Shown in pieces: positions 1 to 59,278 of a stretch of 59,278 bases of DNA (within the stretch, counting starts at the first letter, position 1; each line of letters begins with the position of its first letter). The notes under the pieces are model-generated. The model made no database searches, was not told where the DNA came from, and saw nothing but the letters and a program-made list of their open reading frames with translations. Origin of the DNA: Gemmatimonadota bacterium. Lineage in GTDB: Bacteria; Gemmatimonadota; Gemmatimonadetes; Gemmatimonadales; Gemmatimonadaceae. The position numbers were made by a program, and so were the translations under genes. Location: the NCBI GenBank assembly GCA_028287345.1, contig JAQBPV010000003.1, positions 1 through 59,278 of the forward strand, read 5' to 3'.

Positions 1-329
1 AGAATCGCACCGACGAATTCCTGTCGTCGATGGCACGCAACATGGGCTCGCGTGAAGGCGACGTCGTGTGCTTCGGCCACACGCACAAACCCTGGCATCG
101 CGTCGTGGAGGGTATTCACTTCGTGAACACCGGAAGCGTGGGACGTCCCAAGGATGGTGATCCGCGCGTGGGGTACGTCCTGCTCGACGTCAGCGACGAG
201 GGCATCGACATCGAGTTCGTCCGCGTCGTGTACGACCTCGAGGCAGCGGCGCGCGCGATTCTCGCGAGCACGCTCCCCCATGAGTTCGCAGAATATCTGC
301 GGACTGGTGGATCGCCACAGCCGGTGTGA
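1..329 (+). CDS. Metallophosphoesterase, YfcE/MJ0936-like (5' partial)
   Basis: The reading frame is open from the first bases of the window to a TGA at 327-329, so the gene starts upstream. The visible part carries the C-terminal signature of calcineurin-like phosphoesterases: a GHTHKPW metal-ligand motif, then NTGSVGRPKDGDPRVGY, the loop typical of the YfcE/MJ0936 group. That group holds two metal ions and hydrolyses phosphodiesters in the cytoplasm. The N-terminal D-x-H and GNxD ligands lie outside the window and cannot be checked. The last 30 or so residues form a short helical tail. The substrate cannot be told from this fragment. Confidence 0.85.
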   Translation, partial: NRTDEFLSSMARNMGSREGDVVCFGHTHKPWHRVVEGIHFVNTGSVGRPKDGDPRVGYVLLDVSDEGIDIEFVRVVYDLEAAARAILASTLPHEFAEYLRTGGSPQPV

Positions 330-429
330 GCCGTAACCACTGTTGTCCTGGTGTTCTCCGTTGACTCCGTTCAATCAGTTTGACGGAGACGGCGCAGCCA
401 CGCTGTGCTCACTGATTAGATTTGGCCTT

Positions 430-786
430 GTGATTCGCCGCCTGCTTTCTGTGGTCTCCGGCCTTGCCATGCTCCACCTCACGCTGGTGGGGCAGTTGCC
501 GTGCGCGCCGGACAACTCGGCCGCGCCAGCGCATGCCATGGGCTCCATGGACATGAGCGCTATGCCCACCGACGCGAGTCACGCCGCCGCCGGCAATCAG
601 TCGCCCGCCCAGCAGGCGCCGCAGCGATGCTGTGAGGCAATGTCCGGCTGCACCGTGAGCATCGCCGCCGCGTCCGCCACGCGCATCGTCGCATATGTCC
701 ACGCATCGCGCGACATGCCGATCGCCGATCGCGTCGCGCTGCAGTCGTTCCAGACCGCACCAGAGCCGCCGCCTCCGAAGGCGTAG
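430..786 (+). CDS. Small secreted protein with Met/His-rich and Cys-rich segments
   Basis: I do not recognise a named family. The frame is open from a TTG at 343, but a GTG at 430 gives a clean start, with two Arg followed by a hydrophobic stretch that looks like a signal peptide ending near the first Cys. The mature part has a Met/His-rich run (MGSMDMSAMPTDASH) and a CCEAMSGC cluster, and ends in a Pro-rich tail (PEPPPPKA). Met/His/Cys composition of this kind is common in periplasmic copper-handling proteins, so a metal role is possible but is inference only. It lies 111 bp upstream of the outer-membrane protein gene on the same strand and is probably cotranscribed with it. The start codon is uncertain because no clear ribosome site precedes it. 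Confidence 0.6.
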   Translation: MIRRLLSVVSGLAMLHLTLVGQLPCAPDNSAAPAHAMGSMDMSAMPTDASHAAAGNQSPAQQAPQRCCEAMSGCTVSIAAASATRIVAYVHASRDMPIADRVALQSFQTAPEPPPPKA

Positions 787-897
787 CTCCGACCACCCAC
801 AATTGGTGTTCGCGATCCGTTCCTGCGCACCCGCAGGAACGCGACCGGCGCGCGCATGTGTGCGCGATGCCGAGGCTTCTTCCTTCGAAACAGATCA

Positions 898-2223
898 ATG
901 ACGTTGACGACTTGGCATCGTCGCGATTGCCGGCGCATGGCGCTGACGCTCGCGATGACGATGCTTGCCGCACTCGGCCCAGCGCGACTCGCCGCGCAGC
1001 ACGCCGGCATGATGATGATGGTCACCCCCGATCCACTTGGCGTGACGATGGATCGCATGGGTTCAGGCACGACCTGGGTCCCCGATGCCGCGCCGATTCC
1101 ATCGATCCACTTTGCCGCGCCCGGCAACTGGGACGTGACAGGACACGGTTTCGCGTTCCTCTACTACGACAAGCAGGGCGGTGCTCGTGGCGACGAGCAG
1201 GTTGGATCGCTCAACTGGATGATGCTCATGGCGAGTCACTCGCTCGCCGGCGGCCGCTTCCAGGCGCGAACGATGTTGAGCCTCGACGCGCTGACGGCGA
1301 CATCGCGGGGCTACCCATTGCTGCTGCAGTCGGGCGAGGCGTACGACGGCGCACCGCTGCACGATCGGCAGCATCCGCACGATCTCTTCATGGAGCTCAG
1401 CGCACTCTACGAAGTTCCAGTGACGAAGACTGTCGGCGTGATGCTGTACGCCGCGCCATCTGGTGAGCCGGCGCTCGGGCCCGTGGCGTTCATGCATCGA
1501 CCGTCGGCGATGGATAACCCGACTGCGCCGATCAGTCATCACTGGCAGGACGCCACGCACATCACGTTCGGGGTGTTGAGCGCGGGCATCTTCACGCACT
1601 CCTTCAAGCTCGAGGGCTCGGTCTTCAACTCACGTGAGCCGGACCAGCACCGGTTCGACTTCGACCCGATACGGCTGGATTCGTACTCCGGCCGTGTCAC
1701 CTGGAATCCGTCGGAGCAGTGGAGCCTCACCGGTGGATACGGCTTCCTGAAGACCCCGGAAGCGCTGAACCCGACGGAATCGATGCATCGCGTCACGGCG
1801 TCCGTTCTGCACGGCGCGGCACTCGGCGCTGATGGTCAGTGGTCGACGTCGCTGATCTATGGCGCGAATTCGCATCCGGGCCACGATGTTTCGCACAGCG
1901 TGCTCCTCGAATCCGAGGCGGTGTTCAATGCGCGCGACCTGCTGTTCACTCGAGCCGAAGTGGTTCAGAAGTCGCCGGAGGAGCTCGTCCTGTCCACACC
2001 TACGGCCAGCGATCACTTCACCGTCGGCGCCGCGTCGCTCGGCTACATTCGAGAGGTCGTCCGCTTCGGGTCGGGGACACTCGGCATCGGCGCGATGGGG
2101 ACGGTGAATGTCGTGCCGTCGACCCTATCGTCCACCTACGGATCTCGGACGCCGCTCGGCGCGATGGTCTTCGTGCGCGTTCGGCCGTTCGTCAATGGAA
2201 TGAAAATGATGGGGTCGATGTAG
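898..2223 (+). CDS. Outer-membrane beta-barrel protein, uncharacterised
   Basis: About 441 residues from ATG 898; ATG 937 is an alternative that gives a shorter signal peptide. The N-terminus has an Arg-containing n-region, a hydrophobic core and a cleavage region ending LAAQ. After it comes a short Met-rich run (HAGMMMMV). The rest alternates polar and hydrophobic residues in the manner of amphipathic beta strands and ends with a strand of aromatic and hydrophobic residues, as expected for an outer-membrane barrel. A conserved-looking motif HDRQHPHDLFMEL sits near residue 160. It follows the small Met/His/Cys protein, so the pair could act together in metal handling; this is a guess from composition. 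I cannot assign a transported substrate. Confidence 0.7.
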   Translation: MTLTTWHRRDCRRMALTLAMTMLAALGPARLAAQHAGMMMMVTPDPLGVTMDRMGSGTTWVPDAAPIPSIHFAAPGNWDVTGHGFAFLYYDKQGGARGDEQVGSLNWMMLMASHSLAGGRFQARTMLSLDALTATSRGYPLLLQSGEAYDGAPLHDRQHPHDLFMELSALYEVPVTKTVGVMLYAAPSGEPALGPVAFMHRPSAMDNPTAPISHHWQDATHITFGVLSAGIFTHSFKLEGSVFNSREPDQHRFDFDPIRLDSYSGRVTWNPSEQWSLTGGYGFLKTPEALNPTESMHRVTASVLHGAALGADGQWSTSLIYGANSHPGHDVSHSVLLESEAVFNARDLLFTRAEVVQKSPEELVLSTPTASDHFTVGAASLGYIREVVRFGSGTLGIGAMGTVNVVPSTLSSTYGSRTPLGAMVFVRVRPFVNGMKMMGSM

Positions 2224-2258
2224 GAGACCTTGAAGGATCTCTTTCGGCGACCTCCATA

Positions 2259-2382
2259 ACTTGAATCATGTGAATTTGTTGGAATTTGCTCCCGGTTTCT
2301 TCTGGCAGCATCGTTCTGACTGGGCGAGATCCTCCATGCATTTGCAGAGATGAAATTCTCTCGCAATTCACATGATTCAAGT
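2259..2382. repeat. Left palindrome of the element (18-bp perfect arms)
   Basis: Arms 2259-2276 and 2365-2382 are exact reverse complements, separated by 88 bp. The arm contains the internal direct repeat TGAAT-CATG-TGAAT. Sequence flanking each arm differs, so the outer arm matches the outer arm of the right palindrome and the inner arm matches the inner arm. Confidence 0.85.
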
Positions 2383-2467
2383 CGGTCAGTTGCTATTTGT
2401 GATCCGAAGGCACCGTTCTCGCTCCAGATGCCGACAAAAGCTGCCGATTCCTCAAACGTAGAAACCA

Positions 2468-2776
2468 ATGGGCCATAGGGACGATCGCCACAAACACGCA
2501 GCACAGCGCAAGAGAGACGAGCGTGCCACGACTCTCGGCTTACCGAAGAACAAGGACCGCGAGCCGCGCATGCCGCTCGCTGGCTACGAGTCGCTGTATG
2601 AGATCACAAAATCCGGCCGAGTGTTTTCGTTGAAGACGAAGAAGTTCCTCGCCGAAGGTTACCAACGCAGCCCGTCCATTCGCTTTACGGTGAATGGGGC
2701 AGTGGTGAGCCTGTCGAAGGACAAGGCGGTCGCCGACAGCTGGTCCGCTGAAAAAACTTCTTCCCCGATGGGTTGA
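2468..2776 (+). CDS. NUMOD4-domain protein, probably truncated by an in-frame stop
   Basis: 102 codons from ATG 2468 to TGA 2774-2776. Residues about 34-92 match the NUMOD4 pattern found beside HNH homing-endonuclease domains: a PLAGYESLYEITKSGRVFS core, a lysine-rich KTKKFLAEGY strand and a closing SLSKDKAVADSW segment. NUMOD4 is thought to help recognise DNA. No HNH catalytic His-Asn-His set is present. The N-terminal 30 residues are strongly basic. The same frame continues past the TGA with protein-like sequence to a second stop at 2939-2941, so the gene is probably a decayed longer ORF. It is the only gene inside the inverted-repeat element. The alternative is a genuinely short protein. 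Confidence 0.65.
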   Translation: MGHRDDRHKHAAQRKRDERATTLGLPKNKDREPRMPLAGYESLYEITKSGRVFSLKTKKFLAEGYQRSPSIRFTVNGAVVSLSKDKAVADSWSAEKTSSPMG

Positions 2777-2941
2777 CAGCTCTCCCAGCAGACCATCGGC
2801 GGCGCGATTGCATACGAGATGGCGCGCTCCGAGCTGGCGTACTGTTTCGGGGAGGACCTCGTTGCTGAACTGGACGCAATGGGTTCTGCGGCCACACCAA
2901 AAAAACAGCAACTGCCTGACTTGAATCATGTGAATTCTTGA
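2777..2941 (+). pseudogene. In-frame continuation of the NUMOD4 gene after a TGA
   Basis: Directly after the TGA at 2774-2776 the same frame stays open for 54 codons and reads as plausible protein: QLSQQTIGGAIAYEMARSE, a helical acidic stretch, then PKKQQLPDLNHVNS and a TGA at 2939-2941. A TGG-to-TGA change would explain the break. The last codons (DLNHVNS) are encoded by the inner inverted-repeat arm itself, so the original gene ended inside the repeat. This is a reading of the sequence; no homologue was compared. Confidence 0.5.
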
Positions 2942-3067
2942 GAATTACATCACGGTAGTGGAAGCGGTGGTGCGCCAAATCCTTTTTTTGTTTGTTGCGG
3001 CCGCCGGCAGCCGCAGCGCCACTCTCCTGATGATGGAGCAATTCCAAGAAATTCACATGATTCAAGT
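2919..3067. repeat. Right palindrome of the element (18-bp perfect arms)
   Basis: Arms 2919-2936 and 3050-3067 carry the same 18-mer as the left palindrome in opposite orientations, separated by 113 bp. The spacer has a T-rich run at 2982-2989 and a G/C-rich part and does not resemble the left spacer beyond about 30 bp from each arm. Confidence 0.85.
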
Positions 3068-3326
3068 CATGGAAGTCGCCGGTTGGGAGCCATTCGCGCC
3101 GTTTACTCTACTTCGGCGCGTCTGGGCTGTTGCCACGGCGCCACCGAGATCCGTAGCTCAATCATCAGAGCGCGGTGGCCACCCGGTTGTCATCCGCGCC
3201 CATCCGTGTCGGCAGTTGATCCTCCCAAGGTTCACCACCACAAGCGCGCGGCATATGGCATATACTTTCGGGTGATTGGCGGATCCTGGCCCGCCAGTAG
3301 ATTTATTGGCTCAGCCCGGAGGATGG

Positions 3327-5006
3327 ATGACTGCCACGACCCAAGTCCCACTGCTGAGCCTCTCGGCGCAAGGCGAGAAGCTGTTTCCTTCGCTGACCGA
3401 CGCGCAGATCGAGCGAATCGCAGCCCACGGCCGCGTCAGGAGGGTCGAGGAGAACGAGATTCTCGTCGAAGCCGGCGCGTCCAACGTGCCGATGTTCGTC
3501 GTGAAGAGCGGGACGATCGAGATCATCCGCGTGGCCGATCTCGGGGAAACGCTGCTCGCCCTCTATCATGCCGGCCAGTTCACCGGCGAGATCAACACGC
3601 TCTCCGGTCGCCGAGCGCTCGTTCGCATTCGCGGCGGCGAACCCGGCGAGGTCATCGAGGTCAATCGCGAGAACCTCCTCGGACTCGTCTCGAGCGATGG
3701 CGAGTTGAGCGAGATCCTCATGCGCGCCTTCATCCTGCGCCGATTGGAGATGAATGCGCAGGGCTACGGCGACGTGGTGGTGATCGGGTCGACGCACTGC
3801 TCCGGCACCCTGCGCGTCCGCGAGTTCCTCACGCGCAATGGCCATCCCTATGCCTCGCTCGACCTCGATCGCGACGAGGGCGTGCAGGACCTGCTCGATC
3901 ACTTCCACGTCGGCGAAGGCGACGTGCCAGTGGTCATCTGGCGCGGCGAGATCGTCCTTCGCAACCCGAGCAATCGCGAGATCGCGAGCTGTCTCGGCTT
4001 CAACGACTCGATCGACGAGTCGAAGCTGCGTCACTGCGTCATCGTCGGCGCGGGTCCGTCGGGGCTCGCTGCCGCCGTGTACGCAGCGTCGGAGGGCTTG
4101 GACGTTCTCGTCGTCGAAGCGAACGCACCGGGTGGGCAGGCCGGCTCCAGCTCGCGCATCGAGAACTACCTCGGCTTTCCGATGGGTATCACGGGGCAGG
4201 AGCTCGCTGGCCGCGCATACTCGCAGACGCAGAAGTTCGGCGCTGATCTCCTGATCGCCAAGAACGCCACGAAGCTGTCGTGCGCACGAACGCCCTACGC
4301 GGTGGAGATCGACGACGAGACGAAGATCGCCACGCGCACCGTCATCATTGCCACAGGCGCCGAATATCGAAAGCTCGCGCTGCCGAATATGTCGCGGTTC
4401 GAGGGTGCGGGCATCTACTACGGCGCGACATTCATGGAAGCGCAACTCTGCAAGGACGAAGAGGTGATCGTCGTCGGCGGCGGCAACTCGGCGGGGCAGG
4501 CTGCGGTGTTTCTGGCCCAGACGTCGAAGCACGTCCACGTGCTCATTCGATCGGAGGGGCTCAGGGAGACGATGTCGCGTTATCTCATCAGCCGTATCGA
4601 AGGCTCGAAATCGATCACGCTGCACACGCATACCGAGCTCACGGCCATGGAAGGCGACTACCATCTGAAGCGCGTGCGCTGGAAGAATGGTAAACAGGGC
4701 GAAGAGAAGAGCTTGCCCATTCGTCACGTGTTCGTGATGGCGGGCGCCGCGCCCAGCACGAAGTGGCTCGCCGGCTGCGTGGCGTTGGATGCGAAGGGCT
4801 TCATCAAGACCGGCCCCGATCTCTCGCCAGACGACCTGAGTGCCGCGAAGTGGCCGCTCGCCCGGCGGCCGCATCTCCTCGAGACGAGCCTGCCGGGCGT
4901 ATTCGCGGTGGGTGACGTACGGGCCAACAACGTCAAGCGCTGCGCGTCGGCCGTGGGCGAAGGCGCGATTGCCGTGTCGTTCGTGCATCAGGTGCTGCAC
5001 GAATAG
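3327..5006 (+). CDS. cNMP-binding / thioredoxin-like / thioredoxin-reductase-like fusion flavoprotein
   Basis: 559 residues from ATG 3327, chosen because GGAGG lies 4 bp upstream. Residues about 15-130 form a cyclic-nucleotide-binding beta roll (FTGEINTLSGRRALVRIRGG fits the phosphate cassette). About 150-225 is a glutaredoxin-like fold with THCSGT and a DVPVV cis-Pro region. About 232-555 is a pyridine-nucleotide-disulfide flavoprotein: VIVGAGPSGLAAA binds FAD, VIVVGGGNSAGQAA binds NAD(P)H, and GVFAVGDVR closes the FAD site. The redox CxxC of true thioredoxin reductase is replaced by GATF (YYGATFMEAQ), so it probably does not reduce thioredoxin directly. It converges with the M56 gene, 8 bp away. 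A TATACT at 3261-3266 may be the -10 of its promoter. Confidence 0.88.
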   Translation: MTATTQVPLLSLSAQGEKLFPSLTDAQIERIAAHGRVRRVEENEILVEAGASNVPMFVVKSGTIEIIRVADLGETLLALYHAGQFTGEINTLSGRRALVRIRGGEPGEVIEVNRENLLGLVSSDGELSEILMRAFILRRLEMNAQGYGDVVVIGSTHCSGTLRVREFLTRNGHPYASLDLDRDEGVQDLLDHFHVGEGDVPVVIWRGEIVLRNPSNREIASCLGFNDSIDESKLRHCVIVGAGPSGLAAAVYAASEGLDVLVVEANAPGGQAGSSSRIENYLGFPMGITGQELAGRAYSQTQKFGADLLIAKNATKLSCARTPYAVEIDDETKIATRTVIIATGAEYRKLALPNMSRFEGAGIYYGATFMEAQLCKDEEVIVVGGGNSAGQAAVFLAQTSKHVHVLIRSEGLRETMSRYLISRIEGSKSITLHTHTELTAMEGDYHLKRVRWKNGKQGEEKSLPIRHVFVMAGAAPSTKWLAGCVALDAKGFIKTGPDLSPDDLSAAKWPLARRPHLLETSLPGVFAVGDVRANNVKRCASAVGEGAIAVSFVHQVLHE

Positions 5007-5014
5007 GCACTACC

Positions 5015-7351
5015 TCAAGGTGCTCGCTTCACGATCACGTTGCCGTTCACGGCGCGCACCGTGATCACCCCTTCGCCGCTGCCGAGCACGAGCCGCGACC
5101 GCACGTAACGACGCGGCGTGCCCTGGCTCGCATCCCAGTCGGGTGACTCCGTTACGCTGACCGGCCAATCGCTCTCGATCTTCGTCTTGCCGTTGAAGTT
5201 GTTCGTGTACGCCGTCTCGAGAATGACCGTCGCCGAAATGTCACTCGGCAGCACGAGCTCGATCTGTCCGTGGCCGGTCGTGAGCTCCCCCGAGTGGGCA
5301 CCAGCGCCATCGAACGCAACGCTGATGTCCCCGGCGCCGGTCGACGCGACGACCGAACCTGATGAGGGGCCGATGTCGATTTGACCACCACCCGTGTTCG
5401 CGTAGACGTCGCCTCCCGACCGCGCGATGCGAATGGTGCCGCCGCCCGTGGAAACACGTGCACCATTGGGCGCTTCACTGAGAACGATGTCGCCGCCGGA
5501 GCGACGCTGTTGAACACCGCTCCTGGCGAAACCGCTGAGCGAAGCGCCGTCGTTGGCGGTGTAGGTCGTCACGCTCGACGACGAAGATGCGATAGCGCGA
5601 CCGCTGGCAGCGCTGCTACCGCGCCCGATGCTTCTCCCATCGGGGCCCTCTCTCCCGTTGATGATGACGTCGCCGCTGCCCGAGCTGCCGACGAGACCAC
5701 CAGTCACGTTCGAGATGCGCACCGCACCGCCACCAGTGGACACCGAGCCGCGAAGGTCCGAGTCGGACACGCGCACGTCGCCGCCACCGGTGCCAAGGCG
5801 CACGTCGCCGCTCGCGCGCTGGATGTCGATGCTGCCGCCGCCAGTCGAACCGCGGAACGTGCCCTCGACGTTGGCGATCGTGATCGAACCGCCAGCCGAC
5901 TTCACGCGGACGTTGAACTGCCGAGGAACGTTGATCTCGAAGCGATGACTGAAGCTCTCGTCGCCTGAGCGTCCAACGAATCTCGTCTGCAACCGCGCGC
6001 CGCCATCTTCGGCCTCGAGACTGATCTGCGTGCCGCGCCACCCGCGCCCCGCGAGCGTGCCGCGCACAAGTACGCGTGGCTCGTCCCATCCGGAGATGGT
6101 GACCGCGCCGCCGGTCGGGTTGAGATCGAGAATGAGGGTCTCACCGCTGCGGACGTCCACCGATTTCTCGAAGGTGGTATCCGCGCGCCGGGCGACAGCT
6201 GCCGCTGACATCGATGACAGCGTCGGCGCGACGAACGCGCCCGCTGATGCCGATACGGCGGTTGCGATTGCTGCTCGCGTCGTCGTGGCTGGCGTCGTTG
6301 CGCGGGGAACCGCGCGAAAGCCCGACACTGCGAGCACGATCAACGCGGAGAACGAAACGGCGAGCAGGCGTGACCGTCGCGTCAACGCGATGCGGCGCCG
6401 ATTGTCGAGAATGGCGACCAATCGTCCCTCCAGCTGCGACGGACGCGCCATGGCGACGGAGAGGAAGCCAGGTCCGCCGAGCGAGCGGGTCGAACGCGCG
6501 ACCTCGAGGAGATGCGCGGCGTAGTCGGCGGCCGGTGTCCCCGACGACAACACGCGATCATCGCACGCACGCTCGCACTCGGCACGCAGGCGTCGCGCGG
6601 CAATCCAGACGAGTGGATGGAACCAGTACACGCCACACGCCACGCTGGCGACGAGCTGCGCCGCCGCATCCTTGCGAGCGATGTGCGCGAGCTCATGCCG
6701 CAGCACGACACGACGATGCTCCGCGGGCCAGTCGAGCGCGTCCTCCGGCAGGAGGATCACCGCGGGACGCGCGCCCCACGTGAGTGGCGTACTTGCCACT
6801 GGGCTAACGAGCAGCGCGACGTCCTCAGCGACATGTGCGCGGACGCGTTCGTCCTGGAGCAGCGTTGACCATTCAGCGATCTCGAGCGGCCACGCACGCT
6901 GCGTGATGCGATGCAGGCGCAGGTAGCCCATGGCGAGCATCAGCATCGCGACGATCGAACCTGCGATCCAGATGAGGAGAAGGGTCGTCGCCGGGTGGGT
7001 GCGCGCGCGCACTGACAGCGAGCCCGCACGCGCCCATTGCCGCGACGAGCCGACAATTGCTGGCGACGGCACGTCCGCAGCCAGCGCGGGCGACATCATG
7101 TCCGCAGCCAGAGCGGGCGTCGCTGCAGCGACTGATTGCGCACGCGACGGGAGCAGTGGCGCTTCCCACCGCGGCAGCAGGACAAGGGCGAACGGCAGGG
7201 CAAGCGCACTCGCGAGCGTCGAGAACAGCAGCAGGTGGCGCAGCTCTGGTGCCGTGGAACGAATGCGCGACGCGACGAGCAAACCCAGCACCAGCAACAG
7301 CGTGACCTTGGCCAGCATGGCCACCACAGGAGACGTCATGAGCGAGCTCAC
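5015..7351 (-). CDS. BlaR1/MecR1-type M56 peptidase fused to a DUF4097-like beta-helix domain
   Basis: 778 residues. The N-terminal 330 residues are the membrane part of a BlaR1-type receptor: hydrophobic segments near residues 8-28, 38-60, 123-143 and 330-350, and a cytoplasmic zinc protease with HELAHIARKD and the downstream ligand helix ERACDDRV. In BlaR1 this protease inactivates the BlaI repressor. Instead of a penicillin-binding sensor, the C-terminal 400 residues carry repeated GGGSI/GGGDV/GGGAV motifs typical of DUF4097 putative adhesin beta-helices, interrupted by a Ser-rich insert. The start overlaps the BlaI stop by 4 bp (ATGA), so the pair is translationally coupled. The sensed signal is unknown; an envelope signal is inferred. 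Confidence 0.88.
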   Translation of the reverse strand: MSSLMTSPVVAMLAKVTLLLVLGLLVASRIRSTAPELRHLLLFSTLASALALPFALVLLPRWEAPLLPSRAQSVAAATPALAADMMSPALAADVPSPAIVGSSRQWARAGSLSVRARTHPATTLLLIWIAGSIVAMLMLAMGYLRLHRITQRAWPLEIAEWSTLLQDERVRAHVAEDVALLVSPVASTPLTWGARPAVILLPEDALDWPAEHRRVVLRHELAHIARKDAAAQLVASVACGVYWFHPLVWIAARRLRAECERACDDRVLSSGTPAADYAAHLLEVARSTRSLGGPGFLSVAMARPSQLEGRLVAILDNRRRIALTRRSRLLAVSFSALIVLAVSGFRAVPRATTPATTTRAAIATAVSASAGAFVAPTLSSMSAAAVARRADTTFEKSVDVRSGETLILDLNPTGGAVTISGWDEPRVLVRGTLAGRGWRGTQISLEAEDGGARLQTRFVGRSGDESFSHRFEINVPRQFNVRVKSAGGSITIANVEGTFRGSTGGGSIDIQRASGDVRLGTGGGDVRVSDSDLRGSVSTGGGAVRISNVTGGLVGSSGSGDVIINGREGPDGRSIGRGSSAASGRAIASSSSSVTTYTANDGASLSGFARSGVQQRRSGGDIVLSEAPNGARVSTGGGTIRIARSGGDVYANTGGGQIDIGPSSGSVVASTGAGDISVAFDGAGAHSGELTTGHGQIELVLPSDISATVILETAYTNNFNGKTKIESDWPVSVTESPDWDASQGTPRRYVRSRLVLGSGEGVITVRAVNGNVIVKRAP

Positions 7352-7743
7352 TTTGCACCTCCCTTCGCGCGCGCGTTGTCGATCAGGAGTTGAAGGGCGT
7401 CGAGATCCGTGTCGGAAAGATCCTTCTCATAGACACCCACCATGGCAGCAACGGCCGAGCTGGCGGAGTCGTCGAAGAAGGTCTTCACGAGATGCCTGAG
7501 CGCCGACTTGCTGACGCGATCCGGATCCGCGGTGGGGAAGTAGACGTAGCGCGGACCGTCCTGCTCGTGGCGGAGATAGCCCTTGCTCTCGAGCAGCCGC
7601 AGCATGCCACGAATGGAGGTGTACGTCGGCGCGTCCGGAACGTCGGCCAGCACCTCCGCCGCATTCGCTCGACCGCGTTTGTAGATGATCTCCATGATCT
7701 GGCGTTCCCGCCGTCCGAGCTGATCGAGCGCTCTGCCTTTCAT
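7348..7743 (-). CDS. BlaI/MecI/CopY-family transcriptional repressor
   Basis: 131 residues, the family length. The N-terminal winged helix is clear: LGRRERQIMEIIYKRG, then TYTSIRGMLRLLESKGYL (recognition helix and wing) and YVYFPTADPD leading to the dimerisation helices. BlaI proteins bind dyads as dimers and are removed when the coupled M56 protease acts. A strong ribosome site (GGGAGGAAGGG) precedes ATG 7743. The promoter upstream is covered by two identical dyads, so autorepression of this operon is likely. Its stop overlaps the M56 start. Confidence 0.92.
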   Translation of the reverse strand: MKGRALDQLGRRERQIMEIIYKRGRANAAEVLADVPDAPTYTSIRGMLRLLESKGYLRHEQDGPRYVYFPTADPDRVSKSALRHLVKTFFDDSASSAVAAMVGVYEKDLSDTDLDALQLLIDNARAKGGAK

Positions 7744-7776
7744 GTCCCTTCCTCCCGATGCGATGGCCGCATCGAG

Positions 7777-7815
7777 AGTATGTCAGTGTAGTGACACTAT
7801 GTCAATAGGATGACA
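7777..7815 (-). promoter_or_regulatory. blaI-M56 promoter with two tandem TGTCA-N6-TGACA operators
   Basis: On the minus strand, TTGACA (7800-7805) and CATACT (7777-7782) are separated by exactly 17 bp, a near-consensus sigma-70 promoter. Two dyads of the form TGTCA-N6-TGACA lie at 7781-7796 and 7800-7815, offset by 19 bp, nearly two helical turns. The first covers the spacer and touches the -10; the second contains the -35. Binding by the BlaI protein would block RNA polymerase. The motif was found by eye; BlaI binding is inferred from the family. Confidence 0.8.
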
Positions 7816-7821
7816 TCAAAC

Positions 7822-8211
7822 TCACTGCACCTCGGCATGGCTCGTGGCGAGGTTGGGCATGATCGTGAACCTGATGGTCCGGCCCGGAGAGGCAACCAAG
7901 GTCCCGCTCGACGCCCGTCCATTGCCGCCGATCGGCGTTGCGATCAATCGAAAGTCGGTAGAATTGGTGACCGTGGGGCTCAGCGCGAACCTCGCGGTGG
8001 AGTTGCCGCCCGACACTGTCCCGATCCGCGTGGAAAGCCCGCTGCTCAGGGCGTAGATGTCGACGTCGGCGAAATTCTGGTTCTCGACGATGAGCATGAC
8101 GTCGTTCGCCTGTCGGTTGGCGATGTCGTAGGCGTTCCCCGAGCGGCACGCCGAAAGACCAGCCGTAGTCGCCAGCGTCGCCATCAGCGTCAAACTGCGC
8201 AGTACTCGCAT
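7822..8211 (-). CDS. Small lipoprotein, uncharacterised
   Basis: 129 residues from ATG 8211; an in-frame ATG at 8226 is also possible. The N-terminus is a lipoprotein signal with the lipobox LSAC. The mature part (DVMLIVENQNFADVDIYAL followed by a Gly/Ser/Thr-rich beta-type segment) has the look of a single small beta-sandwich domain. I do not recognise a family. It is divergent from the epimerase gene at 8323, and its 3' end lies next to the blaI promoter region on the same strand. Confidence 0.65.
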   Translation of the reverse strand: MRVLRSLTLMATLATTAGLSACRSGNAYDIANRQANDVMLIVENQNFADVDIYALSSGLSTRIGTVSGGNSTARFALSPTVTNSTDFRLIATPIGGNGRASSGTLVASPGRTIRFTIMPNLATSHAEVQ

Positions 8212-8322
8212 GTGTACCTCGGTCATAGTGATCCGCCCCGAAAGCGCAAAGCGAGTGCCCTCGTCTCACTCGCAGACGGGCTACTCTGGCGGCGGGGAAG
8301 CGCAGGAACCACTTTCGCTTCC

Positions 8323-9237
8323 GTGACGACACACCTCGTGACGGGCGCGCAGGGTTACGTCGGACGATATCTCACGCGAGAGTTGCTCGACCGGCGCTCC
8401 GATGGCACGGTCGTCGGCGTGGGCCGGTCGGTGCACAGCGGAGAGGCGCTCGATCGCTACGCCTACGAGGCGGCAGACATCCTCGACGTGCCCCGTATGC
8501 GCACGGTCCTCGACCGCTATCGCCCCGAGCGGATCTTCCACCTCGCAGCCGCGCCGCGTAATGGCAGCCGTGCGGAGATCGCACAGACGAACGTGCTCGG
8601 TACGGTGTCGCTGCTCGACGCCATCCTCGGCCTCGAGGGCTATCGGCCAAGAATCGTCATCGGTTCCAGCGGCGGCGTCTACGGGGCGCTCGACGACGAC
8701 CAGCTCCCAGCGTCGGAGTCGGCGCCATGCGTTCCCGTCGACGTTCATGGCGCGAGCAAGCTTGCCGCCGAGCACATGGCGAGAATCATCGGCGAGCGGC
8801 ACGGCGTGTGTGTGATGCTGGCGCGGATCTTCAACGTCTGCGGGCCTGGGCAGGACGAGCAGCACGTCTGCGGACGGCTTGCCGCGCAGCTCCGTCCAGG
8901 AGAGGGGGAGATTCGCGTCGGCAACCTCGGTGCGACCCGCGACTTCATCGACGTCCGCGACGTGGCCAATGCGCTCGCGATCATCGGCGAACGTGGCGCC
9001 TGCGGCGAGGCGTACAACGTCTCCAGTGGCGACGAGATGCCGATCTCCGGCCTGGTCGACAAGATGGTCAGCATCTCGGGGTTCACGGGCGTCGTTCCAC
9101 CCGCGGATTCAGGGCAGCGTATGCCGAGCGTCCCGCGCCATTACGGAGACGTCACGCGCCTCCGCGAGCTCGGCTTCGTCCAGCGGCATCGTATCGAGGA
9201 CAGTCTCCGGGACCTGATCGCGGAGCAGCGACGATAG
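8323..9237 (+). CDS. NAD-dependent epimerase/dehydratase (extended SDR)
   Basis: 304 residues from GTG 8323, chosen because the Rossmann strand begins directly after it (HLVTGAQGYVGRYL gives the TGxxGxxG cofactor motif). The frame is open far upstream, but that stretch reads as noise. SSGGVYG carries the conserved Ser, and the usual catalytic YxxxK appears as HGASK (HGASKLAAEHMAR), with His where Tyr is expected. FNVCGPGQ and TRDFIDVRDVA match the nucleotide-sugar epimerase/4,6-dehydratase group. The Tyr-to-His change makes ordinary catalysis uncertain. The likely substrate is a nucleotide sugar, but it cannot be specified. Followed by the EamA gene 52 bp downstream. Confidence 0.85.
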   Translation: MTTHLVTGAQGYVGRYLTRELLDRRSDGTVVGVGRSVHSGEALDRYAYEAADILDVPRMRTVLDRYRPERIFHLAAAPRNGSRAEIAQTNVLGTVSLLDAILGLEGYRPRIVIGSSGGVYGALDDDQLPASESAPCVPVDVHGASKLAAEHMARIIGERHGVCVMLARIFNVCGPGQDEQHVCGRLAAQLRPGEGEIRVGNLGATRDFIDVRDVANALAIIGERGACGEAYNVSSGDEMPISGLVDKMVSISGFTGVVPPADSGQRMPSVPRHYGDVTRLRELGFVQRHRIEDSLRDLIAEQRR

Positions 9238-9289
9238 CCCGGTTCGCAGATTGCGTGCGTCGGCGCCTCACATCTCTCTCGGAGAGCAC

Positions 9290-9724
9290 ATGACGTCCTC
9301 ACCAGCGTGGCTGCCTTACGCACTCGGCTCCGCGGCGTTCGCTGCACTCACGGCCATCTTCGCCAAGATCGGACTCGAGGGCATCGACTCCGACTTCGCC
9401 ACGCTGCTTCGCACCGTCGTCATCGTCGCCGTACTTGGCGTCTTCGTGGCGACGACCGGCAAGTGGCGCGATCCGTTCGCGCTGCCGAGCCGCTCGGTGC
9501 TCTTCCTCGTGTTGTCGGCGTTCGCGACGGGCGCGTCGTGGGTCTGCTACTTCCGTGCGCTCAAGATCGGCGACGCATCGAAAGTCGCGCCAGTCGACAA
9601 GCTGAGCGTCGTCCTCGTCGCCCTGTTCGCCGTCGCTTTTCTCGGTGAAAGACCCGCGGCGCGCGAATGGCTGGGCATCGGCATGGTCGCCGCCGGCGTG
9701 TTGGTGCTCAGCATCAAGCGCTAG
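9290..9724 (+). CDS. EamA-family small membrane transporter (five-TM half protein)
   Basis: 144 residues from ATG 9290, preceded by GGAGAG. Five hydrophobic segments match one EamA repeat; the family's usual protein has two repeats and about 300 residues, so this would act as a dimer, as small EamA members do. Motifs include ALTAIFAKIGLEGIDSDFAT near the start, ASWVCYFRALKIG, VAPVDKLSVVLVALFA and FLGERPAAREWLGI. Substrate unknown. It follows the epimerase and precedes the OsmC gene on the same strand. Confidence 0.88.
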   Translation: MTSSPAWLPYALGSAAFAALTAIFAKIGLEGIDSDFATLLRTVVIVAVLGVFVATTGKWRDPFALPSRSVLFLVLSAFATGASWVCYFRALKIGDASKVAPVDKLSVVLVALFAVAFLGERPAAREWLGIGMVAAGVLVLSIKR

Positions 9725-9793
9725 TCACAGGAGTTCCGCATTGATTGCCGCGCGCCATATTTGGCATCCACTCAGACGCTCGAGGATTACGCC

Positions 9794-10255
9794 GTGACCG
9801 AACTGTCCACCGCAGCCATCCCGGAAACCGACGGCGGACGTTGGGTGTCCACGAAGGTCGGTTCACCGGGCTATCGCGCCGACGTCACCGCACGCGCGCA
9901 CAACTTCGTCATCGACGAACCCACTGCGCTCGGCGGCACCGACGCTGGACCGACGCCCTACGAATACCTGCTCGGCGCACTCAGTGGCTGCACGGCCATG
10001 ACGCTTCGGCTGTATGCGAATCGCAAGGGCTGGCCGCTCGAGAGTGTCGAGGTGAAGATGCGGACGTCGCGCTCGCATGAAATCGATTGCGAGAACTGCG
10101 AGAAGACCGCGGTCGGCATCACGCGCATCGAGCGCAAGGTGGAGATGCTCGGTTCCCTCACCGATGAACAGAAGCAGCGACTGCTCGAGATTGCCGACCG
10201 CTGCCCGGTGAAGCAGACACTCGAGCGCGGCATCAAGGTCGAAACCGCCGTTTAG
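9794..10255 (+). CDS. OsmC/Ohr-family peroxide-type thiol protein
   Basis: 153 residues from GTG 9794 (GAGG 8 bp upstream). An in-frame TTG at 9761 would add 11 residues, and an ATT at 9740 sits 7 bp after a good AGGAG. Two Cys positions fit the family: the helix GCTAMTLRLYANRKGW and the segment CPVKQTLERGI. OsmC proteins reduce organic hydroperoxides through this Cys pair in the cytoplasm. An extra CENCEK pair lies between them, in place of a plain loop, and could bind metal or form an extra disulfide. The YhfA-like subgroup fits as well as OsmC itself. Confidence 0.88.
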   Translation: MTELSTAAIPETDGGRWVSTKVGSPGYRADVTARAHNFVIDEPTALGGTDAGPTPYEYLLGALSGCTAMTLRLYANRKGWPLESVEVKMRTSRSHEIDCENCEKTAVGITRIERKVEMLGSLTDEQKQRLLEIADRCPVKQTLERGIKVETAV

Positions 10256-10354
10256 CTCTTGTTTTCCGCCGTTCCGTGCGTCTCGCGCTATACTCAATGC
10301 GGGGCATGAGCCGAGACGCAGACCGGTCACCCCACCCGTTTGCCTATCAAGACT

Positions 10355-10834
10355 ATGTCGCAATCCGAAACTCCCTCACGAGGCGTGTGGAACGTTCCGC
10401 CAACACCGAAGGAGCGGAACGCAGTCCAGCGCCTCGTCGACCGACTCCTCGACGAGCTCGCGCCGGAACGCGCGACGAAGCGAGGAGACTATCCGGTCAA
10501 CCCGGTCGTCGCCCACCGCACGCCGAGCGGGTGCATCCTGCAGGCGGCGGAAACCGCGCTCAGCGTATCGTGGTTTCCCGAGGCCACCGATGCCAACGCG
10601 CTCGGCGAGCTGCATGTCGTGCTCTGGCGCGGCGTGGTGTCTCGCCGTGGGTCACCGAAGCCGGCGCAGGGCGCGGTGGAAATTCGCGACTTGGCGTTGC
10701 GACCCGTTGAGCGACCCACCGACGAGATGGTGTGGCGCGCGACCGACGGGACGCTCTACGATGCCGACGGCCTGGCCAAGTACTGCATCGCGCTGCTCGA
10801 AGGACAGCGCGACCAGGATCGCGCGGCGGAGTAA
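10355..10834 (+). CDS. Hypothetical protein, conserved-looking soluble
   Basis: 159 residues from ATG 10355; a TTG at 10340 is an alternative. No signal peptide or membrane segment. It has a helical N-terminal part (NAVQRLVDRLLDELAPER), a central beta-rich part (SVSWFPEATDANALGELHVVLWRG) and a C-terminal YDADGLAKYCIALLEGQ segment. I do not recognise a family. A TATACT at 10289-10294 could be its -10 box, without a good -35. It converges with the lipoprotein gene 17 bp downstream. Confidence 0.6.
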   Translation: MSQSETPSRGVWNVPPTPKERNAVQRLVDRLLDELAPERATKRGDYPVNPVVAHRTPSGCILQAAETALSVSWFPEATDANALGELHVVLWRGVVSRRGSPKPAQGAVEIRDLALRPVERPTDEMVWRATDGTLYDADGLAKYCIALLEGQRDQDRAAE

Positions 10835-10851
10835 GCGCGGCGCGATCGCAG

Positions 10852-11256
10852 TCACTGCGGTCCGTTGACCTTGAGCACGAGCGTCTTCGAGGGCTGCTGT
10901 CCCGACGACTTGGGATAGGGCTGGACGTCGAGCGCTTCGAAGCGATAGCCGCCGTAGTTGACGCTCTTCGGCGGCTTCACGAGAGAGAGCGTGTCCACGC
11001 GATCGGCGCCTGCGCCGCTCAGTGCGAGGATGATCATCGCGTCGCCAGCCTGCACGCACACGACGTCCGACGGACAGCGTGAATCGTTGATGCCGGTGAG
11101 CTGTACGCGCACCGAGCCCGGCGTGACGTTGGCCGTCTCTCCAATGCTGAGCTCCACCGATTGACCGACCGACACATCGCGCGGCGCGGACGTGATGCCC
11201 GCGCATGCGGCGACTGCAACGGCGGCGGCTATGACGACCATCGTGCGAGTGTTCAC
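10852..11256 (-). CDS. Small lipoprotein, uncharacterised
   Basis: 134 residues from GTG 11256, with GGAG about 9 bp upstream; ATG 11241 is an alternative. Lipoprotein signal with lipobox VAAC. The mature domain has a short Cys-containing loop, SRCPSDVVCVQAGDA, a pattern I associate with small secreted beta-sandwich proteins of unknown role. The C-terminus (KTLVLKVNGPQ) ends on a beta strand. It is divergent from the M19 dipeptidase gene. Confidence 0.65.
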   Translation of the reverse strand: MNTRTMVVIAAAVAVAACAGITSAPRDVSVGQSVELSIGETANVTPGSVRVQLTGINDSRCPSDVVCVQAGDAMIILALSGAGADRVDTLSLVKPPKSVNYGGYRFEALDVQPYPKSSGQQPSKTLVLKVNGPQ

Positions 11257-11400
11257 TGATCGTTCTCCGTATGGATGGTAAGTGGGCTTCCACTGCTCCA
11301 AACCAGCGAAAACGCCGGGCGGTCACACGGCCGCAACGGTGCGCGAAACGCCTCGCGCGCTAGCTTTGTCGGAGCGATCAACCCAATTCTGGAGACTTTG

Positions 11401-12720
11401 GTGCGCCTATCCTCGACCACTGTTCGTTCGACGCTCGTGACCATCGCAGCGCTCACCGGTGGATCTTCGCTGAGTGCCCAGAAGGCGGACCCGTATCTCG
11501 CCCGCGCCAAGGCTGTTCTCCAGTCCACGCCGCTGGTCGACGGACACAACGATCTCCCGTGGCGCATTCGCGAGGACACGTTACATGCCAACGACGTCGA
11601 GGCGTACGACCTGCGCAAGCGAGCGCCCGGCATGACCGACCTCGCGCGGTTGCAGCAGGGCATGGTCGGCGCGCAATTCTGGTCGGTCTACATACCCGGC
11701 GAGCAGGATGCCTCCGACTACAAGCCGAATGGAAAGGTCAGCAGCAAGCCGGGCTACGCTCGCGTTCAGCTCGAGCAGATTCAGCTGGCGCGCCGCATCA
11801 TCGCGAAGTATCCCGAGCGTCTCGCCTTCGCGTCGACGGAAGCCGATGTCCGCAGGGCATTCGCGAACAAGAAGGTCGGTTCGCTGCTCGGCATGGAAGG
11901 TGGTCATGCGATCGAGAACTCGCTCGAGGCGCTGCGCGCCTACTACGATCTTGGCGCGCGATACATGACACTCACGCACAACGTCACGCTCGACTGGGCC
12001 GACGCTGCGCTCGACACGGCGCGTCACGGCGGTCTCACGCCGTTTGGCAGGGAAGTGGTGCGCGAGATGAACCGGCTCGGCATGCTCGTCGATCTCTCGC
12101 ATGTGTCGGCGGGCGTCATGAGCAACGCACTCGACGTCACGGCAGCGCCGGTGATCTTCTCGCACTCGGCGTCGCGCGATATGGTCGGTCATCTGCGCAA
12201 TGTTCCCGACTCGATCCTGCGTCGTCTGCCGGCGAACGGCGGCGTGGTGATGGTGCCGTTCGTGACGTCGTTCGTGTCGAAGGCGGTGTTCGACGACGAC
12301 AACGAGATCGCCCGCATCGACGCGGACATCCGCAAGCGACTGCCGGGCGACACGGTCGCCCAGCGGCGCGAATTCAACGCGTGGCGTGCGGCGCACCCGC
12401 GCCCGACGGCGACACTCGCTCAAGTCGCCGATCACATCGAGCACGTTCGGAAGGTCGCGAGCGTCGACAATGTCGGCATCGGCAGCGATTTCGACGGCAT
12501 CACCGAGAACGTGGTCGGCCTCGAGGACGTCTCGAAGTTTCCGATGCTGTTCGCCGAGCTCGCGCGACGCGGCTGGTCCGATGCCGACCTTCGCAAGCTC
12601 GCGGGCGAGAACGTGCTACGTGCGCTGAAACGCGCGGAGGTGGTGTCCGTGAAGCTCAAGCGCGAGCGGCCGGCGTCCATCGCGCGGATCGAACAGCTCG
12701 ATCGGCGTCCCGTGCCCTGA
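11401..12720 (+). CDS. Membrane dipeptidase, peptidase family M19 (secreted)
   Basis: 439 residues from GTG 11401 (TGGAG just upstream), starting with a signal peptide that ends LSAQ. The M19 metal ligands are visible: DGHNDLPW (HxD), GMEGGHAIENS (bridging Glu), DLSHVS and FSHSASR (His ligands) and GIGSDFDG (Asp). M19 enzymes hydrolyse dipeptides, often with a D- or dehydro-residue at the C-terminal side, using two zinc ions. The signal peptide puts it in the periplasm or outside. The C-terminal ENVLRALKRAE helix is the usual family end. It converges with the glycosyltransferase gene 2 bp away. Confidence 0.92.
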   Translation: MRLSSTTVRSTLVTIAALTGGSSLSAQKADPYLARAKAVLQSTPLVDGHNDLPWRIREDTLHANDVEAYDLRKRAPGMTDLARLQQGMVGAQFWSVYIPGEQDASDYKPNGKVSSKPGYARVQLEQIQLARRIIAKYPERLAFASTEADVRRAFANKKVGSLLGMEGGHAIENSLEALRAYYDLGARYMTLTHNVTLDWADAALDTARHGGLTPFGREVVREMNRLGMLVDLSHVSAGVMSNALDVTAAPVIFSHSASRDMVGHLRNVPDSILRRLPANGGVVMVPFVTSFVSKAVFDDDNEIARIDADIRKRLPGDTVAQRREFNAWRAAHPRPTATLAQVADHIEHVRKVASVDNVGIGSDFDGITENVVGLEDVSKFPMLFAELARRGWSDADLRKLAGENVLRALKRAEVVSVKLKRERPASIARIEQLDRRPVP

Positions 12721-12722
12721 GT

Positions 12723-13883
12723 CTATCGGTACGTGACTCCGGCTATCTCGATCGCCTCTTCGAACGCCACAATCGTCTGTCGCGCGGTTTCGTCCCACGA
12801 AAACCGCGCCGACTGCGCCAGACTCGCGGCACGCATCGACGCATTCAACCCCGCGTCCGTCATCACGCGCAGAATGATGGACGCCAACGCCGCATCGTCA
12901 TCAGGTTCGATCAGCGCTGCCGCATCCCCAGCGACCTCGGGCAACGAAGAAGCTCGCGCACAAATCACCGGCGTCCCCACACGCATCGCCTCCAGCACAG
13001 GCAGCCCAAACCCCTCATACGTCGACGGCATCACCAGCACCGACGCGCCACGATACAGGGCAACCAATTCCTGCTCGCTGACAAACCCCAGCGTCTGACG
13101 CCATGAGGCATCCGGCAACGGCGCGTGCGGATCCCGTCGCGGACCGGCAAGCACCAGCGTCGTATCGGGCCGCTCGGCGATCACGTGCGGCATCGCCCGC
13201 TCCAGCAGCTCGAGATTCTTGCGTCTGTCCGCCGCGCCGACCGCCAACACGAACGGCTGCTTCACGCCGAGGCGCTCCAGCGCTTCCCGATCTGACGCTG
13301 CCGACGGCACCGTGAAGTCGTCCGCCGCGAGCAGCACGACGCGCATCCGGTCGTACGCCACGCCCAGCATGCGGTGGATCTCCTCGGCGGTGAACTGCGA
13401 GTCGGCGATGATGAGCGTGGCGCGCTTCGCCGTCGACGAATAGCGTCGCCGCCAGCGCAGGTTCTTCTGCCAGCCCCTCAATCGCGGATCAGGATGCGCG
13501 ATGGGCACGATGTCGTGCATCGTCACCACCACTGCACCGCGAGACGGCGTCGGCGCCGCGACGTTCCACGGATACCAGAACACGTCGGCGCCGGACTTCA
13601 ACATCTCGCGCACCGGATGGATCGTGACGTGATCGCGCATGTGCGCGAACTGCGGCCGGAGCGCGTCCACGTCTTTCTGGTTCTTGGCGAACAGCGCCAG
13701 CTTGAGGCCCGGCCGCAGCGCAACCAGGCGAGGCAGCAAGGCCCGCACATAGCGTCCGATCCCGCGCACCTCGCGTGACAGGCGCGTCGCCTCGACGGCG
13801 ACGAGCAACGGCGCGCCCGCGTCCTCGATGTCCGAAGGCAACGGCGGCAGGGTCAGCAGAGTATCAATCGTTCGCACTTCCAT
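12723..13883 (-). CDS. Glycosyltransferase family 4 (GT-B fold)
   Basis: 386 residues from ATG 13883; the open frame reaches further up but that part is unlike the family. N-terminal domain: LLVAVEATRLSREVRGIGRY, where the GIGRY turn is typical of mannosyltransferase-like GT4 enzymes. C-terminal domain: FVLAVGAADRRKNLELLERA for the nucleotide-sugar region, then VLVMPSTYEGFGLPVLEAM, the E-x7-E catalytic motif. It transfers a sugar from a nucleotide donor in the cytoplasm; the acceptor is unknown. No other polysaccharide gene is adjacent. The start is uncertain, as no ribosome site is evident. Confidence 0.9.
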   Translation of the reverse strand: MEVRTIDTLLTLPPLPSDIEDAGAPLLVAVEATRLSREVRGIGRYVRALLPRLVALRPGLKLALFAKNQKDVDALRPQFAHMRDHVTIHPVREMLKSGADVFWYPWNVAAPTPSRGAVVVTMHDIVPIAHPDPRLRGWQKNLRWRRRYSSTAKRATLIIADSQFTAEEIHRMLGVAYDRMRVVLLAADDFTVPSAASDREALERLGVKQPFVLAVGAADRRKNLELLERAMPHVIAERPDTTLVLAGPRRDPHAPLPDASWRQTLGFVSEQELVALYRGASVLVMPSTYEGFGLPVLEAMRVGTPVICARASSLPEVAGDAAALIEPDDDAALASIILRVMTDAGLNASMRAASLAQSARFSWDETARQTIVAFEEAIEIAGVTYR

Positions 13884-14183
13884 GACGAGCGCGCGAGCCA
13901 AGTGGTTGGTGCCTTCCGAACCTCGCCGTGCTACATCGACACGCGAGGCCAGCCGCACCCCTCGTGCCCGCGAGCACGGTGGGACGGACCAGCACGCCGC
14001 AGGGGCAGCGCTCGGAAGATAGTAAGAGACGGACTCGTTGGAAGTTAGTTCGCCCAAGGTTCGATCTGACCGTTGCGTCTCGTGCACGAGGACTCGAGCG
14101 ACGATATTAGCTCTGCGACCGGTCCTTCCGGTCAGCCGCCCACCTCCCTCAGGCCCGATTCTCCCATCCCCGGAGCCCGCTCG

Positions 14184-15842
14184 ATGGCACGCCCAATCGT
14201 CTCACGCCTTACCCTCGCCGCTTGCTGTGCACTCGCCTTAACCTCGCCGACCATCGCGAGGGCACAACCCGGCGGAGGCAACGCGGTGGACTCCATCAAG
14301 TACAAGTATCCGAGCACCGCCCAGCTCGACCGGCTGAAGGCCGAGGCCGCAAAAGAGATCGACGCGAAGGCGAAGATGATCCAGGTCATGGTGGATCAGG
14401 TCTTCTCCTATGGCGAGCTCGGCTTCCAGGAGATCGAGACCTCCAGGTACCTCACCGGCCTGCTCGAAGAGAACGGCTTCAAGGTCGAGCGCGGCGTCGC
14501 CGGAATGCCCACCGCATTCGTCGCACGTTGGGGCTCGGGCAAGCCCGTCATCTCGCTCGGCAGTGACATCGACGACATCCCGCAGGCCGGCCAGAAGCCG
14601 GGCGTCGGCTACAAGGATCCGATCATCGTCGGCGCGCCGGGTCACGGTGAAGGCCACAACTCGGGCATGCCGCTCAACATCGCCGCTGCGATCGTCGTGA
14701 AGAAGATCATGGAGCGCGACAAGATACCCGGCACGCTCGTGCTCTGGCCTGGTGTCGCCGAAGAGCTCATGTCGGGCAAGGCGTGGCTCGTGCGTGCCGG
14801 CGTGTTCAAGGACGTCGACATCACGCTCTTCACGCACGTTTCGAACGACTTCGGCGTCTCCTACGGACAGTCGAGCTCCAACGCGCTCATCTCTGCCATC
14901 TTCAAGTTCAAGGGCTCGAGCGCGCACGCGGCCGGCGCACCGTGGCGCGGCAAGAGTGCGCTCGACGCCGTGATGCTCATGGCCACGAGCTGGGAATTCC
15001 AGCGCGAGCACATGCCGCTCGCCCAACGGTCGCACTACGTGATCCCTGACGGCGGCGACCAGCCCAACGTCGTGCCGAGCACCGCGAGCATCTGGTTCTA
15101 CTTCCGCCAGACCGACTACGAGAAGACGCTCGCGATGTTCGAGGACGCAAAGAAGAAGGCGCAGGGCGCGGCGATGATGACCGGCACGCAGATCGACACG
15201 ATCATGATGGTTGGCTCGGGATGGAGCGGTCACTTCTCGCGACCGATTGCCGAGGCGATGTATCAGAACATCAAGGCCGTCGGCATGCCGACGTGGGACG
15301 ACAAGGACCAGGCGCTCGCCAAGGGCATTCAACGCGAGCTCGCCGTTCCCGACAGCGGCATGACCAGTCATCAGGAGGGAGGCCTCGAGGGACCGATCCC
15401 TGAAGCGCAGCGCACCGGTGGTGGTTCGGACGACATCGGCGACGTCGCGTGGAACATGCCCACAGTCACGCTGCGTTATCCCTCCAACATCCCGAACATG
15501 CCCGGACACAACTGGGCGAATGCGATCTCGATGGCCACGCCAATTGCGCACAAGGGTGTGGTGGCCGGTGCGAAGGCGCAGGCGATGACGATGCTCGACA
15601 TCCTGCTCACACCGCAGATCGTCACCGACGCGTGGGACTACTTCAACAACGTGCAGACGAAGACCATCAAGTACCGTCCGTTCTTCGCAGCCACCGATCA
15701 GCCCCCGATTTGGCTGAACGAGAACATCATGGCGAAGTACCGGCCCGAGATGCGAAAGTACTACTACGATTCGAAGAAGTATGACACGTATCTCAAGCAG
15801 CTGGGCATCGAGTACCCAACCGTGCGCAAAGTCGTGCCGTAA
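14184..15842 (+). CDS. Secreted M20 amidohydrolase, AbgB-like
   Basis: 552 residues from ATG 14184, with a signal peptide ending ARAQ. The chain matches aminobenzoyl-glutamate utilisation protein B-type M20D enzymes: YGELGFQEIETS near residue 80, a GSDIDDIPQAGQKPG segment, GHGEGHNSGMPL (metal-binding His) and GVAEELMSGKAWLV (catalytic Glu). The lid domain is recognisable by GSSAHAAGAPWRGKSALDA. These enzymes cleave amide bonds of amino-acyl compounds with a metal pair. The signal peptide is unlike E. coli AbgB, which is cytoplasmic, so a periplasmic peptide or amide substrate is likely. The 100-residue C-terminal extension is Tyr/Lys-rich (KYYYDSKKYDTYLKQ). Confidence 0.87.
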   Translation: MARPIVSRLTLAACCALALTSPTIARAQPGGGNAVDSIKYKYPSTAQLDRLKAEAAKEIDAKAKMIQVMVDQVFSYGELGFQEIETSRYLTGLLEENGFKVERGVAGMPTAFVARWGSGKPVISLGSDIDDIPQAGQKPGVGYKDPIIVGAPGHGEGHNSGMPLNIAAAIVVKKIMERDKIPGTLVLWPGVAEELMSGKAWLVRAGVFKDVDITLFTHVSNDFGVSYGQSSSNALISAIFKFKGSSAHAAGAPWRGKSALDAVMLMATSWEFQREHMPLAQRSHYVIPDGGDQPNVVPSTASIWFYFRQTDYEKTLAMFEDAKKKAQGAAMMTGTQIDTIMMVGSGWSGHFSRPIAEAMYQNIKAVGMPTWDDKDQALAKGIQRELAVPDSGMTSHQEGGLEGPIPEAQRTGGGSDDIGDVAWNMPTVTLRYPSNIPNMPGHNWANAISMATPIAHKGVVAGAKAQAMTMLDILLTPQIVTDAWDYFNNVQTKTIKYRPFFAATDQPPIWLNENIMAKYRPEMRKYYYDSKKYDTYLKQLGIEYPTVRKVVP

Positions 15843-15845
15843 CGT

Positions 15846-16260
15846 ATGATCTCGCGGCGCACATTCCTCGTGTCGATGGGTGCGCTGGCGAGTGCGCCCA
15901 TCCTCGCGCGAGCGCGATCGGTGCGCGATCGATCCGAAGCGTGTCGCCATCGGCGGATTTTCGGACGGCGCGACATACGCGCTGTCGCTCGGTGTGATCA
16001 ACGGCACAATGTTCACGCATGTGTTGGCCTTCTCGCCCGGTTTCATCATTCCCGGCGAGCGGCGCGGTCGCCCGTACGTCTTCATATCGCACGGCGTGCA
16101 GGACGAGATCCTGCCGATCGACCGCTGCGGCCGGCCGTTCGCGCGCGACCTCAAGGCCGCTGGCTATCCGGTCACGCTTCGCGAATTCGAGGGCGGGCAC
16201 CAGATGCCCGAGACGATGATTCCGGTGGCGACCTCATTTGCCGGTTGGAAGGGTGCGTAG
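15846..16260 (+). pseudogene. Deletion-derived pseudogene of a secreted alpha/beta-hydrolase (carboxylesterase-like)
   Basis: ATG 15846, 3 bp after the M20 gene, opens a Tat-like signal (MISRRTFLVSMGALAS) that continues into ARARS. The hydrolase sequence then appears in the next frame: DPKRVAIGGFSDGATYALSLG with the nucleophile Ser in GFSDG, HGVQDEILPID with the acid residue, and GGHQMP with the His. About 100 residues between signal and nucleophile elbow are missing and the frame shifts. The junction lies at two copies of CGCGATCG (15913-15920 and 15924-15931), which fits deletion between short direct repeats. The family resembles phospholipase/carboxylesterase. A functional start inside the remnant (15880) is unlikely. 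Confidence 0.8.
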
Positions 16261-16302
16261 GCCAGCTTCTTGCTTTTTCTCGGGGTACTCCGACCGAGAG
16301 GC

Positions 16303-17154
16303 ATGGCCATGTTGTGGAAGGACGAAGGACGCAGCTCCAATCTCGAAGACCGTCGCGGTATGGGTGGCATGGGCGGCCGGGCAGGGATGGGTATCGGCGG
16401 TACCGCCGTCCTGCTGATTCTCAGCCTGATCTTTGGCCGCAACTTCTTCGACGACGTTCCGGCGGCGACGAGTACGGTCACCCAGTCCAATGGATCGCTC
16501 TCCCCGACGGATTCCGCGGCCGAGGAACCTGAAGTCCGCTTCGTATCGTTCGTGCTGAATGACGTGCAGCGCACGTGGGCAAAGACGCTGCCGAAGTACG
16601 GCGCGCAATATCACGACGCGGGCCTCGTGCTCTTCCGCAACGCGACCCAGACGGGTTGCGGCACCGGACAAACCGCAATGGGGCCGTTCTACTGCCCCCT
16701 CGACGAGAAGGTCTACGTCGACCTCGAGTTCTATGATGAGCTCAAGACCAAGTTCGGCGCGTCAGGCGATTTCGCGCAGGCGTACGTCATCGCGCACGAG
16801 CTGGGACATCACGTTCAGCACATCCTCGGCACCGATGCCAAGGTGCGTCGTGCGCAGCAGAGTGACCCGAGCGCGGCCAACGCGCTGTCGGTGCGCATGG
16901 AACTGCAGGCGGATTGCTTCGCCGGCGTGTGGGGCCACGACACGCAGCAGCGCAACATCCTCCAGCAGGGCGACGTGGAGGAGGGCTTGAACGCGGCGGC
17001 CTCGGTGGGCGACGATCGCATTCAGCAGCGGCGCAGCGGTCGCGTGAATCAGGAGTCGTTCACGCATGGTTCGGCGGCGCAGCGCTCGAGCTGGTTCAAG
17101 AAGGGCTTCGATACGGGCGACCCGCGCGCATGTGATACTTTCGGGGGCGGATGA
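16303..17154 (+). CDS. Neutral zinc metallopeptidase, YpfJ family
   Basis: 283 residues from ATG 16303; ATG 16309 is equally plausible. It has the family layout: a short charged N-terminus (WKDEGRSSNLEDRRG), a Gly/Met-rich linker, one membrane segment near residues 30-45 (GTAVLLILSLIFGRNFF), then the peptidase domain. The zinc site is VIAHELGHHVQ (HExxH), with the downstream ADCFAGVWGH helix supplying a further ligand. The family is membrane-anchored with the domain outside the cytoplasm; its substrate is unknown. Motifs GTGQTAMGPFYCP and DEKVYVDLEFYDEL are typical. Confidence 0.92.
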   Translation: MAMLWKDEGRSSNLEDRRGMGGMGGRAGMGIGGTAVLLILSLIFGRNFFDDVPAATSTVTQSNGSLSPTDSAAEEPEVRFVSFVLNDVQRTWAKTLPKYGAQYHDAGLVLFRNATQTGCGTGQTAMGPFYCPLDEKVYVDLEFYDELKTKFGASGDFAQAYVIAHELGHHVQHILGTDAKVRRAQQSDPSAANALSVRMELQADCFAGVWGHDTQQRNILQQGDVEEGLNAAASVGDDRIQQRRSGRVNQESFTHGSAAQRSSWFKKGFDTGDPRACDTFGGG

Positions 17155-17221
17155 TCTCCGCGGATGACCCAGACTGCAACTGAAAAAGCTCGTGCTGCTC
17201 TACGCGGAAACAGCAACCGAC

Positions 17222-17267
17222 GATTGACGCGGATACTACAAATGCTGACGTAGTATCCGCGTCAATC
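17222..17267. repeat. 17-bp perfect inverted repeat between convergent genes
   Basis: Arms 17222-17238 and 17251-17267 are exact reverse complements with a 12-bp loop (17239-17250). The nonamer GTCAATCCG at the 3' side recurs at 17283-17291. It lies in the 199-bp gap between the convergent metallopeptidase and M14 genes, so it could end transcription from both sides, but neither side has a U-run. Confidence 0.75.
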
Positions 17268-17353
17268 CGGCAGTTTATCAGTGTCAATCCGTGTGAGCTG
17301 TTGCTTTTCGTGGTTCTGTCGTTCCGTTGTTGTTCAACCCTCCGCGTACATCC

Positions 17354-20300
17354 CTAGCGAGCGTCCAGCTTCCGTCCCGCGTTCAAATTATCCCAGTTGA
17401 GGATCGTGTTGAACACCAGGAAGTAGCTGCCGATCGTCTCACCACGCCACACGGGATTGTTCGCGAACAACACCACGTGCCCCTTCTGCACTGGCACGTC
17501 GACGACGATCGGCCGCTGCGCGATGTCGCTGCCGCCCTCGAGCAACCCCGACGCGAGCAGCCCACGCATGTCGCCAAAGCGTAGTGCTACACGCGGACGC
17601 TGATCAGGCGGGATCACATTCAACGGATTGCGCAGCTGGTCAGGCGTGATCGACGCCGCCTGCCACGGCTGTATCGTCTCCACCGGCAGCGCTGTGTTGC
17701 TCGAGTCGAGCGTCGCGCGCCCAGGAATGAAATCGCCATCCTCTGCCGTCCCTCGGCCCGTCGCACGCTCTGGTGTTCCCGCGAAACGGCCGCCTCCGCG
17801 CCCACCGCGTGAGTTGCTCACGCTGAAGCTCGCACCGCCGTCGCTGTACACGGCGAGATTCTCCGGAATGCCATAGGTGATCGGACTCGTCGCATCCACC
17901 ACCGTGCTGCGGAGGAAGCTGCCCACCACCTTGCTCCTCGACGCCGTGTTCGCCGACACGCCGTTGGTGAGGCCATAGGTGATCGCGAACTCCGCGGTGT
18001 TGTCCACCGTCACGAGCACGCCACCCTTGGCGACGAAGCTCTGCATGTTCGACAGCCCCTGCCAGCCGAGCCCTGGACGCATGTCGTCGGTCTGCGCCCA
18101 GGTGCCGATGTTCGGTGTCTCCGGCGTGTTCTTCCACGGCATCGGATTCCGCCACTTCGGCAACCCGTCGATGATCGCCTGTCCGTTTCCGCCGGTGGGT
18201 GGAAAGAGGATGACGTCGTACTTCGCGTTGAGGTCCGGCGTCTTTGCCATGTCCTGGACGCTGATGTACTCGTACGGAATCTCGAGGGCATCGAACGCGT
18301 AGCGCCACCAGCCTTCTGTCTGCGTGCTGATCCAGTTGTGCAGGATCGCGATGCGTGCCGCGCGCGCCGGATGCGTCTTCACGGCTGGTGGAGCGATGGC
18401 CATTGCATACGCGGTGAGTCCGAGGTCGCGCGTTGCCTTGTCGACGTCGGCCTGCTTCACGCCGCCGATGATGAACGACCCGCGCCCGAACTCTTCTCCG
18501 TTCGCGCTGAAGCTGTCCTCCGCCACCTGGATGTCAGCGGTCTTGAGCTTGTAGCGCAGCGTCATGAGCGCGTTGTCGCCGTTGTGCTTGATGGCGAACA
18601 CCGCACCGTTGCCATTCACGCCACCGCGCGCCTTCACCTCGGTGGTCACGCGCTCCATCGGCGTGTCGAGCACCTTGGCGTCCACCACGCGAACGGCCTG
18701 CACGTGGAATCCTTCAGGGAACGACCAACCCGTGTCGTCGTACGGGGTCTTCTGCGGATCGTTCGGCGCCCAGTACTGACGGTCGAGCAGTGCATCCCCC
18801 GCGCGAGAGTACGGCTGATCCATGCGCACGATGTATGTGCCCGCAGGGAACTGGCGCGTCTCCATTTCCGTCGACGCCTTCGGGCTTGCCGTCGCTGAAT
18901 CCTGTGCGGCACGACCGCCGCGCGCCGCGCGAGCCGCCGGCAGCGTCACGCTGAATGCCGCTGTCGCGCGCGAGATCTCCACATGCTGCTTGCGGAGCAC
19001 GTTGAGCAGCTCGGCCTGCGCACCGGGACGTGGATCGTTGCCGCTAAGCACCCATGCCGCCGGACCTTCCACCTTCGCCTTCAGCACCGACCGCTTGCTC
19101 TTCTCGTAGAAGTTCTGCAGGAACTGGCGGCGGTTGGTCGCGAAGTAATTGAGCGAGACGAGCAATCCCGTCTGCTCGTAGTTGTTGTTGTTGCGCAGCG
19201 ACCACTGCACGCGGGGCAGGGGCGGATTCTGCTTGAACCACGTGCGCTGCGTTTCACCTGGACTCAGCGTACGCTCCATCGTCTCGGCCGTGCCTCCGTT
19301 GCCGAACGTCTCGTACAGACGGCTGATCCCGTTGTGCATCGCGGCCATGAACATCAGGTAGCCGGGAGACCATGTGTCGAAGTTGCCGTGGGCGAACACG
19401 CCAGGCATGCCGAGCCGAGTCATCTCCTGCACGTTGTTCCAGCCGATCATCTGCCACTCGTTCGTCAACAGCGGATCGATCCACGCGTTGTACGGACCGT
19501 CGCCGATCGTATTGTCGTAGAGATACGCTACCGACTCGTGCAGGTCGTGAAGCACCTGCGCCTGCTGGCCGATGTATGTGTTCAGGACATTCTGCGACAG
19601 CTTGAGCGTCATCCCCATGGCGTCGCGGTTGTTGTCGTGCGCGACGTAGTGGCCCCAGTAAATGAGGTTCGGATACGCCTCGCCGGGATGCGCCATGTGC
19701 CATCGATACATGTCCACCATGCGGTCGCGGCCATCCACTTCCACGATGGGCGTGATCAGCGTGATGAGGTTGTTGCGGATGTGCTTGATGTACGGGCTGT
19801 CGTCCACCGCGAGACGATACGCCAGCTCCATCAGCGCCGTTGGCGCGCCGGCTTCCGTGGAGTGGATGGTGCCGGTGATGTAATACACCGGCGCGACATC
19901 CGATGCGATCCGCGCCGCTTCCGCATCATCCATGTTGATCGTGCGCGGGTCGGCGAGCTTGTTCAGCTTCGCGCGGTTCGCGTCCATCTTCGCGATCAGC
20001 TCTTCTGATGCCACGGCCACCGCGATCATCTCGCGTCCCTCTTCCGTCTTTCCGATGGAGATCACCTTCACGCGTGGCGATGACTTCTCGAGCAGCCGCA
20101 TGTAGGCGTACACTTCCTTCGAATACGGCAGGTTATTGCGCGCGCCCGCGATGTCGCCGAGGACCGCCTTGGGGGTCGGCACCGTCTTCGACGCGGGGAG
20201 GTAGTCCACGAGCGGCGAGAGGAAGAACGTCTCGGTCGTGTATTCCTTGATCTTCCGCGTGTACTCCTCGTCGATGGGCTGATTTGGATCGCGGCCGGGC

Positions 20301-20407
20301 CTCGCGAAGGAGAAGTCGGCGCTCCCGTTTTGCGCCCTGGAGATGGCCGGCGCCGCGGTGAGGGCGAGGAGCGCGAATAGGCCGATGCGCACGAACTTTG
20401 GCCGCAT
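17354..20407 (-). CDS. Large secreted zinc carboxypeptidase, M14 family
   Basis: 1017 residues from ATG 20407, starting with a signal peptide ending SRAQ. The M14 zinc site is visible: TGTIHSTEAGAP (HxxE) near residue 185 and LHDLHES for the later His; NNLITLITPIVEVDGRD matches the family's P-x-x-N/D-x-D-G-R region. Known M14 domains are about 300 residues; here a further 600 residues follow, including a second domain with PTGGNGQAII and VDNTAEFAI, which looks like a glutamine-amidotransferase-type fold often found in these long forms. It probably digests peptides or cell-wall material outside the cytoplasm. It is divergent from the hybrid kinase, with 142 bp between starts. Confidence 0.9.
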   Translation of the reverse strand: MRPKFVRIGLFALLALTAAPAISRAQNGSADFSFARPGRDPNQPIDEEYTRKIKEYTTETFFLSPLVDYLPASKTVPTPKAVLGDIAGARNNLPYSKEVYAYMRLLEKSSPRVKVISIGKTEEGREMIAVAVASEELIAKMDANRAKLNKLADPRTINMDDAEAARIASDVAPVYYITGTIHSTEAGAPTALMELAYRLAVDDSPYIKHIRNNLITLITPIVEVDGRDRMVDMYRWHMAHPGEAYPNLIYWGHYVAHDNNRDAMGMTLKLSQNVLNTYIGQQAQVLHDLHESVAYLYDNTIGDGPYNAWIDPLLTNEWQMIGWNNVQEMTRLGMPGVFAHGNFDTWSPGYLMFMAAMHNGISRLYETFGNGGTAETMERTLSPGETQRTWFKQNPPLPRVQWSLRNNNNYEQTGLLVSLNYFATNRRQFLQNFYEKSKRSVLKAKVEGPAAWVLSGNDPRPGAQAELLNVLRKQHVEISRATAAFSVTLPAARAARGGRAAQDSATASPKASTEMETRQFPAGTYIVRMDQPYSRAGDALLDRQYWAPNDPQKTPYDDTGWSFPEGFHVQAVRVVDAKVLDTPMERVTTEVKARGGVNGNGAVFAIKHNGDNALMTLRYKLKTADIQVAEDSFSANGEEFGRGSFIIGGVKQADVDKATRDLGLTAYAMAIAPPAVKTHPARAARIAILHNWISTQTEGWWRYAFDALEIPYEYISVQDMAKTPDLNAKYDVILFPPTGGNGQAIIDGLPKWRNPMPWKNTPETPNIGTWAQTDDMRPGLGWQGLSNMQSFVAKGGVLVTVDNTAEFAITYGLTNGVSANTASRSKVVGSFLRSTVVDATSPITYGIPENLAVYSDGGASFSVSNSRGGRGGGRFAGTPERATGRGTAEDGDFIPGRATLDSSNTALPVETIQPWQAASITPDQLRNPLNVIPPDQRPRVALRFGDMRGLLASGLLEGGSDIAQRPIVVDVPVQKGHVVLFANNPVWRGETIGSYFLVFNTILNWDNLNAGRKLDAR

Positions 20408-20549
20408 TGTATGGAGGTCGGGTGTCGTTGGAGGGCCGCCGGTCGGGGAATCCCTTTCGCCCGGCGATATGCCGATGATCTTCGACCGGAGCGCGTAGCG
20501 CGTCAAGGTGCGGCGCTACCCATTTGTGTTTTTTGTGATCCGATCTCTC

Positions 20550-22601
20550 ATGGATCGTCCACGAGATGGCGATACTCTGGCACTCGCGAACGACGTCGCC
20601 GTTCTCCAACCCTTCTCCGTGATCCCGCGCCGCCGACTGCTTCGTGGCATTCGCGAAAAGCTGCTCGTCCGCTGTTCGCTGCTCATCGCGCTCATTGCGA
20701 CCTTCGTCTTCGTCGCCGGTCCTCGGCGCATCGAGAAGCAGGCCATGATCGGCGTCGTCGGTCGTGCCGAGGCGATCCGCGACATGGCAGTGTATAGTCT
20801 TGGGACGGCGCTCTCCTTCGGTGATACCGCTGCAGTCGCCGAGGTCGTGTCGGGCGCCTCGCGAGGGCGAGACGTTGCGATGATCCGCGTCATTGGGGCG
20901 GATGGCAAGCGATACGCCCTGCGGCCTTCCTCTCCCGCCGAGGATCTGCTATCCCGCGTCCCTGACGGCAACTACGTCACGGCAGATCAGCGCTTTTATG
21001 TCACGACGGCGCCGATTCTCAAAGGCGCGGCGACCGTCGGCTCGCTCACCGTGGCGCTGTCGCTCGTCCAGGTGCGCCGAGATGTCGGCCGCGCGCGCTC
21101 CGTCGCCTTCAGCGTCGGTCTGGCGATCTTCATCATCGGCGTCGCCGTCGTGTACGCGATCAGCACCCGCGTCACTCGGCCCCTCAGTGCGCTGTCCAGC
21201 ATTGCCGAACGCATCGCCGACGGCGACGTCACGCACCGCGCGCTCGAAACGTCTGATCGGGAGATCGCTCAGCTCGCGCGCGCCTTCAATCGAATGGTCG
21301 ACAGCCTGCATGCGGCGCAGCACGAGCTGGGCAACACGAATCGGGAGCTCGAGGCGCGGGTGCTGGAACGGACGGCGGCGCTCTCGCATGCCGTTGATGA
21401 GATTCAGCGCGCCAAGGACGCGGCAGAAGCTGCCAACCTCGCGAAGAGCGACTTCCTCGCAACGATGAGTCACGAGTTGCGAACGCCGCTCAACTCCGTC
21501 ATCGGCTTCTCGGGCATCCTCCTCAAGAACAAGGCGCACGCACTCGGCGAGAAGGAGCTCGGCTATCTCGACCGAATTCAGGTGAACGGACGCCACTTGC
21601 TCGGCCTGATCAACAATGTGCTCGATCTCTCCAAGGTCGAAGCGGGCAAGCTGGAACTCGAGCTGGAGCCCGTCGACATCGTTGCGCTGATCGATGAGAC
21701 TATTGCCGAGTTCGAACCGCAGGCGCAGGCGCGCAGCGTCGTCGTCGAGCGGGAAATTCCGCGCGGCGCATTCGTCCTCGCCGCGGATCGCGCGCGCTTC
21801 AAGCAGATCCTCATCAACCTCATCGGCAACGCGGTCAAGTTCACCGATAACGGAACCGTCATCGTCCGGCTCGTCGTCAATCCGACGACGTTGCAGCCGT
21901 TGGTGGTTGAGATCGAGGATACCGGTGTTGGCATACCGCCCGAACGGATCGACGCAGTGTTCGACGCATTCCAGCAGGCCGACAACTCGACTTCGCGTCA
22001 GTTCGGCGGCACGGGGCTCGGACTCACGATCACCCGATCGCTCGCGCGCTGCATGGGTTTGGATGTGCGTGTCGCGAGTACGCTCGGCGTCGGTTCGACG
22101 TTCAGCCTCCTGCTGTCGCCGGATGCGGAGCTGCCGGTGGAGAGTACCATAGTGATGGACGGCGAGCTGACTCGCTCCCTCGACCACGCGGCAACGCCCG
22201 CACGCAACCGCTTCGTCGTCCTCGTCGTCGACGACGAGTCGGACGCCCGGGAGATTCTCCGAAAGTCGTTCGCTGACCTCGGATGCGCAGTCGTTACGGC
22301 CAACAGCGCCGACGAGGGGATCCGATTGGCGCGTCGCATCCGGCCGGATCTCATCACGCTCGACATCATGATGCCGCGCAAGAATGGCTGGGATGCTCTG
22401 AGCGAACTGAAATCGGACGCAGTGCTACGCTCGATCCCTGTCATCGTCGTGAGCGTCGTCGCCCACGAGAGCCGCGGGCTCATTGTCGGCGCGGCGAGCT
22501 ATCTCGACAAGCCGGTGACGCGTGAGGACCTGGCGGAGATCGTCCGCCAGAATATGAGTGACCAGCAGCGCGCGCTCCTCGCAGTGGCAGCGTCGGCGTA
22601 G
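20550..22601 (+). CDS. Hybrid sensor histidine kinase with HAMP, HisKA, HATPase and REC domains
   Basis: 683 residues from ATG 20550; a GTG at 20508 is an alternative. Order: membrane segment near 38-58 ([20 protein letters not shown]), a periplasmic sensor region of about 115 residues, second membrane segment ([15 protein letters not shown]), HAMP, a coiled coil, HisKA with the phospho-accepting His in [16 protein letters not shown], HATPase with N box [14 protein letters not shown]1 [10 protein letters not shown] and G2 GGTGLGLTI, and a receiver domain ([12 protein letters not shown], phospho-acceptor Asp in [17 protein letters not shown]). No output domain or partner regulator is adjacent, so the target is unknown. 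Confidence 0.93.
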
Positions 22602-22649
22602 TCTCTTGCCGCAAGCGAGCGTTGCGAGCGCCGCTGCACCCCGCTGTTA

Positions 22650-24881
22650 TCAGCTCCAGCGCAGATCCGCTTTCGACAGTGGCAGCGACCGCACACGCTT
22701 TCCCGTCGCTGCGAAGATCGCATTGCACAGTGCCGGCACCACCGGCGGCAATGCCGGCTCGCCAAGTCCCGTCGGCGCCACAGTGCTCTTCACGAAGTGC
22801 ACCTCCACCGGCACCATCTGCGCATGCCGCAGCAGCGGGAAGTCGTGGAAGTTGCTCTGCACGGTGCGGCCGTTTTCGATGGTGATCTCCTGCGCGAGCG
22901 CTTGCGCGATGCCGTCGAGCACCGAGCCCTGCACCTGGTTCTCGGCGTTGAGCGGGTTGATGATCTCGCTGCCGATGTCGCCCGCCGCCCACACCTTTTC
23001 GACCTTCACCTTGCCGGCCTTGCTCACGCTCGCCTGCACGACCTCGGCGAAATAGCCGCGGTGGCTGAAGTGGAACGCGACGCCCATGCCCGTGCCCTTG
23101 GGCAACGTCGTCTTGCCCCATCCTGATTTGTCACGCACGAGCTCCAGCACGGCGCGCGCACGAAGCGCATCGTACGGAGCAGGCTGAGGCTGTCCCGCCG
23201 GCGCCGGTTCGTCCGGGCGCGCGTTGCCGAGGAGGTCGATGCGGAACTGCAGCGGATCCTTCCCCGCGGCGTTCGCGAGCTCGTCGATGAATGACTGCAC
23301 GGCGAAGGCGATGCCGTTGCTGCCCGGCGCACGAAGGAACCCGGTGGGCACGCCGAGCGGCATCACCGAGCTGTCGAGGGCGAAATTCGGGATGAAGCGC
23401 GCCGGAAACTCCGTACCGCTGATGCCCGCTCCTGCCACGTAGTTCTGTCCTTCGCCGAACGAGACGAAGTGATCGCGCCACGCGACGATCTGTCCGTTCG
23501 CGTCGACGCCGCCGGCGAAGTGGTGGAAGCCCGCCGGACGATAGAAATCGTGCTGCGTGTCATCCTCGCGCGTCCACAACAACTTGACGGGCACCTTCAC
23601 TTCCTTCGCGATCCACGCCGCCTCGACCATGTAATCGTTCATGAGACGACGGCCGAAGCCGCCGCCCGAGCGCGTGATGTGAACGAGGATGTCGCTGTCC
23701 TTCATGCCGAGCGCCTGCGCGACGAGCGTGCGGCCGCTCTGCGGATTCTGCGACGGCGCCCACATCTCGAGCTGACCGTCGGCCTTCATGTGCGCTGTGC
23801 AGTTCTGCGGCTCGAGTGGGGCGTGGGCAATGAATGGGTAGAAGTATTCGCCCTTCACCGTTTTCTTTGCACTCGCCAGCGCCGCATCCACGTCGCCGTC
23901 CTTGCGCAGCGAGCGCTGCGCCGGCTGCTTCGAGAACGCGGCTGCCTGTGCGGCGAAACCGGTGCTGCTCTGCTGCGCGGTTGCGCCTTCGTCCCACGTG
24001 ACCTTGAGCTTGCCGCGGGCGGTCTTCACCTGCCACCAGCTGTCGCCCACGATGGCGACGCCAGGCAGCAGCCCGGTCAACACCGTACCACCTTCGACGA
24101 CGAACGCGTGGCGCACGCCCGGCATCGCCTTGACCTCATCGAGATTCGCGCTCTTCACCTTTCCCGCGAACACCGGGCACTTCACGAACGTGGCGTAGAG
24201 CATTCCAGGCATCGTGACGTCGATGCCGTACATCGGCTTGCCCGTGACGACGCTGCGTGTATCGGTGCCGCGCGTCGGCTTGCCGATGATCGTGAACGAC
24301 TTCGCATCCTTCAGCGGTATCGTCGCGAGATCAGGTGCGGCGACCGAGACGGCCTTCGTGGCCAGCTCGCCGTACGAGAGCGAGCGGTTGGTCGCGGCGT
24401 GACGGACGACGCCCTTTGAGGTTTCGCACTCTGCTGCCGGTACCGCCCACGTCTGTGCGGCAGCCGCCACCAGCATCGCGCGCCCTGCTGCGCCCACTCG
24501 GCGCATCGGCAGCCAGTTGGTCGGTGTCGCCGTACTTCCGCCGGCGACCTGTCCCTGGAAGTTCTTCGTGTCGAGCGGCGCCTGCTCGATGCGCACGTTT
24601 TTCCAGTCCACATCGAGCTCCTCGGCGATCAGCATCGGGAGCATCGTCTTCACTCCTTGGCCGCACTCCGGGTTCTTCGCCGTGATCGTGACGATGCCGT
24701 CGGGAGTGATGCGGATGAAGGCGTTGAGTGTCGCGTCCGACGCAGAGATTGCGCCGAGTGATTCGGCGGCGCTGAGCGGCTCGATGTAGCTGGCCAGCAG
24801 TATACCGCCTCCGGCGATGGCGGAGACGCGCAGGAAGTCGCGACGGGTGACGCGCGAGGCGTCGTGCGTGGGCGCGGTCAT
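22650..24881 (-). CDS. Molybdenum hydroxylase large subunit, isoquinoline 1-oxidoreductase beta-like
   Basis: 743 residues from ATG 24881. A Tat signal ([18 protein letters not shown]) marks export in folded form. The chain has the double molybdopterin-binding domain of the xanthine-oxidase family in the IorB arrangement: [71 protein letters not shown] and the catalytic Glu in [11 protein letters not shown]. It should oxidise an aldehyde or N-heterocycle with water as oxygen source. The start overlaps the stop of the small subunit by 4 bp. No FAD subunit is present, as usual for this group, and no cytochrome partner is seen here. Confidence 0.93.
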
Positions 24882-25384
24882 GGTGCGCTCCTCTGCAGGC
24901 GCTTGGGTTCGCCGGCTTGGGTCGTGGCCACCTTGAGCTCCGCCGCGCGATGGATTGCCGCGCGGATGCGTAGATAGGTGGCGCAGCGGCATATGTTGCC
25001 GTTCATCGCCGCGTCGATGTCTGCATCCGTGGGCGAGGCCTTCTTTGCGAGCAGCGCCGCGGCGGACATGAGCTGGCCGGCCTGACAGTAGCCACACTGG
25101 GGGACGTCGAGCTCCTCCCATGCCTGCTGCAGCACGTGCGTGCCGTCGGGCGAAAGGCCCTCCACCGTGGCGACCTCCTTACCGGCCACGGCGGCCACTG
25201 GGGTGACGCAGGAGCGAGTAGCCACGCCATTCACGTGGACGGTGCAGGCGCCGCACTGCGCGGCGCCACAGCCGAACTTGGTGCCCTTGAGCTCGAGTGT
25301 GTCCCGGAGAGTCCAGAGCAGGGGCATGTCACTTGGAACGTCGACCGTTTTTGGCTCGCCGTTGACCTTGAAGCTGACCTTCAT
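24878..25384 (-). CDS. Molybdenum hydroxylase small [2Fe-2S] subunit, IorA-like
   Basis: 168 residues from ATG 25384; the open frame runs further up but the fold starts at [13 protein letters not shown]. The plant-type ferredoxin cluster is bound by [15 protein letters not shown] and a following Cys (ATRSCVTPV); the second, four-helix cluster site is QCGYCQAGQ with [11 protein letters not shown]. It passes electrons from the molybdenum site of the large subunit. Translation is coupled to the large subunit by an ATGA overlap. The Ala/Lys-rich tail after residue 150 is slightly longer than usual. Confidence 0.95.
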
Positions 25385-25467
25385 GGGAATCTCGACTGGA
25401 TGGGTGGCGTCGTCTGCATACAATGTGGGACGCCCGCCCCTCACCGTCCAGACGGAATCGTCGCGGA

Positions 25468-25504
25468 AACGCAAACAGGGCCGGTCCCATGGGGACCGAC
25501 CCTG
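25468..25504 (-). terminator. Rho-independent-type terminator after the 25561-25731 gene
   Basis: Imperfect stem 25476-25488 / 25493-25504 with an ATGG loop, interrupted by one bulge. Read on the minus strand it is followed by TTTGCGTTT. It lies 57 bp past the stop of the small membrane-anchored protein gene. Confidence 0.6.
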
Positions 25505-25560
25505 CTGCTGCTCTGGCGAGCGCTCGACGCGCTACGAAAGGGCGGGTGAGAACTGTCGCA

Positions 25561-25731
25561 TCAGCTCGAGGCGATGATGTAGCCGGACTTGGTCGTATCA
25601 TCCACGTTCGAGGTCGACGACGCGACCTGCGTAACCTGGTGAGCGGAGTGCTGGACGTTGACGTACTTGGTTCCGACCAGCACCAGGGCGGCTGCACCCA
25701 TCGTGAGCGTCAAAGCGATGTTACGGGTCAT
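25561..25731 (-). CDS. Very small membrane-anchored or secreted protein
   Basis: 56 residues from ATG 25731. After TRN comes a single hydrophobic segment (IALTLTMGAAALVLVG), then a polar tail rich in Ser, Val and Thr (VASSTSNVDDTTKSGYIIASS). No lipobox or Cys. I recognise no family. A likely terminator follows. It sits between the lipoprotein gene and the molybdenum enzyme subunits on the same strand, but the terminator separates it from the enzyme genes. Confidence 0.5.
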   Translation of the reverse strand: MTRNIALTLTMGAAALVLVGTKYVNVQHSAHQVTQVASSTSNVDDTTKSGYIIASS

Positions 25732-25836
25732 TGAAGGTCTCCGGGAGAGCGGCGCGCAGATGCGCACCACGAGTCGAGTATCAGTGAGTGGACAGCGGTG
25801 GGAATCCAACCTGAAGCGGAGCTGCTTGGCCGGTGA

Positions 25837-26469
25837 TTAGTTGCTGCCACCGACTCCATCAGCGTCGCCATTCTCAGCTACCACGTACCCACTGAAGTGC
25901 TTGATTCGACGGGAGACCAGGCCAGCCGGCGCATCCACTGCAGTCTGGAGGCTCGTGTCGGCGATCGACTCGTCCACGCAGACGGCCGCGAACGGGCCGC
26001 AATACTTCATGACCGTCATGTTGCCGAGCGTCTCTGCGTTCGTGACGTAGAGGTGCAGCAGGACGCTCGTCGAGGGGTTGAAGCGCATCGCCGGAGCGAA
26101 CTCGATGCTCGGATGATTCGTCGCGGCGTTCTTCACGACCGCGGTGATCGTCACGGGCACCGTCTCAGGGGCGCATGCGTCATTCCACTTGCTCGGACCA
26201 TAGGAGGACGTCGCGAGAGCGCAGACCGAGTTGGCCGGCAGGTCGAGCGAGCTCGCACCGAGCTTGATCGACTGATCCTTGCTCGGGTCGATCGTGAAGT
26301 TATAGACTCCATCGACGACGCCCACGAGGGCCTTCGATGCGTCTACCGGCTCGAGGCGAGCCGCAGACGGGGAGGTGGAATCGCCGGCGCACGCTGCGAG
26401 CAGCATTGCGGAAGCGACCATGAGTGAAACTCGGTATGCGGTAGATCGAGCCATCGTCGGCGTACGCAT
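25837..26469 (-). CDS. Lipoprotein, uncharacterised
   Basis: 210 residues from ATG 26469 (AGGAC upstream); ATG 26454 is possible. Signal peptide with lipobox LAAC, then a low-complexity DSTSPSAAR linker. The mature domain has several beta-strand patterns (VYNFTIDPSKDQSIKLG, TVPVTITAVVKN, SVLLHLYVTNAE) and four Cys that may pair. The C-terminus (SRRIKHFSGYVVAENGDAD) resembles the end of small calcium-like or ZU5-like lipoprotein domains, but I cannot assign it. The 255-bp gap upstream of it (26470-26724) holds no recognisable gene. Confidence 0.65.
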   Translation of the reverse strand: MRTPTMARSTAYRVSLMVASAMLLAACAGDSTSPSAARLEPVDASKALVGVVDGVYNFTIDPSKDQSIKLGASSLDLPANSVCALATSSYGPSKWNDACAPETVPVTITAVVKNAATNHPSIEFAPAMRFNPSTSVLLHLYVTNAETLGNMTVMKYCGPFAAVCVDESIADTSLQTAVDAPAGLVSRRIKHFSGYVVAENGDADGVGGSN

Positions 26470-26724
26470 AGGGGAATGTCCTGTCGAGCCTTGCAGCTCG
26501 GTAAGAGACTGTGTGGAGCGGGGGTCACCACGGCGAGGATGTCACCGCTGGCGACTCAGCAGTAGGCAATGCCGAGGCCACATTGTCCCATTGTCAGATT
26601 GTCCGGAAATGCGTGTCAAATTTCTGTGCGTATCAGACATTCCGGCCAAGCTGTCCGCGCCCTCGTCCAACATGACCGATGCGCTCGCTTATGCTAATCG
26701 TGCAAAACGCCATGAAGTCCCGCG

Positions 26725-27525
26725 TTATGCAAGCGCCCGGTCCGCCTCCCCTACTATCGTCAGCCAATCAGTTTGTACCCGGTCCCACTCCTGGATCAAC
26801 ACCCCGTGCTCCTCGAAGAGCCGGCGGATATCGGCCCTGAGGTAGCCCAGCTTCTCCTCGAGTACGGGTACGAGGACGCTCAACGCATCGTCGCTGACGA
26901 TCGTCCGCTGGGCGATGCTGGCGATGAGTCGGGTCTCGGAAGCGGCGATCGTCAGTCCGTCACAGCGGTTGACGTGCAGCATTACATGGATGTCGGAGCA
27001 CCCATCGCCGACGTAGACCACCCGCTCGCCCGGCACGCCGAGCCGCTGCCGCAGCTCGTCCAGCGCCGCCACCTTGCCGTAGCCCGCCGTCACCCGCCCG
27101 ATCGACGACACCTCTCCCGTCACTGGGTCGTGATTGAACCGGGTGGCGATGATCCGTTCCGCGGGCACCAGACCCTCCAGCGCCGCGTGAACCACGTCCT
27201 CGGGGGCCGCAGAGACTACATAGAAGTCGAACTGGTGTCCGTCGATGCCGCCTTCGAGCAGCGCCCCGAGCAGCGCGATGTTTTGCTTGAGGCGGATCCG
27301 GCGCCCTACCTCGATCAGGTCGGCGCGCCGAACGCGCCGGTATTCCGGATCGTGGAGGATGAGGTACGACAGTTCCGCGCCGGCCTGCACGAGGTTCAGC
27401 CGAGACAGGCCAGCGACGCGCTCACCGAAGTCGCGAATTCCGAGCAGCTCACTCAGCACATGCCCTGAGTCGTTGAAGCTGAGCGTCTGGTCAAAATCAC
27501 TGACGAGCAGGTAGTGCTTGCGCAT
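26725..27525 (-). CDS. HAD-superfamily phosphatase, phosphoserine-phosphatase-like
   Basis: 266 residues from ATG 27525. HAD motifs are in order: SDFDQTLS (nucleophile Asp and acid), [10 protein letters not shown] (motif II Ser), the Lys motif near [11 protein letters not shown], and [12 protein letters not shown] (metal-binding Asp residues). The large cap between motifs I and II fits the phosphoserine phosphatase/haloacid phosphatase C1 type. The C-terminal 60 residues ([19 protein letters not shown]) are helical. It cleaves a small phosphate ester; the substrate is not identifiable. The upstream 200 bp before the SDR gene are plain intergenic sequence. Confidence 0.88.
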
Positions 27526-27728
27526 GCAACTGGTCACACGGTCGCGAGAGGTCGTGTTTTCAGCATACCCGGGCGTGCAGGGAGAGTCAAAGCCTGCCGT
27601 GAGTTCCGCACGCATCCGTGACAAAAGCGCAGTGCGCACTCGTAGATTCGTTCACCAGAGAGACGAATCGCGTGGCTAGATTTCTCCCGCGTGACAGCGC
27701 CTGACGTGACCCTGATTCCGATGCAACG

Positions 27729-28544
27729 ATGTCAATGAATTCGCTCGATCTGACCGGCAGGGTAGCTGTCGTGTCAGGAGGTTATGGTGTCCTCGGCGCG
27801 AGCCTCGCCTCCGGGCTGGCCGCCGCCGGAGCTCGTGTGGCGATCCTGGGCCGGCGTCGCGACGCCGCCGAGGCGAAGGCGGAGGAGATTCGCGCCACGG
27901 GCGCCGAGGCGATGGTGATCGTCGCCGACGTGCTGGATGACACGGAAGTGCGTGCGGCCCGGGACGAGTTGCTGCGCGCGTGGGGCAGGGTGGACATCCT
28001 CATCAATGCGGCCGGCGGCAACGTCATGCGCGCGCGCAACGACAACCGCAGCATCTTCGACGTTCCACTCGACGCGTTCGATGAGGTCCTGCGGCTCAAC
28101 CTGCACGGCACCGTGATTCCCGCTCTGGCCTTCGCCGAGACGATGGCCGCCCAGCGATCGGGGTGCATGGTCAACATCTCATCGATGGCGGCGAGCCGGG
28201 TGCTGAGCGGGGTGCTGGGCTATTCGATCGCGAAGACGGGCATCGACAGCTTCACGCGCTGGATGTCGGTGGAGCTGGCCCGCAAGCACGGCGATGGCCT
28301 TCGCGTGAACGCGATCGTGCCGGGCTTCTTCGTCACGACGCAGAACCGCAAGGTGCTCATCAATGACGACGGCAGCTATACGGACCGGTCGAACAACATC
28401 ATCGCGCATACACCGATGGGTCGCTTCGGCCGCCCGGAGGAGTTGATCGGCGTGGTGCAGTGGCTGTGCAGCGACGCGGCGTCCTTCGTCACGGGAGCGG
28501 TCATCCCCGTGGACGGTGGGTACAGCTTGTTCAGTGGTGTGTAA
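27729..28544 (+). CDS. SDR oxidoreductase, D-mannonate oxidoreductase/gluconate 5-dehydrogenase-like
   Basis: 271 residues from ATG 27729. Classical SDR: SGGYGVLGASLASGLAAAG binds the dinucleotide, INAAGGN is the NNAG-type motif, NISSMAA carries the catalytic Ser and YSIAKTG the Tyr-Lys pair. RVNAIVPGFF and the C-terminal TPMGRFGRPEELIGVV with GAVIPVDGG complete the family. The long insert QNRKVLINDDGSYT before the last helix is typical of SDRs acting on hexonates, so a sugar-acid substrate is suggested. It probably uses NAD(P) in the cytoplasm. No uronate pathway partner is nearby. Confidence 0.9.
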   Translation: MSMNSLDLTGRVAVVSGGYGVLGASLASGLAAAGARVAILGRRRDAAEAKAEEIRATGAEAMVIVADVLDDTEVRAARDELLRAWGRVDILINAAGGNVMRARNDNRSIFDVPLDAFDEVLRLNLHGTVIPALAFAETMAAQRSGCMVNISSMAASRVLSGVLGYSIAKTGIDSFTRWMSVELARKHGDGLRVNAIVPGFFVTTQNRKVLINDDGSYTDRSNNIIAHTPMGRFGRPEELIGVVQWLCSDAASFVTGAVIPVDGGYSLFSGV

Positions 28545-28556
28545 CTGTCGTTAAGC

Positions 28557-28692
28557 AGGACGTGAAACTGGACGTGAAACTGGACGTTTCACGTCCCACT
28601 TCACAACCCGCTTCACGCTCCGTTTCACGTCCCACTTCACGACCCGCTTCACGTCCCCTATTCAGCCTCACGTCCCGCCTCACGCCTCACGA
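28557..28692. repeat. Degenerate 12-bp tandem repeat array
   Basis: Units of the form TTCACGTCCCAC repeat with variation (ACTTCACAACCCGC, GCTTCACGCTCCG and others), preceded by two copies of GGACGTGAAACT in the opposite sense. The meeting point forms a perfect 11-bp stem (28570-28580 / 28586-28596) with a TGGAC loop. It fills the gap between the convergent SDR and DUF4403 genes. Confidence 0.75.
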
Positions 28693-28703
28693 CGCCGGAC
28701 GTC

Positions 28704-30113
28704 TCACCGCTGCTTGACTGATACCCCAGCCCGCCCACTGGCCTCAGCGCGAACGATCAGCCCATCGCGCGTGACGAACAGCCCACGCTCCGCTACGGAG
28801 TCTACGGTCGCCGTCAACGTCAAAGCGTCGCCAATCTTGCGATTGAGCCCCTCGAGCAGGAGCGCCCGCCCGCGATCGAGCGCCGGCGTCATCGAGATGC
28901 GCGCCCGCTTCCGCAGCTCGGCGCGCAGGTCATCCGATTTGAGCCACGAATACGTCTGAAGGAGCTTGCTGTCGCTCTGGAGATCGAAGTCGAGGTCCGG
29001 AACCGCGATCATCGACTGCACACGGTCGACCTGTGGGGTCCCTACCAGCTCCACAGTGCCATTTGCGTCGCCGGTGAAGCTCACGCTCAGCGCGAGACGA
29101 CCCTTCGATTTCGGTAACACGCCGACCTGCTGCACCGCGATCGTCTTCCCCGACTGTGTGAACGACCTGGCCGCGAGGGCGGCGGTCAACTCGCGCGACG
29201 CCATACCGTAGTCCACCACGCCGTCGATCACGACGTGGAATCCCTCGGACGCGCTGTCTCGCTCGAGCTTCGGCAACGCGGTGCTCACCACCACGGGCTC
29301 GGTCGCCCCGGTGACGACCTTTGGCCGTGCGTCGAGACTCACTGGCACGACGATGATCTTCTTTCGTCCGCTGACGTGACCCACCCGCAGTCGCTCGGGG
29401 CCGAGGAGCAGCCAGACGCCATCGCGCAGCTTGATGGGGTGCGCGAGCATCGCCCACCACTCGGCCACGTGCTCCGTGAGATCCACCGACGAGACCTTCT
29501 TGTCGATGTTGGGCAGCTGGCTGGTGAGACCGGCGCGTGCTGCCTCGACCACGCGCTCCGTGACGTCGTGATGCACGATGCTCACGTCGCACCGGTCGCG
29601 CTGTTCCGTGCTCGCCGGCTCGACGCGCACGATGCGCGCCTTCGACACCAGATGGAAGTCGTCCGTCAGCCCGATGGGCGTCGCCAGCTCGACGACGACA
29701 CGCGGTCGTTCCTGCTCGTTGCCGCAGCCGGCGCTCAACGTGGGGCCGATGACCGGCTTGTAGTAGCCGCGTGCGCGATACGCGAAGGTCGCGCGAAGGT
29801 GTAGCAGGTTGCCATCGGCGAAGGCGGTGAAGGGGCCGCGTATTGCCTCGAAGGCGTAGTGCTTCCGCGTATCGTCCCCGACCGTCTTCACGCTGTCCAT
29901 CGAGCCGAACGTCGTGGGCACGATCTGCTCGACGAGCCGCAGGATCGCCGTGAAGTCGTACTCGAGCGGCACGCTGAACCGGGACAGCTCCGGAGGGGCG
30001 GGCGCGGGTGCGGCCACGTCGGGCGGTTCCGGCGACGTGGAAGGCGCTTCGCGCGCGCAGGCGCCGACGAGCGCAAGGGCGAACATGGAGCCTACGGTCA
30101 GCCTCAGCGTCAT
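28704..30113 (-). CDS. DUF4403 family lipoprotein
   Basis: 469 residues from ATG 30113. Lipoprotein signal with lipobox VGAC, then a Pro/Ala-rich linker (PPDVAAPAPAPPELSR). The body has the DUF4403 look: SRFSVPLEYDFTAILRLVEQ near the start, a pair of similar beta-rich halves, and the C-terminal segment LLLEGLNRKIGDALTLTATVDSV. Its role is not established in the literature I know; the fold is predicted to be a lipid- or hydrophobe-binding tubular type, which is inference. A second DUF4403 gene lies at 48952-50337 in this window. Confidence 0.75.
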   Translation of the reverse strand: MTLRLTVGSMFALALVGACAREAPSTSPEPPDVAAPAPAPPELSRFSVPLEYDFTAILRLVEQIVPTTFGSMDSVKTVGDDTRKHYAFEAIRGPFTAFADGNLLHLRATFAYRARGYYKPVIGPTLSAGCGNEQERPRVVVELATPIGLTDDFHLVSKARIVRVEPASTEQRDRCDVSIVHHDVTERVVEAARAGLTSQLPNIDKKVSSVDLTEHVAEWWAMLAHPIKLRDGVWLLLGPERLRVGHVSGRKKIIVVPVSLDARPKVVTGATEPVVVSTALPKLERDSASEGFHVVIDGVVDYGMASRELTAALAARSFTQSGKTIAVQQVGVLPKSKGRLALSVSFTGDANGTVELVGTPQVDRVQSMIAVPDLDFDLQSDSKLLQTYSWLKSDDLRAELRKRARISMTPALDRGRALLLEGLNRKIGDALTLTATVDSVAERGLFVTRDGLIVRAEASGRAGVSVKQR

Positions 30114-30186
30114 CGATCTCCAGCGTGCGGAGTGCGTCGAACGGTGATACAGCCGCGTCGCGTCGGAATACTACCGCAGATTATGA

Positions 30187-30945
30187 ATGTTTGCGCCGCG
30201 CCCGAATCCTGCATTCGTGCCTGCCATGCCGTCCTCGGAAGATTCCATCATATCCGCAGAGCGTGGGCCGGAGCTGCGGTCCGGGCGCGACCATCTGCTG
30301 CGCAACTGGACAGCCATCATCGCGCTCGCCGTCATCGCGGTGCTTGCCTTCGCCGCGCTTGGCGCGGAGGTCGTTGAACGGCAGACGTCGGCGCTGGACC
30401 TCGGAGTGCGCGCCTGGGTGCGCGCAAACCAGTCGTCGTCCGTGGTGAGACTCTCCCAGGCCCTGTCGACGTACGGGTCCGTGACGCCGTTGGCGTGCGT
30501 TGCGATCGTGGCCGCCCTCTACCTGCTGTATCGTCGCCGCTATCTGGCGGCGCTGCCTGCGCTCATGGCGCCCGCACTTGGTGTTCTCGCCTATGTCACA
30601 CTCAAGAACATCTTCGCGCGCGCCAGGCCGTCGGCGTTGGCGCAGGTGGTGGAAGGGACGTACTCCTTTCCCTCGGCCCACGCCACGTCATCGTCCGCCA
30701 TCTGCTGCACACTCGCCTACGTCTTCTGGCGCGAGCACCTGGTGAACGGCGTCGTGGCGCTTCTCATTGGAGTGGTCCTTCCTCTCCTCGTCGGATTGAG
30801 TCGCATCTACCTCGACGTCCATTGGATCACGGACGTCCTTGGCGGATGGAGTGCTGGCGTGCTCGTCGCCGCTCTCGGTGCCGCGCTTTACAATAGCATT
30901 CGCCACGTGCAGGCTGGTCGTCAATCAACCGGGGAAGGGGCGTGA
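30187..30945 (+). CDS. PAP2-family membrane phosphatase
   Basis: 252 residues from ATG 30187; ATG 30226 is an alternative with no better ribosome site. Membrane segments near residues 40-60, 98-115, 118-140, 170-190 and 195-240. The three PAP2 motifs are intact: KNIFARARP, SFPSAHATSS and LSRIYLDVHWITDVLGG, with the catalytic His residues. Such enzymes remove phosphate from lipid phosphates such as phosphatidic acid or undecaprenyl pyrophosphate at the outer face of the membrane. Its 3' end overlaps the second PAP2 gene by 4 bp (ATGA). Confidence 0.93.
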   Translation: MFAPRPNPAFVPAMPSSEDSIISAERGPELRSGRDHLLRNWTAIIALAVIAVLAFAALGAEVVERQTSALDLGVRAWVRANQSSSVVRLSQALSTYGSVTPLACVAIVAALYLLYRRRYLAALPALMAPALGVLAYVTLKNIFARARPSALAQVVEGTYSFPSAHATSSSAICCTLAYVFWREHLVNGVVALLIGVVLPLLVGLSRIYLDVHWITDVLGGWSAGVLVAALGAALYNSIRHVQAGRQSTGEGA

Positions 30946-31781
30946 TGGGGCAACGTGTGGTGATCGCCGTACTCGCGGCGGCGATGTTCCTGTCGGCCCC
31001 GCTCGAGACGGCACGCGCGCAGGGATCGGCGGTGCTGCTCGAGAATCGTGACCTGGGATTGCTCGCTGGTGCGACGCTCGCGTCGGCGGCGATGCTCGCG
31101 ATCGACACGCGTGTCGCGAACGTGATGACCGACTCGGGGTTTCATGCGCGTCATCCGGGGTTCAAGTCCGCCTCGAACCGCGCAAGCCATTCCACGGAAA
31201 CCGTGTTGATGATCACCGGTGGACTGGTATGGGGCATCGCGAGGATCAACGATGATCGGGGCACCGCAGACGTCGCGTTCCATACGACGGAAGCCATCGC
31301 GAGTACGGCGATGGTGATCCAGGTCATACGTGGCGCACTGGGACGCGGTCGTCCATACGTGGTGGACGACGACAATGGCGAGAAGCGGAACGGCGATCCG
31401 AAGGAATTCAAGTTCATGCGCGGATTCACGAGCTACAACTACCGTTCGTGGCCATCGATGCACGCAATGGCGAGCTTCGCGGCGGCGTCCGCGCTGTCGA
31501 ACGAGATGCGCGTGCGCGACACGCCGCACCGAGCGCTGATCTCTCCGGTGCTGTACACGGCGGCGGCAATGCCGGCGCTGGCGCGCATGTATCTCGACGA
31601 ACACTGGGCGAGCGACATCGCCATGGGAGTGTTCCTCGGCGTCTTCGCCGGGCAGAAAGCCGTGCTCTACAGTCATGCGCATCCGAACAACACCGTCGAT
31701 CGCCGATTTCTCAAGCCGACGGTGCGCGCGACGTTCACGCACGATGCGCGCGGATTGTCTTTTTCACTTCTGCCGTATTAG
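30942..31781 (+). CDS. Second PAP2-family phosphatase, secreted type
   Basis: 279 residues from ATG 30942, in an ATGA overlap with the previous gene, so the two are coupled. It begins with a signal peptide ending ARAQ rather than a polytopic membrane domain. Motifs: IRGALGRGRPY, SWPSMHAMASFAAA and ARMYLDEHWASDIAMG. The first motif lacks the standard K-x6-RP spacing (GRGRP is kept) while the His residues of motifs two and three are present. The C-terminus is beta-like (RATFTHDARGLSFSLLPY). It resembles outer-envelope lipid A or lipid phosphatases of the class with a periplasmic or outer-membrane placement; which substrate is unknown. Confidence 0.88.
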   Translation: MMGQRVVIAVLAAAMFLSAPLETARAQGSAVLLENRDLGLLAGATLASAAMLAIDTRVANVMTDSGFHARHPGFKSASNRASHSTETVLMITGGLVWGIARINDDRGTADVAFHTTEAIASTAMVIQVIRGALGRGRPYVVDDDNGEKRNGDPKEFKFMRGFTSYNYRSWPSMHAMASFAAASALSNEMRVRDTPHRALISPVLYTAAAMPALARMYLDEHWASDIAMGVFLGVFAGQKAVLYSHAHPNNTVDRRFLKPTVRATFTHDARGLSFSLLPY

Positions 31782-31959
31782 CGCGTAGGGTGCATTTCGG
31801 CTCGTGTGTCCTATGAATGGAAGCCGGATGCAGCAGCCGTTTCGCGGCACCAGGCAACCATGGGTGAGACGGCGTGAGTCGGATATGCGTGCTCCGGTGG
31901 GGTGCACGTGGATTCGGCTCGCGTCGTTTTTGCGAATGTCTCGCGCGCCTCGGCACCAA

Positions 31960-32000
31960 CGAAGAGCGGCGCCCGTCACATCGACGGGCGCCGCTCTTCG
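31960..32000. terminator. 18-bp perfect stem-loop between convergent genes
   Basis: Arms 31960-31977 and 31983-32000 are perfect reverse complements around the loop ACATC. It lies 19 bp past the stop of the 32019-32948 gene and 179 bp past the stop of the PAP2 gene, so it can end transcription from both sides. No U-run follows on either strand, so it may need Rho or act as a 3' stability element. Nothing else is seen in 31782-31959. Confidence 0.65.
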
Positions 32001-32018
32001 CATCACACGTCTATTGGC

Positions 32019-32948
32019 TCACGAACACGTCGGCCGGCCACGTGGAAGCGGAATCGTGCAGTTTTTCGTCGTCGCGTCCTGCGTGATGACGAGCTTCGCG
32101 GTCGCCGAGCCATCGTATGTCACCACTTCGCGCCGCGTCGATGTCGCAGGCGTCTTGCCAGCGTAGGTCAACGTCACCTGCATCGACCGAATCACCGTGC
32201 CAGCCGTCGGATACGTCGGCTTGCCGCTCGTGATGGGGATGATGATGCCGCTCGTCGTATCGCCGATGACGCGCGCCACCGTGAACGTGCCGACCGAATC
32301 CTTGCCGGTCGTGGTCTCCGAACCCGCCGACGTTCCGTTCACCGTGCGCTGCGTCGCCGTGCTGGCGAGCCCCGTCACCGTGCGATCGCTCTTGTGGTTG
32401 ATGGTGGTGATGACAGTGCTGTCTCGGCGCGTATTGGTGCCGGTCGCCGTGATGTGCGTCGTGATGGAGTTGGTGTTGCTGTCGCGCGCGGACTGCGCCG
32501 TGCCACTGGTCGTCTTGAAGACGATCGTCCGATTCACCGTCACGCCGCCCCGCGTTTCCGCGGCGCATGTCACGATCCCCGTCGCCGACGAGAAGGTGCA
32601 CGAGGATGAGAGCTCGGTGCCGCCGCGCTCTCCGTGCTCGAAGGGGCGGCCGCCACCGAAGACGCCTCCGAGAAAGTCCTCGCCGAAGCCGCCGCCCATG
32701 AAGTCGTGACCGCCGCCGAGCAGGTTTTTGCCCCGCGAGCCACCCCGGGCGCCCGGCATGAATGCATCGCCGGCTAAACCGGATGACGTGGAGAAGCTGC
32801 TCGCCGTGTTCTCGAAGCCGAGTGGCGACGAAAGGAAGGCCGCGTCGAGCATGCTCTGGTCGAGCGAGCTAGTGATCTGCTCCGCGCAGGCTGCCGCCAG
32901 CATGGCGACGCCGCCCAGAATGAGAATACGTGCGCTTCGCTTCATCAT
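32019..32948 (-). CDS. Lipoprotein with Gly/Phe-rich segment, uncharacterised
   Basis: 309 residues from ATG 32948 (GGAGAT just upstream), with a second ATG directly after it. Lipoprotein signal with lipobox LAAC. Residues about 60-105 are rich in Gly, Phe, Asp and Glu (HDFMGGGFGEDFLGGVFGGG). The rest is Thr/Ser-rich and beta-like, with VTVNRTIVFKTTSGTAQSA and TVIRSMQVTLTYAGK; two Cys pairs are possible (SCTFSSATGIVTC and NCTIPLPRGRPTC). I recognise no family. It is followed by a strong stem-loop. Confidence 0.6.
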   Translation of the reverse strand: MMKRSARILILGGVAMLAAACAEQITSSLDQSMLDAAFLSSPLGFENTASSFSTSSGLAGDAFMPGARGGSRGKNLLGGGHDFMGGGFGEDFLGGVFGGGRPFEHGERGGTELSSSCTFSSATGIVTCAAETRGGVTVNRTIVFKTTSGTAQSARDSNTNSITTHITATGTNTRRDSTVITTINHKSDRTVTGLASTATQRTVNGTSAGSETTTGKDSVGTFTVARVIGDTTSGIIIPITSGKPTYPTAGTVIRSMQVTLTYAGKTPATSTRREVVTYDGSATAKLVITQDATTKNCTIPLPRGRPTCS

Positions 32949-33045
32949 GGTATCTCCGAAATCGCGGCGGCGCGTCGCGGGATCGTCCCGCAAGCTGGCG
33001 TTGCCGAACGTGCTTGAGACACACTACATCCGATGCACCCTGTGC

Positions 33046-33636
33046 TCAAAACCCCGATCCATCGGGGAGCCACGGAGCCAGCTGTTCCCGCAGCAGCTTG
33101 AGCGCGCGACCCATCCGTGCCTCCACGCTCTTCACCGATATTCCGAGCTGGTCGGCGATCTCTCCATACGTGAGGCCGCGCTGCCGGTTCATCTCGAATA
33201 CTTCGCGCTGCGGCTCGGAGAGCGCCGCGATGGCCCGCGCGGCCGCTGTCTGCAGCTCGCTGGATATGGCCGCCGAATCGGGTGACGGCGAGGCCGACGG
33301 TCCGCGGACGTACACCTCGCCGCGCTGCGCCGTGCGACCCTGGCGCAGTCGGTTGAGCGCGCGGTTGCGAGTGGCCTGATGGAGGTACGCGCGCAGCGGT
33401 CCGGTGAGCACGAGCGACTCACGCCGACGCCACAGCTCGAGCATCACGTCCTGGGCTACCTCCTCGCCGAGTGCCCGTTCGCCGAGGAGACGCGTCGCGC
33501 TTACGACGAGCCCCGGGTATTGTTCCCGGAAGATCGACGAGTAGGCGTCTTCATCGCCGTGACGCAGTCTGGACAGGAGTTCCGATTCGTCCACGTGGGC
33601 TATATCGTTGGTCGGTCGAGCTGCGCCGGTGGACAA
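33046..33636 (-). CDS. ECF-type sigma-70 factor
   Basis: Region 2 begins at DESELLSRLRHGDEDAYSSI and includes EEVAQDVMLELWRRRE; region 4 is ALSEPQREVFEMNRQRG with LTYGEIADQLGISVKSVEAR. About 196 residues from TTG 33636; GTG 33594 (182 residues) and GTG 33690 are alternatives, none with a strong ribosome site. It directs RNA polymerase to a target promoter set in response to a signal passed by an anti-sigma protein. It is divergent from the FecR gene at 33705, and the pair with the TonB receptor is a typical cell-surface signalling unit. The GTG-rich region between the genes should contain their shared promoters. Confidence 0.88.
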   Translation of the reverse strand: MSTGAARPTNDIAHVDESELLSRLRHGDEDAYSSIFREQYPGLVVSATRLLGERALGEEVAQDVMLELWRRRESLVLTGPLRAYLHQATRNRALNRLRQGRTAQRGEVYVRGPSASPSPDSAAISSELQTAAARAIAALSEPQREVFEMNRQRGLTYGEIADQLGISVKSVEARMGRALKLLREQLAPWLPDGSGF

Positions 33637-33704
33637 TGTAGCGCGTCGGCTTCCTGTCTGGATTCGCTGTATGGGGTGAATCGCCACCACGGTGTCTGAG
33701 TAGC

Positions 33705-34778
33705 ATGACCGACCAGGACCACCTCCGGGACAACGTCGAGAACGATGATTGGGATGCCATCGCCCGCTATGTTGCCGGCGAAGGTACACCCGACGAGCGT
33801 GCATCGATGCGACGCATGCTGGAGGCAAATCCCGCGCGCGCCGCGTTGATCGGTGCACTCGACGCTGCCGTCAGGTTCCCTGAGCCCGTGGCGCCGACGC
33901 CCGCTGAGGTGGACGCCGCTCTCGCCTCGGTGTTAGCACGCCGCGAGGACGGCCGTCCCATTGCCGACACCCGCCGCTCGCCGGTGGTCTCGCTCGAGGC
34001 CTATCGCTCGCGGTGGCGTGATGCACGATTCCGCGCCGCGGCAGCCGTGCTCGTGGTCGCCGGTGCAGGGCTGCTGTGGCGGACTGCGACGTCGCCTGAC
34101 ATCAAGAGTTCCACATCCGCCGCTCCGGTTCGCTTCGCGACGGCAGTTGGCAAGCTCGATTCTCTTCAGCTGCCTGATGGCAGCCGCGTGCTCCTCGGGC
34201 CAGGCAGCGAGGTGACGTTGGCGTCGGCCTTCGGTGGCTCGGCCCGCGAGCTCACGCTGCAGGGTGAGGCGCGCTTCGACGTCGTGCACGACAACACGCG
34301 CCCGTTCGTCGTCCACACCACGGCGGCGTCGTTCCGCGACGTCGGCACGGTGTTCGCCATACACAGTGACGAGGCAGAGGGCGCGCGGGTCGTCGTCTCG
34401 TCGGGGGTGGTGGCGGTGGAGACAAAGTCTGGAGTGGCACCCGTGCTGTTGCAGGCAGGCGACCGGGCCACAGTGGCGCCGGCGGGTACCGTGCATGTCG
34501 AGCGCGCATCGGCCACGAGCGAAGACACCGCATGGACGGGTGGAAAGCTCATCTTCCGCGATGCGTCGGTGGAGCAGGTCACGGCCGATCTACGTCGCTG
34601 GTTCGGCGTCGAATTGAAGGTCGACTCATCGCTCGCCTCGAAGACTGTCACTGCCACCTTCGACCGCGCCTCGACTACTGACGTCGGGCGGGTGATCGCA
34701 GCGATGCTCGGCGGCGGGTTGCGCGAGCAAGGCGACACGCTACGGATCGTCGCACCGCGCCCGACGCCGTCGAGGTAA
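33705..34778 (+). CDS. FecR-type anti-sigma factor
   Basis: 357 residues from ATG 33705. N-terminal cytoplasmic part with an anti-sigma DUF4880-type stretch (DDWDAIARYVAGEGTPDERA), a single membrane segment near 110-128 (FRAAAAVLVVAGAGLLW), then the periplasmic FecR domain (LQLPDGSRVLLGPGSEVTLAS, LTLQGEARFDVVHD, PFVVHTTAASFRDVGTVF) and a DUF4974-like C-terminal domain (GGKLIFRDASVEQVTADL). It holds the sigma factor inactive until the receptor transmits a signal. It is divergent from the sigma gene and overlaps the TonB receptor by 1 bp (TAATG). Confidence 0.93.
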   Translation: MTDQDHLRDNVENDDWDAIARYVAGEGTPDERASMRRMLEANPARAALIGALDAAVRFPEPVAPTPAEVDAALASVLARREDGRPIADTRRSPVVSLEAYRSRWRDARFRAAAAVLVVAGAGLLWRTATSPDIKSSTSAAPVRFATAVGKLDSLQLPDGSRVLLGPGSEVTLASAFGGSARELTLQGEARFDVVHDNTRPFVVHTTAASFRDVGTVFAIHSDEAEGARVVVSSGVVAVETKSGVAPVLLQAGDRATVAPAGTVHVERASATSEDTAWTGGKLIFRDASVEQVTADLRRWFGVELKVDSSLASKTVTATFDRASTTDVGRVIAAMLGGGLREQGDTLRIVAPRPTPSR

Positions 34779-37378
34779 TGGCGCCGCGACTGCGCGCGGC
34801 CTATCGTTGCGGCTACGTCATGCGCAACCTCTCATCGCTTCGCGGCGCGGTATTGTCTCTCGCGCTGACCTCAGGAATTTCGTATCGAGCCCAGGCGCAG
34901 AACGCGTGCGCCGACCATGCGCTCGTGGGTGCGCCCGCGGCTGGCTGGACGCCGCCGCTCGATACGCGCGTCAGCCTTCACGTGCGCGACGTGTCCCTGC
35001 GTGACGCGCTCGATCGGCTGACCGCTGCATCCAGGGTGCAGCTCGCATACTCCGCCGACTTCCTGCCCGTCGACCGGCGCGTCTGCCTGGCGGCTGAGGG
35101 TGAACCGCTGGGCAGCCTCCTCGCGTCGCTCCTTCGCGGCACTCAAGTGCAGGTGCTCGTTGTGGCTGGCCGAGTGGTGCTGTCGCCTGGTGCGACGCAA
35201 GCGGCGGCGGAGCCTGCGTCGCGCAGCGTGAGCGTACTCGAGCGAGTCGTGGTGACGGGCAATGCCGTTGCCGCACCTCGTCGCCCGCTCGTCATCGGCG
35301 TCGAAGTCATCGACGGAGAGAATCTGCGGCGCCAGTCATTCGGCTCACTCGCGGAGATGCTCAACGCGTCCGTGCCGGGCGTGTGGTCGTGGTCGCAGGC
35401 GCCGTCGTCACTCGTGGCGCAGTACGGCAGCATACGCGGTGCGAGCTCGTTCGGTTCGAGTGCGCCCAAGATCTATATCGATGGTGTCGAGGTCGCGAAC
35501 CCGCTGCTCGTCACGCAGTTCAACCCGGATGTCGTCGACCACGTCGAAGTGATTCGCGGACCGCAGGGTTCGGCTCTCTACGGCTCGGATGCCATCAGCG
35601 GTGTGATCAACGTGATGACGCGGCATGATGGCGGTGGGTATCCGTCGCCCGCGGTTTCCGTGCGCAGTACTGCGGGTGCCGCGGGCAGTGCGTTCGTCTC
35701 CGGATTGGTGCCCACGCACGAACAGCGGCTCAACCTCCGCGCCGGGACGAATGTCCGCTCGGCGGGGTTGGCCGTGGCGTTCGGGCAGACCGGTGCGCTG
35801 TTCCCATCATCCGACACGAGGCAACTCGCGGCGACGGGTGATGCGCGACTCGTCACGTCGCGCGAGACGTTGACGATGTCGGCGCGGCTGTTCGACAAGC
35901 GCTCGGGGATTGGACCGAATCCCATTCTGAGCGGCATCATTCCGGTCGCACCAGCAACTGGGATGTCGGGCCCCGGTGGTGGGTCGACCATGCCAGTGGC
36001 GTCGTCGACTGATCCGAGTCAGTCCGTGCGCCAATACACGCTCTCGTCGAGTGCAGCATTCGTCACGGAGGGCGCATGGACGCACTCGTTGCTCGCTGGT
36101 GTCGACGGCTATTCGCTCAACAACGTCGCTGACGCGATCGGTCCGCTCACCTCGGCGGTCGATTCGGCGCTCCGCGCCGCACGTGGCAACGGCGATCGAT
36201 TCACGTTGCGCGAGAGCAGCGTCGCGCACTTCGGCAGCGATGACGCGCCCGGTACGGTGACCCTGGGCGTCGAGCATTCGGTGCTGCGCCAGGCGTCGAC
36301 GTACACGACGAGAACGCCGGGGACGGATGGACAGCAATTCCCCACGGCGACCGACGTCCTGCGCGAGAGTTGGAATCACAACACGGGGCTGATCTCGCAG
36401 CTCAACATGTCCTGGCGCGATGCGATCTTCGTGTCGGGAGGACTGCGGCTCGAGCGCAACGATGCCTTCTCGGGAAACGATCGCTATCCGCTACTGCCGA
36501 TGGCCGGAGTCGCGGTGGTTCGGAGTGTCGGCGCCGCAGAGGTGAAGTGGCGCGCCGCCTATGGCAAGGGAATTCGCCCTCCGCAGACGCCCGCCCGCGG
36601 TGCGGCGTCGGGCTATGCGAACAACCTTGGTTTCAACGGGTCGGGAACGGTCGGTAGCGTGGTGCCCGCTCTCGACCCCGAGGTACAGGCGGGCTACGAA
36701 GGCGGCGTCGAGTTGTACTTCGGCCGCGCACTGTCGCTGCAGGTCACGCGCTTCGATCAGGACGTGACCGGCCTGATTCAGAACGTCGCCGTGGCAGTGG
36801 ATACCTTTGCGGGACGCGGCGGCAGCATTGAGCGACGCATGCGCTATCAGCTCCAGAACGTCGGGGAGATCACCAACACCGGTTGGGAGTTTCAGGGCAA
36901 CCTCGCGCAGGGCCCGTTCGCGCTGAATGGCTCGTACAGCTCCGTGGACAGCCGAGTGCGGACGCTGGCGAACGGCTATCTCGGCGACCTGCGTCCTGGC
37001 GACCGCATGCTCGCCGTCCCCGCGAGAACAGGTGCACTCACCTTTTCCTTCACGGGAGACCGGTGGTTCGCATCGCTCGGGGCCACGCGCGCCATGGACT
37101 GGATCAACTACGACAGGTTGAGCCTCGCCACGAGCTTCGCGCAGTCGAACGGCTATTCGATGAAGGACAAGGATGTCACGGGGTCGAACCTGCGGTCGTT
37201 CTGGAAGGCGTACGACGGCGACACGCACCTGCGCCTTACAGGCTCGCGTGATCTGTCGCGCGGCGTCGCGCTGCTGCTCACCGGCGAGAATCTCCTCGGC
37301 GGCCAGCTCGGCGAGCCCGACAACGTGACGATCCGTCCGGGCCGCACCGTCACCGCGGGACTGCGCGCGTCGTTCTAG
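34778..37378 (+). CDS. TonB-dependent receptor with N-terminal STN signalling domain
   Basis: 866 residues from ATG 34778, overlapping the FecR stop; ATG 34820 gives the tighter signal peptide (MRNLSSLRGAVLSLALTSG). Residues about 60-120 form an STN domain (TRVSLHVRDVSLRDALDRL, LQ-type LLASLLRGTQVQVLVV), which contacts FecR. The plug follows (RVVVTGNAV, FGSLAEMLNASVPGVWSW, PKIYIDGVEVANPLL, VIRGPQGSALYGSDAISGVI), then the beta-barrel. The STN domain means the receptor both imports a ligand and signals. No siderophore or glycan gene is adjacent, so the ligand is unknown. Confidence 0.93.
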   Translation: MAPRLRAAYRCGYVMRNLSSLRGAVLSLALTSGISYRAQAQNACADHALVGAPAAGWTPPLDTRVSLHVRDVSLRDALDRLTAASRVQLAYSADFLPVDRRVCLAAEGEPLGSLLASLLRGTQVQVLVVAGRVVLSPGATQAAAEPASRSVSVLERVVVTGNAVAAPRRPLVIGVEVIDGENLRRQSFGSLAEMLNASVPGVWSWSQAPSSLVAQYGSIRGASSFGSSAPKIYIDGVEVANPLLVTQFNPDVVDHVEVIRGPQGSALYGSDAISGVINVMTRHDGGGYPSPAVSVRSTAGAAGSAFVSGLVPTHEQRLNLRAGTNVRSAGLAVAFGQTGALFPSSDTRQLAATGDARLVTSRETLTMSARLFDKRSGIGPNPILSGIIPVAPATGMSGPGGGSTMPVASSTDPSQSVRQYTLSSSAAFVTEGAWTHSLLAGVDGYSLNNVADAIGPLTSAVDSALRAARGNGDRFTLRESSVAHFGSDDAPGTVTLGVEHSVLRQASTYTTRTPGTDGQQFPTATDVLRESWNHNTGLISQLNMSWRDAIFVSGGLRLERNDAFSGNDRYPLLPMAGVAVVRSVGAAEVKWRAAYGKGIRPPQTPARGAASGYANNLGFNGSGTVGSVVPALDPEVQAGYEGGVELYFGRALSLQVTRFDQDVTGLIQNVAVAVDTFAGRGGSIERRMRYQLQNVGEITNTGWEFQGNLAQGPFALNGSYSSVDSRVRTLANGYLGDLRPGDRMLAVPARTGALTFSFTGDRWFASLGATRAMDWINYDRLSLATSFAQSNGYSMKDKDVTGSNLRSFWKAYDGDTHLRLTGSRDLSRGVALLLTGENLLGGQLGEPDNVTIRPGRTVTAGLRASF

Positions 37379-37437
37379 CTGAAACGGGACGTCTCGCCGC
37401 CACGTAGTTTCGGATGCCACTCCGTGACTAACTTGGA

Positions 37438-38151
37438 GTGAACTCCTACCCGCTACCGATGCCACTGAACGCACCGCAGGAGGTCCTTGCTCCGGCCGCT
37501 CCCGGGCAGCCAACTGTCGTCGTCAAGTCAGGCGCCGACCTTGCCCAGGCCGTATACAGGGCGCTCAACGAACAGCGCCGCGAGTTGTCGCAGCAGCTCG
37601 AGAATCTCGAGGACAAGCGGCGAGGGCTGATGAACGAGCTCCACGACCCGCAGGTGGCCGGTGTCAACAAGACAGGCATCGAGTCGCGCATCGCCGAGGT
37701 CGACAAGCGCATCGCCGATGTCGACAAGCAGATCGCTGACGCCGATGCAGCGGTAGCGAAACAGGCCGCGGTTCCCGGCGCAGTGCCACCACCGTCTCCA
37801 CCCCGGCAGCGCAACGGCCCGCCGGAGGAGGTGTTCGTCCTCGGCGGCATCTTCATCTTCGTCGTCCTCTTTCCGCTCACCATCGCGTACGCACGCCGGC
37901 TGTGGAAGCGCGGCTCGGGGGCGGTCGTCGCCTTCCCGCAGGAGCTTGCCGAGCGGCTCAATCGCCTCGACCACGCCGTGGAGTCCATCGCCATCGAAGT
38001 GGAACGCATCGGCGAAGGCCAGCGCTTCGTCACGCGCGTGATGTCGGAGAACGGACGCTCGCTCGGCGCCGGCGCCGCGCAGCCGGTGAGCATCGGAACG
38101 CATTCGGAAAAGGCGAACGTTCTTCGCGAGGGCGAGCGCGGAGAGCGGTAG
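37438..38151 (+). CDS. Coiled-coil single-pass membrane protein, cotranscribed with an Opu-type importer
   Basis: 237 residues from GTG 37438; ATG 37459 is possible. A Gln/Glu/Arg-rich coiled coil runs about residues 40-110 (NEQRRELSQQLENLEDKRRG, EVDKRIADVDKQIADADAA). A Pro-rich linker leads to one membrane segment near 140-162 (VFVLGGIFIFVVLFPLTIAYA), followed by an acidic/basic helical tail. I recognise no family. The stop overlaps the GTG start of the ABC ATPase by 1 bp (TAGTG), so it is translationally tied to the importer. A structural or regulatory partner role is inference. Confidence 0.72.
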   Translation: MNSYPLPMPLNAPQEVLAPAAPGQPTVVVKSGADLAQAVYRALNEQRRELSQQLENLEDKRRGLMNELHDPQVAGVNKTGIESRIAEVDKRIADVDKQIADADAAVAKQAAVPGAVPPPSPPRQRNGPPEEVFVLGGIFIFVVLFPLTIAYARRLWKRGSGAVVAFPQELAERLNRLDHAVESIAIEVERIGEGQRFVTRVMSENGRSLGAGAAQPVSIGTHSEKANVLREGERGER

Positions 38152-38912
38152 TGCTCCGAGCGCCGCTCGCGCTTTCAGCACGTGACGTCACGTGCCGCTA
38201 CGGCGATCTGATCGCCGTGCGCGAAGTGTCGCTCGACGTTGCGCCTGGCAGTGCCGTGGCGCTCGTTGGTGAAAGTGGATCGGGCAAGACGACGCTTCTC
38301 CGCTGCTTCAACCGCATGGTGACACCCGAGCGCGGCACGATAGCTGTCGGCGGTGTCGACGTCACCACCGAAGCCGTCGCCGAGCTGCGGCGACGCATCG
38401 GGTACGTGCCGCAGCATGGCGGTCTGCTTCCGCACTGGCGCGTGCTGCGCAATGTCGCGCTGGTTCCCACACTGCTTGGCGACACCGCTCCGAGCGATGC
38501 TGCGCTCACCGCGCTCACGCTCGTTGGTCTCGCGCCCGATCGCTTCGCCAATCGATTCCCGCACGAGCTGTCGGGAGGACAGCGCCAACGAGTCGCGCTC
38601 GCGCGTGCGCTTGCCGCGCGCCCCGGCGTGATCCTGCTCGACGAGCCATTCGGCGCTCTCGACGCCATCACGCGTTCCGACGTTCAGGCATCATTTGCCG
38701 CGATGCGCGCTGCGCTCGAGGTCACCACGCTGCTGGTGACGCACGATCTCGCCGAGGCGGCGCGGCTGGCGAGCGAGATCGTGGTGATGCATGAAGGTCG
38801 AATCGAGCAGCGTGGAACGCTGGCCGATCTCCAGCGCACGCCGGCCACTCCTTATGTCGCGATGCTCGTCGAGCGTGCGATGGCGGTTGCGTCCAGCCTG
38901 GTCGCGTCGTGA
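38151..38912 (+). CDS. ABC transporter ATP-binding protein, OpuBA/OpuCA-type
   Basis: 253 residues from GTG 38151. Walker A GESGSGKTTLLRCFN, Q loop YVPQHGGLLPHW, signature ELSGGQRQRVALARAL and Walker B VILLDEPFGALD, then the switch His in LVTHDLAEA. RCFNRMVTPERGTIAVGG is characteristic of the glycine-betaine/choline importer ATPases. The C-terminal CBS domains of OpuCA-like proteins are missing, which fits the shorter OpuBA or EhuA-like forms. It overlaps the next gene by 4 bp (GTGA). It energises the fused binding protein-permease that follows. Confidence 0.93.
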   Translation: MLRAPLALSARDVTCRYGDLIAVREVSLDVAPGSAVALVGESGSGKTTLLRCFNRMVTPERGTIAVGGVDVTTEAVAELRRRIGYVPQHGGLLPHWRVLRNVALVPTLLGDTAPSDAALTALTLVGLAPDRFANRFPHELSGGQRQRVALARALAARPGVILLDEPFGALDAITRSDVQASFAAMRAALEVTTLLVTHDLAEAARLASEIVVMHEGRIEQRGTLADLQRTPATPYVAMLVERAMAVASSLVAS

Positions 38913-40489
38913 AAGGGCTTCGGCGTTTCGCAATCACTGTCGGCTGCACGTTGTTCGCGACGACGCTCTCCGCGCAGACGGCGGCGCCTGTCGTCGTCGG
39001 ATCGAAGCCGTTCGGGGAGTCGTATCTCTTGTGCGAGCTGTTCGCGCAGCTCCTCGAATCGCGTGGAATTGCTGTCGCGCGGCAACCCGGACTCGGCGCA
39101 ACGGACATCACATTTTCCGCTCTCCGCACCAACGCCATCGATGTGTACCCAGAGTACACGGGTACCGGACTGGTCGCGGTGCTGCATGATTCGCTCACCG
39201 ACTCGCTGATCGCCGATCCGCGCCGAGTCTTCGCGCATGTGGTGCGTCGTTTCAGAGATGCGTATGGCGTGCGGTGGCTGCCGCCGCTTGGCTTCCAGAA
39301 CACGTATGCCATCGCTGTGACGCGCGAAACCGCAGCGCGGCTGCATCTGTCCACGCTCTCCGATCTCGCCCGCGAAGCGCCGAAGCTGACGGCGGGGTTC
39401 ACTCCCGATTTCATTGGGCGTGCCGATGGACTCGCCGGATTGCGACGCGTCTACGGGCTGTCGCCAAAGGCGGTGCGTCCGCTGGCGCCCGCCGTGAAGT
39501 ATCAGGCGTTGGCATCCGGCGCGGTTGACGTCGTAGACGGCTATTCGACCGACGGCTTGCTCGCACGCTACGACCTCGTGACGCTTGTGGACGACCGGCG
39601 CTTCTTTCCGCCATACGAAGCGGCGGCTCTCGTGGGGCCTCGACTCGCTCGCTCTCGTCCGGATGCCGTGGCCGCACTCACACTTCTGAGCGGACGTCTC
39701 GACGAAGCGACGATGCGGGCGCTCAACCGGCGCGTCGAGGTGGATGGTGAATCCGTTCAAGCTGTCGCGGCGGCTGAACTCCGCGCGTTGGGGCTGGTCG
39801 GTTCCGATTCTGGCGCCGCGGCGAGCGAACGTTCGGCGAGTGGAAAGCAGTCGTTCGTCGACTACCTATGGGCGCAGCGCAGCGCGCTCTGGACGCTCAC
39901 GCTGCGTCACCTCGCGCTCGTGTTGGGTGCTCTGCTCGCCGCGATCGTCGTCGCAATTCCCCTCGGACTTGCACTCGAACGCTCGCGACGGTTGGCCGAA
40001 CCCACCATTCGTGCGTTCGGTGTGATCCAGACAGTTCCGAGCATTGCGCTGCTGGCGTTCATGATTCCGTTCCTCGGCGTCGGCGTCGTGCCGGCGCTCG
40101 TGGCACTCTGGCTGTACGCGATCTTCCCCATCGTGCGCGGCACGTTCAACGGCGTCCGCGACGCAGATCCAGACGCCGTCGAAGCGGCCGAAGCCCTGGG
40201 AATGACGCCCCGCCAACGGCTGCTTCAGGTCAGGCTACCTCTCGCCGCGCCAGTGATCATGGCCGGAGTTCGCACCGCGGCCGTCATCACCGTCGGAACG
40301 GCGACGCTTGCCGCGTTCATCGGAGCAGGAGGGCTCGGTGAACCGATCGTCGCCGGACTCGCCCTGGCCGACTCACGCATGGTGCTGTCGGGAGCACTTC
40401 CAGCGGCGGCGCTCGCGCTGCTGGTGGATGGCATGTTGGCGGTCGCCGAGCGGTTCGTGGCGCCCGCACATCGACGCGGTGGCAAGTAA
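38909..40489 (+). CDS. Fused osmoprotectant-type binding protein and permease
   Basis: 526 residues from GTG 38909. A signal peptide (ends LSAQ) is followed by an OpuCC/OsmF-like binding domain, residues about 25-280, with VVVGSKPFGESYLLCEL, ATDITFSALRTNAIDVYPEYTGTGL and a VDVVDGYSTDGLLARY segment. Residues about 310-520 are the permease: six hydrophobic segments and the inner-membrane coupling loop EAAEALGMTPRQRLLQVRLP. In known fusions such as OpuABC or EgtU the order is permease first, binding domain last; here it is reversed. The substrate could be a betaine, choline, carnitine or a thiol-betaine; this cannot be told. Confidence 0.9.
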   Translation: MKGLRRFAITVGCTLFATTLSAQTAAPVVVGSKPFGESYLLCELFAQLLESRGIAVARQPGLGATDITFSALRTNAIDVYPEYTGTGLVAVLHDSLTDSLIADPRRVFAHVVRRFRDAYGVRWLPPLGFQNTYAIAVTRETAARLHLSTLSDLAREAPKLTAGFTPDFIGRADGLAGLRRVYGLSPKAVRPLAPAVKYQALASGAVDVVDGYSTDGLLARYDLVTLVDDRRFFPPYEAAALVGPRLARSRPDAVAALTLLSGRLDEATMRALNRRVEVDGESVQAVAAAELRALGLVGSDSGAAASERSASGKQSFVDYLWAQRSALWTLTLRHLALVLGALLAAIVVAIPLGLALERSRRLAEPTIRAFGVIQTVPSIALLAFMIPFLGVGVVPALVALWLYAIFPIVRGTFNGVRDADPDAVEAAEALGMTPRQRLLQVRLPLAAPVIMAGVRTAAVITVGTATLAAFIGAGGLGEPIVAGLALADSRMVLSGALPAAALALLVDGMLAVAERFVAPAHRRGGK

Positions 40490-40534
40490 GCTGCATCTTC
40501 GCGGTGCCGCAATTCGCCCCTTCTCCGCCGACAA

Positions 40535-42184
40535 ATGAAAGTGAATCCGCGCGCTGGACAACTGCCTGACCACAAGGATCTCGCGAACATCCCGCGCCTC
40601 ATGTCGGCGTACTATGCGGAGCATCCGGACGTCGCGGATCGGACACAGCGCGTCGCGTTCGGCACGTCTGGGCATCGCGGCACGTCGCTGAACTGTTCGT
40701 TCAACGAGCGGCACATCCTCGCCATCACGCAAGCGATCTGTCTCTACCGTGTACAGCAGAAGATCGACGGACCGCTGTTTCTCGGCATCGACACGCACGC
40801 GCTCTCCGAGTCGGCATTCGGCAGTGCGCTCGAGGTGCTCGCTGCGAACGGTGTCGACGTCATGATCGACTCGCGCGGCGGATACACGCCCACGCCTTCG
40901 GTGTCGCTCGCGATCCTCGCCTACAACAAGGGTCGCACCGACGGATTTGCCGACGGCATTCTGATCACGCCTTCGCACAATCCACCCGAGGACGGTGGGT
41001 TCAAGTACAACCCGCCCAATGGCGGTCCTGCCGACACGAGCGCCACGGGATGGATTCAGGACCGGGCCAATGCGCTGCTCGAGCACGAGCTGCGTGGCGT
41101 GAAGCGCGTTCCGCTCGCGCGTGCGCGCAAGGCTGGAACGACGCATACCTACGACTACCTCGACGCGTACGTGGCCGAGTTGCCCAAGGTCATCGACCTC
41201 GATGCGATTCGTGGCGCCAGCATCGCACTCGGCGCCGATCCACTCGGTGGAGCAGGGGTGGCCTACTGGGGCGAGATCGCTTCGCGCTATAATTTGCCGA
41301 TCACCGTGGTGAGCGACGAGGTCGATCCGACCTTCCGCTTCATGAGTCTCGATTGGGATGGGCGCATTCGCATGGACTGCTCGTCGCCGTACGCGATGCA
41401 GCGCCTCATTGGCATGCGCGACAAGTTCGACGTGGCCTGGGGCTGCGACACCGATCACGACCGCCACGGCATCGTCGCGAAGAGCGCGGGGCTGCTCAAC
41501 CCCAATCACTACCTCGCGGTGTCGGCATCGTATCTCTTCACGCACCGTCCGCAGTGGTCGCCGCAGGCGGGCATCGGGAAGACGATCGTCAGCAGCAACA
41601 TGATCGATCGCGTCGCCGCGAAGTTGGGACGTCCGCTCTACGAGGTGCCGGTCGGCTTCAAGTGGTTCGTCGACGGGCTGATGTCGGGCAAGCTCGGCTT
41701 CGTTGGCGAGGAGAGCGCAGGAGCGACGATCCTACGCCGCGACGGCTCCGTGTGGACCACTGACAAGGACGGCATCATCCTCGGCCTGCTTGCTGCAGAG
41801 ATGACGGCGGTGACGGGCAAGGATCCCGGCGAGCTGTATCAAGAGCTCACGAAGGAACTCGGTGCACCGGTCTATGAGCGCATCGACGCGCCGGCGTCAC
41901 CGGAGCAGAAGACCGTGCTTTCGAAGCTGTCGCCGCGAGACATCTCCGCATCAGAGCTCGCGGGTGAGCGCATCGTGAACCTCGCGACGACGGCCGCCGG
42001 CAACGGCGCTGCCATCGGCGGACTGAAGGTCTCCACCGACAGCGGTTGGTTCGCGGCGCGGCCGTCAGGCACGGAGAACGTCTACAAGCTGTACGCCGAG
42101 AGCTTCGTCGATGAGGCGCACCTGCGCCGCATTCAATCCGAGGCGCAGGCGATCATCGCACATGCGTTTGGCGGGAACGCGTAG
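40535..42184 (+). CDS. pgm: Phosphoglucomutase (alpha-D-glucose phosphate type)
   Basis: 549 residues from ATG 40535, close to E. coli Pgm (546). It interconverts glucose 1-phosphate and glucose 6-phosphate in the cytoplasm. Motifs: FGTSGHRG, TPSHNPPEDGGFKYNPP with the phospho-Ser, WGCDTDHDRHGIV for the metal, FVGEESAGA for the sugar and ARPSGTENVYKLYAESF for the phosphate. It starts 45 bp after the Opu permease gene and may be in the same transcript. The SHNPP motif is the bacterial Pgm form rather than the phosphomannomutase form. Confidence 0.95.
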   Translation: MKVNPRAGQLPDHKDLANIPRLMSAYYAEHPDVADRTQRVAFGTSGHRGTSLNCSFNERHILAITQAICLYRVQQKIDGPLFLGIDTHALSESAFGSALEVLAANGVDVMIDSRGGYTPTPSVSLAILAYNKGRTDGFADGILITPSHNPPEDGGFKYNPPNGGPADTSATGWIQDRANALLEHELRGVKRVPLARARKAGTTHTYDYLDAYVAELPKVIDLDAIRGASIALGADPLGGAGVAYWGEIASRYNLPITVVSDEVDPTFRFMSLDWDGRIRMDCSSPYAMQRLIGMRDKFDVAWGCDTDHDRHGIVAKSAGLLNPNHYLAVSASYLFTHRPQWSPQAGIGKTIVSSNMIDRVAAKLGRPLYEVPVGFKWFVDGLMSGKLGFVGEESAGATILRRDGSVWTTDKDGIILGLLAAEMTAVTGKDPGELYQELTKELGAPVYERIDAPASPEQKTVLSKLSPRDISASELAGERIVNLATTAAGNGAAIGGLKVSTDSGWFAARPSGTENVYKLYAESFVDEAHLRRIQSEAQAIIAHAFGGNA

Positions 42185-42201
42185 TTGTCCTCCTCAGCTT
42201 C

Positions 42202-42819
42202 CTATTTCACCGGCACCGTCCACCCAGTCGAAAGCTCCGTCGTCCCCCAGACGATCCGCATCGTTCCCCTGAGATCCGCGTATCCCGACTGCGGCCGAGC
42301 CGACTCGGGCGCGAGGTAGATCGTCAGCGTTTCCTCGCGCTCGGTGCGTGTCTTCGCTGTGAGTGGAATCCGCGCGAAGTCGAACTTCGCGTCGTGCTCC
42401 GTTCCCCAGCCGCCTGTCTGGCGATTGATGATCAGCTGCCATCCGCTCTTCGAGTAGAGGATGTAGAGCGTATAGTCGCCATGTGGCAGCTTCGTGCCGC
42501 CGAGTGTGATGTCGTTGTCGGTGTGCAGCGTCGTCGACGTGTTCGCGCCGAACCGCCAGACGGTGTCCATCGGAATGAGACCGCCTTCGATCTTCCGCCC
42601 ACGTGCGTGCGGCTGTCCGTACGCGATCGCGATGCGCGACGGCCCCGTGAGACTCGCGTCTTCCGCATACCACTTGCCCTCGATGAGGCGCTGGTCGATG
42701 TGCACCTCGACCGTAGCGAAGCTGCTGGCTGCCATGCGCACGGCCGGCGCGGCCGGTTGCTGCGCGCTGAGCGGCGCCGCGACGAGGAGCATGGCGAGCG
42801 CACGAGTGATGTGGCGCAT
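42202..42819 (-). CDS. DUF2911 domain secreted protein
   Basis: 205 residues from ATG 42819, with a signal peptide ending LSAQ. The DUF2911 core is clear: IAIAYGQPHARGRKIEGGLIP, WRFGANTSTTLHTDNDI, LGGTKLPHGDYTLYILYSKSG and IINRQTGGWGTEHDAKFDF. The family is common in Bacteroidota and Gemmatimonadota; no biochemical role is known to me. It converges with pgm, 17 bp apart. Upstream of it, divergent, is the PLP enzyme gene. Confidence 0.9.
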   Translation of the reverse strand: MRHITRALAMLLVAAPLSAQQPAAPAVRMAASSFATVEVHIDQRLIEGKWYAEDASLTGPSRIAIAYGQPHARGRKIEGGLIPMDTVWRFGANTSTTLHTDNDITLGGTKLPHGDYTLYILYSKSGWQLIINRQTGGWGTEHDAKFDFARIPLTAKTRTEREETLTIYLAPESARPQSGYADLRGTMRIVWGTTELSTGWTVPVK

Positions 42820-42921
42820 GAGTCCCTTGGTGGAGGTTGGCGAACCGGGTGATATCATGCGCCCTCGGCTTCAATTGGTAAAGCGCTTGCTCAACCGTCT
42901 CTCGCAGCCGATTTTCCCCTC

Positions 42922-44028
42922 GTGACTACTCTCGCCTCCCTCGACACGCCCGCTCTCCTCGTCGATCTCGACAGGATGGAGCGCAACCTCGCCCGCGCCG
43001 CCGCCTACACGAAGGAGCACGGCCTTGCGCTGCGCCCACACGTGAAGACGCACAAGTCACCTCGCGTCGCCGCGCAACAGCTCGCGCTCGGCGCCGTGGG
43101 GGTCACGTGTGCGACCCCGCACGAGGCGCGCGTGATGGCCGATGCGGGCAGCGACATCCTCGTCGCCTATCCGCCCGTTGGCACGCCGCGTGCCGACCGC
43201 CTCGCCGCGCTGCCTGCGCACGTGACGCTCACCGTTGCGCTGGATTCCGCCGAGGCGATTGCCGAGATGTCGCGCGCGGCGGCGAGCGCGGGTCGCAAGG
43301 TGAGTGTCTACGTCGAGCTCGATCTCGGCATGCATCGCGTCGGCGTGCCGGTCATCGATACGGCCATCGCACTCGCGCGTCGCGTGCGCGAGGAACCATC
43401 GCTCGACTTCGCCGGCATCGCCTTCTATCCCGGTCACGTTCGCGAAGCGCCAGACGACCAGGGTGCCAAGCTCGCCGAGTTGAGCGCTGCGCTCACTGGC
43501 GCGCTGCGAAAGTTCGATGCGGCCGACGTCAGCGCTCGCGTCGTGAGTGGCGGATCGACGCCGACGCTTTGGCGCTCACACGAGATCGAGGGTGTGACGG
43601 AGATTCGGCCCGGCACTTACGTCTACAACGACCGCACGACGGCTGCGATCGGCGCGTGCGGTTGGGACGACTGCGCGCTCACGGTGCTCGCCACCGTCAT
43701 CTCGACGGCAGTGCCCGGACAGGCGGTGATCGATACTGGGACGAAAGCACTCGGCCGCGAGCCCGTGCGCGGCGCGCCGGGCGAAGGATTTGGGATGCTG
43801 CTCGAGCATCCGGAGGTACTCGTCGAGCGGATGTCGGAGGAGCACGGCGTTCTCGATCTCTCGAAGTCGTCGTGGCGTCCCAGGGTAGGGGAGCGAGTGA
43901 GGGTGATTCCGAACCACGTCTGCATAGTCGTACACCTGAACGACTTCGTCTATGGAATCCGTGGCGACGTGCTCGAGACCAGCTGGCCCGTGGCCGCGCG
44001 GGGCCGAGGCGAGCGCGCAGTGATCTGA
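42922..44028 (+). CDS. D-threonine aldolase/D-serine dehydratase-like PLP enzyme
   Basis: 368 residues from GTG 42922. The alanine-racemase-type barrel is shown by DTPALLVDLDRMERN, then RPHVKTHKSP with the PLP Lys, VYVELDLGMHRVGV, and GGSTPTLWRS for the phosphate of PLP. The C-terminal D-Ser dehydratase-like domain has EEHGVLDLS and PNHVC, the His-x-Cys metal ligands of the DSD1/D-threonine aldolase group. It acts on a D-beta-hydroxy amino acid in the cytoplasm; whether aldolase or dehydratase cannot be decided here. The 272-bp stretch after it (44029-44300) holds no gene I can support. Confidence 0.9.
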   Translation: MTTLASLDTPALLVDLDRMERNLARAAAYTKEHGLALRPHVKTHKSPRVAAQQLALGAVGVTCATPHEARVMADAGSDILVAYPPVGTPRADRLAALPAHVTLTVALDSAEAIAEMSRAAASAGRKVSVYVELDLGMHRVGVPVIDTAIALARRVREEPSLDFAGIAFYPGHVREAPDDQGAKLAELSAALTGALRKFDAADVSARVVSGGSTPTLWRSHEIEGVTEIRPGTYVYNDRTTAAIGACGWDDCALTVLATVISTAVPGQAVIDTGTKALGREPVRGAPGEGFGMLLEHPEVLVERMSEEHGVLDLSKSSWRPRVGERVRVIPNHVCIVVHLNDFVYGIRGDVLETSWPVAARGRGERAVI

Positions 44029-44300
44029 GTGTGACCAGGGCCCAGGGAAGCAGCTTGCCCGCTATGTTCGCAATGGGGATGAACATCGCGGGCGGTCCCG
44101 TCACCGTGTTTCCCGGCTGCACGGCGACGATGCGCGGCGCCACGCGGTAAGTCGCGCTACTGGACCGTGACGGTCCCCGTCAGCTGCGCATGCGTCATGC
44201 GGCGCCCCCGTCGTTCGACGCTCGGACACCTCGAGCGTTGCTGGCGGCACACCGCGTGCGAAAGGCGAGCGTGCTCTACTCTCACTCGCAGACTCTCGAC

Positions 44301-45581
44301 ATGCGCTTCGTCGTCGCCACACGGCACTTTGCCGGACTCGGATTCGCGTTGCGCCTTCAGGAAGAAGGGCATGAGGTCGTGGTCGCCTTTGCCGGCACCG
44401 ATGACCGACGTCTGGAGGAGAATTACGCACTTGTGGGGAACGGCATGGTCGCGAAGCAGCCGCTCGCGGATGTCGTTCGCGATCGCGAGTCGTGGCGTGA
44501 CGCTGTCTGGCTTTGGGACGAGAACCACTCCGTCGACGCGAACGAGTTGCTGCGCAGCGAGGGATTTCGCGTCTTCCTCGGTGGACGCTACGCCGATACG
44601 ATGGAGCACGATCGCGACGCGTGCCTCACCCTGGTTGGTGCGTATGGACTCCAGCCACCCCTTTCGCGGCCGTTCAGCGACAAGGCACTCGCCCTCGCCT
44701 TTCTCGAGGAGAACGCGTCGACCGCGTACGCCTACAAACCCGACGTCGGCGAAACCTACGAGACCTGGCTGCCACAGAGCGACAATCCCGCTGATGCGAA
44801 CCTCGAGCTTCGCCAGCATCTCCAGACGCTCACCAACACCGCCGCGTTCGTTCTGCAGGAGGTGAAGGACGGCATCGAGACCAACGTCGAGGTCTGGTTC
44901 CAGAACGGGGAGCCCGTGTTCGCGTTCATGGCGCTGGAATCCAAGCGCAAGCTTACCGGGGACCTCGGGGATTTCTGCGGGTGCGCGTTCGACTTCACCT
45001 TCGTCGTGCCGCTGGAGAGCCGCATCGTGCAGGAGAGTGTCGGCCGGCTCTTTCCCGAGTACCGGAAGATGAACTACACCGGGTTCGGCGATGCAAACTT
45101 CATCGTGTCGCGCGACGGCATCTGGTTTTTCGAGAAGTGCGAGCGCTTCGGATACAACGCGCATCCGAACCTCCTTTGGAATCTCAACCGCGCACCGCTG
45201 GGTGAGACGTTCGCAGCGCTCGCCAACGGCACGTTCATCCCCGACTTCGCACCGGGGTTCGGCGCGTCGATCACGCTGTACATGGATCATCCCGTGGCAG
45301 GAAAGGTCGTCCAGTATCCGTCCGCCGTCTCGCGCAACATCTACCCGTATGATGTCTATCGAGAGGGCGATCAACTGCTCACCGCGGGCTACTACGGCGA
45401 CGCGCTTCTGCTCGCCTGCGCGTTCGGTTACACCATTCCTACGGCGTGGGAAGCCGCAATCGAGGTCGCATCGTCCGTGAAGTTCGCCGGCCGCGCCTAC
45501 CGCCTCGACGGTGCTGGCACCGACTACCCGTCGTCACCGCTGCGCCGCTACGAAGCCCTCACCGCGATGGGCTACCTGTAG
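44301..45581 (+). CDS. PurD-like ATP-grasp ligase
   Basis: 426 residues from ATG 44301, chosen because the N-terminal strand (RFVVATRHFAGLGFALRLQE) starts there; the frame is open further up. It has the layout of phosphoribosylamine-glycine ligase: N-terminal domain, ATP-grasp with PFSDKALALAFLEE, FVLQEVKDGIETNVEVWF, KRKLTGDLGDFCG, and a C-terminal domain with the lobe GFGDANFIVSRDGIWFFEKC. The metal-binding NARFG motif of PurD is replaced by CERFGYNA, so it may use a different acceptor. No other purine gene is adjacent, which also argues against a housekeeping PurD. Confidence 0.75.
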   Translation: MRFVVATRHFAGLGFALRLQEEGHEVVVAFAGTDDRRLEENYALVGNGMVAKQPLADVVRDRESWRDAVWLWDENHSVDANELLRSEGFRVFLGGRYADTMEHDRDACLTLVGAYGLQPPLSRPFSDKALALAFLEENASTAYAYKPDVGETYETWLPQSDNPADANLELRQHLQTLTNTAAFVLQEVKDGIETNVEVWFQNGEPVFAFMALESKRKLTGDLGDFCGCAFDFTFVVPLESRIVQESVGRLFPEYRKMNYTGFGDANFIVSRDGIWFFEKCERFGYNAHPNLLWNLNRAPLGETFAALANGTFIPDFAPGFGASITLYMDHPVAGKVVQYPSAVSRNIYPYDVYREGDQLLTAGYYGDALLLACAFGYTIPTAWEAAIEVASSVKFAGRAYRLDGAGTDYPSSPLRRYEALTAMGYL

Positions 45582-45668
45582 CGCAAGCCCTTGGAGTTGA
45601 CGGCGTGCGTGATGATCTTTCGCCATGGCCGCGCGACCGCGCGGCTGTTGGTCTCTGATTGGATCGTC

Positions 45669-46148
45669 ATGCCTAACGCGTCTCGCCAGAAAACAGTCGC
45701 ACCGCCGCAGGATCCGATGATCGTCGTGCGCAACCGCGCCGATGCCCTGTATCGTGCCGCGCTCGAGTGCTGCCGCCAGCACGACCGCGCCGCCAAGCTG
45801 TCGGAAACCGAAGAGCCGGAGTTGGAGCACAAGCATCTCGACGCGCTGTGCAAGATGTGCGATAAGTCGCTCGTCGAGCTCGCCGAGGCATACTCCCAGG
45901 CTGCCGCCAACGTAATCCCGAATCGCGACGAGGAGTGGTGGCACAAGGCCAATACGCTCTGGCACGCCAGCCGGGAGTACGACCGTCGCCACTCCGGCTC
46001 CGACAAGCTTGGCAAGCGCGTTTCCGGCAACCACACCGCCATCAAGCTCGGCTCGATGCAGATGGAGTACGAGCTGGAAGCTTCCGCGCTGCTGGCACTG
46101 CGCCACGCCGCCGCATCGTACCTCAAGACGCGTCCCGGTCTCACCTGA
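45669..46148 (+). CDS. Hypothetical protein preceding a SET methyltransferase
   Basis: 159 residues from ATG 45669; a TTG at 45591 would extend it. No signal or membrane segment. A helical protein with a Cys-containing segment (LYRAALECCRQHDRAAKL, HLDALCKMCDKSL) and a long region EYELEASALLALRHAAASYL near the end. A possible small Cys/His site could bind metal. It ends with TGATG overlapping the SET gene by 1 bp. I recognise no family; the coupling suggests a shared function with the SET enzyme. Confidence 0.7.
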   Translation: MPNASRQKTVAPPQDPMIVVRNRADALYRAALECCRQHDRAAKLSETEEPELEHKHLDALCKMCDKSLVELAEAYSQAAANVIPNRDEEWWHKANTLWHASREYDRRHSGSDKLGKRVSGNHTAIKLGSMQMEYELEASALLALRHAAASYLKTRPGLT

Positions 46149-46732
46149 TGGCAACGACGAAAAAGAAGAAGACCAACGTCAAGAAGAAACCGAAGTCCTC
46201 CACGAAGAAAGCTGCCACACGCAAGGCTGGCACATCGCGCTCCGTGGCCAAGCGCGGCATCAACGCCCGCTATCCGTGGAAGGAAGAGCCCAATCCCTAC
46301 GTCGAGCTTCGCACGTCGGCCATCCAGGGCACGGGTGCGTTTGCCACGCGCAACATCAAGAAGGGCACGCGGATCATCGAGTATCTCGGACAACGCATCT
46401 CGTGGCGCACTGCCGACAAGCGGTACGACGACGATAACATGAAGCGCCATCACACGTTCCTCTTCACCGTCGACGAAAAGATCTGCATCGACGGTGCGGT
46501 AAACGGCAGCGACGCACGCTTCATCAACCACTCGTGCGACGGCAACGCCGAAGCCATCAACGAACGCAAGCGCATCTTCATCGACGCTCGAAAGAACATC
46601 AAGGCCGGCGAGGAGCTGCTCTACGACTATCAGTACGAGCGCACGGACGAGCACACCGAGGAGGACGAGAAGTTCTATGCCTGCCGGTGCGGATCTCCGA
46701 AGTGCCGCGGGTCCATTCTCGCGCCCAAGTAA
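46148..46732 (+). CDS. SET-domain lysine methyltransferase with Lys-rich tail
   Basis: 194 residues from ATG 46148 (TGATG overlap). Residues about 2-40 are extremely Lys-rich (ATTKKKKTNVKKKPKSSTKK), like a histone H1-type tail. The SET domain starts at YVELRTSAIQGTGAFATRNIKKG. Signature motifs: FINHSCDGNAE, GEELLYDYQYER, and a post-SET CRCGSPKCRGSI that may hold zinc. It transfers methyl groups from SAM to a lysine. The basic tail could bind DNA or be a self-substrate, which is inference. Confidence 0.92.
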   Translation: MATTKKKKTNVKKKPKSSTKKAATRKAGTSRSVAKRGINARYPWKEEPNPYVELRTSAIQGTGAFATRNIKKGTRIIEYLGQRISWRTADKRYDDDNMKRHHTFLFTVDEKICIDGAVNGSDARFINHSCDGNAEAINERKRIFIDARKNIKAGEELLYDYQYERTDEHTEEDEKFYACRCGSPKCRGSILAPK

Positions 46733-46745
46733 CCACACCGATCGG

Positions 46746-47630
46746 ATGCCACCAGACTCGCTGCGAATCCTGCTCGCGGGGCTGGTGGACTACGCGGGAC
46801 TCTTTCCTCCCGCCGCGCTCTCGATGGCCGAGGTCGCGGCAAACTACGCAGCGTATCGCCACTCGCCCGATGCGTGGGCACTCGGCAGGCTCGTCGTGCC
46901 GGTCGCGCGCCTGCGAGAGCTCTCCGACGTTGCCCCGCCGAGTGAGAATGGCGAACACGGTACGTGGCGCATCAGTGCACTCGTGGGTGATGACGCATCG
47001 CACGACGCCGAGCGGATCGCCGCGTGGAATGCGTCTTCGCACGGCACGCTGATCGTGGATACCGTCGAGGTACGCGCAACGTCGGCCGAGGCAATTGCAG
47101 GTCTCGCTGACACGCTGCGTGACTTCACGGTCTACGTGGAATTCCCGCTCGCTGAGGATTCGTCTTCCTATCTGGATGCCGTCGCGCGCGCCGGAGCCCG
47201 GGCGAAGATGCGGACGGGTGGCGTCACCGAGGACGCATTTCCGTTGGCAGCGCAGATCGTGCGCTTTCTCCGCGGCTGCGCCGAACGCAAGCTCGCCTTC
47301 AAGGCGACGGCGGGTCTGCACCATCCCCTGCGCGACTGCTACCGGCTCACGTATGCGCCAAATGCGCCACAGGGAGAGATGTTCGGATTCCTGAACGTCT
47401 TTCTCACGGCCGCCTTTGCACTCGAGGGTCTTCCCGAGCGTCAGCTGCTCGAGCTCGTGCAAGAGCGCAATGCGTCGTCGCTCCGGTTCACTGACGACGC
47501 CATTCGCTGGCACGACGAAGAGATCGACATTCAGCGTCTTGCGGATATCCGCACCTCGTTTGCCATTGCCTTCGGCTCCTGCTCCTTTCGCGAGCCCATC
47601 GACGACCTCCATCAGCTCGGGTTGCTGTGA
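46746..47630 (+). CDS. Conserved-looking hypothetical protein coupled to fahA
   Basis: 294 residues from ATG 46746, 13 bp after the SET gene. No signal or membrane segment. N-terminal LRILLAGLVDYAGLFPPAAL, a central VDTVEVRATSAEAIAGLADT, then ARAKMRTGGVTEDAFPLAAQ and FKATAGLHHPLRDCYRLTY, with GFLNVFLTAAFALEG. The pattern of alternating strands and helices with a GG and a His pair suggests a TIM-barrel-type enzyme, but I cannot name it. The stop overlaps the fahA GTG start (GTGA), so it is strongly coupled to fumarylacetoacetase. Confidence 0.75.
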   Translation: MPPDSLRILLAGLVDYAGLFPPAALSMAEVAANYAAYRHSPDAWALGRLVVPVARLRELSDVAPPSENGEHGTWRISALVGDDASHDAERIAAWNASSHGTLIVDTVEVRATSAEAIAGLADTLRDFTVYVEFPLAEDSSSYLDAVARAGARAKMRTGGVTEDAFPLAAQIVRFLRGCAERKLAFKATAGLHHPLRDCYRLTYAPNAPQGEMFGFLNVFLTAAFALEGLPERQLLELVQERNASSLRFTDDAIRWHDEEIDIQRLADIRTSFAIAFGSCSFREPIDDLHQLGLL

Positions 47631-48952
47631 CGCTCACCATCGACGACACGCATCGTGCTGACCTCGCGTCCTGGGTTTCGTCTGCTCAGTCGCCGTCCAG
47701 CGACTTTCCCATCCAGAATCTCCCGCTCGGGATCTTCCGCGCAGCCAATCGTTCGGATCGGCCCGGCGTGGCAATCGGCGATCAGATCCTCGATCTCGTC
47801 GCCGTAGCAGAGCAGGGGCTCCTCGACGACGACGACCTCTCGGCACTCATTCACGAATGCGAGCGTGAAGGGTCGCTCAACGCACTTCTCGCCGAAGGAA
47901 GGCTTACGTTGCGCGCCCTGCGCGCGCGTGCCAGCGCTCTGCTGCGCAACGATGGCGAGCCAGGCCGCGCTGCAGAACGGCTTCGCGTCGCCATCCTGGT
48001 CTCGATGACCGAGGCGGAGATGCTCATCCCATCGCGTGTCGGCGACTACACCGACTTCTACGCGTCCATTCACCACGCGACCAACGTCGGAAGCATGTTC
48101 CGCCCCGACAACGCGCTGCTGCCGAACTACAAGTGGGTGCCCATCGGCTACCATGGTCGCGCATCATCGCTCGTAGCGAGTGGCACACGCGTAAAGCGGC
48201 CCAGCGGTCAGACGCGCGACGACGGCGCCGACGCCCCGACGTTTGGTCCAACGCGCCGGCTCGATTACGAGCTCGAGGTAGGTGCGTTCATCGGCGCCGG
48301 CAATGCGCTTGGGCATCCTGTCGCGATAGCGGATGCCGAATCACATCTCGCCGGTCTGTGCCTCGTGAACGACTGGTCGGCGCGTGATATCCAGGCATGG
48401 GAATACCAACCGCTCGGTCCCTTCCTCGCCAAGAATTTCGCCACGACGGTTTCGCCCTGGCTCGTGACGCTCGATGCGCTGGCGCCCTTCCGCGCTCCTG
48501 CGTACTCGCGGCCAACCGGCGATCCGGCGCCCCTTCCGTATCTCCACGACGACGCGAACCAGCGCGCAGGTGCCTTTGCCATCACGCTCGAGGTGTCGCT
48601 GTCGTCCGCACGTATGCGCGACGAAGGCATGGCGCCCATGCGCGTGAGCCTCGGCAGCTTCACATCGATGTATTGGACCGTAGCACAACTCCTGGCGCAC
48701 CACTCCAGCAATGGCTGCAACCTCGAACCGGGCGATTTGCTCGCCAGCGGCACTGTGAGTGGCGAGACGAAGGATTCGCGCGGCTGCCTGCTCGAGCGCA
48801 CGTGGCGCGGTAGTGAGCCGCTCACCCTGCCGACCGGTGAAGTCCGCCGCTTTCTCGAGGATGATGACGAAGTGATCATGCGCGGCTGGTGCGAGCGCGA
48901 CGGTTTTCGTCGCATCGGTTTCGGCGATTGCCGAGGCATCGTCGGAGCGTGA
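47627..48952 (+). CDS. fahA: Fumarylacetoacetase
   Basis: 441 residues from GTG 47627. It hydrolyses 4-fumarylacetoacetate to fumarate and acetoacetate, the last step of tyrosine and homogentisate breakdown. Residues match the family: DYTDFYASIHHATNVG (catalytic His), WVPIGYHGRASS, LDYELEVGAF (metal Glu residues), LVNDWSARDIQAWEY with PLGPFLAKNF (metal Asp and Lys) and LASGTVSGETKDSRGCLLE. The N-terminal SH3-like domain is present. No homogentisate dioxygenase or maleylacetoacetate isomerase is in the window. TGATG couples it to the following DUF4403 gene. Confidence 0.95.
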   Translation: MTLTIDDTHRADLASWVSSAQSPSSDFPIQNLPLGIFRAANRSDRPGVAIGDQILDLVAVAEQGLLDDDDLSALIHECEREGSLNALLAEGRLTLRALRARASALLRNDGEPGRAAERLRVAILVSMTEAEMLIPSRVGDYTDFYASIHHATNVGSMFRPDNALLPNYKWVPIGYHGRASSLVASGTRVKRPSGQTRDDGADAPTFGPTRRLDYELEVGAFIGAGNALGHPVAIADAESHLAGLCLVNDWSARDIQAWEYQPLGPFLAKNFATTVSPWLVTLDALAPFRAPAYSRPTGDPAPLPYLHDDANQRAGAFAITLEVSLSSARMRDEGMAPMRVSLGSFTSMYWTVAQLLAHHSSNGCNLEPGDLLASGTVSGETKDSRGCLLERTWRGSEPLTLPTGEVRRFLEDDDEVIMRGWCERDGFRRIGFGDCRGIVGA

Positions 48953-50058
48953 TGGTGATGAAGCGCTTGGTCGCTGCCCTCGCCGGCGCTGGTGTCCTGA
49001 CCGCATGCGGTGGACAGCTGGCCGTTCCGGTGCCCAACCTCGAGCCGCGCACGGGTGCGATGTTGCCGCCCGCCGAGCCGGCGGTCATCGTGCTCCCGAT
49101 CTCCATCTCGTTGGGAAAGATTCGCAGCGTGATGTCGGCGCAGTTTCCCGCTGCCGACTCGCTCACCCGGTCGCAATGCATCGCGCTCGGCGGAGCCCTC
49201 TGTCATCAGTACGTCTATCGCCGCGATTCGCTCGAGCTTCGCATGAATGGCGATCGCGTGGAGCTTCTCGCGCGCTTGCGATACCGTGGACGCGTCGCGC
49301 TCGTGGGCATGCCAGGTCTCGCGAGCTGCGGCTATGCGCCAGAGGAGATGAAGCGCGCCGAGTTGCGTGCTGCCACCGCGCTCTACTGGCGCAACGACTG
49401 GCGACTCGCCTCGCGCAACACGTCGCTCGCGGCCACGCTGCCTGACCCATGTCAGGTCACGGTGCTCAAGCTCGACGCGACGCCGCTCATGCGCCACATC
49501 GTCGACGGTCAACTCGAGAAGCTGAAGCAGCAGCTCGACAGCGCGCTTCCGGCGCTCGCCGATCTGCGTCCCTCCGCCGACTCGCTGTGGCGCGCGCTGC
49601 TTCAGCCTATCGCGCTCGACTCGGCAAGCACCGTCTGGCTCAGCATGCAGCCCGAGAACATCGCGCTCGCTCGGCCGCTCGGCCGTGGCGATGCGCTGAC
49701 CACGGCACTCGTCATCACCGGTCGGCCACGCGCGTCGATTGGCGCACGACCAGCTGGGGATCGACGACCCCTCCCGACGCTCGGACTCGCGCCACCGACA
49801 GGCAGCGGCATTCACATCCCGGTCGATATCGAGCTTCCGTTCGCTGATCTCAGCGCGAAGGTTACGCAGCTGATGAAGGGGGAGATCGCCGGCAAGGACC
49901 TCACGGTGGACGACGTGAAGATCTGGGGTGTTGGCGACACGGCGGTGGTCCGCGTCGTCGTGCACGGCACCGTTCGCGGCGATCTCTATCTCCTCGGCCG
50001 CGTTCAGTACGATGCGGCGACCCGTCGCGTGCTGGTCTCGGATCCGAAGTACACGTAG
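48952..50058 (+). CDS. DUF4403 family lipoprotein, cut by an in-frame TAG
   Basis: 368 residues from ATG 48952 (TGATG overlap with fahA) to TAG 50056-50058. Lipoprotein signal with lipobox LTAC. Body features match the DUF4403 pattern: SISLGKIRSVMSAQFPA, SLELRMNGDRVELLARLRYRG, a beta-rich middle and HIPVDIELPFADLSAKVTQLM. The frame continues after the TAG with the C-terminal part of the same family, so the gene is probably broken by one base change. A paralogue without the break lies at 28704-30113. Its link to fahA is only positional. Confidence 0.65.
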   Translation: MVMKRLVAALAGAGVLTACGGQLAVPVPNLEPRTGAMLPPAEPAVIVLPISISLGKIRSVMSAQFPAADSLTRSQCIALGGALCHQYVYRRDSLELRMNGDRVELLARLRYRGRVALVGMPGLASCGYAPEEMKRAELRAATALYWRNDWRLASRNTSLAATLPDPCQVTVLKLDATPLMRHIVDGQLEKLKQQLDSALPALADLRPSADSLWRALLQPIALDSASTVWLSMQPENIALARPLGRGDALTTALVITGRPRASIGARPAGDRRPLPTLGLAPPTGSGIHIPVDIELPFADLSAKVTQLMKGEIAGKDLTVDDVKIWGVGDTAVVRVVVHGTVRGDLYLLGRVQYDAATRRVLVSDPKYT

Positions 50059-50073
50059 GCCAGCGACAACGCG

Positions 50074-50337
50074 ATGAGCCGCATCAAGGCGACGCTCGGC
50101 TCATATCGCATCAAGCGCGCATTCGATCAGGCCACCGGTCACGGCCAACTCGACGTCGGCATGCAGCTCGACTCGTTGCGTCATCAGCTTTCGGCGCAGC
50201 TCAACCGGCCACTTGCTCCCGGTGTCTCGGTCTCCGGCACTGTCGACGACATTCGCATCGCCGGCCTGGCGACCAGCGGTACGGCGTTCGTGTTGCGAGT
50301 GATTCTCGATGGCCAGGCGAAACTAAGCGTTCAGTAG
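50074..50337 (+). pseudogene. C-terminal part of the interrupted DUF4403 gene
   Basis: 87 codons from ATG 50074 in the same frame as the upstream ORF, five codons after the TAG stop. It reads IKATLGSYRIKRAFDQATG, then SLRHQLSAQLNRPLAPGVSV and FVLRVILDGQAKLSVQ, the expected C-terminal end of a DUF4403 protein (compare GLNRKIGDALTLTATVDSV in the paralogue). Either one nonsense change split a single gene, or the TAG is read through. Confidence 0.65.
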
Positions 50338-50340
50338 TTG

Positions 50341-50390
50341 GCAGTTGCCATAAGCGCGCGCAGCGCCCGCCCCGCAAGCGAAGCGCCCCG
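50341..50390. repeat. Dispersed GC-rich repeat, copy 1
   Basis: Core TTGCCATAAGCGCGCGCAG, followed by GCCCCGCAAGCGAAGCGCC. A second copy lies at 52508-52566 and a weaker one at 22606-22635. All lie just past the end of a coding gene. Confidence 0.55.
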
Positions 50391-50392
50391 CT

Positions 50393-51319
50393 TTATCTGT
50401 TGCCTGGCGTAGAATCCGGCACAATTCCGGGCGGAAACGCCACCGGCGACTTCGTCCATCCCTTCACCTTCAGCGGCTGCCCGATCCGGATCCTGTCGCC
50501 TGTGATGCCGTTCAGGGCACGGATCTGTTCAGGGGTCGTGCCGTAGAGCTTTGCAACGGACGCCAGCGCCTCGCCACGACGCACCGTGTGGTACCACTCG
50601 CGCCGGCCCTCGTGCACGCCGACGAGCCGCGCCCGGTCGCGCGCGCGGCGAGCCTCGCGGCGCTGCCAGCCGATCGCCCGCATGGTGCTGTATTTCTTGT
50701 TCAGCGCACGAATCAGAGTGTCCGCGTCGATCGCTGCGGGGGAGGGAATGCCGAGCGTCAGATGCTCCCTTGCCGACGCGATGCGAATGGCTGGCGACAG
50801 ATACATGAGGGTGCGCGTGGTCGTGAGCGCAACACTCGTGTCCACCGGCCAGTCACGCTCATCGAAGGTCGGCGGCGCGTCGGCGGGGCTGAGCGGATCG
50901 CGCGGCTGGAGCCCGAGGTAGATGATCCGCCCGCCCACCGGATTGACCGAATCACCCGGGGCATCGGTGAGGACGAGCAAACCACGCGTCGGCCGGAAGT
51001 AGTCGATCGCCGGCCGCTGCCAGACGCTGACCTTGGCCAGGACCTTCTCGTTCGGCCTGAGGGCGCTCAGCTGCAGCTCCCGCTCCGCGAACACCCTCGA
51101 GTCGCGGGGGTCGGACCGGACGGCGTGATACGCGATCTGCGCGACGGTGATGAGGGCCGCCAGTCCGATAGACCATCCGAGATACTTGATCCATACCGGA
51201 TACGAGCCGCGACGCCGGCGCCGCCGGTTGCGGCGGGGCATGGCGTCCCAGTTCGGCAGGTCGGCTACGTCGCCAGACCAGATCCCTTCGGCGGGGATGG
51301 GTTTCGGAGCGTCGGTCAC
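50393..51319 (-). CDS. LysM-domain membrane-anchored protein
   Basis: 308 residues from GTG 51319. A basic stretch (PRRNRRRRRRGSYP) precedes one membrane segment near residues 45-65 (YLGWSIGLAALITVAQIAY), so the chain is type II with the rest outside. The C-terminal LysM is clear: WYHTVRRGEALASVAKLYG, TTPEQIRALNG and RIGQPLKVKG. LysM binds peptidoglycan. The middle 170 residues (LALTTTRTLMYLSP and others) are a beta-rich domain like GerMN in outline, not assigned. Divergent from the lytic transglycosylase gene, which fits a joint cell-wall role. Confidence 0.88.
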   Translation of the reverse strand: MTDAPKPIPAEGIWSGDVADLPNWDAMPRRNRRRRRRGSYPVWIKYLGWSIGLAALITVAQIAYHAVRSDPRDSRVFAERELQLSALRPNEKVLAKVSVWQRPAIDYFRPTRGLLVLTDAPGDSVNPVGGRIIYLGLQPRDPLSPADAPPTFDERDWPVDTSVALTTTRTLMYLSPAIRIASAREHLTLGIPSPAAIDADTLIRALNKKYSTMRAIGWQRREARRARDRARLVGVHEGRREWYHTVRRGEALASVAKLYGTTPEQIRALNGITGDRIRIGQPLKVKGWTKSPVAFPPGIVPDSTPGNR

Positions 51320-51504
51320 GTGATCAGGTTCGGGTATCGGGATTAACTCACGCTAGGGAAGAACAGTGCCGCATTTTGGGCACCTTGAAACCCCAAGCCA
51401 GTGTAACGAATGTTGCAGCAGAGCTTGTCATTTCCTGCAACCCTTGTTACCGTTCTCCATCACTCATTGGCGCCGCCTCCCCGGTGGCTGCCTGCCTCGG
51501 CCCG

Positions 51505-52398
51505 ATGTTCTGCCTGACCGGAGGCTCTATTCGTTTCGCACCGATCGTCCGTCAGCTCGCCGTCGGAATCGTAGCTGCGTGCACCGTCGTCTTCACGGCG
51601 TCGCAGGTACATCCCGTGTTCCTCGGACAGGCACCCGTCGCGGGACGAGTACTCGCAGCGGCGTATCTGGACTCCGCGTCCATTCGCGCCCCGTGGCTCA
51701 GCCTTCCCGAGGCGTTGGCAATGCGGCATCCGCAATTCCAGCGCGACGTCGACGCCTTCGCCTCAGATCTCCGCGGTACCGGAAAGATCGACCCATCGCG
51801 CGCAGATTCCATTGCCGCGGTGGCGGTGCGGGAAGCATACCACCGGCGCATTCCGCCTGCACTCGTCCTCGGCGTGATGCTCACGGAAAACGACCGATTC
51901 AAGTCGCACGCGCGGTCGAATGTCGGTGCAATGGGACTCATGCAGATCATGCCGCGCCTCTGGACGCCCAATCTCGGACCGATTCTCGGCAAGAATCTCA
52001 AGGACGATGAGACCAACGTTCGTTACGGCGTCTACATCCTGAAGCACTTCGCCAAGCGAACTGCCGATTCGCTCGATGCCGGCGACGTCACCCGCATCGC
52101 GCTGCTCAACTACAACGGCTGCGTGCGCGGATCCAACACGCCCGACTGCCGCGCCTACCCCATCAAGGTCCAGCGCCACGTCGAGAACTCGGCGCGTGAG
52201 TCATGCTCGGGTCGAGCCTTCAAGGAATGCGTCTCGTTGCCCCTGTGGGCTGGTTTGCGGGACACGACGCCGCCACCGATGCCAGGTGCTTCACTCGCCA
52301 GCACGATTCCCGCGGCGAGCATGGACCGGGTACATTCGGCCCCGCGTACCACTCCGCTCTCGACCCGCTTGGGACACTGGCTCGGCGGCGCGAACTAA
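51505..52398 (+). CDS. Secreted lytic transglycosylase (SLT domain)
   Basis: 297 residues from ATG 51505; the frame is open upstream to 51376. N-terminal membrane or signal segment (QLAVGIVAACTVVFTASQ). SLT domain: ALVLGVMLTENDRFKSHARS with the catalytic Glu, NVGAMGLMQIMPRLW, DETNVRYGVYILKHF and ALLNYNGC. The usual ES after the Glu is EN here. It cleaves peptidoglycan between MurNAc and GlcNAc with anhydro formation. A C-terminal 90-residue tail is low-complexity. A perfect terminator follows. Confidence 0.9.
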   Translation: MFCLTGGSIRFAPIVRQLAVGIVAACTVVFTASQVHPVFLGQAPVAGRVLAAAYLDSASIRAPWLSLPEALAMRHPQFQRDVDAFASDLRGTGKIDPSRADSIAAVAVREAYHRRIPPALVLGVMLTENDRFKSHARSNVGAMGLMQIMPRLWTPNLGPILGKNLKDDETNVRYGVYILKHFAKRTADSLDAGDVTRIALLNYNGCVRGSNTPDCRAYPIKVQRHVENSARESCSGRAFKECVSLPLWAGLRDTTPPPMPGASLASTIPAASMDRVHSAPRTTPLSTRLGHWLGGAN

Positions 52399-52415
52399 GC
52401 ACCAGCGGACAACAA

Positions 52416-52456
52416 GAAGGGGGCGCGGTCATATGACCGCGCCCCCTTCCTTGTTT
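52416..52456 (+). terminator. Strong intrinsic terminator, 16-bp perfect stem
   Basis: Stem 52416-52431 / 52434-52449 is perfectly paired, followed on the + strand by CTTGTTT and, read on the minus strand, by TTGTTG, so it can work both ways. It ends the transglycosylase transcript; on the other strand it lies 118 bp past the end of the 52574-53374 gene. Confidence 0.85.
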
Positions 52457-52507
52457 CGATCTTTCAGTGACTACTTCGCTCGACCGTGCGTGAAGAAACT
52501 GCAGGCT

Positions 52508-52566
52508 CTTGCCATAAGCGAGCGCAGCGAGCGCCCCGTAAGCGATGCGCGAAGCGCGAGCGCCCC
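52508..52566. repeat. Dispersed GC-rich repeat, copy 2
   Basis: Core CTTGCCATAAGCGAGCGCA, then GAGCGCCCCGTAAGCGATGC. It lies between the terminator and the stop of the 52574-53374 gene. See copy 1 at 50341-50390. Confidence 0.55.
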
Positions 52567-52573
52567 TGACTAC

Positions 52574-53374
52574 CTACTTGATCGCCTCAGTGGTGGTCTG
52601 CGCGATCTGCTTGATCGTGATCTCGGTGTTCTGTGCGAGGATCGTGATCTTGAGGTTCACGTCATCCGTGTTGGTGCCGCCGAGGTATACGCCCTTTGGC
52701 GTGAGGAAGAATGCTCCGGTGCTGGTGCCGACCGTCTCCATCGTCACCGGCGTGTTCTGCATGGTGCCGCTGCCGGCCGCCTTCACGTTCGCGATCCGCT
52801 GGACGCGCAATGCCCTCTGGCCACCGATCGTCGTATCGCCAGCGACCCTGTAGTTCGTCACGCTCGTGCGCTCCAGGTCCATGCCCTGTTGGTTCAGCTT
52901 GCCGGACACGGTGTCGGCCCACGTCATTCCCGTCGCGAGGTTGGCGCGATATTGGGGCAGGATGTGCGACACGCCTTCCGTGATCTGCGCCAGCGCCGGA
53001 TCAACGGCACCGTCGACCGCCTTCGTGCTATAGAACTTGCCGGTGGGCGAGACCAGCGAGACCCAATGCCTTCCGACGAGCTTACTCACGTCGGGCGCGG
53101 GCCCAGAGCTCTTGAGCGCGATGGAATCGATGGTGATCGTTGCCATCACCGTGTCCTTCGCGTGCTTCATCAGGTTCACGGTGACCTGCTGCTGCAGGCC
53201 CACCTCGAAATTGCCCGTCGCCATTGGGCTCGACTGCGTGCCCTTGGTCATGGTCGAGATGCGATACCTGGTCGTGCCGGCCGCGTACTCCACGCCCTGA
53301 GCGCTCAACGGCGCGGCGGCAAAGGGAGCGGCAATGAGAAGCGCCATCGACAGGCGCGCGGAACCTACGGACAT
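52574..53374 (-). CDS. Secreted beta-rich protein, uncharacterised
   Basis: 266 residues from ATG 53374 with a signal peptide ending LSAQ. The mature part is beta-strand-rich with few Cys: VEYAAGTTRYRISTMTKG, QQVTVNLMKHAKDTVMATI, TTIGGQRALRVQRIANVKA and VNLKITILAQNTEITIK. The pattern of long alternating strands fits a lipocalin or LolA-like fold, or the DUF6263 type; I cannot assign it. Divergent from the dUTPase-like gene. Confidence 0.65.
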   Translation of the reverse strand: MSVGSARLSMALLIAAPFAAAPLSAQGVEYAAGTTRYRISTMTKGTQSSPMATGNFEVGLQQQVTVNLMKHAKDTVMATITIDSIALKSSGPAPDVSKLVGRHWVSLVSPTGKFYSTKAVDGAVDPALAQITEGVSHILPQYRANLATGMTWADTVSGKLNQQGMDLERTSVTNYRVAGDTTIGGQRALRVQRIANVKAAGSGTMQNTPVTMETVGTSTGAFFLTPKGVYLGGTNTDDVNLKITILAQNTEITIKQIAQTTTEAIK

Positions 53375-53534
53375 GAGGCGAAGGACTCCTGATTGGCGAG
53401 GAAAGGGCGCGACCTATGTGTTGGCGCCTCAGTGTATACGCGTCGAAAACCCAAAGGTTACTCGCTGAGCACGCATGAGTTTTTCTATCGCCAGCCGAGT
53501 CCGCATGTTGTGTGTTTCACGCTAGTTTCCGCTC

Positions 53535-54101
53535 GTGATCTCACACACATCAACCACGAAGATGACCGATCCGCTCAACGGGACTGAACTTTCTGCACTC
53601 GATGCGGTGATCGAGCGACTGCACAACGACGTCGTCATTCCTGCTCGCGCGACGGCGGGCTCTGCCGGCTACGATCTGCGTGCCTACCTGCGCGGACGCA
53701 CAGTGAAGCTGTCGGACGGCATCGCTCAGCGAGAGCTCGCTGCGGACCTCGGAGGTGACGACTGGGGCATCACGCTTGGTCCGGCCGAGATGGCGCTCAT
53801 ACCGCTCGGTTTCCGTACGCGGCTTCCGCATGGGGTCGAGGCACAGGTGCGTCCTCGCAGCGGTCAAGCGTTCAAGCACGCGCTCACCATCCCCAATGCC
53901 CCCGGTACCGTCGACGCCGACTACGCAGAAGAGTGGATGGTAATCGTGCGCAACGATGCGCCCGTAGCGCGACGGATCTTGCATGGCGAGCGCATCGCAC
54001 AGGTCGTGTTCGCACGCTTTCTGCCCGTCGTACTGACGGAAGCACAGGTCTCACGCACCACGGAGCGCGCTGGCGGCTTTGGCAGCACCGGACGCAACTG
54101 A
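53535..54101 (+). CDS. dUTP diphosphatase-like protein, trimeric type
   Basis: 188 residues from GTG 53535; ATG 53562 (179 residues) is an alternative. Trimeric dUTPase motifs in order: AGSAGYDLRAY (I), VRPRSGQAFKHAL (II), NAPGTVDADYAEEWMV (III), GERIAQVVFARF (IV) and ERAGGFGSTG (V). In classic dUTPase motif III is GVIDxDYRGE; here the Asp and Tyr remain but RG is AE, so activity on dUTP or a related dCTP-type substrate is likely, with uncertain specificity. An insert of about 25 residues (LSDGIAQRELAADLGGDDW) follows motif I. It hydrolyses dUTP to dUMP and pyrophosphate. Confidence 0.88.
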   Translation: MISHTSTTKMTDPLNGTELSALDAVIERLHNDVVIPARATAGSAGYDLRAYLRGRTVKLSDGIAQRELAADLGGDDWGITLGPAEMALIPLGFRTRLPHGVEAQVRPRSGQAFKHALTIPNAPGTVDADYAEEWMVIVRNDAPVARRILHGERIAQVVFARFLPVVLTEAQVSRTTERAGGFGSTGRN

Positions 54102-54168
54102 CGCGGCAAGGAGCTCACGCGCCGATTTCCTGTAGATGGAGCATTCTCATGCAGTCGCCACGCAGCTA

Positions 54169-54205
54169 GAAAAAAGGGCATCCTCGTCACTGCGAGGATG
54201 CCCTT
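54169..54205 (-). terminator. Intrinsic terminator of the PEP-CTERM gene
   Basis: Stem 54174-54186 / 54193-54205, 13 bp perfect, loop 6 nt. On the minus strand it is followed by a TTTTT run (54169-54173), a textbook intrinsic terminator, 26 bp past the stop of the 54231-54857 gene. Confidence 0.88.
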
Positions 54206-54230
54206 CGGATTTGGCGGGTCGGTCTCGTTC

Positions 54231-54857
54231 TTACGCTTTCCGGCGCCGCGCGACTCCGAAGACACCGACCAGGCCCGTCGCGAGGAGCACGGCACTCGCT
54301 GGTTCCGGCGTCGCATAGAACTCACGGAAGGTGAGATCCGCTTCTCCCACGCGAGCGTACAGCGCGGCAGCGCTCGGCGAATTGCCTCGATACATCTCGC
54401 CGTCCGGATAGGCCAGCTGCGGGTTGGCACAGCAGACATATCCGAACCGTGAGCGACTATTGCTCGAGCCGAAATCGAGGAAGTAAGTGGTCCCTGGCGT
54501 CACACTTACAGCATTCCAGAAGACATCCACCCATGCAGAAGTGCCGCCGATCAGCGTATAGGTCTGTGTTCCCGAAGCGATCAGCGTGGCGCCCGGCGCG
54601 TTGGCGATTCCGCCGGACCACAGCTCTGCGGAGAGCAGCGCCGTGAATGCGTCATTGGTGGGGTTCCGCACGAACGCCCCAGCACCGGCGACGTTGCTCT
54701 GGACCGGTATGAAGGTCTGTCCAATTCGATTCGCCGACGCGTTGAAGATCGTTACTGCGGTCTGCGACTGATCAACAAGGAACTGCGCTTCCGCTCCCTG
54801 GACCAGAGGTGCTCCGAACGCGATGACGACGGCTGCAACTCCTGCGCGTAGACGCAT
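54231..54857 (-). CDS. PEP-CTERM sorting-domain protein
   Basis: 208 residues from ATG 54857 with GGAAGAGGG upstream. Signal peptide at the N-terminus (AAVVIAFGAPLVQGAEAQ). The body is beta-rich and Ala/Asn/Ser-rich, with two Cys (YVCCANPQ). The C-terminus is the PEP-CTERM signal: TPEPASAVLLATGLVGVFG then ARRRKA. Such proteins are processed by an exosortase (EpsH/XrtA) and exported to the surface or an extracellular matrix. No exosortase is in the window. A clear terminator follows. A leader-like region lies upstream (55080-55234). Confidence 0.9.
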   Translation of the reverse strand: MRLRAGVAAVVIAFGAPLVQGAEAQFLVDQSQTAVTIFNASANRIGQTFIPVQSNVAGAGAFVRNPTNDAFTALLSAELWSGGIANAPGATLIASGTQTYTLIGGTSAWVDVFWNAVSVTPGTTYFLDFGSSNSRSRFGYVCCANPQLAYPDGEMYRGNSPSAAALYARVGEADLTFREFYATPEPASAVLLATGLVGVFGVARRRKA

Positions 54858-55079
54858 GGGATTCCCTCTTCCAATGTCACTTCGGATAGTCGAGCTTTAC
54901 CTTGGCAAGCAGTTTGCCAGTTCAGACCGCTATCGTCTTAATGTCCAACTCATTGTCAGGACTCCGCTTACAAAAAACGTAACCAAGCGATTATTGGTTT
55001 ATGTCCAAATCTGTGGCACTCGCTCCACACGCTGTGTGGCGAGATCGCAACGGGTGCGAAGCAACACCCGGAAAGCACT

Positions 55080-55234
55080 TGTGGGGCTTGCCGCGACGCC
55101 CGAAGGTCACGACAAGCCCCACAGTACTTGACCGGCGGCACGGGGTCGCTGGTCGTCTAACCGAGTAGAAAGGTTAGATGGTTACGGCGATCCGTGCCGT
55201 ACGATGGTCAGTAGACAATTGATCACCTCCTTTA
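55080..55234 (-). promoter_or_regulatory. Leader-like region: perfect ribosome site, 14-codon ORF and two stem-loops
   Basis: Read on the minus strand: TAAAGGAGGTGATC (55234-55221), fully complementary to the 16S rRNA 3' end consensus, then TTG at 55218 after a 7-nt spacer, an ORF of 14 codons ending at 55174, a 7-bp stem (55156-55162 / 55172-55178) that includes the stop codon, and an 11-bp stem (55080-55090 / 55113-55123). The 54858-55325 gap has no other gene. The downstream gene on this strand is the PEP-CTERM gene, whose start is 223 bp further. Attenuation is inference. On the + strand the same 14-mer reads as an anti-SD sequence. Confidence 0.5.
55174..55218 (-). CDS. Possible 14-residue leader peptide
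   Basis: TTG start, sequence MSTDHRTARIAVTI, TAA stop. The ribosome site (GGAGG at 55226-55230) is at ideal spacing. Its stop codon falls inside a 7-bp stem. The peptide is too short to assign; it may be a regulatory leader. Codon content is not strongly biased. Confidence 0.35.
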   Translation of the reverse strand: MSTDHRTARIAVTI

Positions 55235-55325
55235 TTTCGGGTTCGACATGCGGGCGAACAGAATCTCTTACTCAAATTGTCACGTAGAGTTCCTCGACGC
55301 AAGCGCGCACGGTAAGCTCCCAAAC

Positions 55326-56543
55326 ATGTCCATTCGCAAGCAATTGGCGCGGCTCTCCGCCGCCATCATTCTCTCGTCCTGCGCGCAGCAGCCCGTCGCG
55401 GGAAGCGTCGCTGCGCCCATGGTCGCGGCGCCAGCGTCCTCGAGCGTCGTCCCGTCTATTCCCGACAAGGACTATTGGCTCTTTGCCGCGTCCGAGGGCA
55501 ACGACCAGATCGCGCTGATCAAGTATGGTCCGTCTGGCATCAAGGTCGAGCGCATCAACACCACCGGAATCATGCCCGCCGATGTCGACGGCCCGCACGG
55601 CGTCGCCATGTCGCCGGACGGCCAGTTCTACTACGTCACGACCGCGCATGGCACTCCCTTCGGGTTCCTCTGGAAATACGCGACGAAGAACGATTCCCTC
55701 GCCGGTCGAGTGATGCTCGGCAACTTCCCGGCGACGGCGCACGTCAGTCCCGACGGTGCCTTCGTCTACGTCGTCAATTTCAACCTCCACGGCGAGATGG
55801 TGCCGTCGGACATGTCCGTCGTTGCCGCCGACGAAATGGTCGAGGTTGCGCGTATTCCGACGTGCACCATGCCGCACGGCTCGCGCATCAATCCGCAGGG
55901 CACCAAGCAGTATTCCGGCTGCATGATGGACGATCTTGCCGTCGAGATCGACGCTCGATCGTTCGGCGTGTCGCGCCATTTCCTCCTGACAAAGGGGAAG
56001 GAGATGGGAATGCCCGGCGCTCCAGTGATCAAGAAGGACCCGCACGCGGCGCATGACATGAGCGGCCATGGCATGGAGCCCACCAAGCCCGGCGATATCA
56101 GCTGCTCACCGACGTGGGTGCAGCCCTCGGCAGATGGCAGCAAGATCTTCGTGGCGTGCAACAAGAGCAGCGACATCGTCGAAGTGGACGTCGCCAGTTG
56201 GCAGATGACCCGCCGCATTCCTGCCGGCGACGGCGTGTACAACGTCGCCGTCACGCATGATGGGAAGTACATCGTCACGACGAACAAGCGGGGGAAGTCC
56301 GCGTCCATCATCGACATCGCGTCGGGCCGCGAAGCGGCGCGCGTGCCGACGACGCGACGCGTCGCGTCTGGACTCGCCGTCTCGTCCGATGATCGCTACG
56401 CCTTCGTCACACAGGAGGGGGTTGGATCCGAGCCAGGCGCGGTGGACGTGATCGACCTGCGCTCGCTCACGAAGGTGGCAACGATCGACATCGGACAGCA
56501 GGCGGGTGGCATCGACTTCTGGAAGACCACGGCGCCCCGCTGA
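55326..56543 (+). CDS. YncE-type beta-propeller lipoprotein
   Basis: 405 residues from ATG 55326. Lipoprotein signal with lipobox LSSC. Propeller blades repeat a pattern of VAMSPDGQFYYVTTAHG, AHVSPDGAFVYVVNF, WVQPSADGSKIFVACNK, VAVTHDGKYIVTTNKRGKS and VSSDDRYAFVTQEG, typical of seven-bladed YncE/YVTN-type propellers. An insert (HAAHDMSGHGMEPTKP) near residue 240 is Met/His-rich and may bind copper. Its ligand or partner is unknown. It overlaps the CPBP gene by 1 bp (TGATG). Confidence 0.88.
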   Translation: MSIRKQLARLSAAIILSSCAQQPVAGSVAAPMVAAPASSSVVPSIPDKDYWLFAASEGNDQIALIKYGPSGIKVERINTTGIMPADVDGPHGVAMSPDGQFYYVTTAHGTPFGFLWKYATKNDSLAGRVMLGNFPATAHVSPDGAFVYVVNFNLHGEMVPSDMSVVAADEMVEVARIPTCTMPHGSRINPQGTKQYSGCMMDDLAVEIDARSFGVSRHFLLTKGKEMGMPGAPVIKKDPHAAHDMSGHGMEPTKPGDISCSPTWVQPSADGSKIFVACNKSSDIVEVDVASWQMTRRIPAGDGVYNVAVTHDGKYIVTTNKRGKSASIIDIASGREAARVPTTRRVASGLAVSSDDRYAFVTQEGVGSEPGAVDVIDLRSLTKVATIDIGQQAGGIDFWKTTAPR

Positions 56544-57283
56544 TGGCCGACTCTCTGCGCGGCCCGTTGCGCTCCTATTGGCAGGTCAGTCGCTCACACC
56601 GCTACAGCCTTCTCTTTGCGCTGCCATTGCTGCTGCTGTACGAAGCGCTCGAGGCCATCGCGCCCATGCGCACGAGCGGCGGTGTCATCCGCAACGGCGC
56701 GGACGTCATCCTCACCGGACTGTTCTCGTGGCTGCTCGGCCCGCGCGGACCGATGGTATTCATGGCGCTGGTCATCGGCATCGCGCTCGTTCTCGTCTAC
56801 CGCGACAAGAGCACTGGGCCACTACGTCCGGGAATCTTCGCCGCGATGCTCGTCGAGTCCGTCGTTCTCGCGCTGTTGTTCGGCGTAGTCATCGGCACGG
56901 CGACGATGCAGCTCCTCGGTCCATTGCGTTCCCTGGCCGCCGGTGGAATCGGCGGCACGGTCGTCGAGCGACTTACCCTTTCGCTCGGCGCCGGTCTGTA
57001 TGAGGAGCTGCTGTTCCGCGTCGTCATCGTCGCGCTCATTGCAAACGGCATGCGGCTGCTCGGCATCAGCAAGCTCCCCTCCGGCATCGTCGCGACGATC
57101 GTCGGCGCACTGCTCTTCTCGGCGTTCCACTACGTGGGATCGCTCGGCGAGCCATTCAAGCTCGAGTCATTCGTGTTCCGTTTTCTCGCCGGTCTCGCGT
57201 TCAGCGCGTTGTACCTCACGCGAGGATTCGGAATCACTGCGTGGACGCACGCCCTGTACGACGTGGCCGTACTGGTCTTCTAA
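56543..57283 (+). CDS. CPBP-family intramembrane metalloprotease
   Basis: 246 residues from ATG 56543. Several membrane segments and the CPBP (Abi/Rce1) motifs: LYEELLFRVVIVALI (EExxxR), FSAFHYVGSLG (FxxxH) and WTHALYD (HxxxD). The family includes CAAX-type proteases and bacteriocin immunity proteins; it cleaves inside or near the membrane. Coupled to the preceding propeller lipoprotein. It converges with the 57280 gene, with the stops overlapping by 4 bp. Confidence 0.92.
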   Translation: MADSLRGPLRSYWQVSRSHRYSLLFALPLLLLYEALEAIAPMRTSGGVIRNGADVILTGLFSWLLGPRGPMVFMALVIGIALVLVYRDKSTGPLRPGIFAAMLVESVVLALLFGVVIGTATMQLLGPLRSLAAGGIGGTVVERLTLSLGAGLYEELLFRVVIVALIANGMRLLGISKLPSGIVATIVGALLFSAFHYVGSLGEPFKLESFVFRFLAGLAFSALYLTRGFGITAWTHALYDVAVLVF

Positions 57284-58074
57284 CGGCCTCGCAGCATCGA
57301 GGCGAACAGATCGATCGCGCGCGCATCGCCCGTCTGGCCAAGTGAATAGAGCGCGGCGACACGCACGTCGCGATGAGGATTTGTTTTCGCGATGTCGAGC
57401 AGCTGCGGCACGGGATCCTCGTTCCTCTCTTGCTTGCGCGCGAGCGCGTACACGGCCTCGCGCCTGAGGCCCGCCGCGTCGTCATCGACGCTCTCGCCAG
57501 GCAGTGTTCCGGACGCAGCTCGCGCCATGAGATCAGACGCCCGCCGGCGATAGCGTTGCATGCGCGTGCTATCTCGCGCAGCGACGGCGAGAAGGTCCCA
57601 TCGCGGAAACGAGTCGAGCACCACGAGGGGCATCAGCGCATCGACCGCTGCGCGACCTTCGCCGCCGCGCGCTACGGACTGTAGAAACTCGCCGGCTTCC
57701 CGAGTGGAGACCAGGCCGAGGTCGAGCACCGTGTCGCCGAGTACGGGCAACGGTCCCACCGCGAGCCGCAGCCAACTGGGACTTCCTTCGACCATCCTTA
57801 CGGAGACGCGCATCAACCCTGGCTCGCATGGCGCGAGATGAGTGTCCCACGGCGCATGTGTCAGCAGCAGACCATCGTAGTACCGCGTGCGTGGTCCGCT
57901 CAAGCCGTCCGAGTACGACGTGCTGCCGTCGCCACACGCATCGGGCCGAGCCTTCGCCGAGAAGGCGATGGTGCGCGTTCCGGCGCCGCGCAGGCGTTCA
58001 GCAAGGGGCTTCTGCGCTGTCAGTAACGATGGAAAAACAATGAGCGCGAGTGCGAACCGGGTCGTCGGATACAT
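57280..58074 (-). CDS. HEAT-repeat secreted protein
   Basis: 264 residues from ATG 58074 with a signal peptide ending LLTAQ. Middle region (GLMRVSVRMVEGSPSWLRL) is beta-like. The C-terminal 80 residues carry HEAT repeats: AAGLRREAVYALARKQERN, VPQLLDIAKTNPHRDVRVAALYSLGQTG and IDLFASMLRG. HEAT repeats form a solenoid for protein contacts. It follows the larger HEAT gene by 7 bp, so they form an operon. Confidence 0.85.
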   Translation of the reverse strand: MYPTTRFALALIVFPSLLTAQKPLAERLRGAGTRTIAFSAKARPDACGDGSTSYSDGLSGPRTRYYDGLLLTHAPWDTHLAPCEPGLMRVSVRMVEGSPSWLRLAVGPLPVLGDTVLDLGLVSTREAGEFLQSVARGGEGRAAVDALMPLVVLDSFPRWDLLAVAARDSTRMQRYRRRASDLMARAASGTLPGESVDDDAAGLRREAVYALARKQERNEDPVPQLLDIAKTNPHRDVRVAALYSLGQTGDARAIDLFASMLRGR

Positions 58075-58081
58075 CGCTACC

Positions 58082-59278
58082 TCACTGGCTGAGCAGGTCG
58101 AGCAGGAACTGCTTCACGCGTGGATCCTTGCGCTGTGACAGCCACGAAACCGCTTTCCGGCGCAACTCGGTATTCTTTTCCGCCTTCGCGATGGCGAGCA
58201 GCTTGTCGGTTGCCTCCGTTTCCTTCCGCTGCGCATAGACGTAAAGCATCTGCTCCTGCATCTCCTGCTGTCCGTTGAACTCGTCGTAGAGCGGAAGCAG
58301 ATCCTTCAACTCGAGGGCGTAGGACGGTGATCCAGATGACGAGGGCGTCTGGCCGGCATGGTAGAGCGCCTTCTTGCGAAGCTCGATCTCCTGGCTCTTG
58401 TCCCGGGCAATGCCGAGGAGCCACGAAGTGCGATCGGGCGTGCGCTGATTGGCGAAGCCCTGGATGATCGCCTCACGAATCTCCGGACTTGCCGTCTTGT
58501 TGTACAAGGCGCGCAGGTAGTCGGCTTCGTCTCCCGTGCGACGACCCTGCGAGATGTAGTAGACGGCGCGAACTCGCAGTTCGGTGGGGATGTTGGTCTG
58601 CTCGGCGAACTTGCGCAGAGACAGGCGCGCCGAAGGACTGCGGTGCTGCGAGAGGGCAGAGAGGGCCCTGTCGCGGGTATCGGCGTCGACAGCGGTGAAG
58701 AGAATTGAGTCGAGGGCCTTGGCGGCGCGCTCAGTGTTCACGCTCGACAGATAGCCCACGGCCTCGCGGCGTACCTCGGCGCTTGGATCCGTACTGGCGA
58801 CACGTAGCAGGATGTCAGCGCGCTCTTCTTCCTTGGTCTGCGCGAGCATGTTGACGGCCTTCTTCCGAAGGCGGATGGAGCATTCATCCTTTCGCTCGAG
58901 CAGCTTCTGCAACACCGGAAGCACCTGATCCGGATCCTGTTGCATGATGCCCTCGAGAGCAGCGAGACGCATGTCGTCATCGTCCGTGGGGCAGCGATTT
59001 TCCGACTTGAGTTGCTGGCCGCCAATCGCGATGGTGATGCCCGCCTCAGGATTGCCGCGCTTGGCCTGCTCCGACAGGATGCTCGCTCGTAGCAGCTTCG
59101 CGTCGCTCAATGTGCCCGCCTTCGGATAGCGCGTTGCCTGACGGTCGAGCGCAAGCACCGCCGACTTGAGGTCGTTCGAATTCCCGCTCTTGTAGAGAGC
59201 ATACGCTCGATAGTAGAGCGCGTCGGGAGCGAACTCGGAGTCCGGATATCGGTCGATGACCTGCTGGAAGAGCGTCGC
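58082..59278 (-). CDS. TPR- and HEAT-repeat protein (5' partial)
   Basis: The frame is open past the window edge: the last 40 codons of the window read VIDRYPDSEFAPDALYYRA, a TPR pattern like that of YbgF or BamD, so the start lies outside. Then come several HEAT repeats: VLPVLQKLLERKDECSIRL, ILLRVASTDPSAEVRREAVGYL, TDADTRDRALSALSQ-type, ELRVRAVYYISQGRRTG, EIREAIIQGFANQ and QEMQEQMLYVYAQRK. The combination suggests a secreted or periplasmic scaffold. Coupled to the next HEAT gene. Confidence 0.85.
   Translation of the reverse strand, partial: ATLFQQVIDRYPDSEFAPDALYYRAYALYKSGNSNDLKSAVLALDRQATRYPKAGTLSDAKLLRASILSEQAKRGNPEAGITIAIGGQQLKSENRCPTDDDDMRLAALEGIMQQDPDQVLPVLQKLLERKDECSIRLRKKAVNMLAQTKEEERADILLRVASTDPSAEVRREAVGYLSSVNTERAAKALDSILFTAVDADTRDRALSALSQHRSPSARLSLRKFAEQTNIPTELRVRAVYYISQGRRTGDEADYLRALYNKTASPEIREAIIQGFANQRTPDRTSWLLGIARDKSQEIELRKKALYHAGQTPSSSGSPSYALELKDLLPLYDEFNGQQEMQEQMLYVYAQRKETEATDKLLAIAKAEKNTELRRKAVSWLSQRKDPRVKQFLLDLLSQ

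Follow-up and report, generated by a model that had tools for sequence, protein, structure and literature searches.

Two copies of a MITE-like hairpin family, nearly confined to one Gemmatimonadota species, on either side of a NUMOD4 gene

The two hairpins that flank a stand-alone NUMOD4 gene in a 59,278-nucleotide stretch of DNA from a Gemmatimonadota bacterium (hereafter the window, 59 kb) are probably two independent copies, in opposite orientations, of a species-specific, MITE-like repeat family of ~200 bp that bracket a native gene by chance. An earlier sequence-only reading of the window had treated the hairpins as the ends of one 837-bp element, possibly mobile but non-autonomous, with the NUMOD4 gene as cargo. 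Mobility is supported for each hairpin singly, by its many copies, by its near-absence from relatives and by an empty site between polX and nth in relatives; for the 837-bp block with NUMOD4 as cargo the evidence does not support it, and no second match that covers the block was found in the genome of origin.

The hairpin pair and the genes around it

The 18-mer ACTTGAATCATGTGAATT is found exactly at positions 2259 and 2919 on the forward strand and at 2365 and 3050 on the reverse strand, and the 59 kb window contains no further match with up to three mismatches; 100 shuffles of the window gave 0 matches. The four copies, two per orientation, are thus all exact, as the sequence-only reading had reported. 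The nested inverted arrangement that it described was also confirmed: the outer arms are 93% complementary over 42 nt without gaps (2245-2286 against 3040-3081) or 92% complementary in an alternative alignment (2245-2292 against 3035-3081), and the inner arms are 91% complementary over 34 nt (2365-2398 against 2903-2936). Both ends are predicted to form hairpins, with folds far better than those of shuffled sequences (z of -6.0 for unit 1 and -7.0 for unit 2). Each end, however, is a whole element of ~170-200 bp with distinct A and B ends. Unit 1 matches the family profile at 2244-2402 with 104 bits, its ends in Table 1 being extrapolated to the profile, and unit 2 matches at 2898-3086 with 145 bits. 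The B ends of both units point outward.

Table 1. Coordinates of the two hairpin units and the adjoining genes in the window
Feature	Position	Strand	Remarks
Left neighbour gene, 455 aa	856-2223	+	without Pfam match
Unit 1, hairpin element	2236-2405	+	loop shortened; B end outward (left), A end inward (right)
Unit 1, B-type arm (CGGCGACCTCCATAACTTGAATCATGTGAATT...)	2245-2292	+	
Unit 1, A-type arm	2349-2398	-	
Stand-alone NUMOD4 gene, 102 aa	2468-2776	+	complete ORF
3' tail, ~27 codons, of a DUF3109/CxxCxxCC-like gene	2810-2902	+	intact copy at C528:354-893
293-bp block of gene tail and unit 2, extending 21 bp past the B arm	2810-3102	+	94% duplicate of C528:135-425
Unit 2, hairpin element	2896-3090	-	B end outward (right), A end inward (left)
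Right neighbour gene	3276-5006	+	cNMP-binding and pyridine nucleotide-disulphide oxidoreductase domains

The B arm of unit 1 begins 21 bp past the stop codon of the left neighbour gene. The first 44 codons of that gene recur with 98% identity at a contig end of the same genome (C409:2-133), as a strain variant or an assembly branch. Elsewhere in the window, a second strong palindrome (17196-17312) has A-end-like ends, AAACAGCAAC and GTTGCTTTT, around a different core, and a related sequence is present on contig C438.

The match of the NUMOD4 gene to its Pfam model scores 21.1 bits, below the cut-off of 23.4, and two homologues in relatives score 27.5 bits, which passes, and 22.9 bits, which fails. 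The homologues, of 99 and 102 aa in the related genomes G009 and G004, are 53-56% identical to the window protein, and G007 has a partial match. Their differences from the window gene at the three codon positions number 29/29/53 and 33/34/65, and this excess at third positions makes NUMOD4 look like a real gene under selection. The core of the hairpin unit is absent, at up to four mismatches, in the retrieved loci of the homologues in G009 and G004 and of the partial one in G007, and a NUMOD4 search of the genome_contigs collection returned 101 pattern matches with 0 confirmed. The gene looks like an ordinary native one, a bystander and not cargo. The genus has further NUMOD4 genes of this kind, ~100 aa long, standing alone and lacking a nuclease domain (L100 on contig C59 of G009 and L101 on contig C24 of G004). 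A homing endonuclease element would join an HNH nuclease domain to NUMOD4, whereas Pfam finds NUMOD4 only, and no nuclease domain, in the window ORF and its homologues; the window protein has weak partial matches, over ~40-75 residues, to phage HNH-endonuclease families.

The gene tail beside unit 2 has an intact counterpart on contig C528 of the same genome, with a unit directly after it; the homologue of this gene in G006 matches DUF3109 and CxxCxxCC under the Pfam cut-offs. The homology to C528 extends beyond the B arm of unit 2 by 21 bp, and beyond the end of the profile by ~12 bp. Unit 2 evidently arrived with host DNA on both sides, and the right outer end of the block is therefore not a clean insertion boundary. 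At another position on C528 (L025 2716-3344), two units lie 103 bp apart beside a displaced 5' fragment of a gene that also occurs on C334 (L012 638-831, 90% alike over 194 bp), this fragment being ~45 bp from a second C528 unit. A search through the genes on either side of the pair found no empty site at the window's own locus: in genomes that matched both genes, the best matches were on different contigs.

Anatomy, distribution and placement of the repeat family

A unit of ~200 bp consists of two near-complementary arms of ~45 bp and a loop; the arms are strongly conserved, whereas the loops vary in sequence and length. The B end has the sequence GCATCTCTGCGGCGACTTCCATGACTTGAATCATGTGAATT and the A end, read inward, AAAAACAGCAACTGCCTGACTTGAATCATGTGAATT, with a systematic difference between the arms, CGGCGACTTCC in the B arm and AAACAGCAACTGCC in the A arm. 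Two of the pairs between the outer arms on the B-to-A strand are G-U, each of them in 22 of 23 aligned units. Both sides are altered in 2 of 27 arm pairs, and since the arm pairs are nearly invariant, covariation says little. Four or more T are found among the six nucleotides after the A arm in 24 of 34 full-length ~200-bp units and in 16 of the 19 cores of a longer form that is described below. Full-length units with a little flanking sequence have a G+C content of 51%, against 64% for the loci from which they were retrieved.

The species is represented by one assembly (6.08 Mb in 543 contigs, 91.8% complete and 5.6% contaminated). A blastn search of the window against this assembly returned 120 matches, nearly all to the arms, so the further copies of the ends that the sequence-only reading had suggested looking for do exist; 40 of 123 candidates were scored at a first look. 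The core occurs 134 times at up to three mismatches, compared with once for the reversed control. A profile built from an alignment of 48 units was then searched in the loci retrieved from the blastn and core matches and from some of the matches to the longer form, where it has at least 88 non-overlapping matches. At least 53 of these are full length, 34 of them belonging to the ~200-bp form and 19 being longer-form cores, and at least 78, on 65 contigs, score 50 bits or more, 22 of them belonging to the longer form. The ends of contigs C403 and C373 (L011 1-469 and L014 4221-4688) share a unit and both its flanks at 97-99%; they are probably unmerged variants, and one unit may therefore be counted twice. 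The motif AACAGCAAC was considered as a separate repeat and rejected, as it occurs 67 times, in 57 cases no more than 45 bases from a unit core, compared with 11 occurrences in all for the reversed motif; three of the 10 occurrences away from unit cores resemble diverged units.

Within the collections that were searched, the family hardly occurs outside one species. Six of nine congeners match the window block, always in the NUMOD4 or the DUF3109-like gene, and the same search found no match to the arms in any of the nine. At up to two mismatches the core is found in one of 98 other genomes of the taxonomic family (G099, a single match with two mismatches), and at up to four mismatches it has 0 matches in 23 loci of relatives. 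The exact 19-mer gave 0 matches in the genome_contigs and viral_contigs collections, from which the genome of origin may be left out. The window block has no match among plasmids and the longer form none among phages, and Rfam returned nothing for the window at gathering scores and nothing at E values up to 1 for six loci of the longer form. Our searches of the literature, made by text rather than with the sequence of the family, did not find a description of it.

Gene contexts were assigned from ORFs and a codon-position caller, with both forms pooled and a few units counting as two matches. Genes lie within 500 bp on both sides of 54 of the 73 scored matches, the other 19 having been dropped for lack of one within that distance on one side, and the flanking genes are convergent in 26 cases, tandem in 25 and divergent in 3. 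Convergent pairs are enriched over the unit-free gene pairs of the same loci (26 of 54 against about 33 of 222, an approximate background obtained by subtraction; p about 1e-6), and divergent pairs are depleted (3 of 54 against 45 of 222; p 0.009). Unit edges are often no more than a few tens of bases away from a stop codon, and the coding sequence of several genes runs into a unit and stops there.

Lineage-specific gain, the longer form and the search for a mobiliser

On contig C199 a unit fills a gap of 209 bp between polX and nth, whereas in seven of nine relatives polX and nth adjoin each other, their DNA matches being 33-136 bp apart; of the remaining two, G005 has no match and G006 has nth without an adjoining polX. 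In five of six junctions inspected, the polX stop codon overlaps an in-frame ATG of nth or is 2 bp from it, the nth start codons being inferred, and in the sixth (G003) the nth match starts ahead of the polX stop. The insert in the genome of origin lies between TGA and ATG, with a duplication of at most the three bases TGA. Gene-order comparison thus shows, as judged at this one locus, that the unit was gained in this lineage, and it is probable that polX-nth is an operon with one unit inside it.

A copy of ~385 bp, used as a query, has 22 other matches with E values of 2e-30 or better and 75-94% identity, many of them truncated. In this longer form an additional block lies on each side of the same hairpin core, and the outer ends are GGGTCTTCCGGGAATT and AATTCCCGGATGAACCC. 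On C269 (L038 4485-5060), a longer-form copy with TTTTTCA at each edge is nested in a ~200-bp unit, whose two halves match the profile in succession; the copy was inserted with a target duplication of 7-8 bp. On C243, TTTCAAAA is found by eye on both sides of another longer-form copy. Duplications were thus seen in 2 of the 13 longer-form copies whose edges were inspected, several of the others being truncated. For the ~200-bp form, none of the 34 full-length copies has a target duplication, a MITE feature that may be lost as copies age, and a duplication scan over the 53 full-length matches found no enriched offset, as did the same scan over the 34. G003 and G007 have weak matches, 37 and 32 bases long, to the outer blocks, so that the species may not be the only one to carry parts of the longer form. 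On C315 (L074 ~2921-3400), a longer-form copy lies between similar terminator-like sequences of ~45 bp.

The ends of the longer form made an ISL3 transposase a candidate. Such a transposase is absent from the genome of origin in a search whose control was positive in 4 of 14 cases. Likewise, Y1_Tnp (PF01797) has 0 matches there, with a control positive in 5 of 14 known genomes; because the assembly is 92% complete, the absence of Y1 is not final. Our verdict is that the MITE-like family is new, its mobiliser having been sought in these two families and found in neither.

Competing explanations and related elements

The ~200-bp units have the characteristics of MITEs in being short and non-coding with terminal inverted repeats, in their many dispersed copies and, at one locus, in the empty site in relatives. 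We propose that the arms would be recognised by a recombinase acting in trans, and that the units may lie after stop codons either because terminator-like sequence is their target or because insertions that did harm were lost. A B-to-A transcript would fold into a long hairpin with a U tract behind it, and judging from its predicted structure a unit could act as a terminator or 3'-end stabiliser.

It is rather unlikely that the units are structural RNA or terminator elements selected at gene ends and not currently mobile. The T-rich stretch after the A arm in most ~200-bp units and longer-form cores, the two G-U pairs, which pair only on the B-to-A RNA strand, the convergent enrichment and the genes that end within a unit are all consistent with such a role, but the near-absence in relatives and the empty polX-nth site show a gain in this lineage, and one unit lies inside the probable polX-nth operon. 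Moreover, between tandem genes the strand that carries the U tract is co-directional with the genes in 11 cases and opposite in 14, and this lack of bias gives no support to a selected terminator role.

The 293-bp duplicate shared with C528, in which host DNA lies to either side of the unit, is not accounted for by clean movement of single units. Together with the lack of target duplications in 34 copies of the ~200-bp form, it leaves room for replication- or repair-based copying driven by the hairpins, by which the elements would spread without target duplication or recognisable transposase and drag pieces of neighbouring genes with them; we give this as little credence as the terminator role.

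A REPIN-type element, an inverted doublet of arms moved by a single-copy RAYT without target duplication, would account for the conserved arms and variable loop, the hairpin fold, the extragenic placement and the missing duplications. The arms, however, are ~45 bp long, the GTAG/CGTC tag, which is described for REP sequences (PMC3733652), was not seen, and no Y1_Tnp match was found in the genome of origin, 92% complete; we consider this origin doubtful.

Movement of the NUMOD4 gene as one unit by the two inverted elements, a composite miniature transposon similar to a TIME, is quite improbable. The gene is bracketed by inverted elements with outward B ends, and TIMEs are reported to mobilise plasmid DNA segments (PMC4133298, in part). 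Six pairs of units lie less than 3 kb apart in the genome, of which only one other has outward B ends and also encloses genes (C528 151-338 and 2947-3113). Against such a transposon, the block is matched once only in its own genome, with no second site; the stretch of 21 bp that adjoins the B arm of unit 2 on its outer side and is shared with C528 indicates that host flank came along; and the two outer ends show no direct repeat, as judged by eye. Several genes within the C528 pair also adjoin the DUF3109-like gene in relatives, and this conserved order marks them as native genes and not cargo. Furthermore, 70-80 random positions in the genome give a mean of 0.5-0.7 pairs as close as that of the window, and 41-51% of simulations contain at least one such pair, so that the pairing in the window needs no special cause.

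Inversion of the segment between the inner 18-mers has next to no credibility: the inner arms do form an inverted pair (91% complementary over 34 nt), but the neighbouring genes with Pfam matches (six ORFs) are not recombinases, and a core that occurs more than 100 times in the genome leaves nothing to mark this pair out. An integron cassette with attC is unlikely, given the dispersed single copies between ordinary genes.

As independent MITE-like copies, the units behave like bacterial MITEs, and by analogy the family most resembles the Correia elements (CREE/NEMIS) of Neisseria, which are described in parts of PMC2649163 and PMC10969869 as ~100-200 bp long, with inverted-repeat ends, more than 100 copies and evidence of mobility, and whose mobilising mechanism is reported there as undetermined. 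CREE differ in that they often insert at TA with target duplication and are mostly found upstream of genes (PMC2649163; PMC10969869, same parts), whereas the ~200-bp units, compared by description, lack duplications and lie at the 3' ends of genes. REPINs, or REP doublets, share the inverted conserved arms, variable spacer, hairpin, extragenic location and many copies (PMC3116915, in part), but are linked to Y1 transposases, with no Y1 match in the genome of origin, and have shorter arms. TIMEs have Tn3-type ends of 38 bp and duplications of 5-6 bp, and no such duplication was found for the ~200-bp units; they are likewise miniature elements with inverted repeats, two of which can enclose other DNA (PMC4133298). 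ERIC, Chunjie and QMITE2 are similar in size, intergenic placement and stable stem-loop transcripts, and QMITE2 is reported primarily from 3' untranslated regions (PMC10969869, in part); these too were compared by description, with a family seen in a single genome.

With no mobiliser found in the two enzyme families searched and no target duplication for the ~200-bp form, more than one mode of spread is conceivable, and hairpin-driven copying, if general, would seed gene tails and stop codons genome-wide. The results add a MITE-like family, with a clean insertion at a stop-start junction and a nested insertion of its longer form, and suggest that an architecture as striking as that of the window can arise from two ordinary copies close together.
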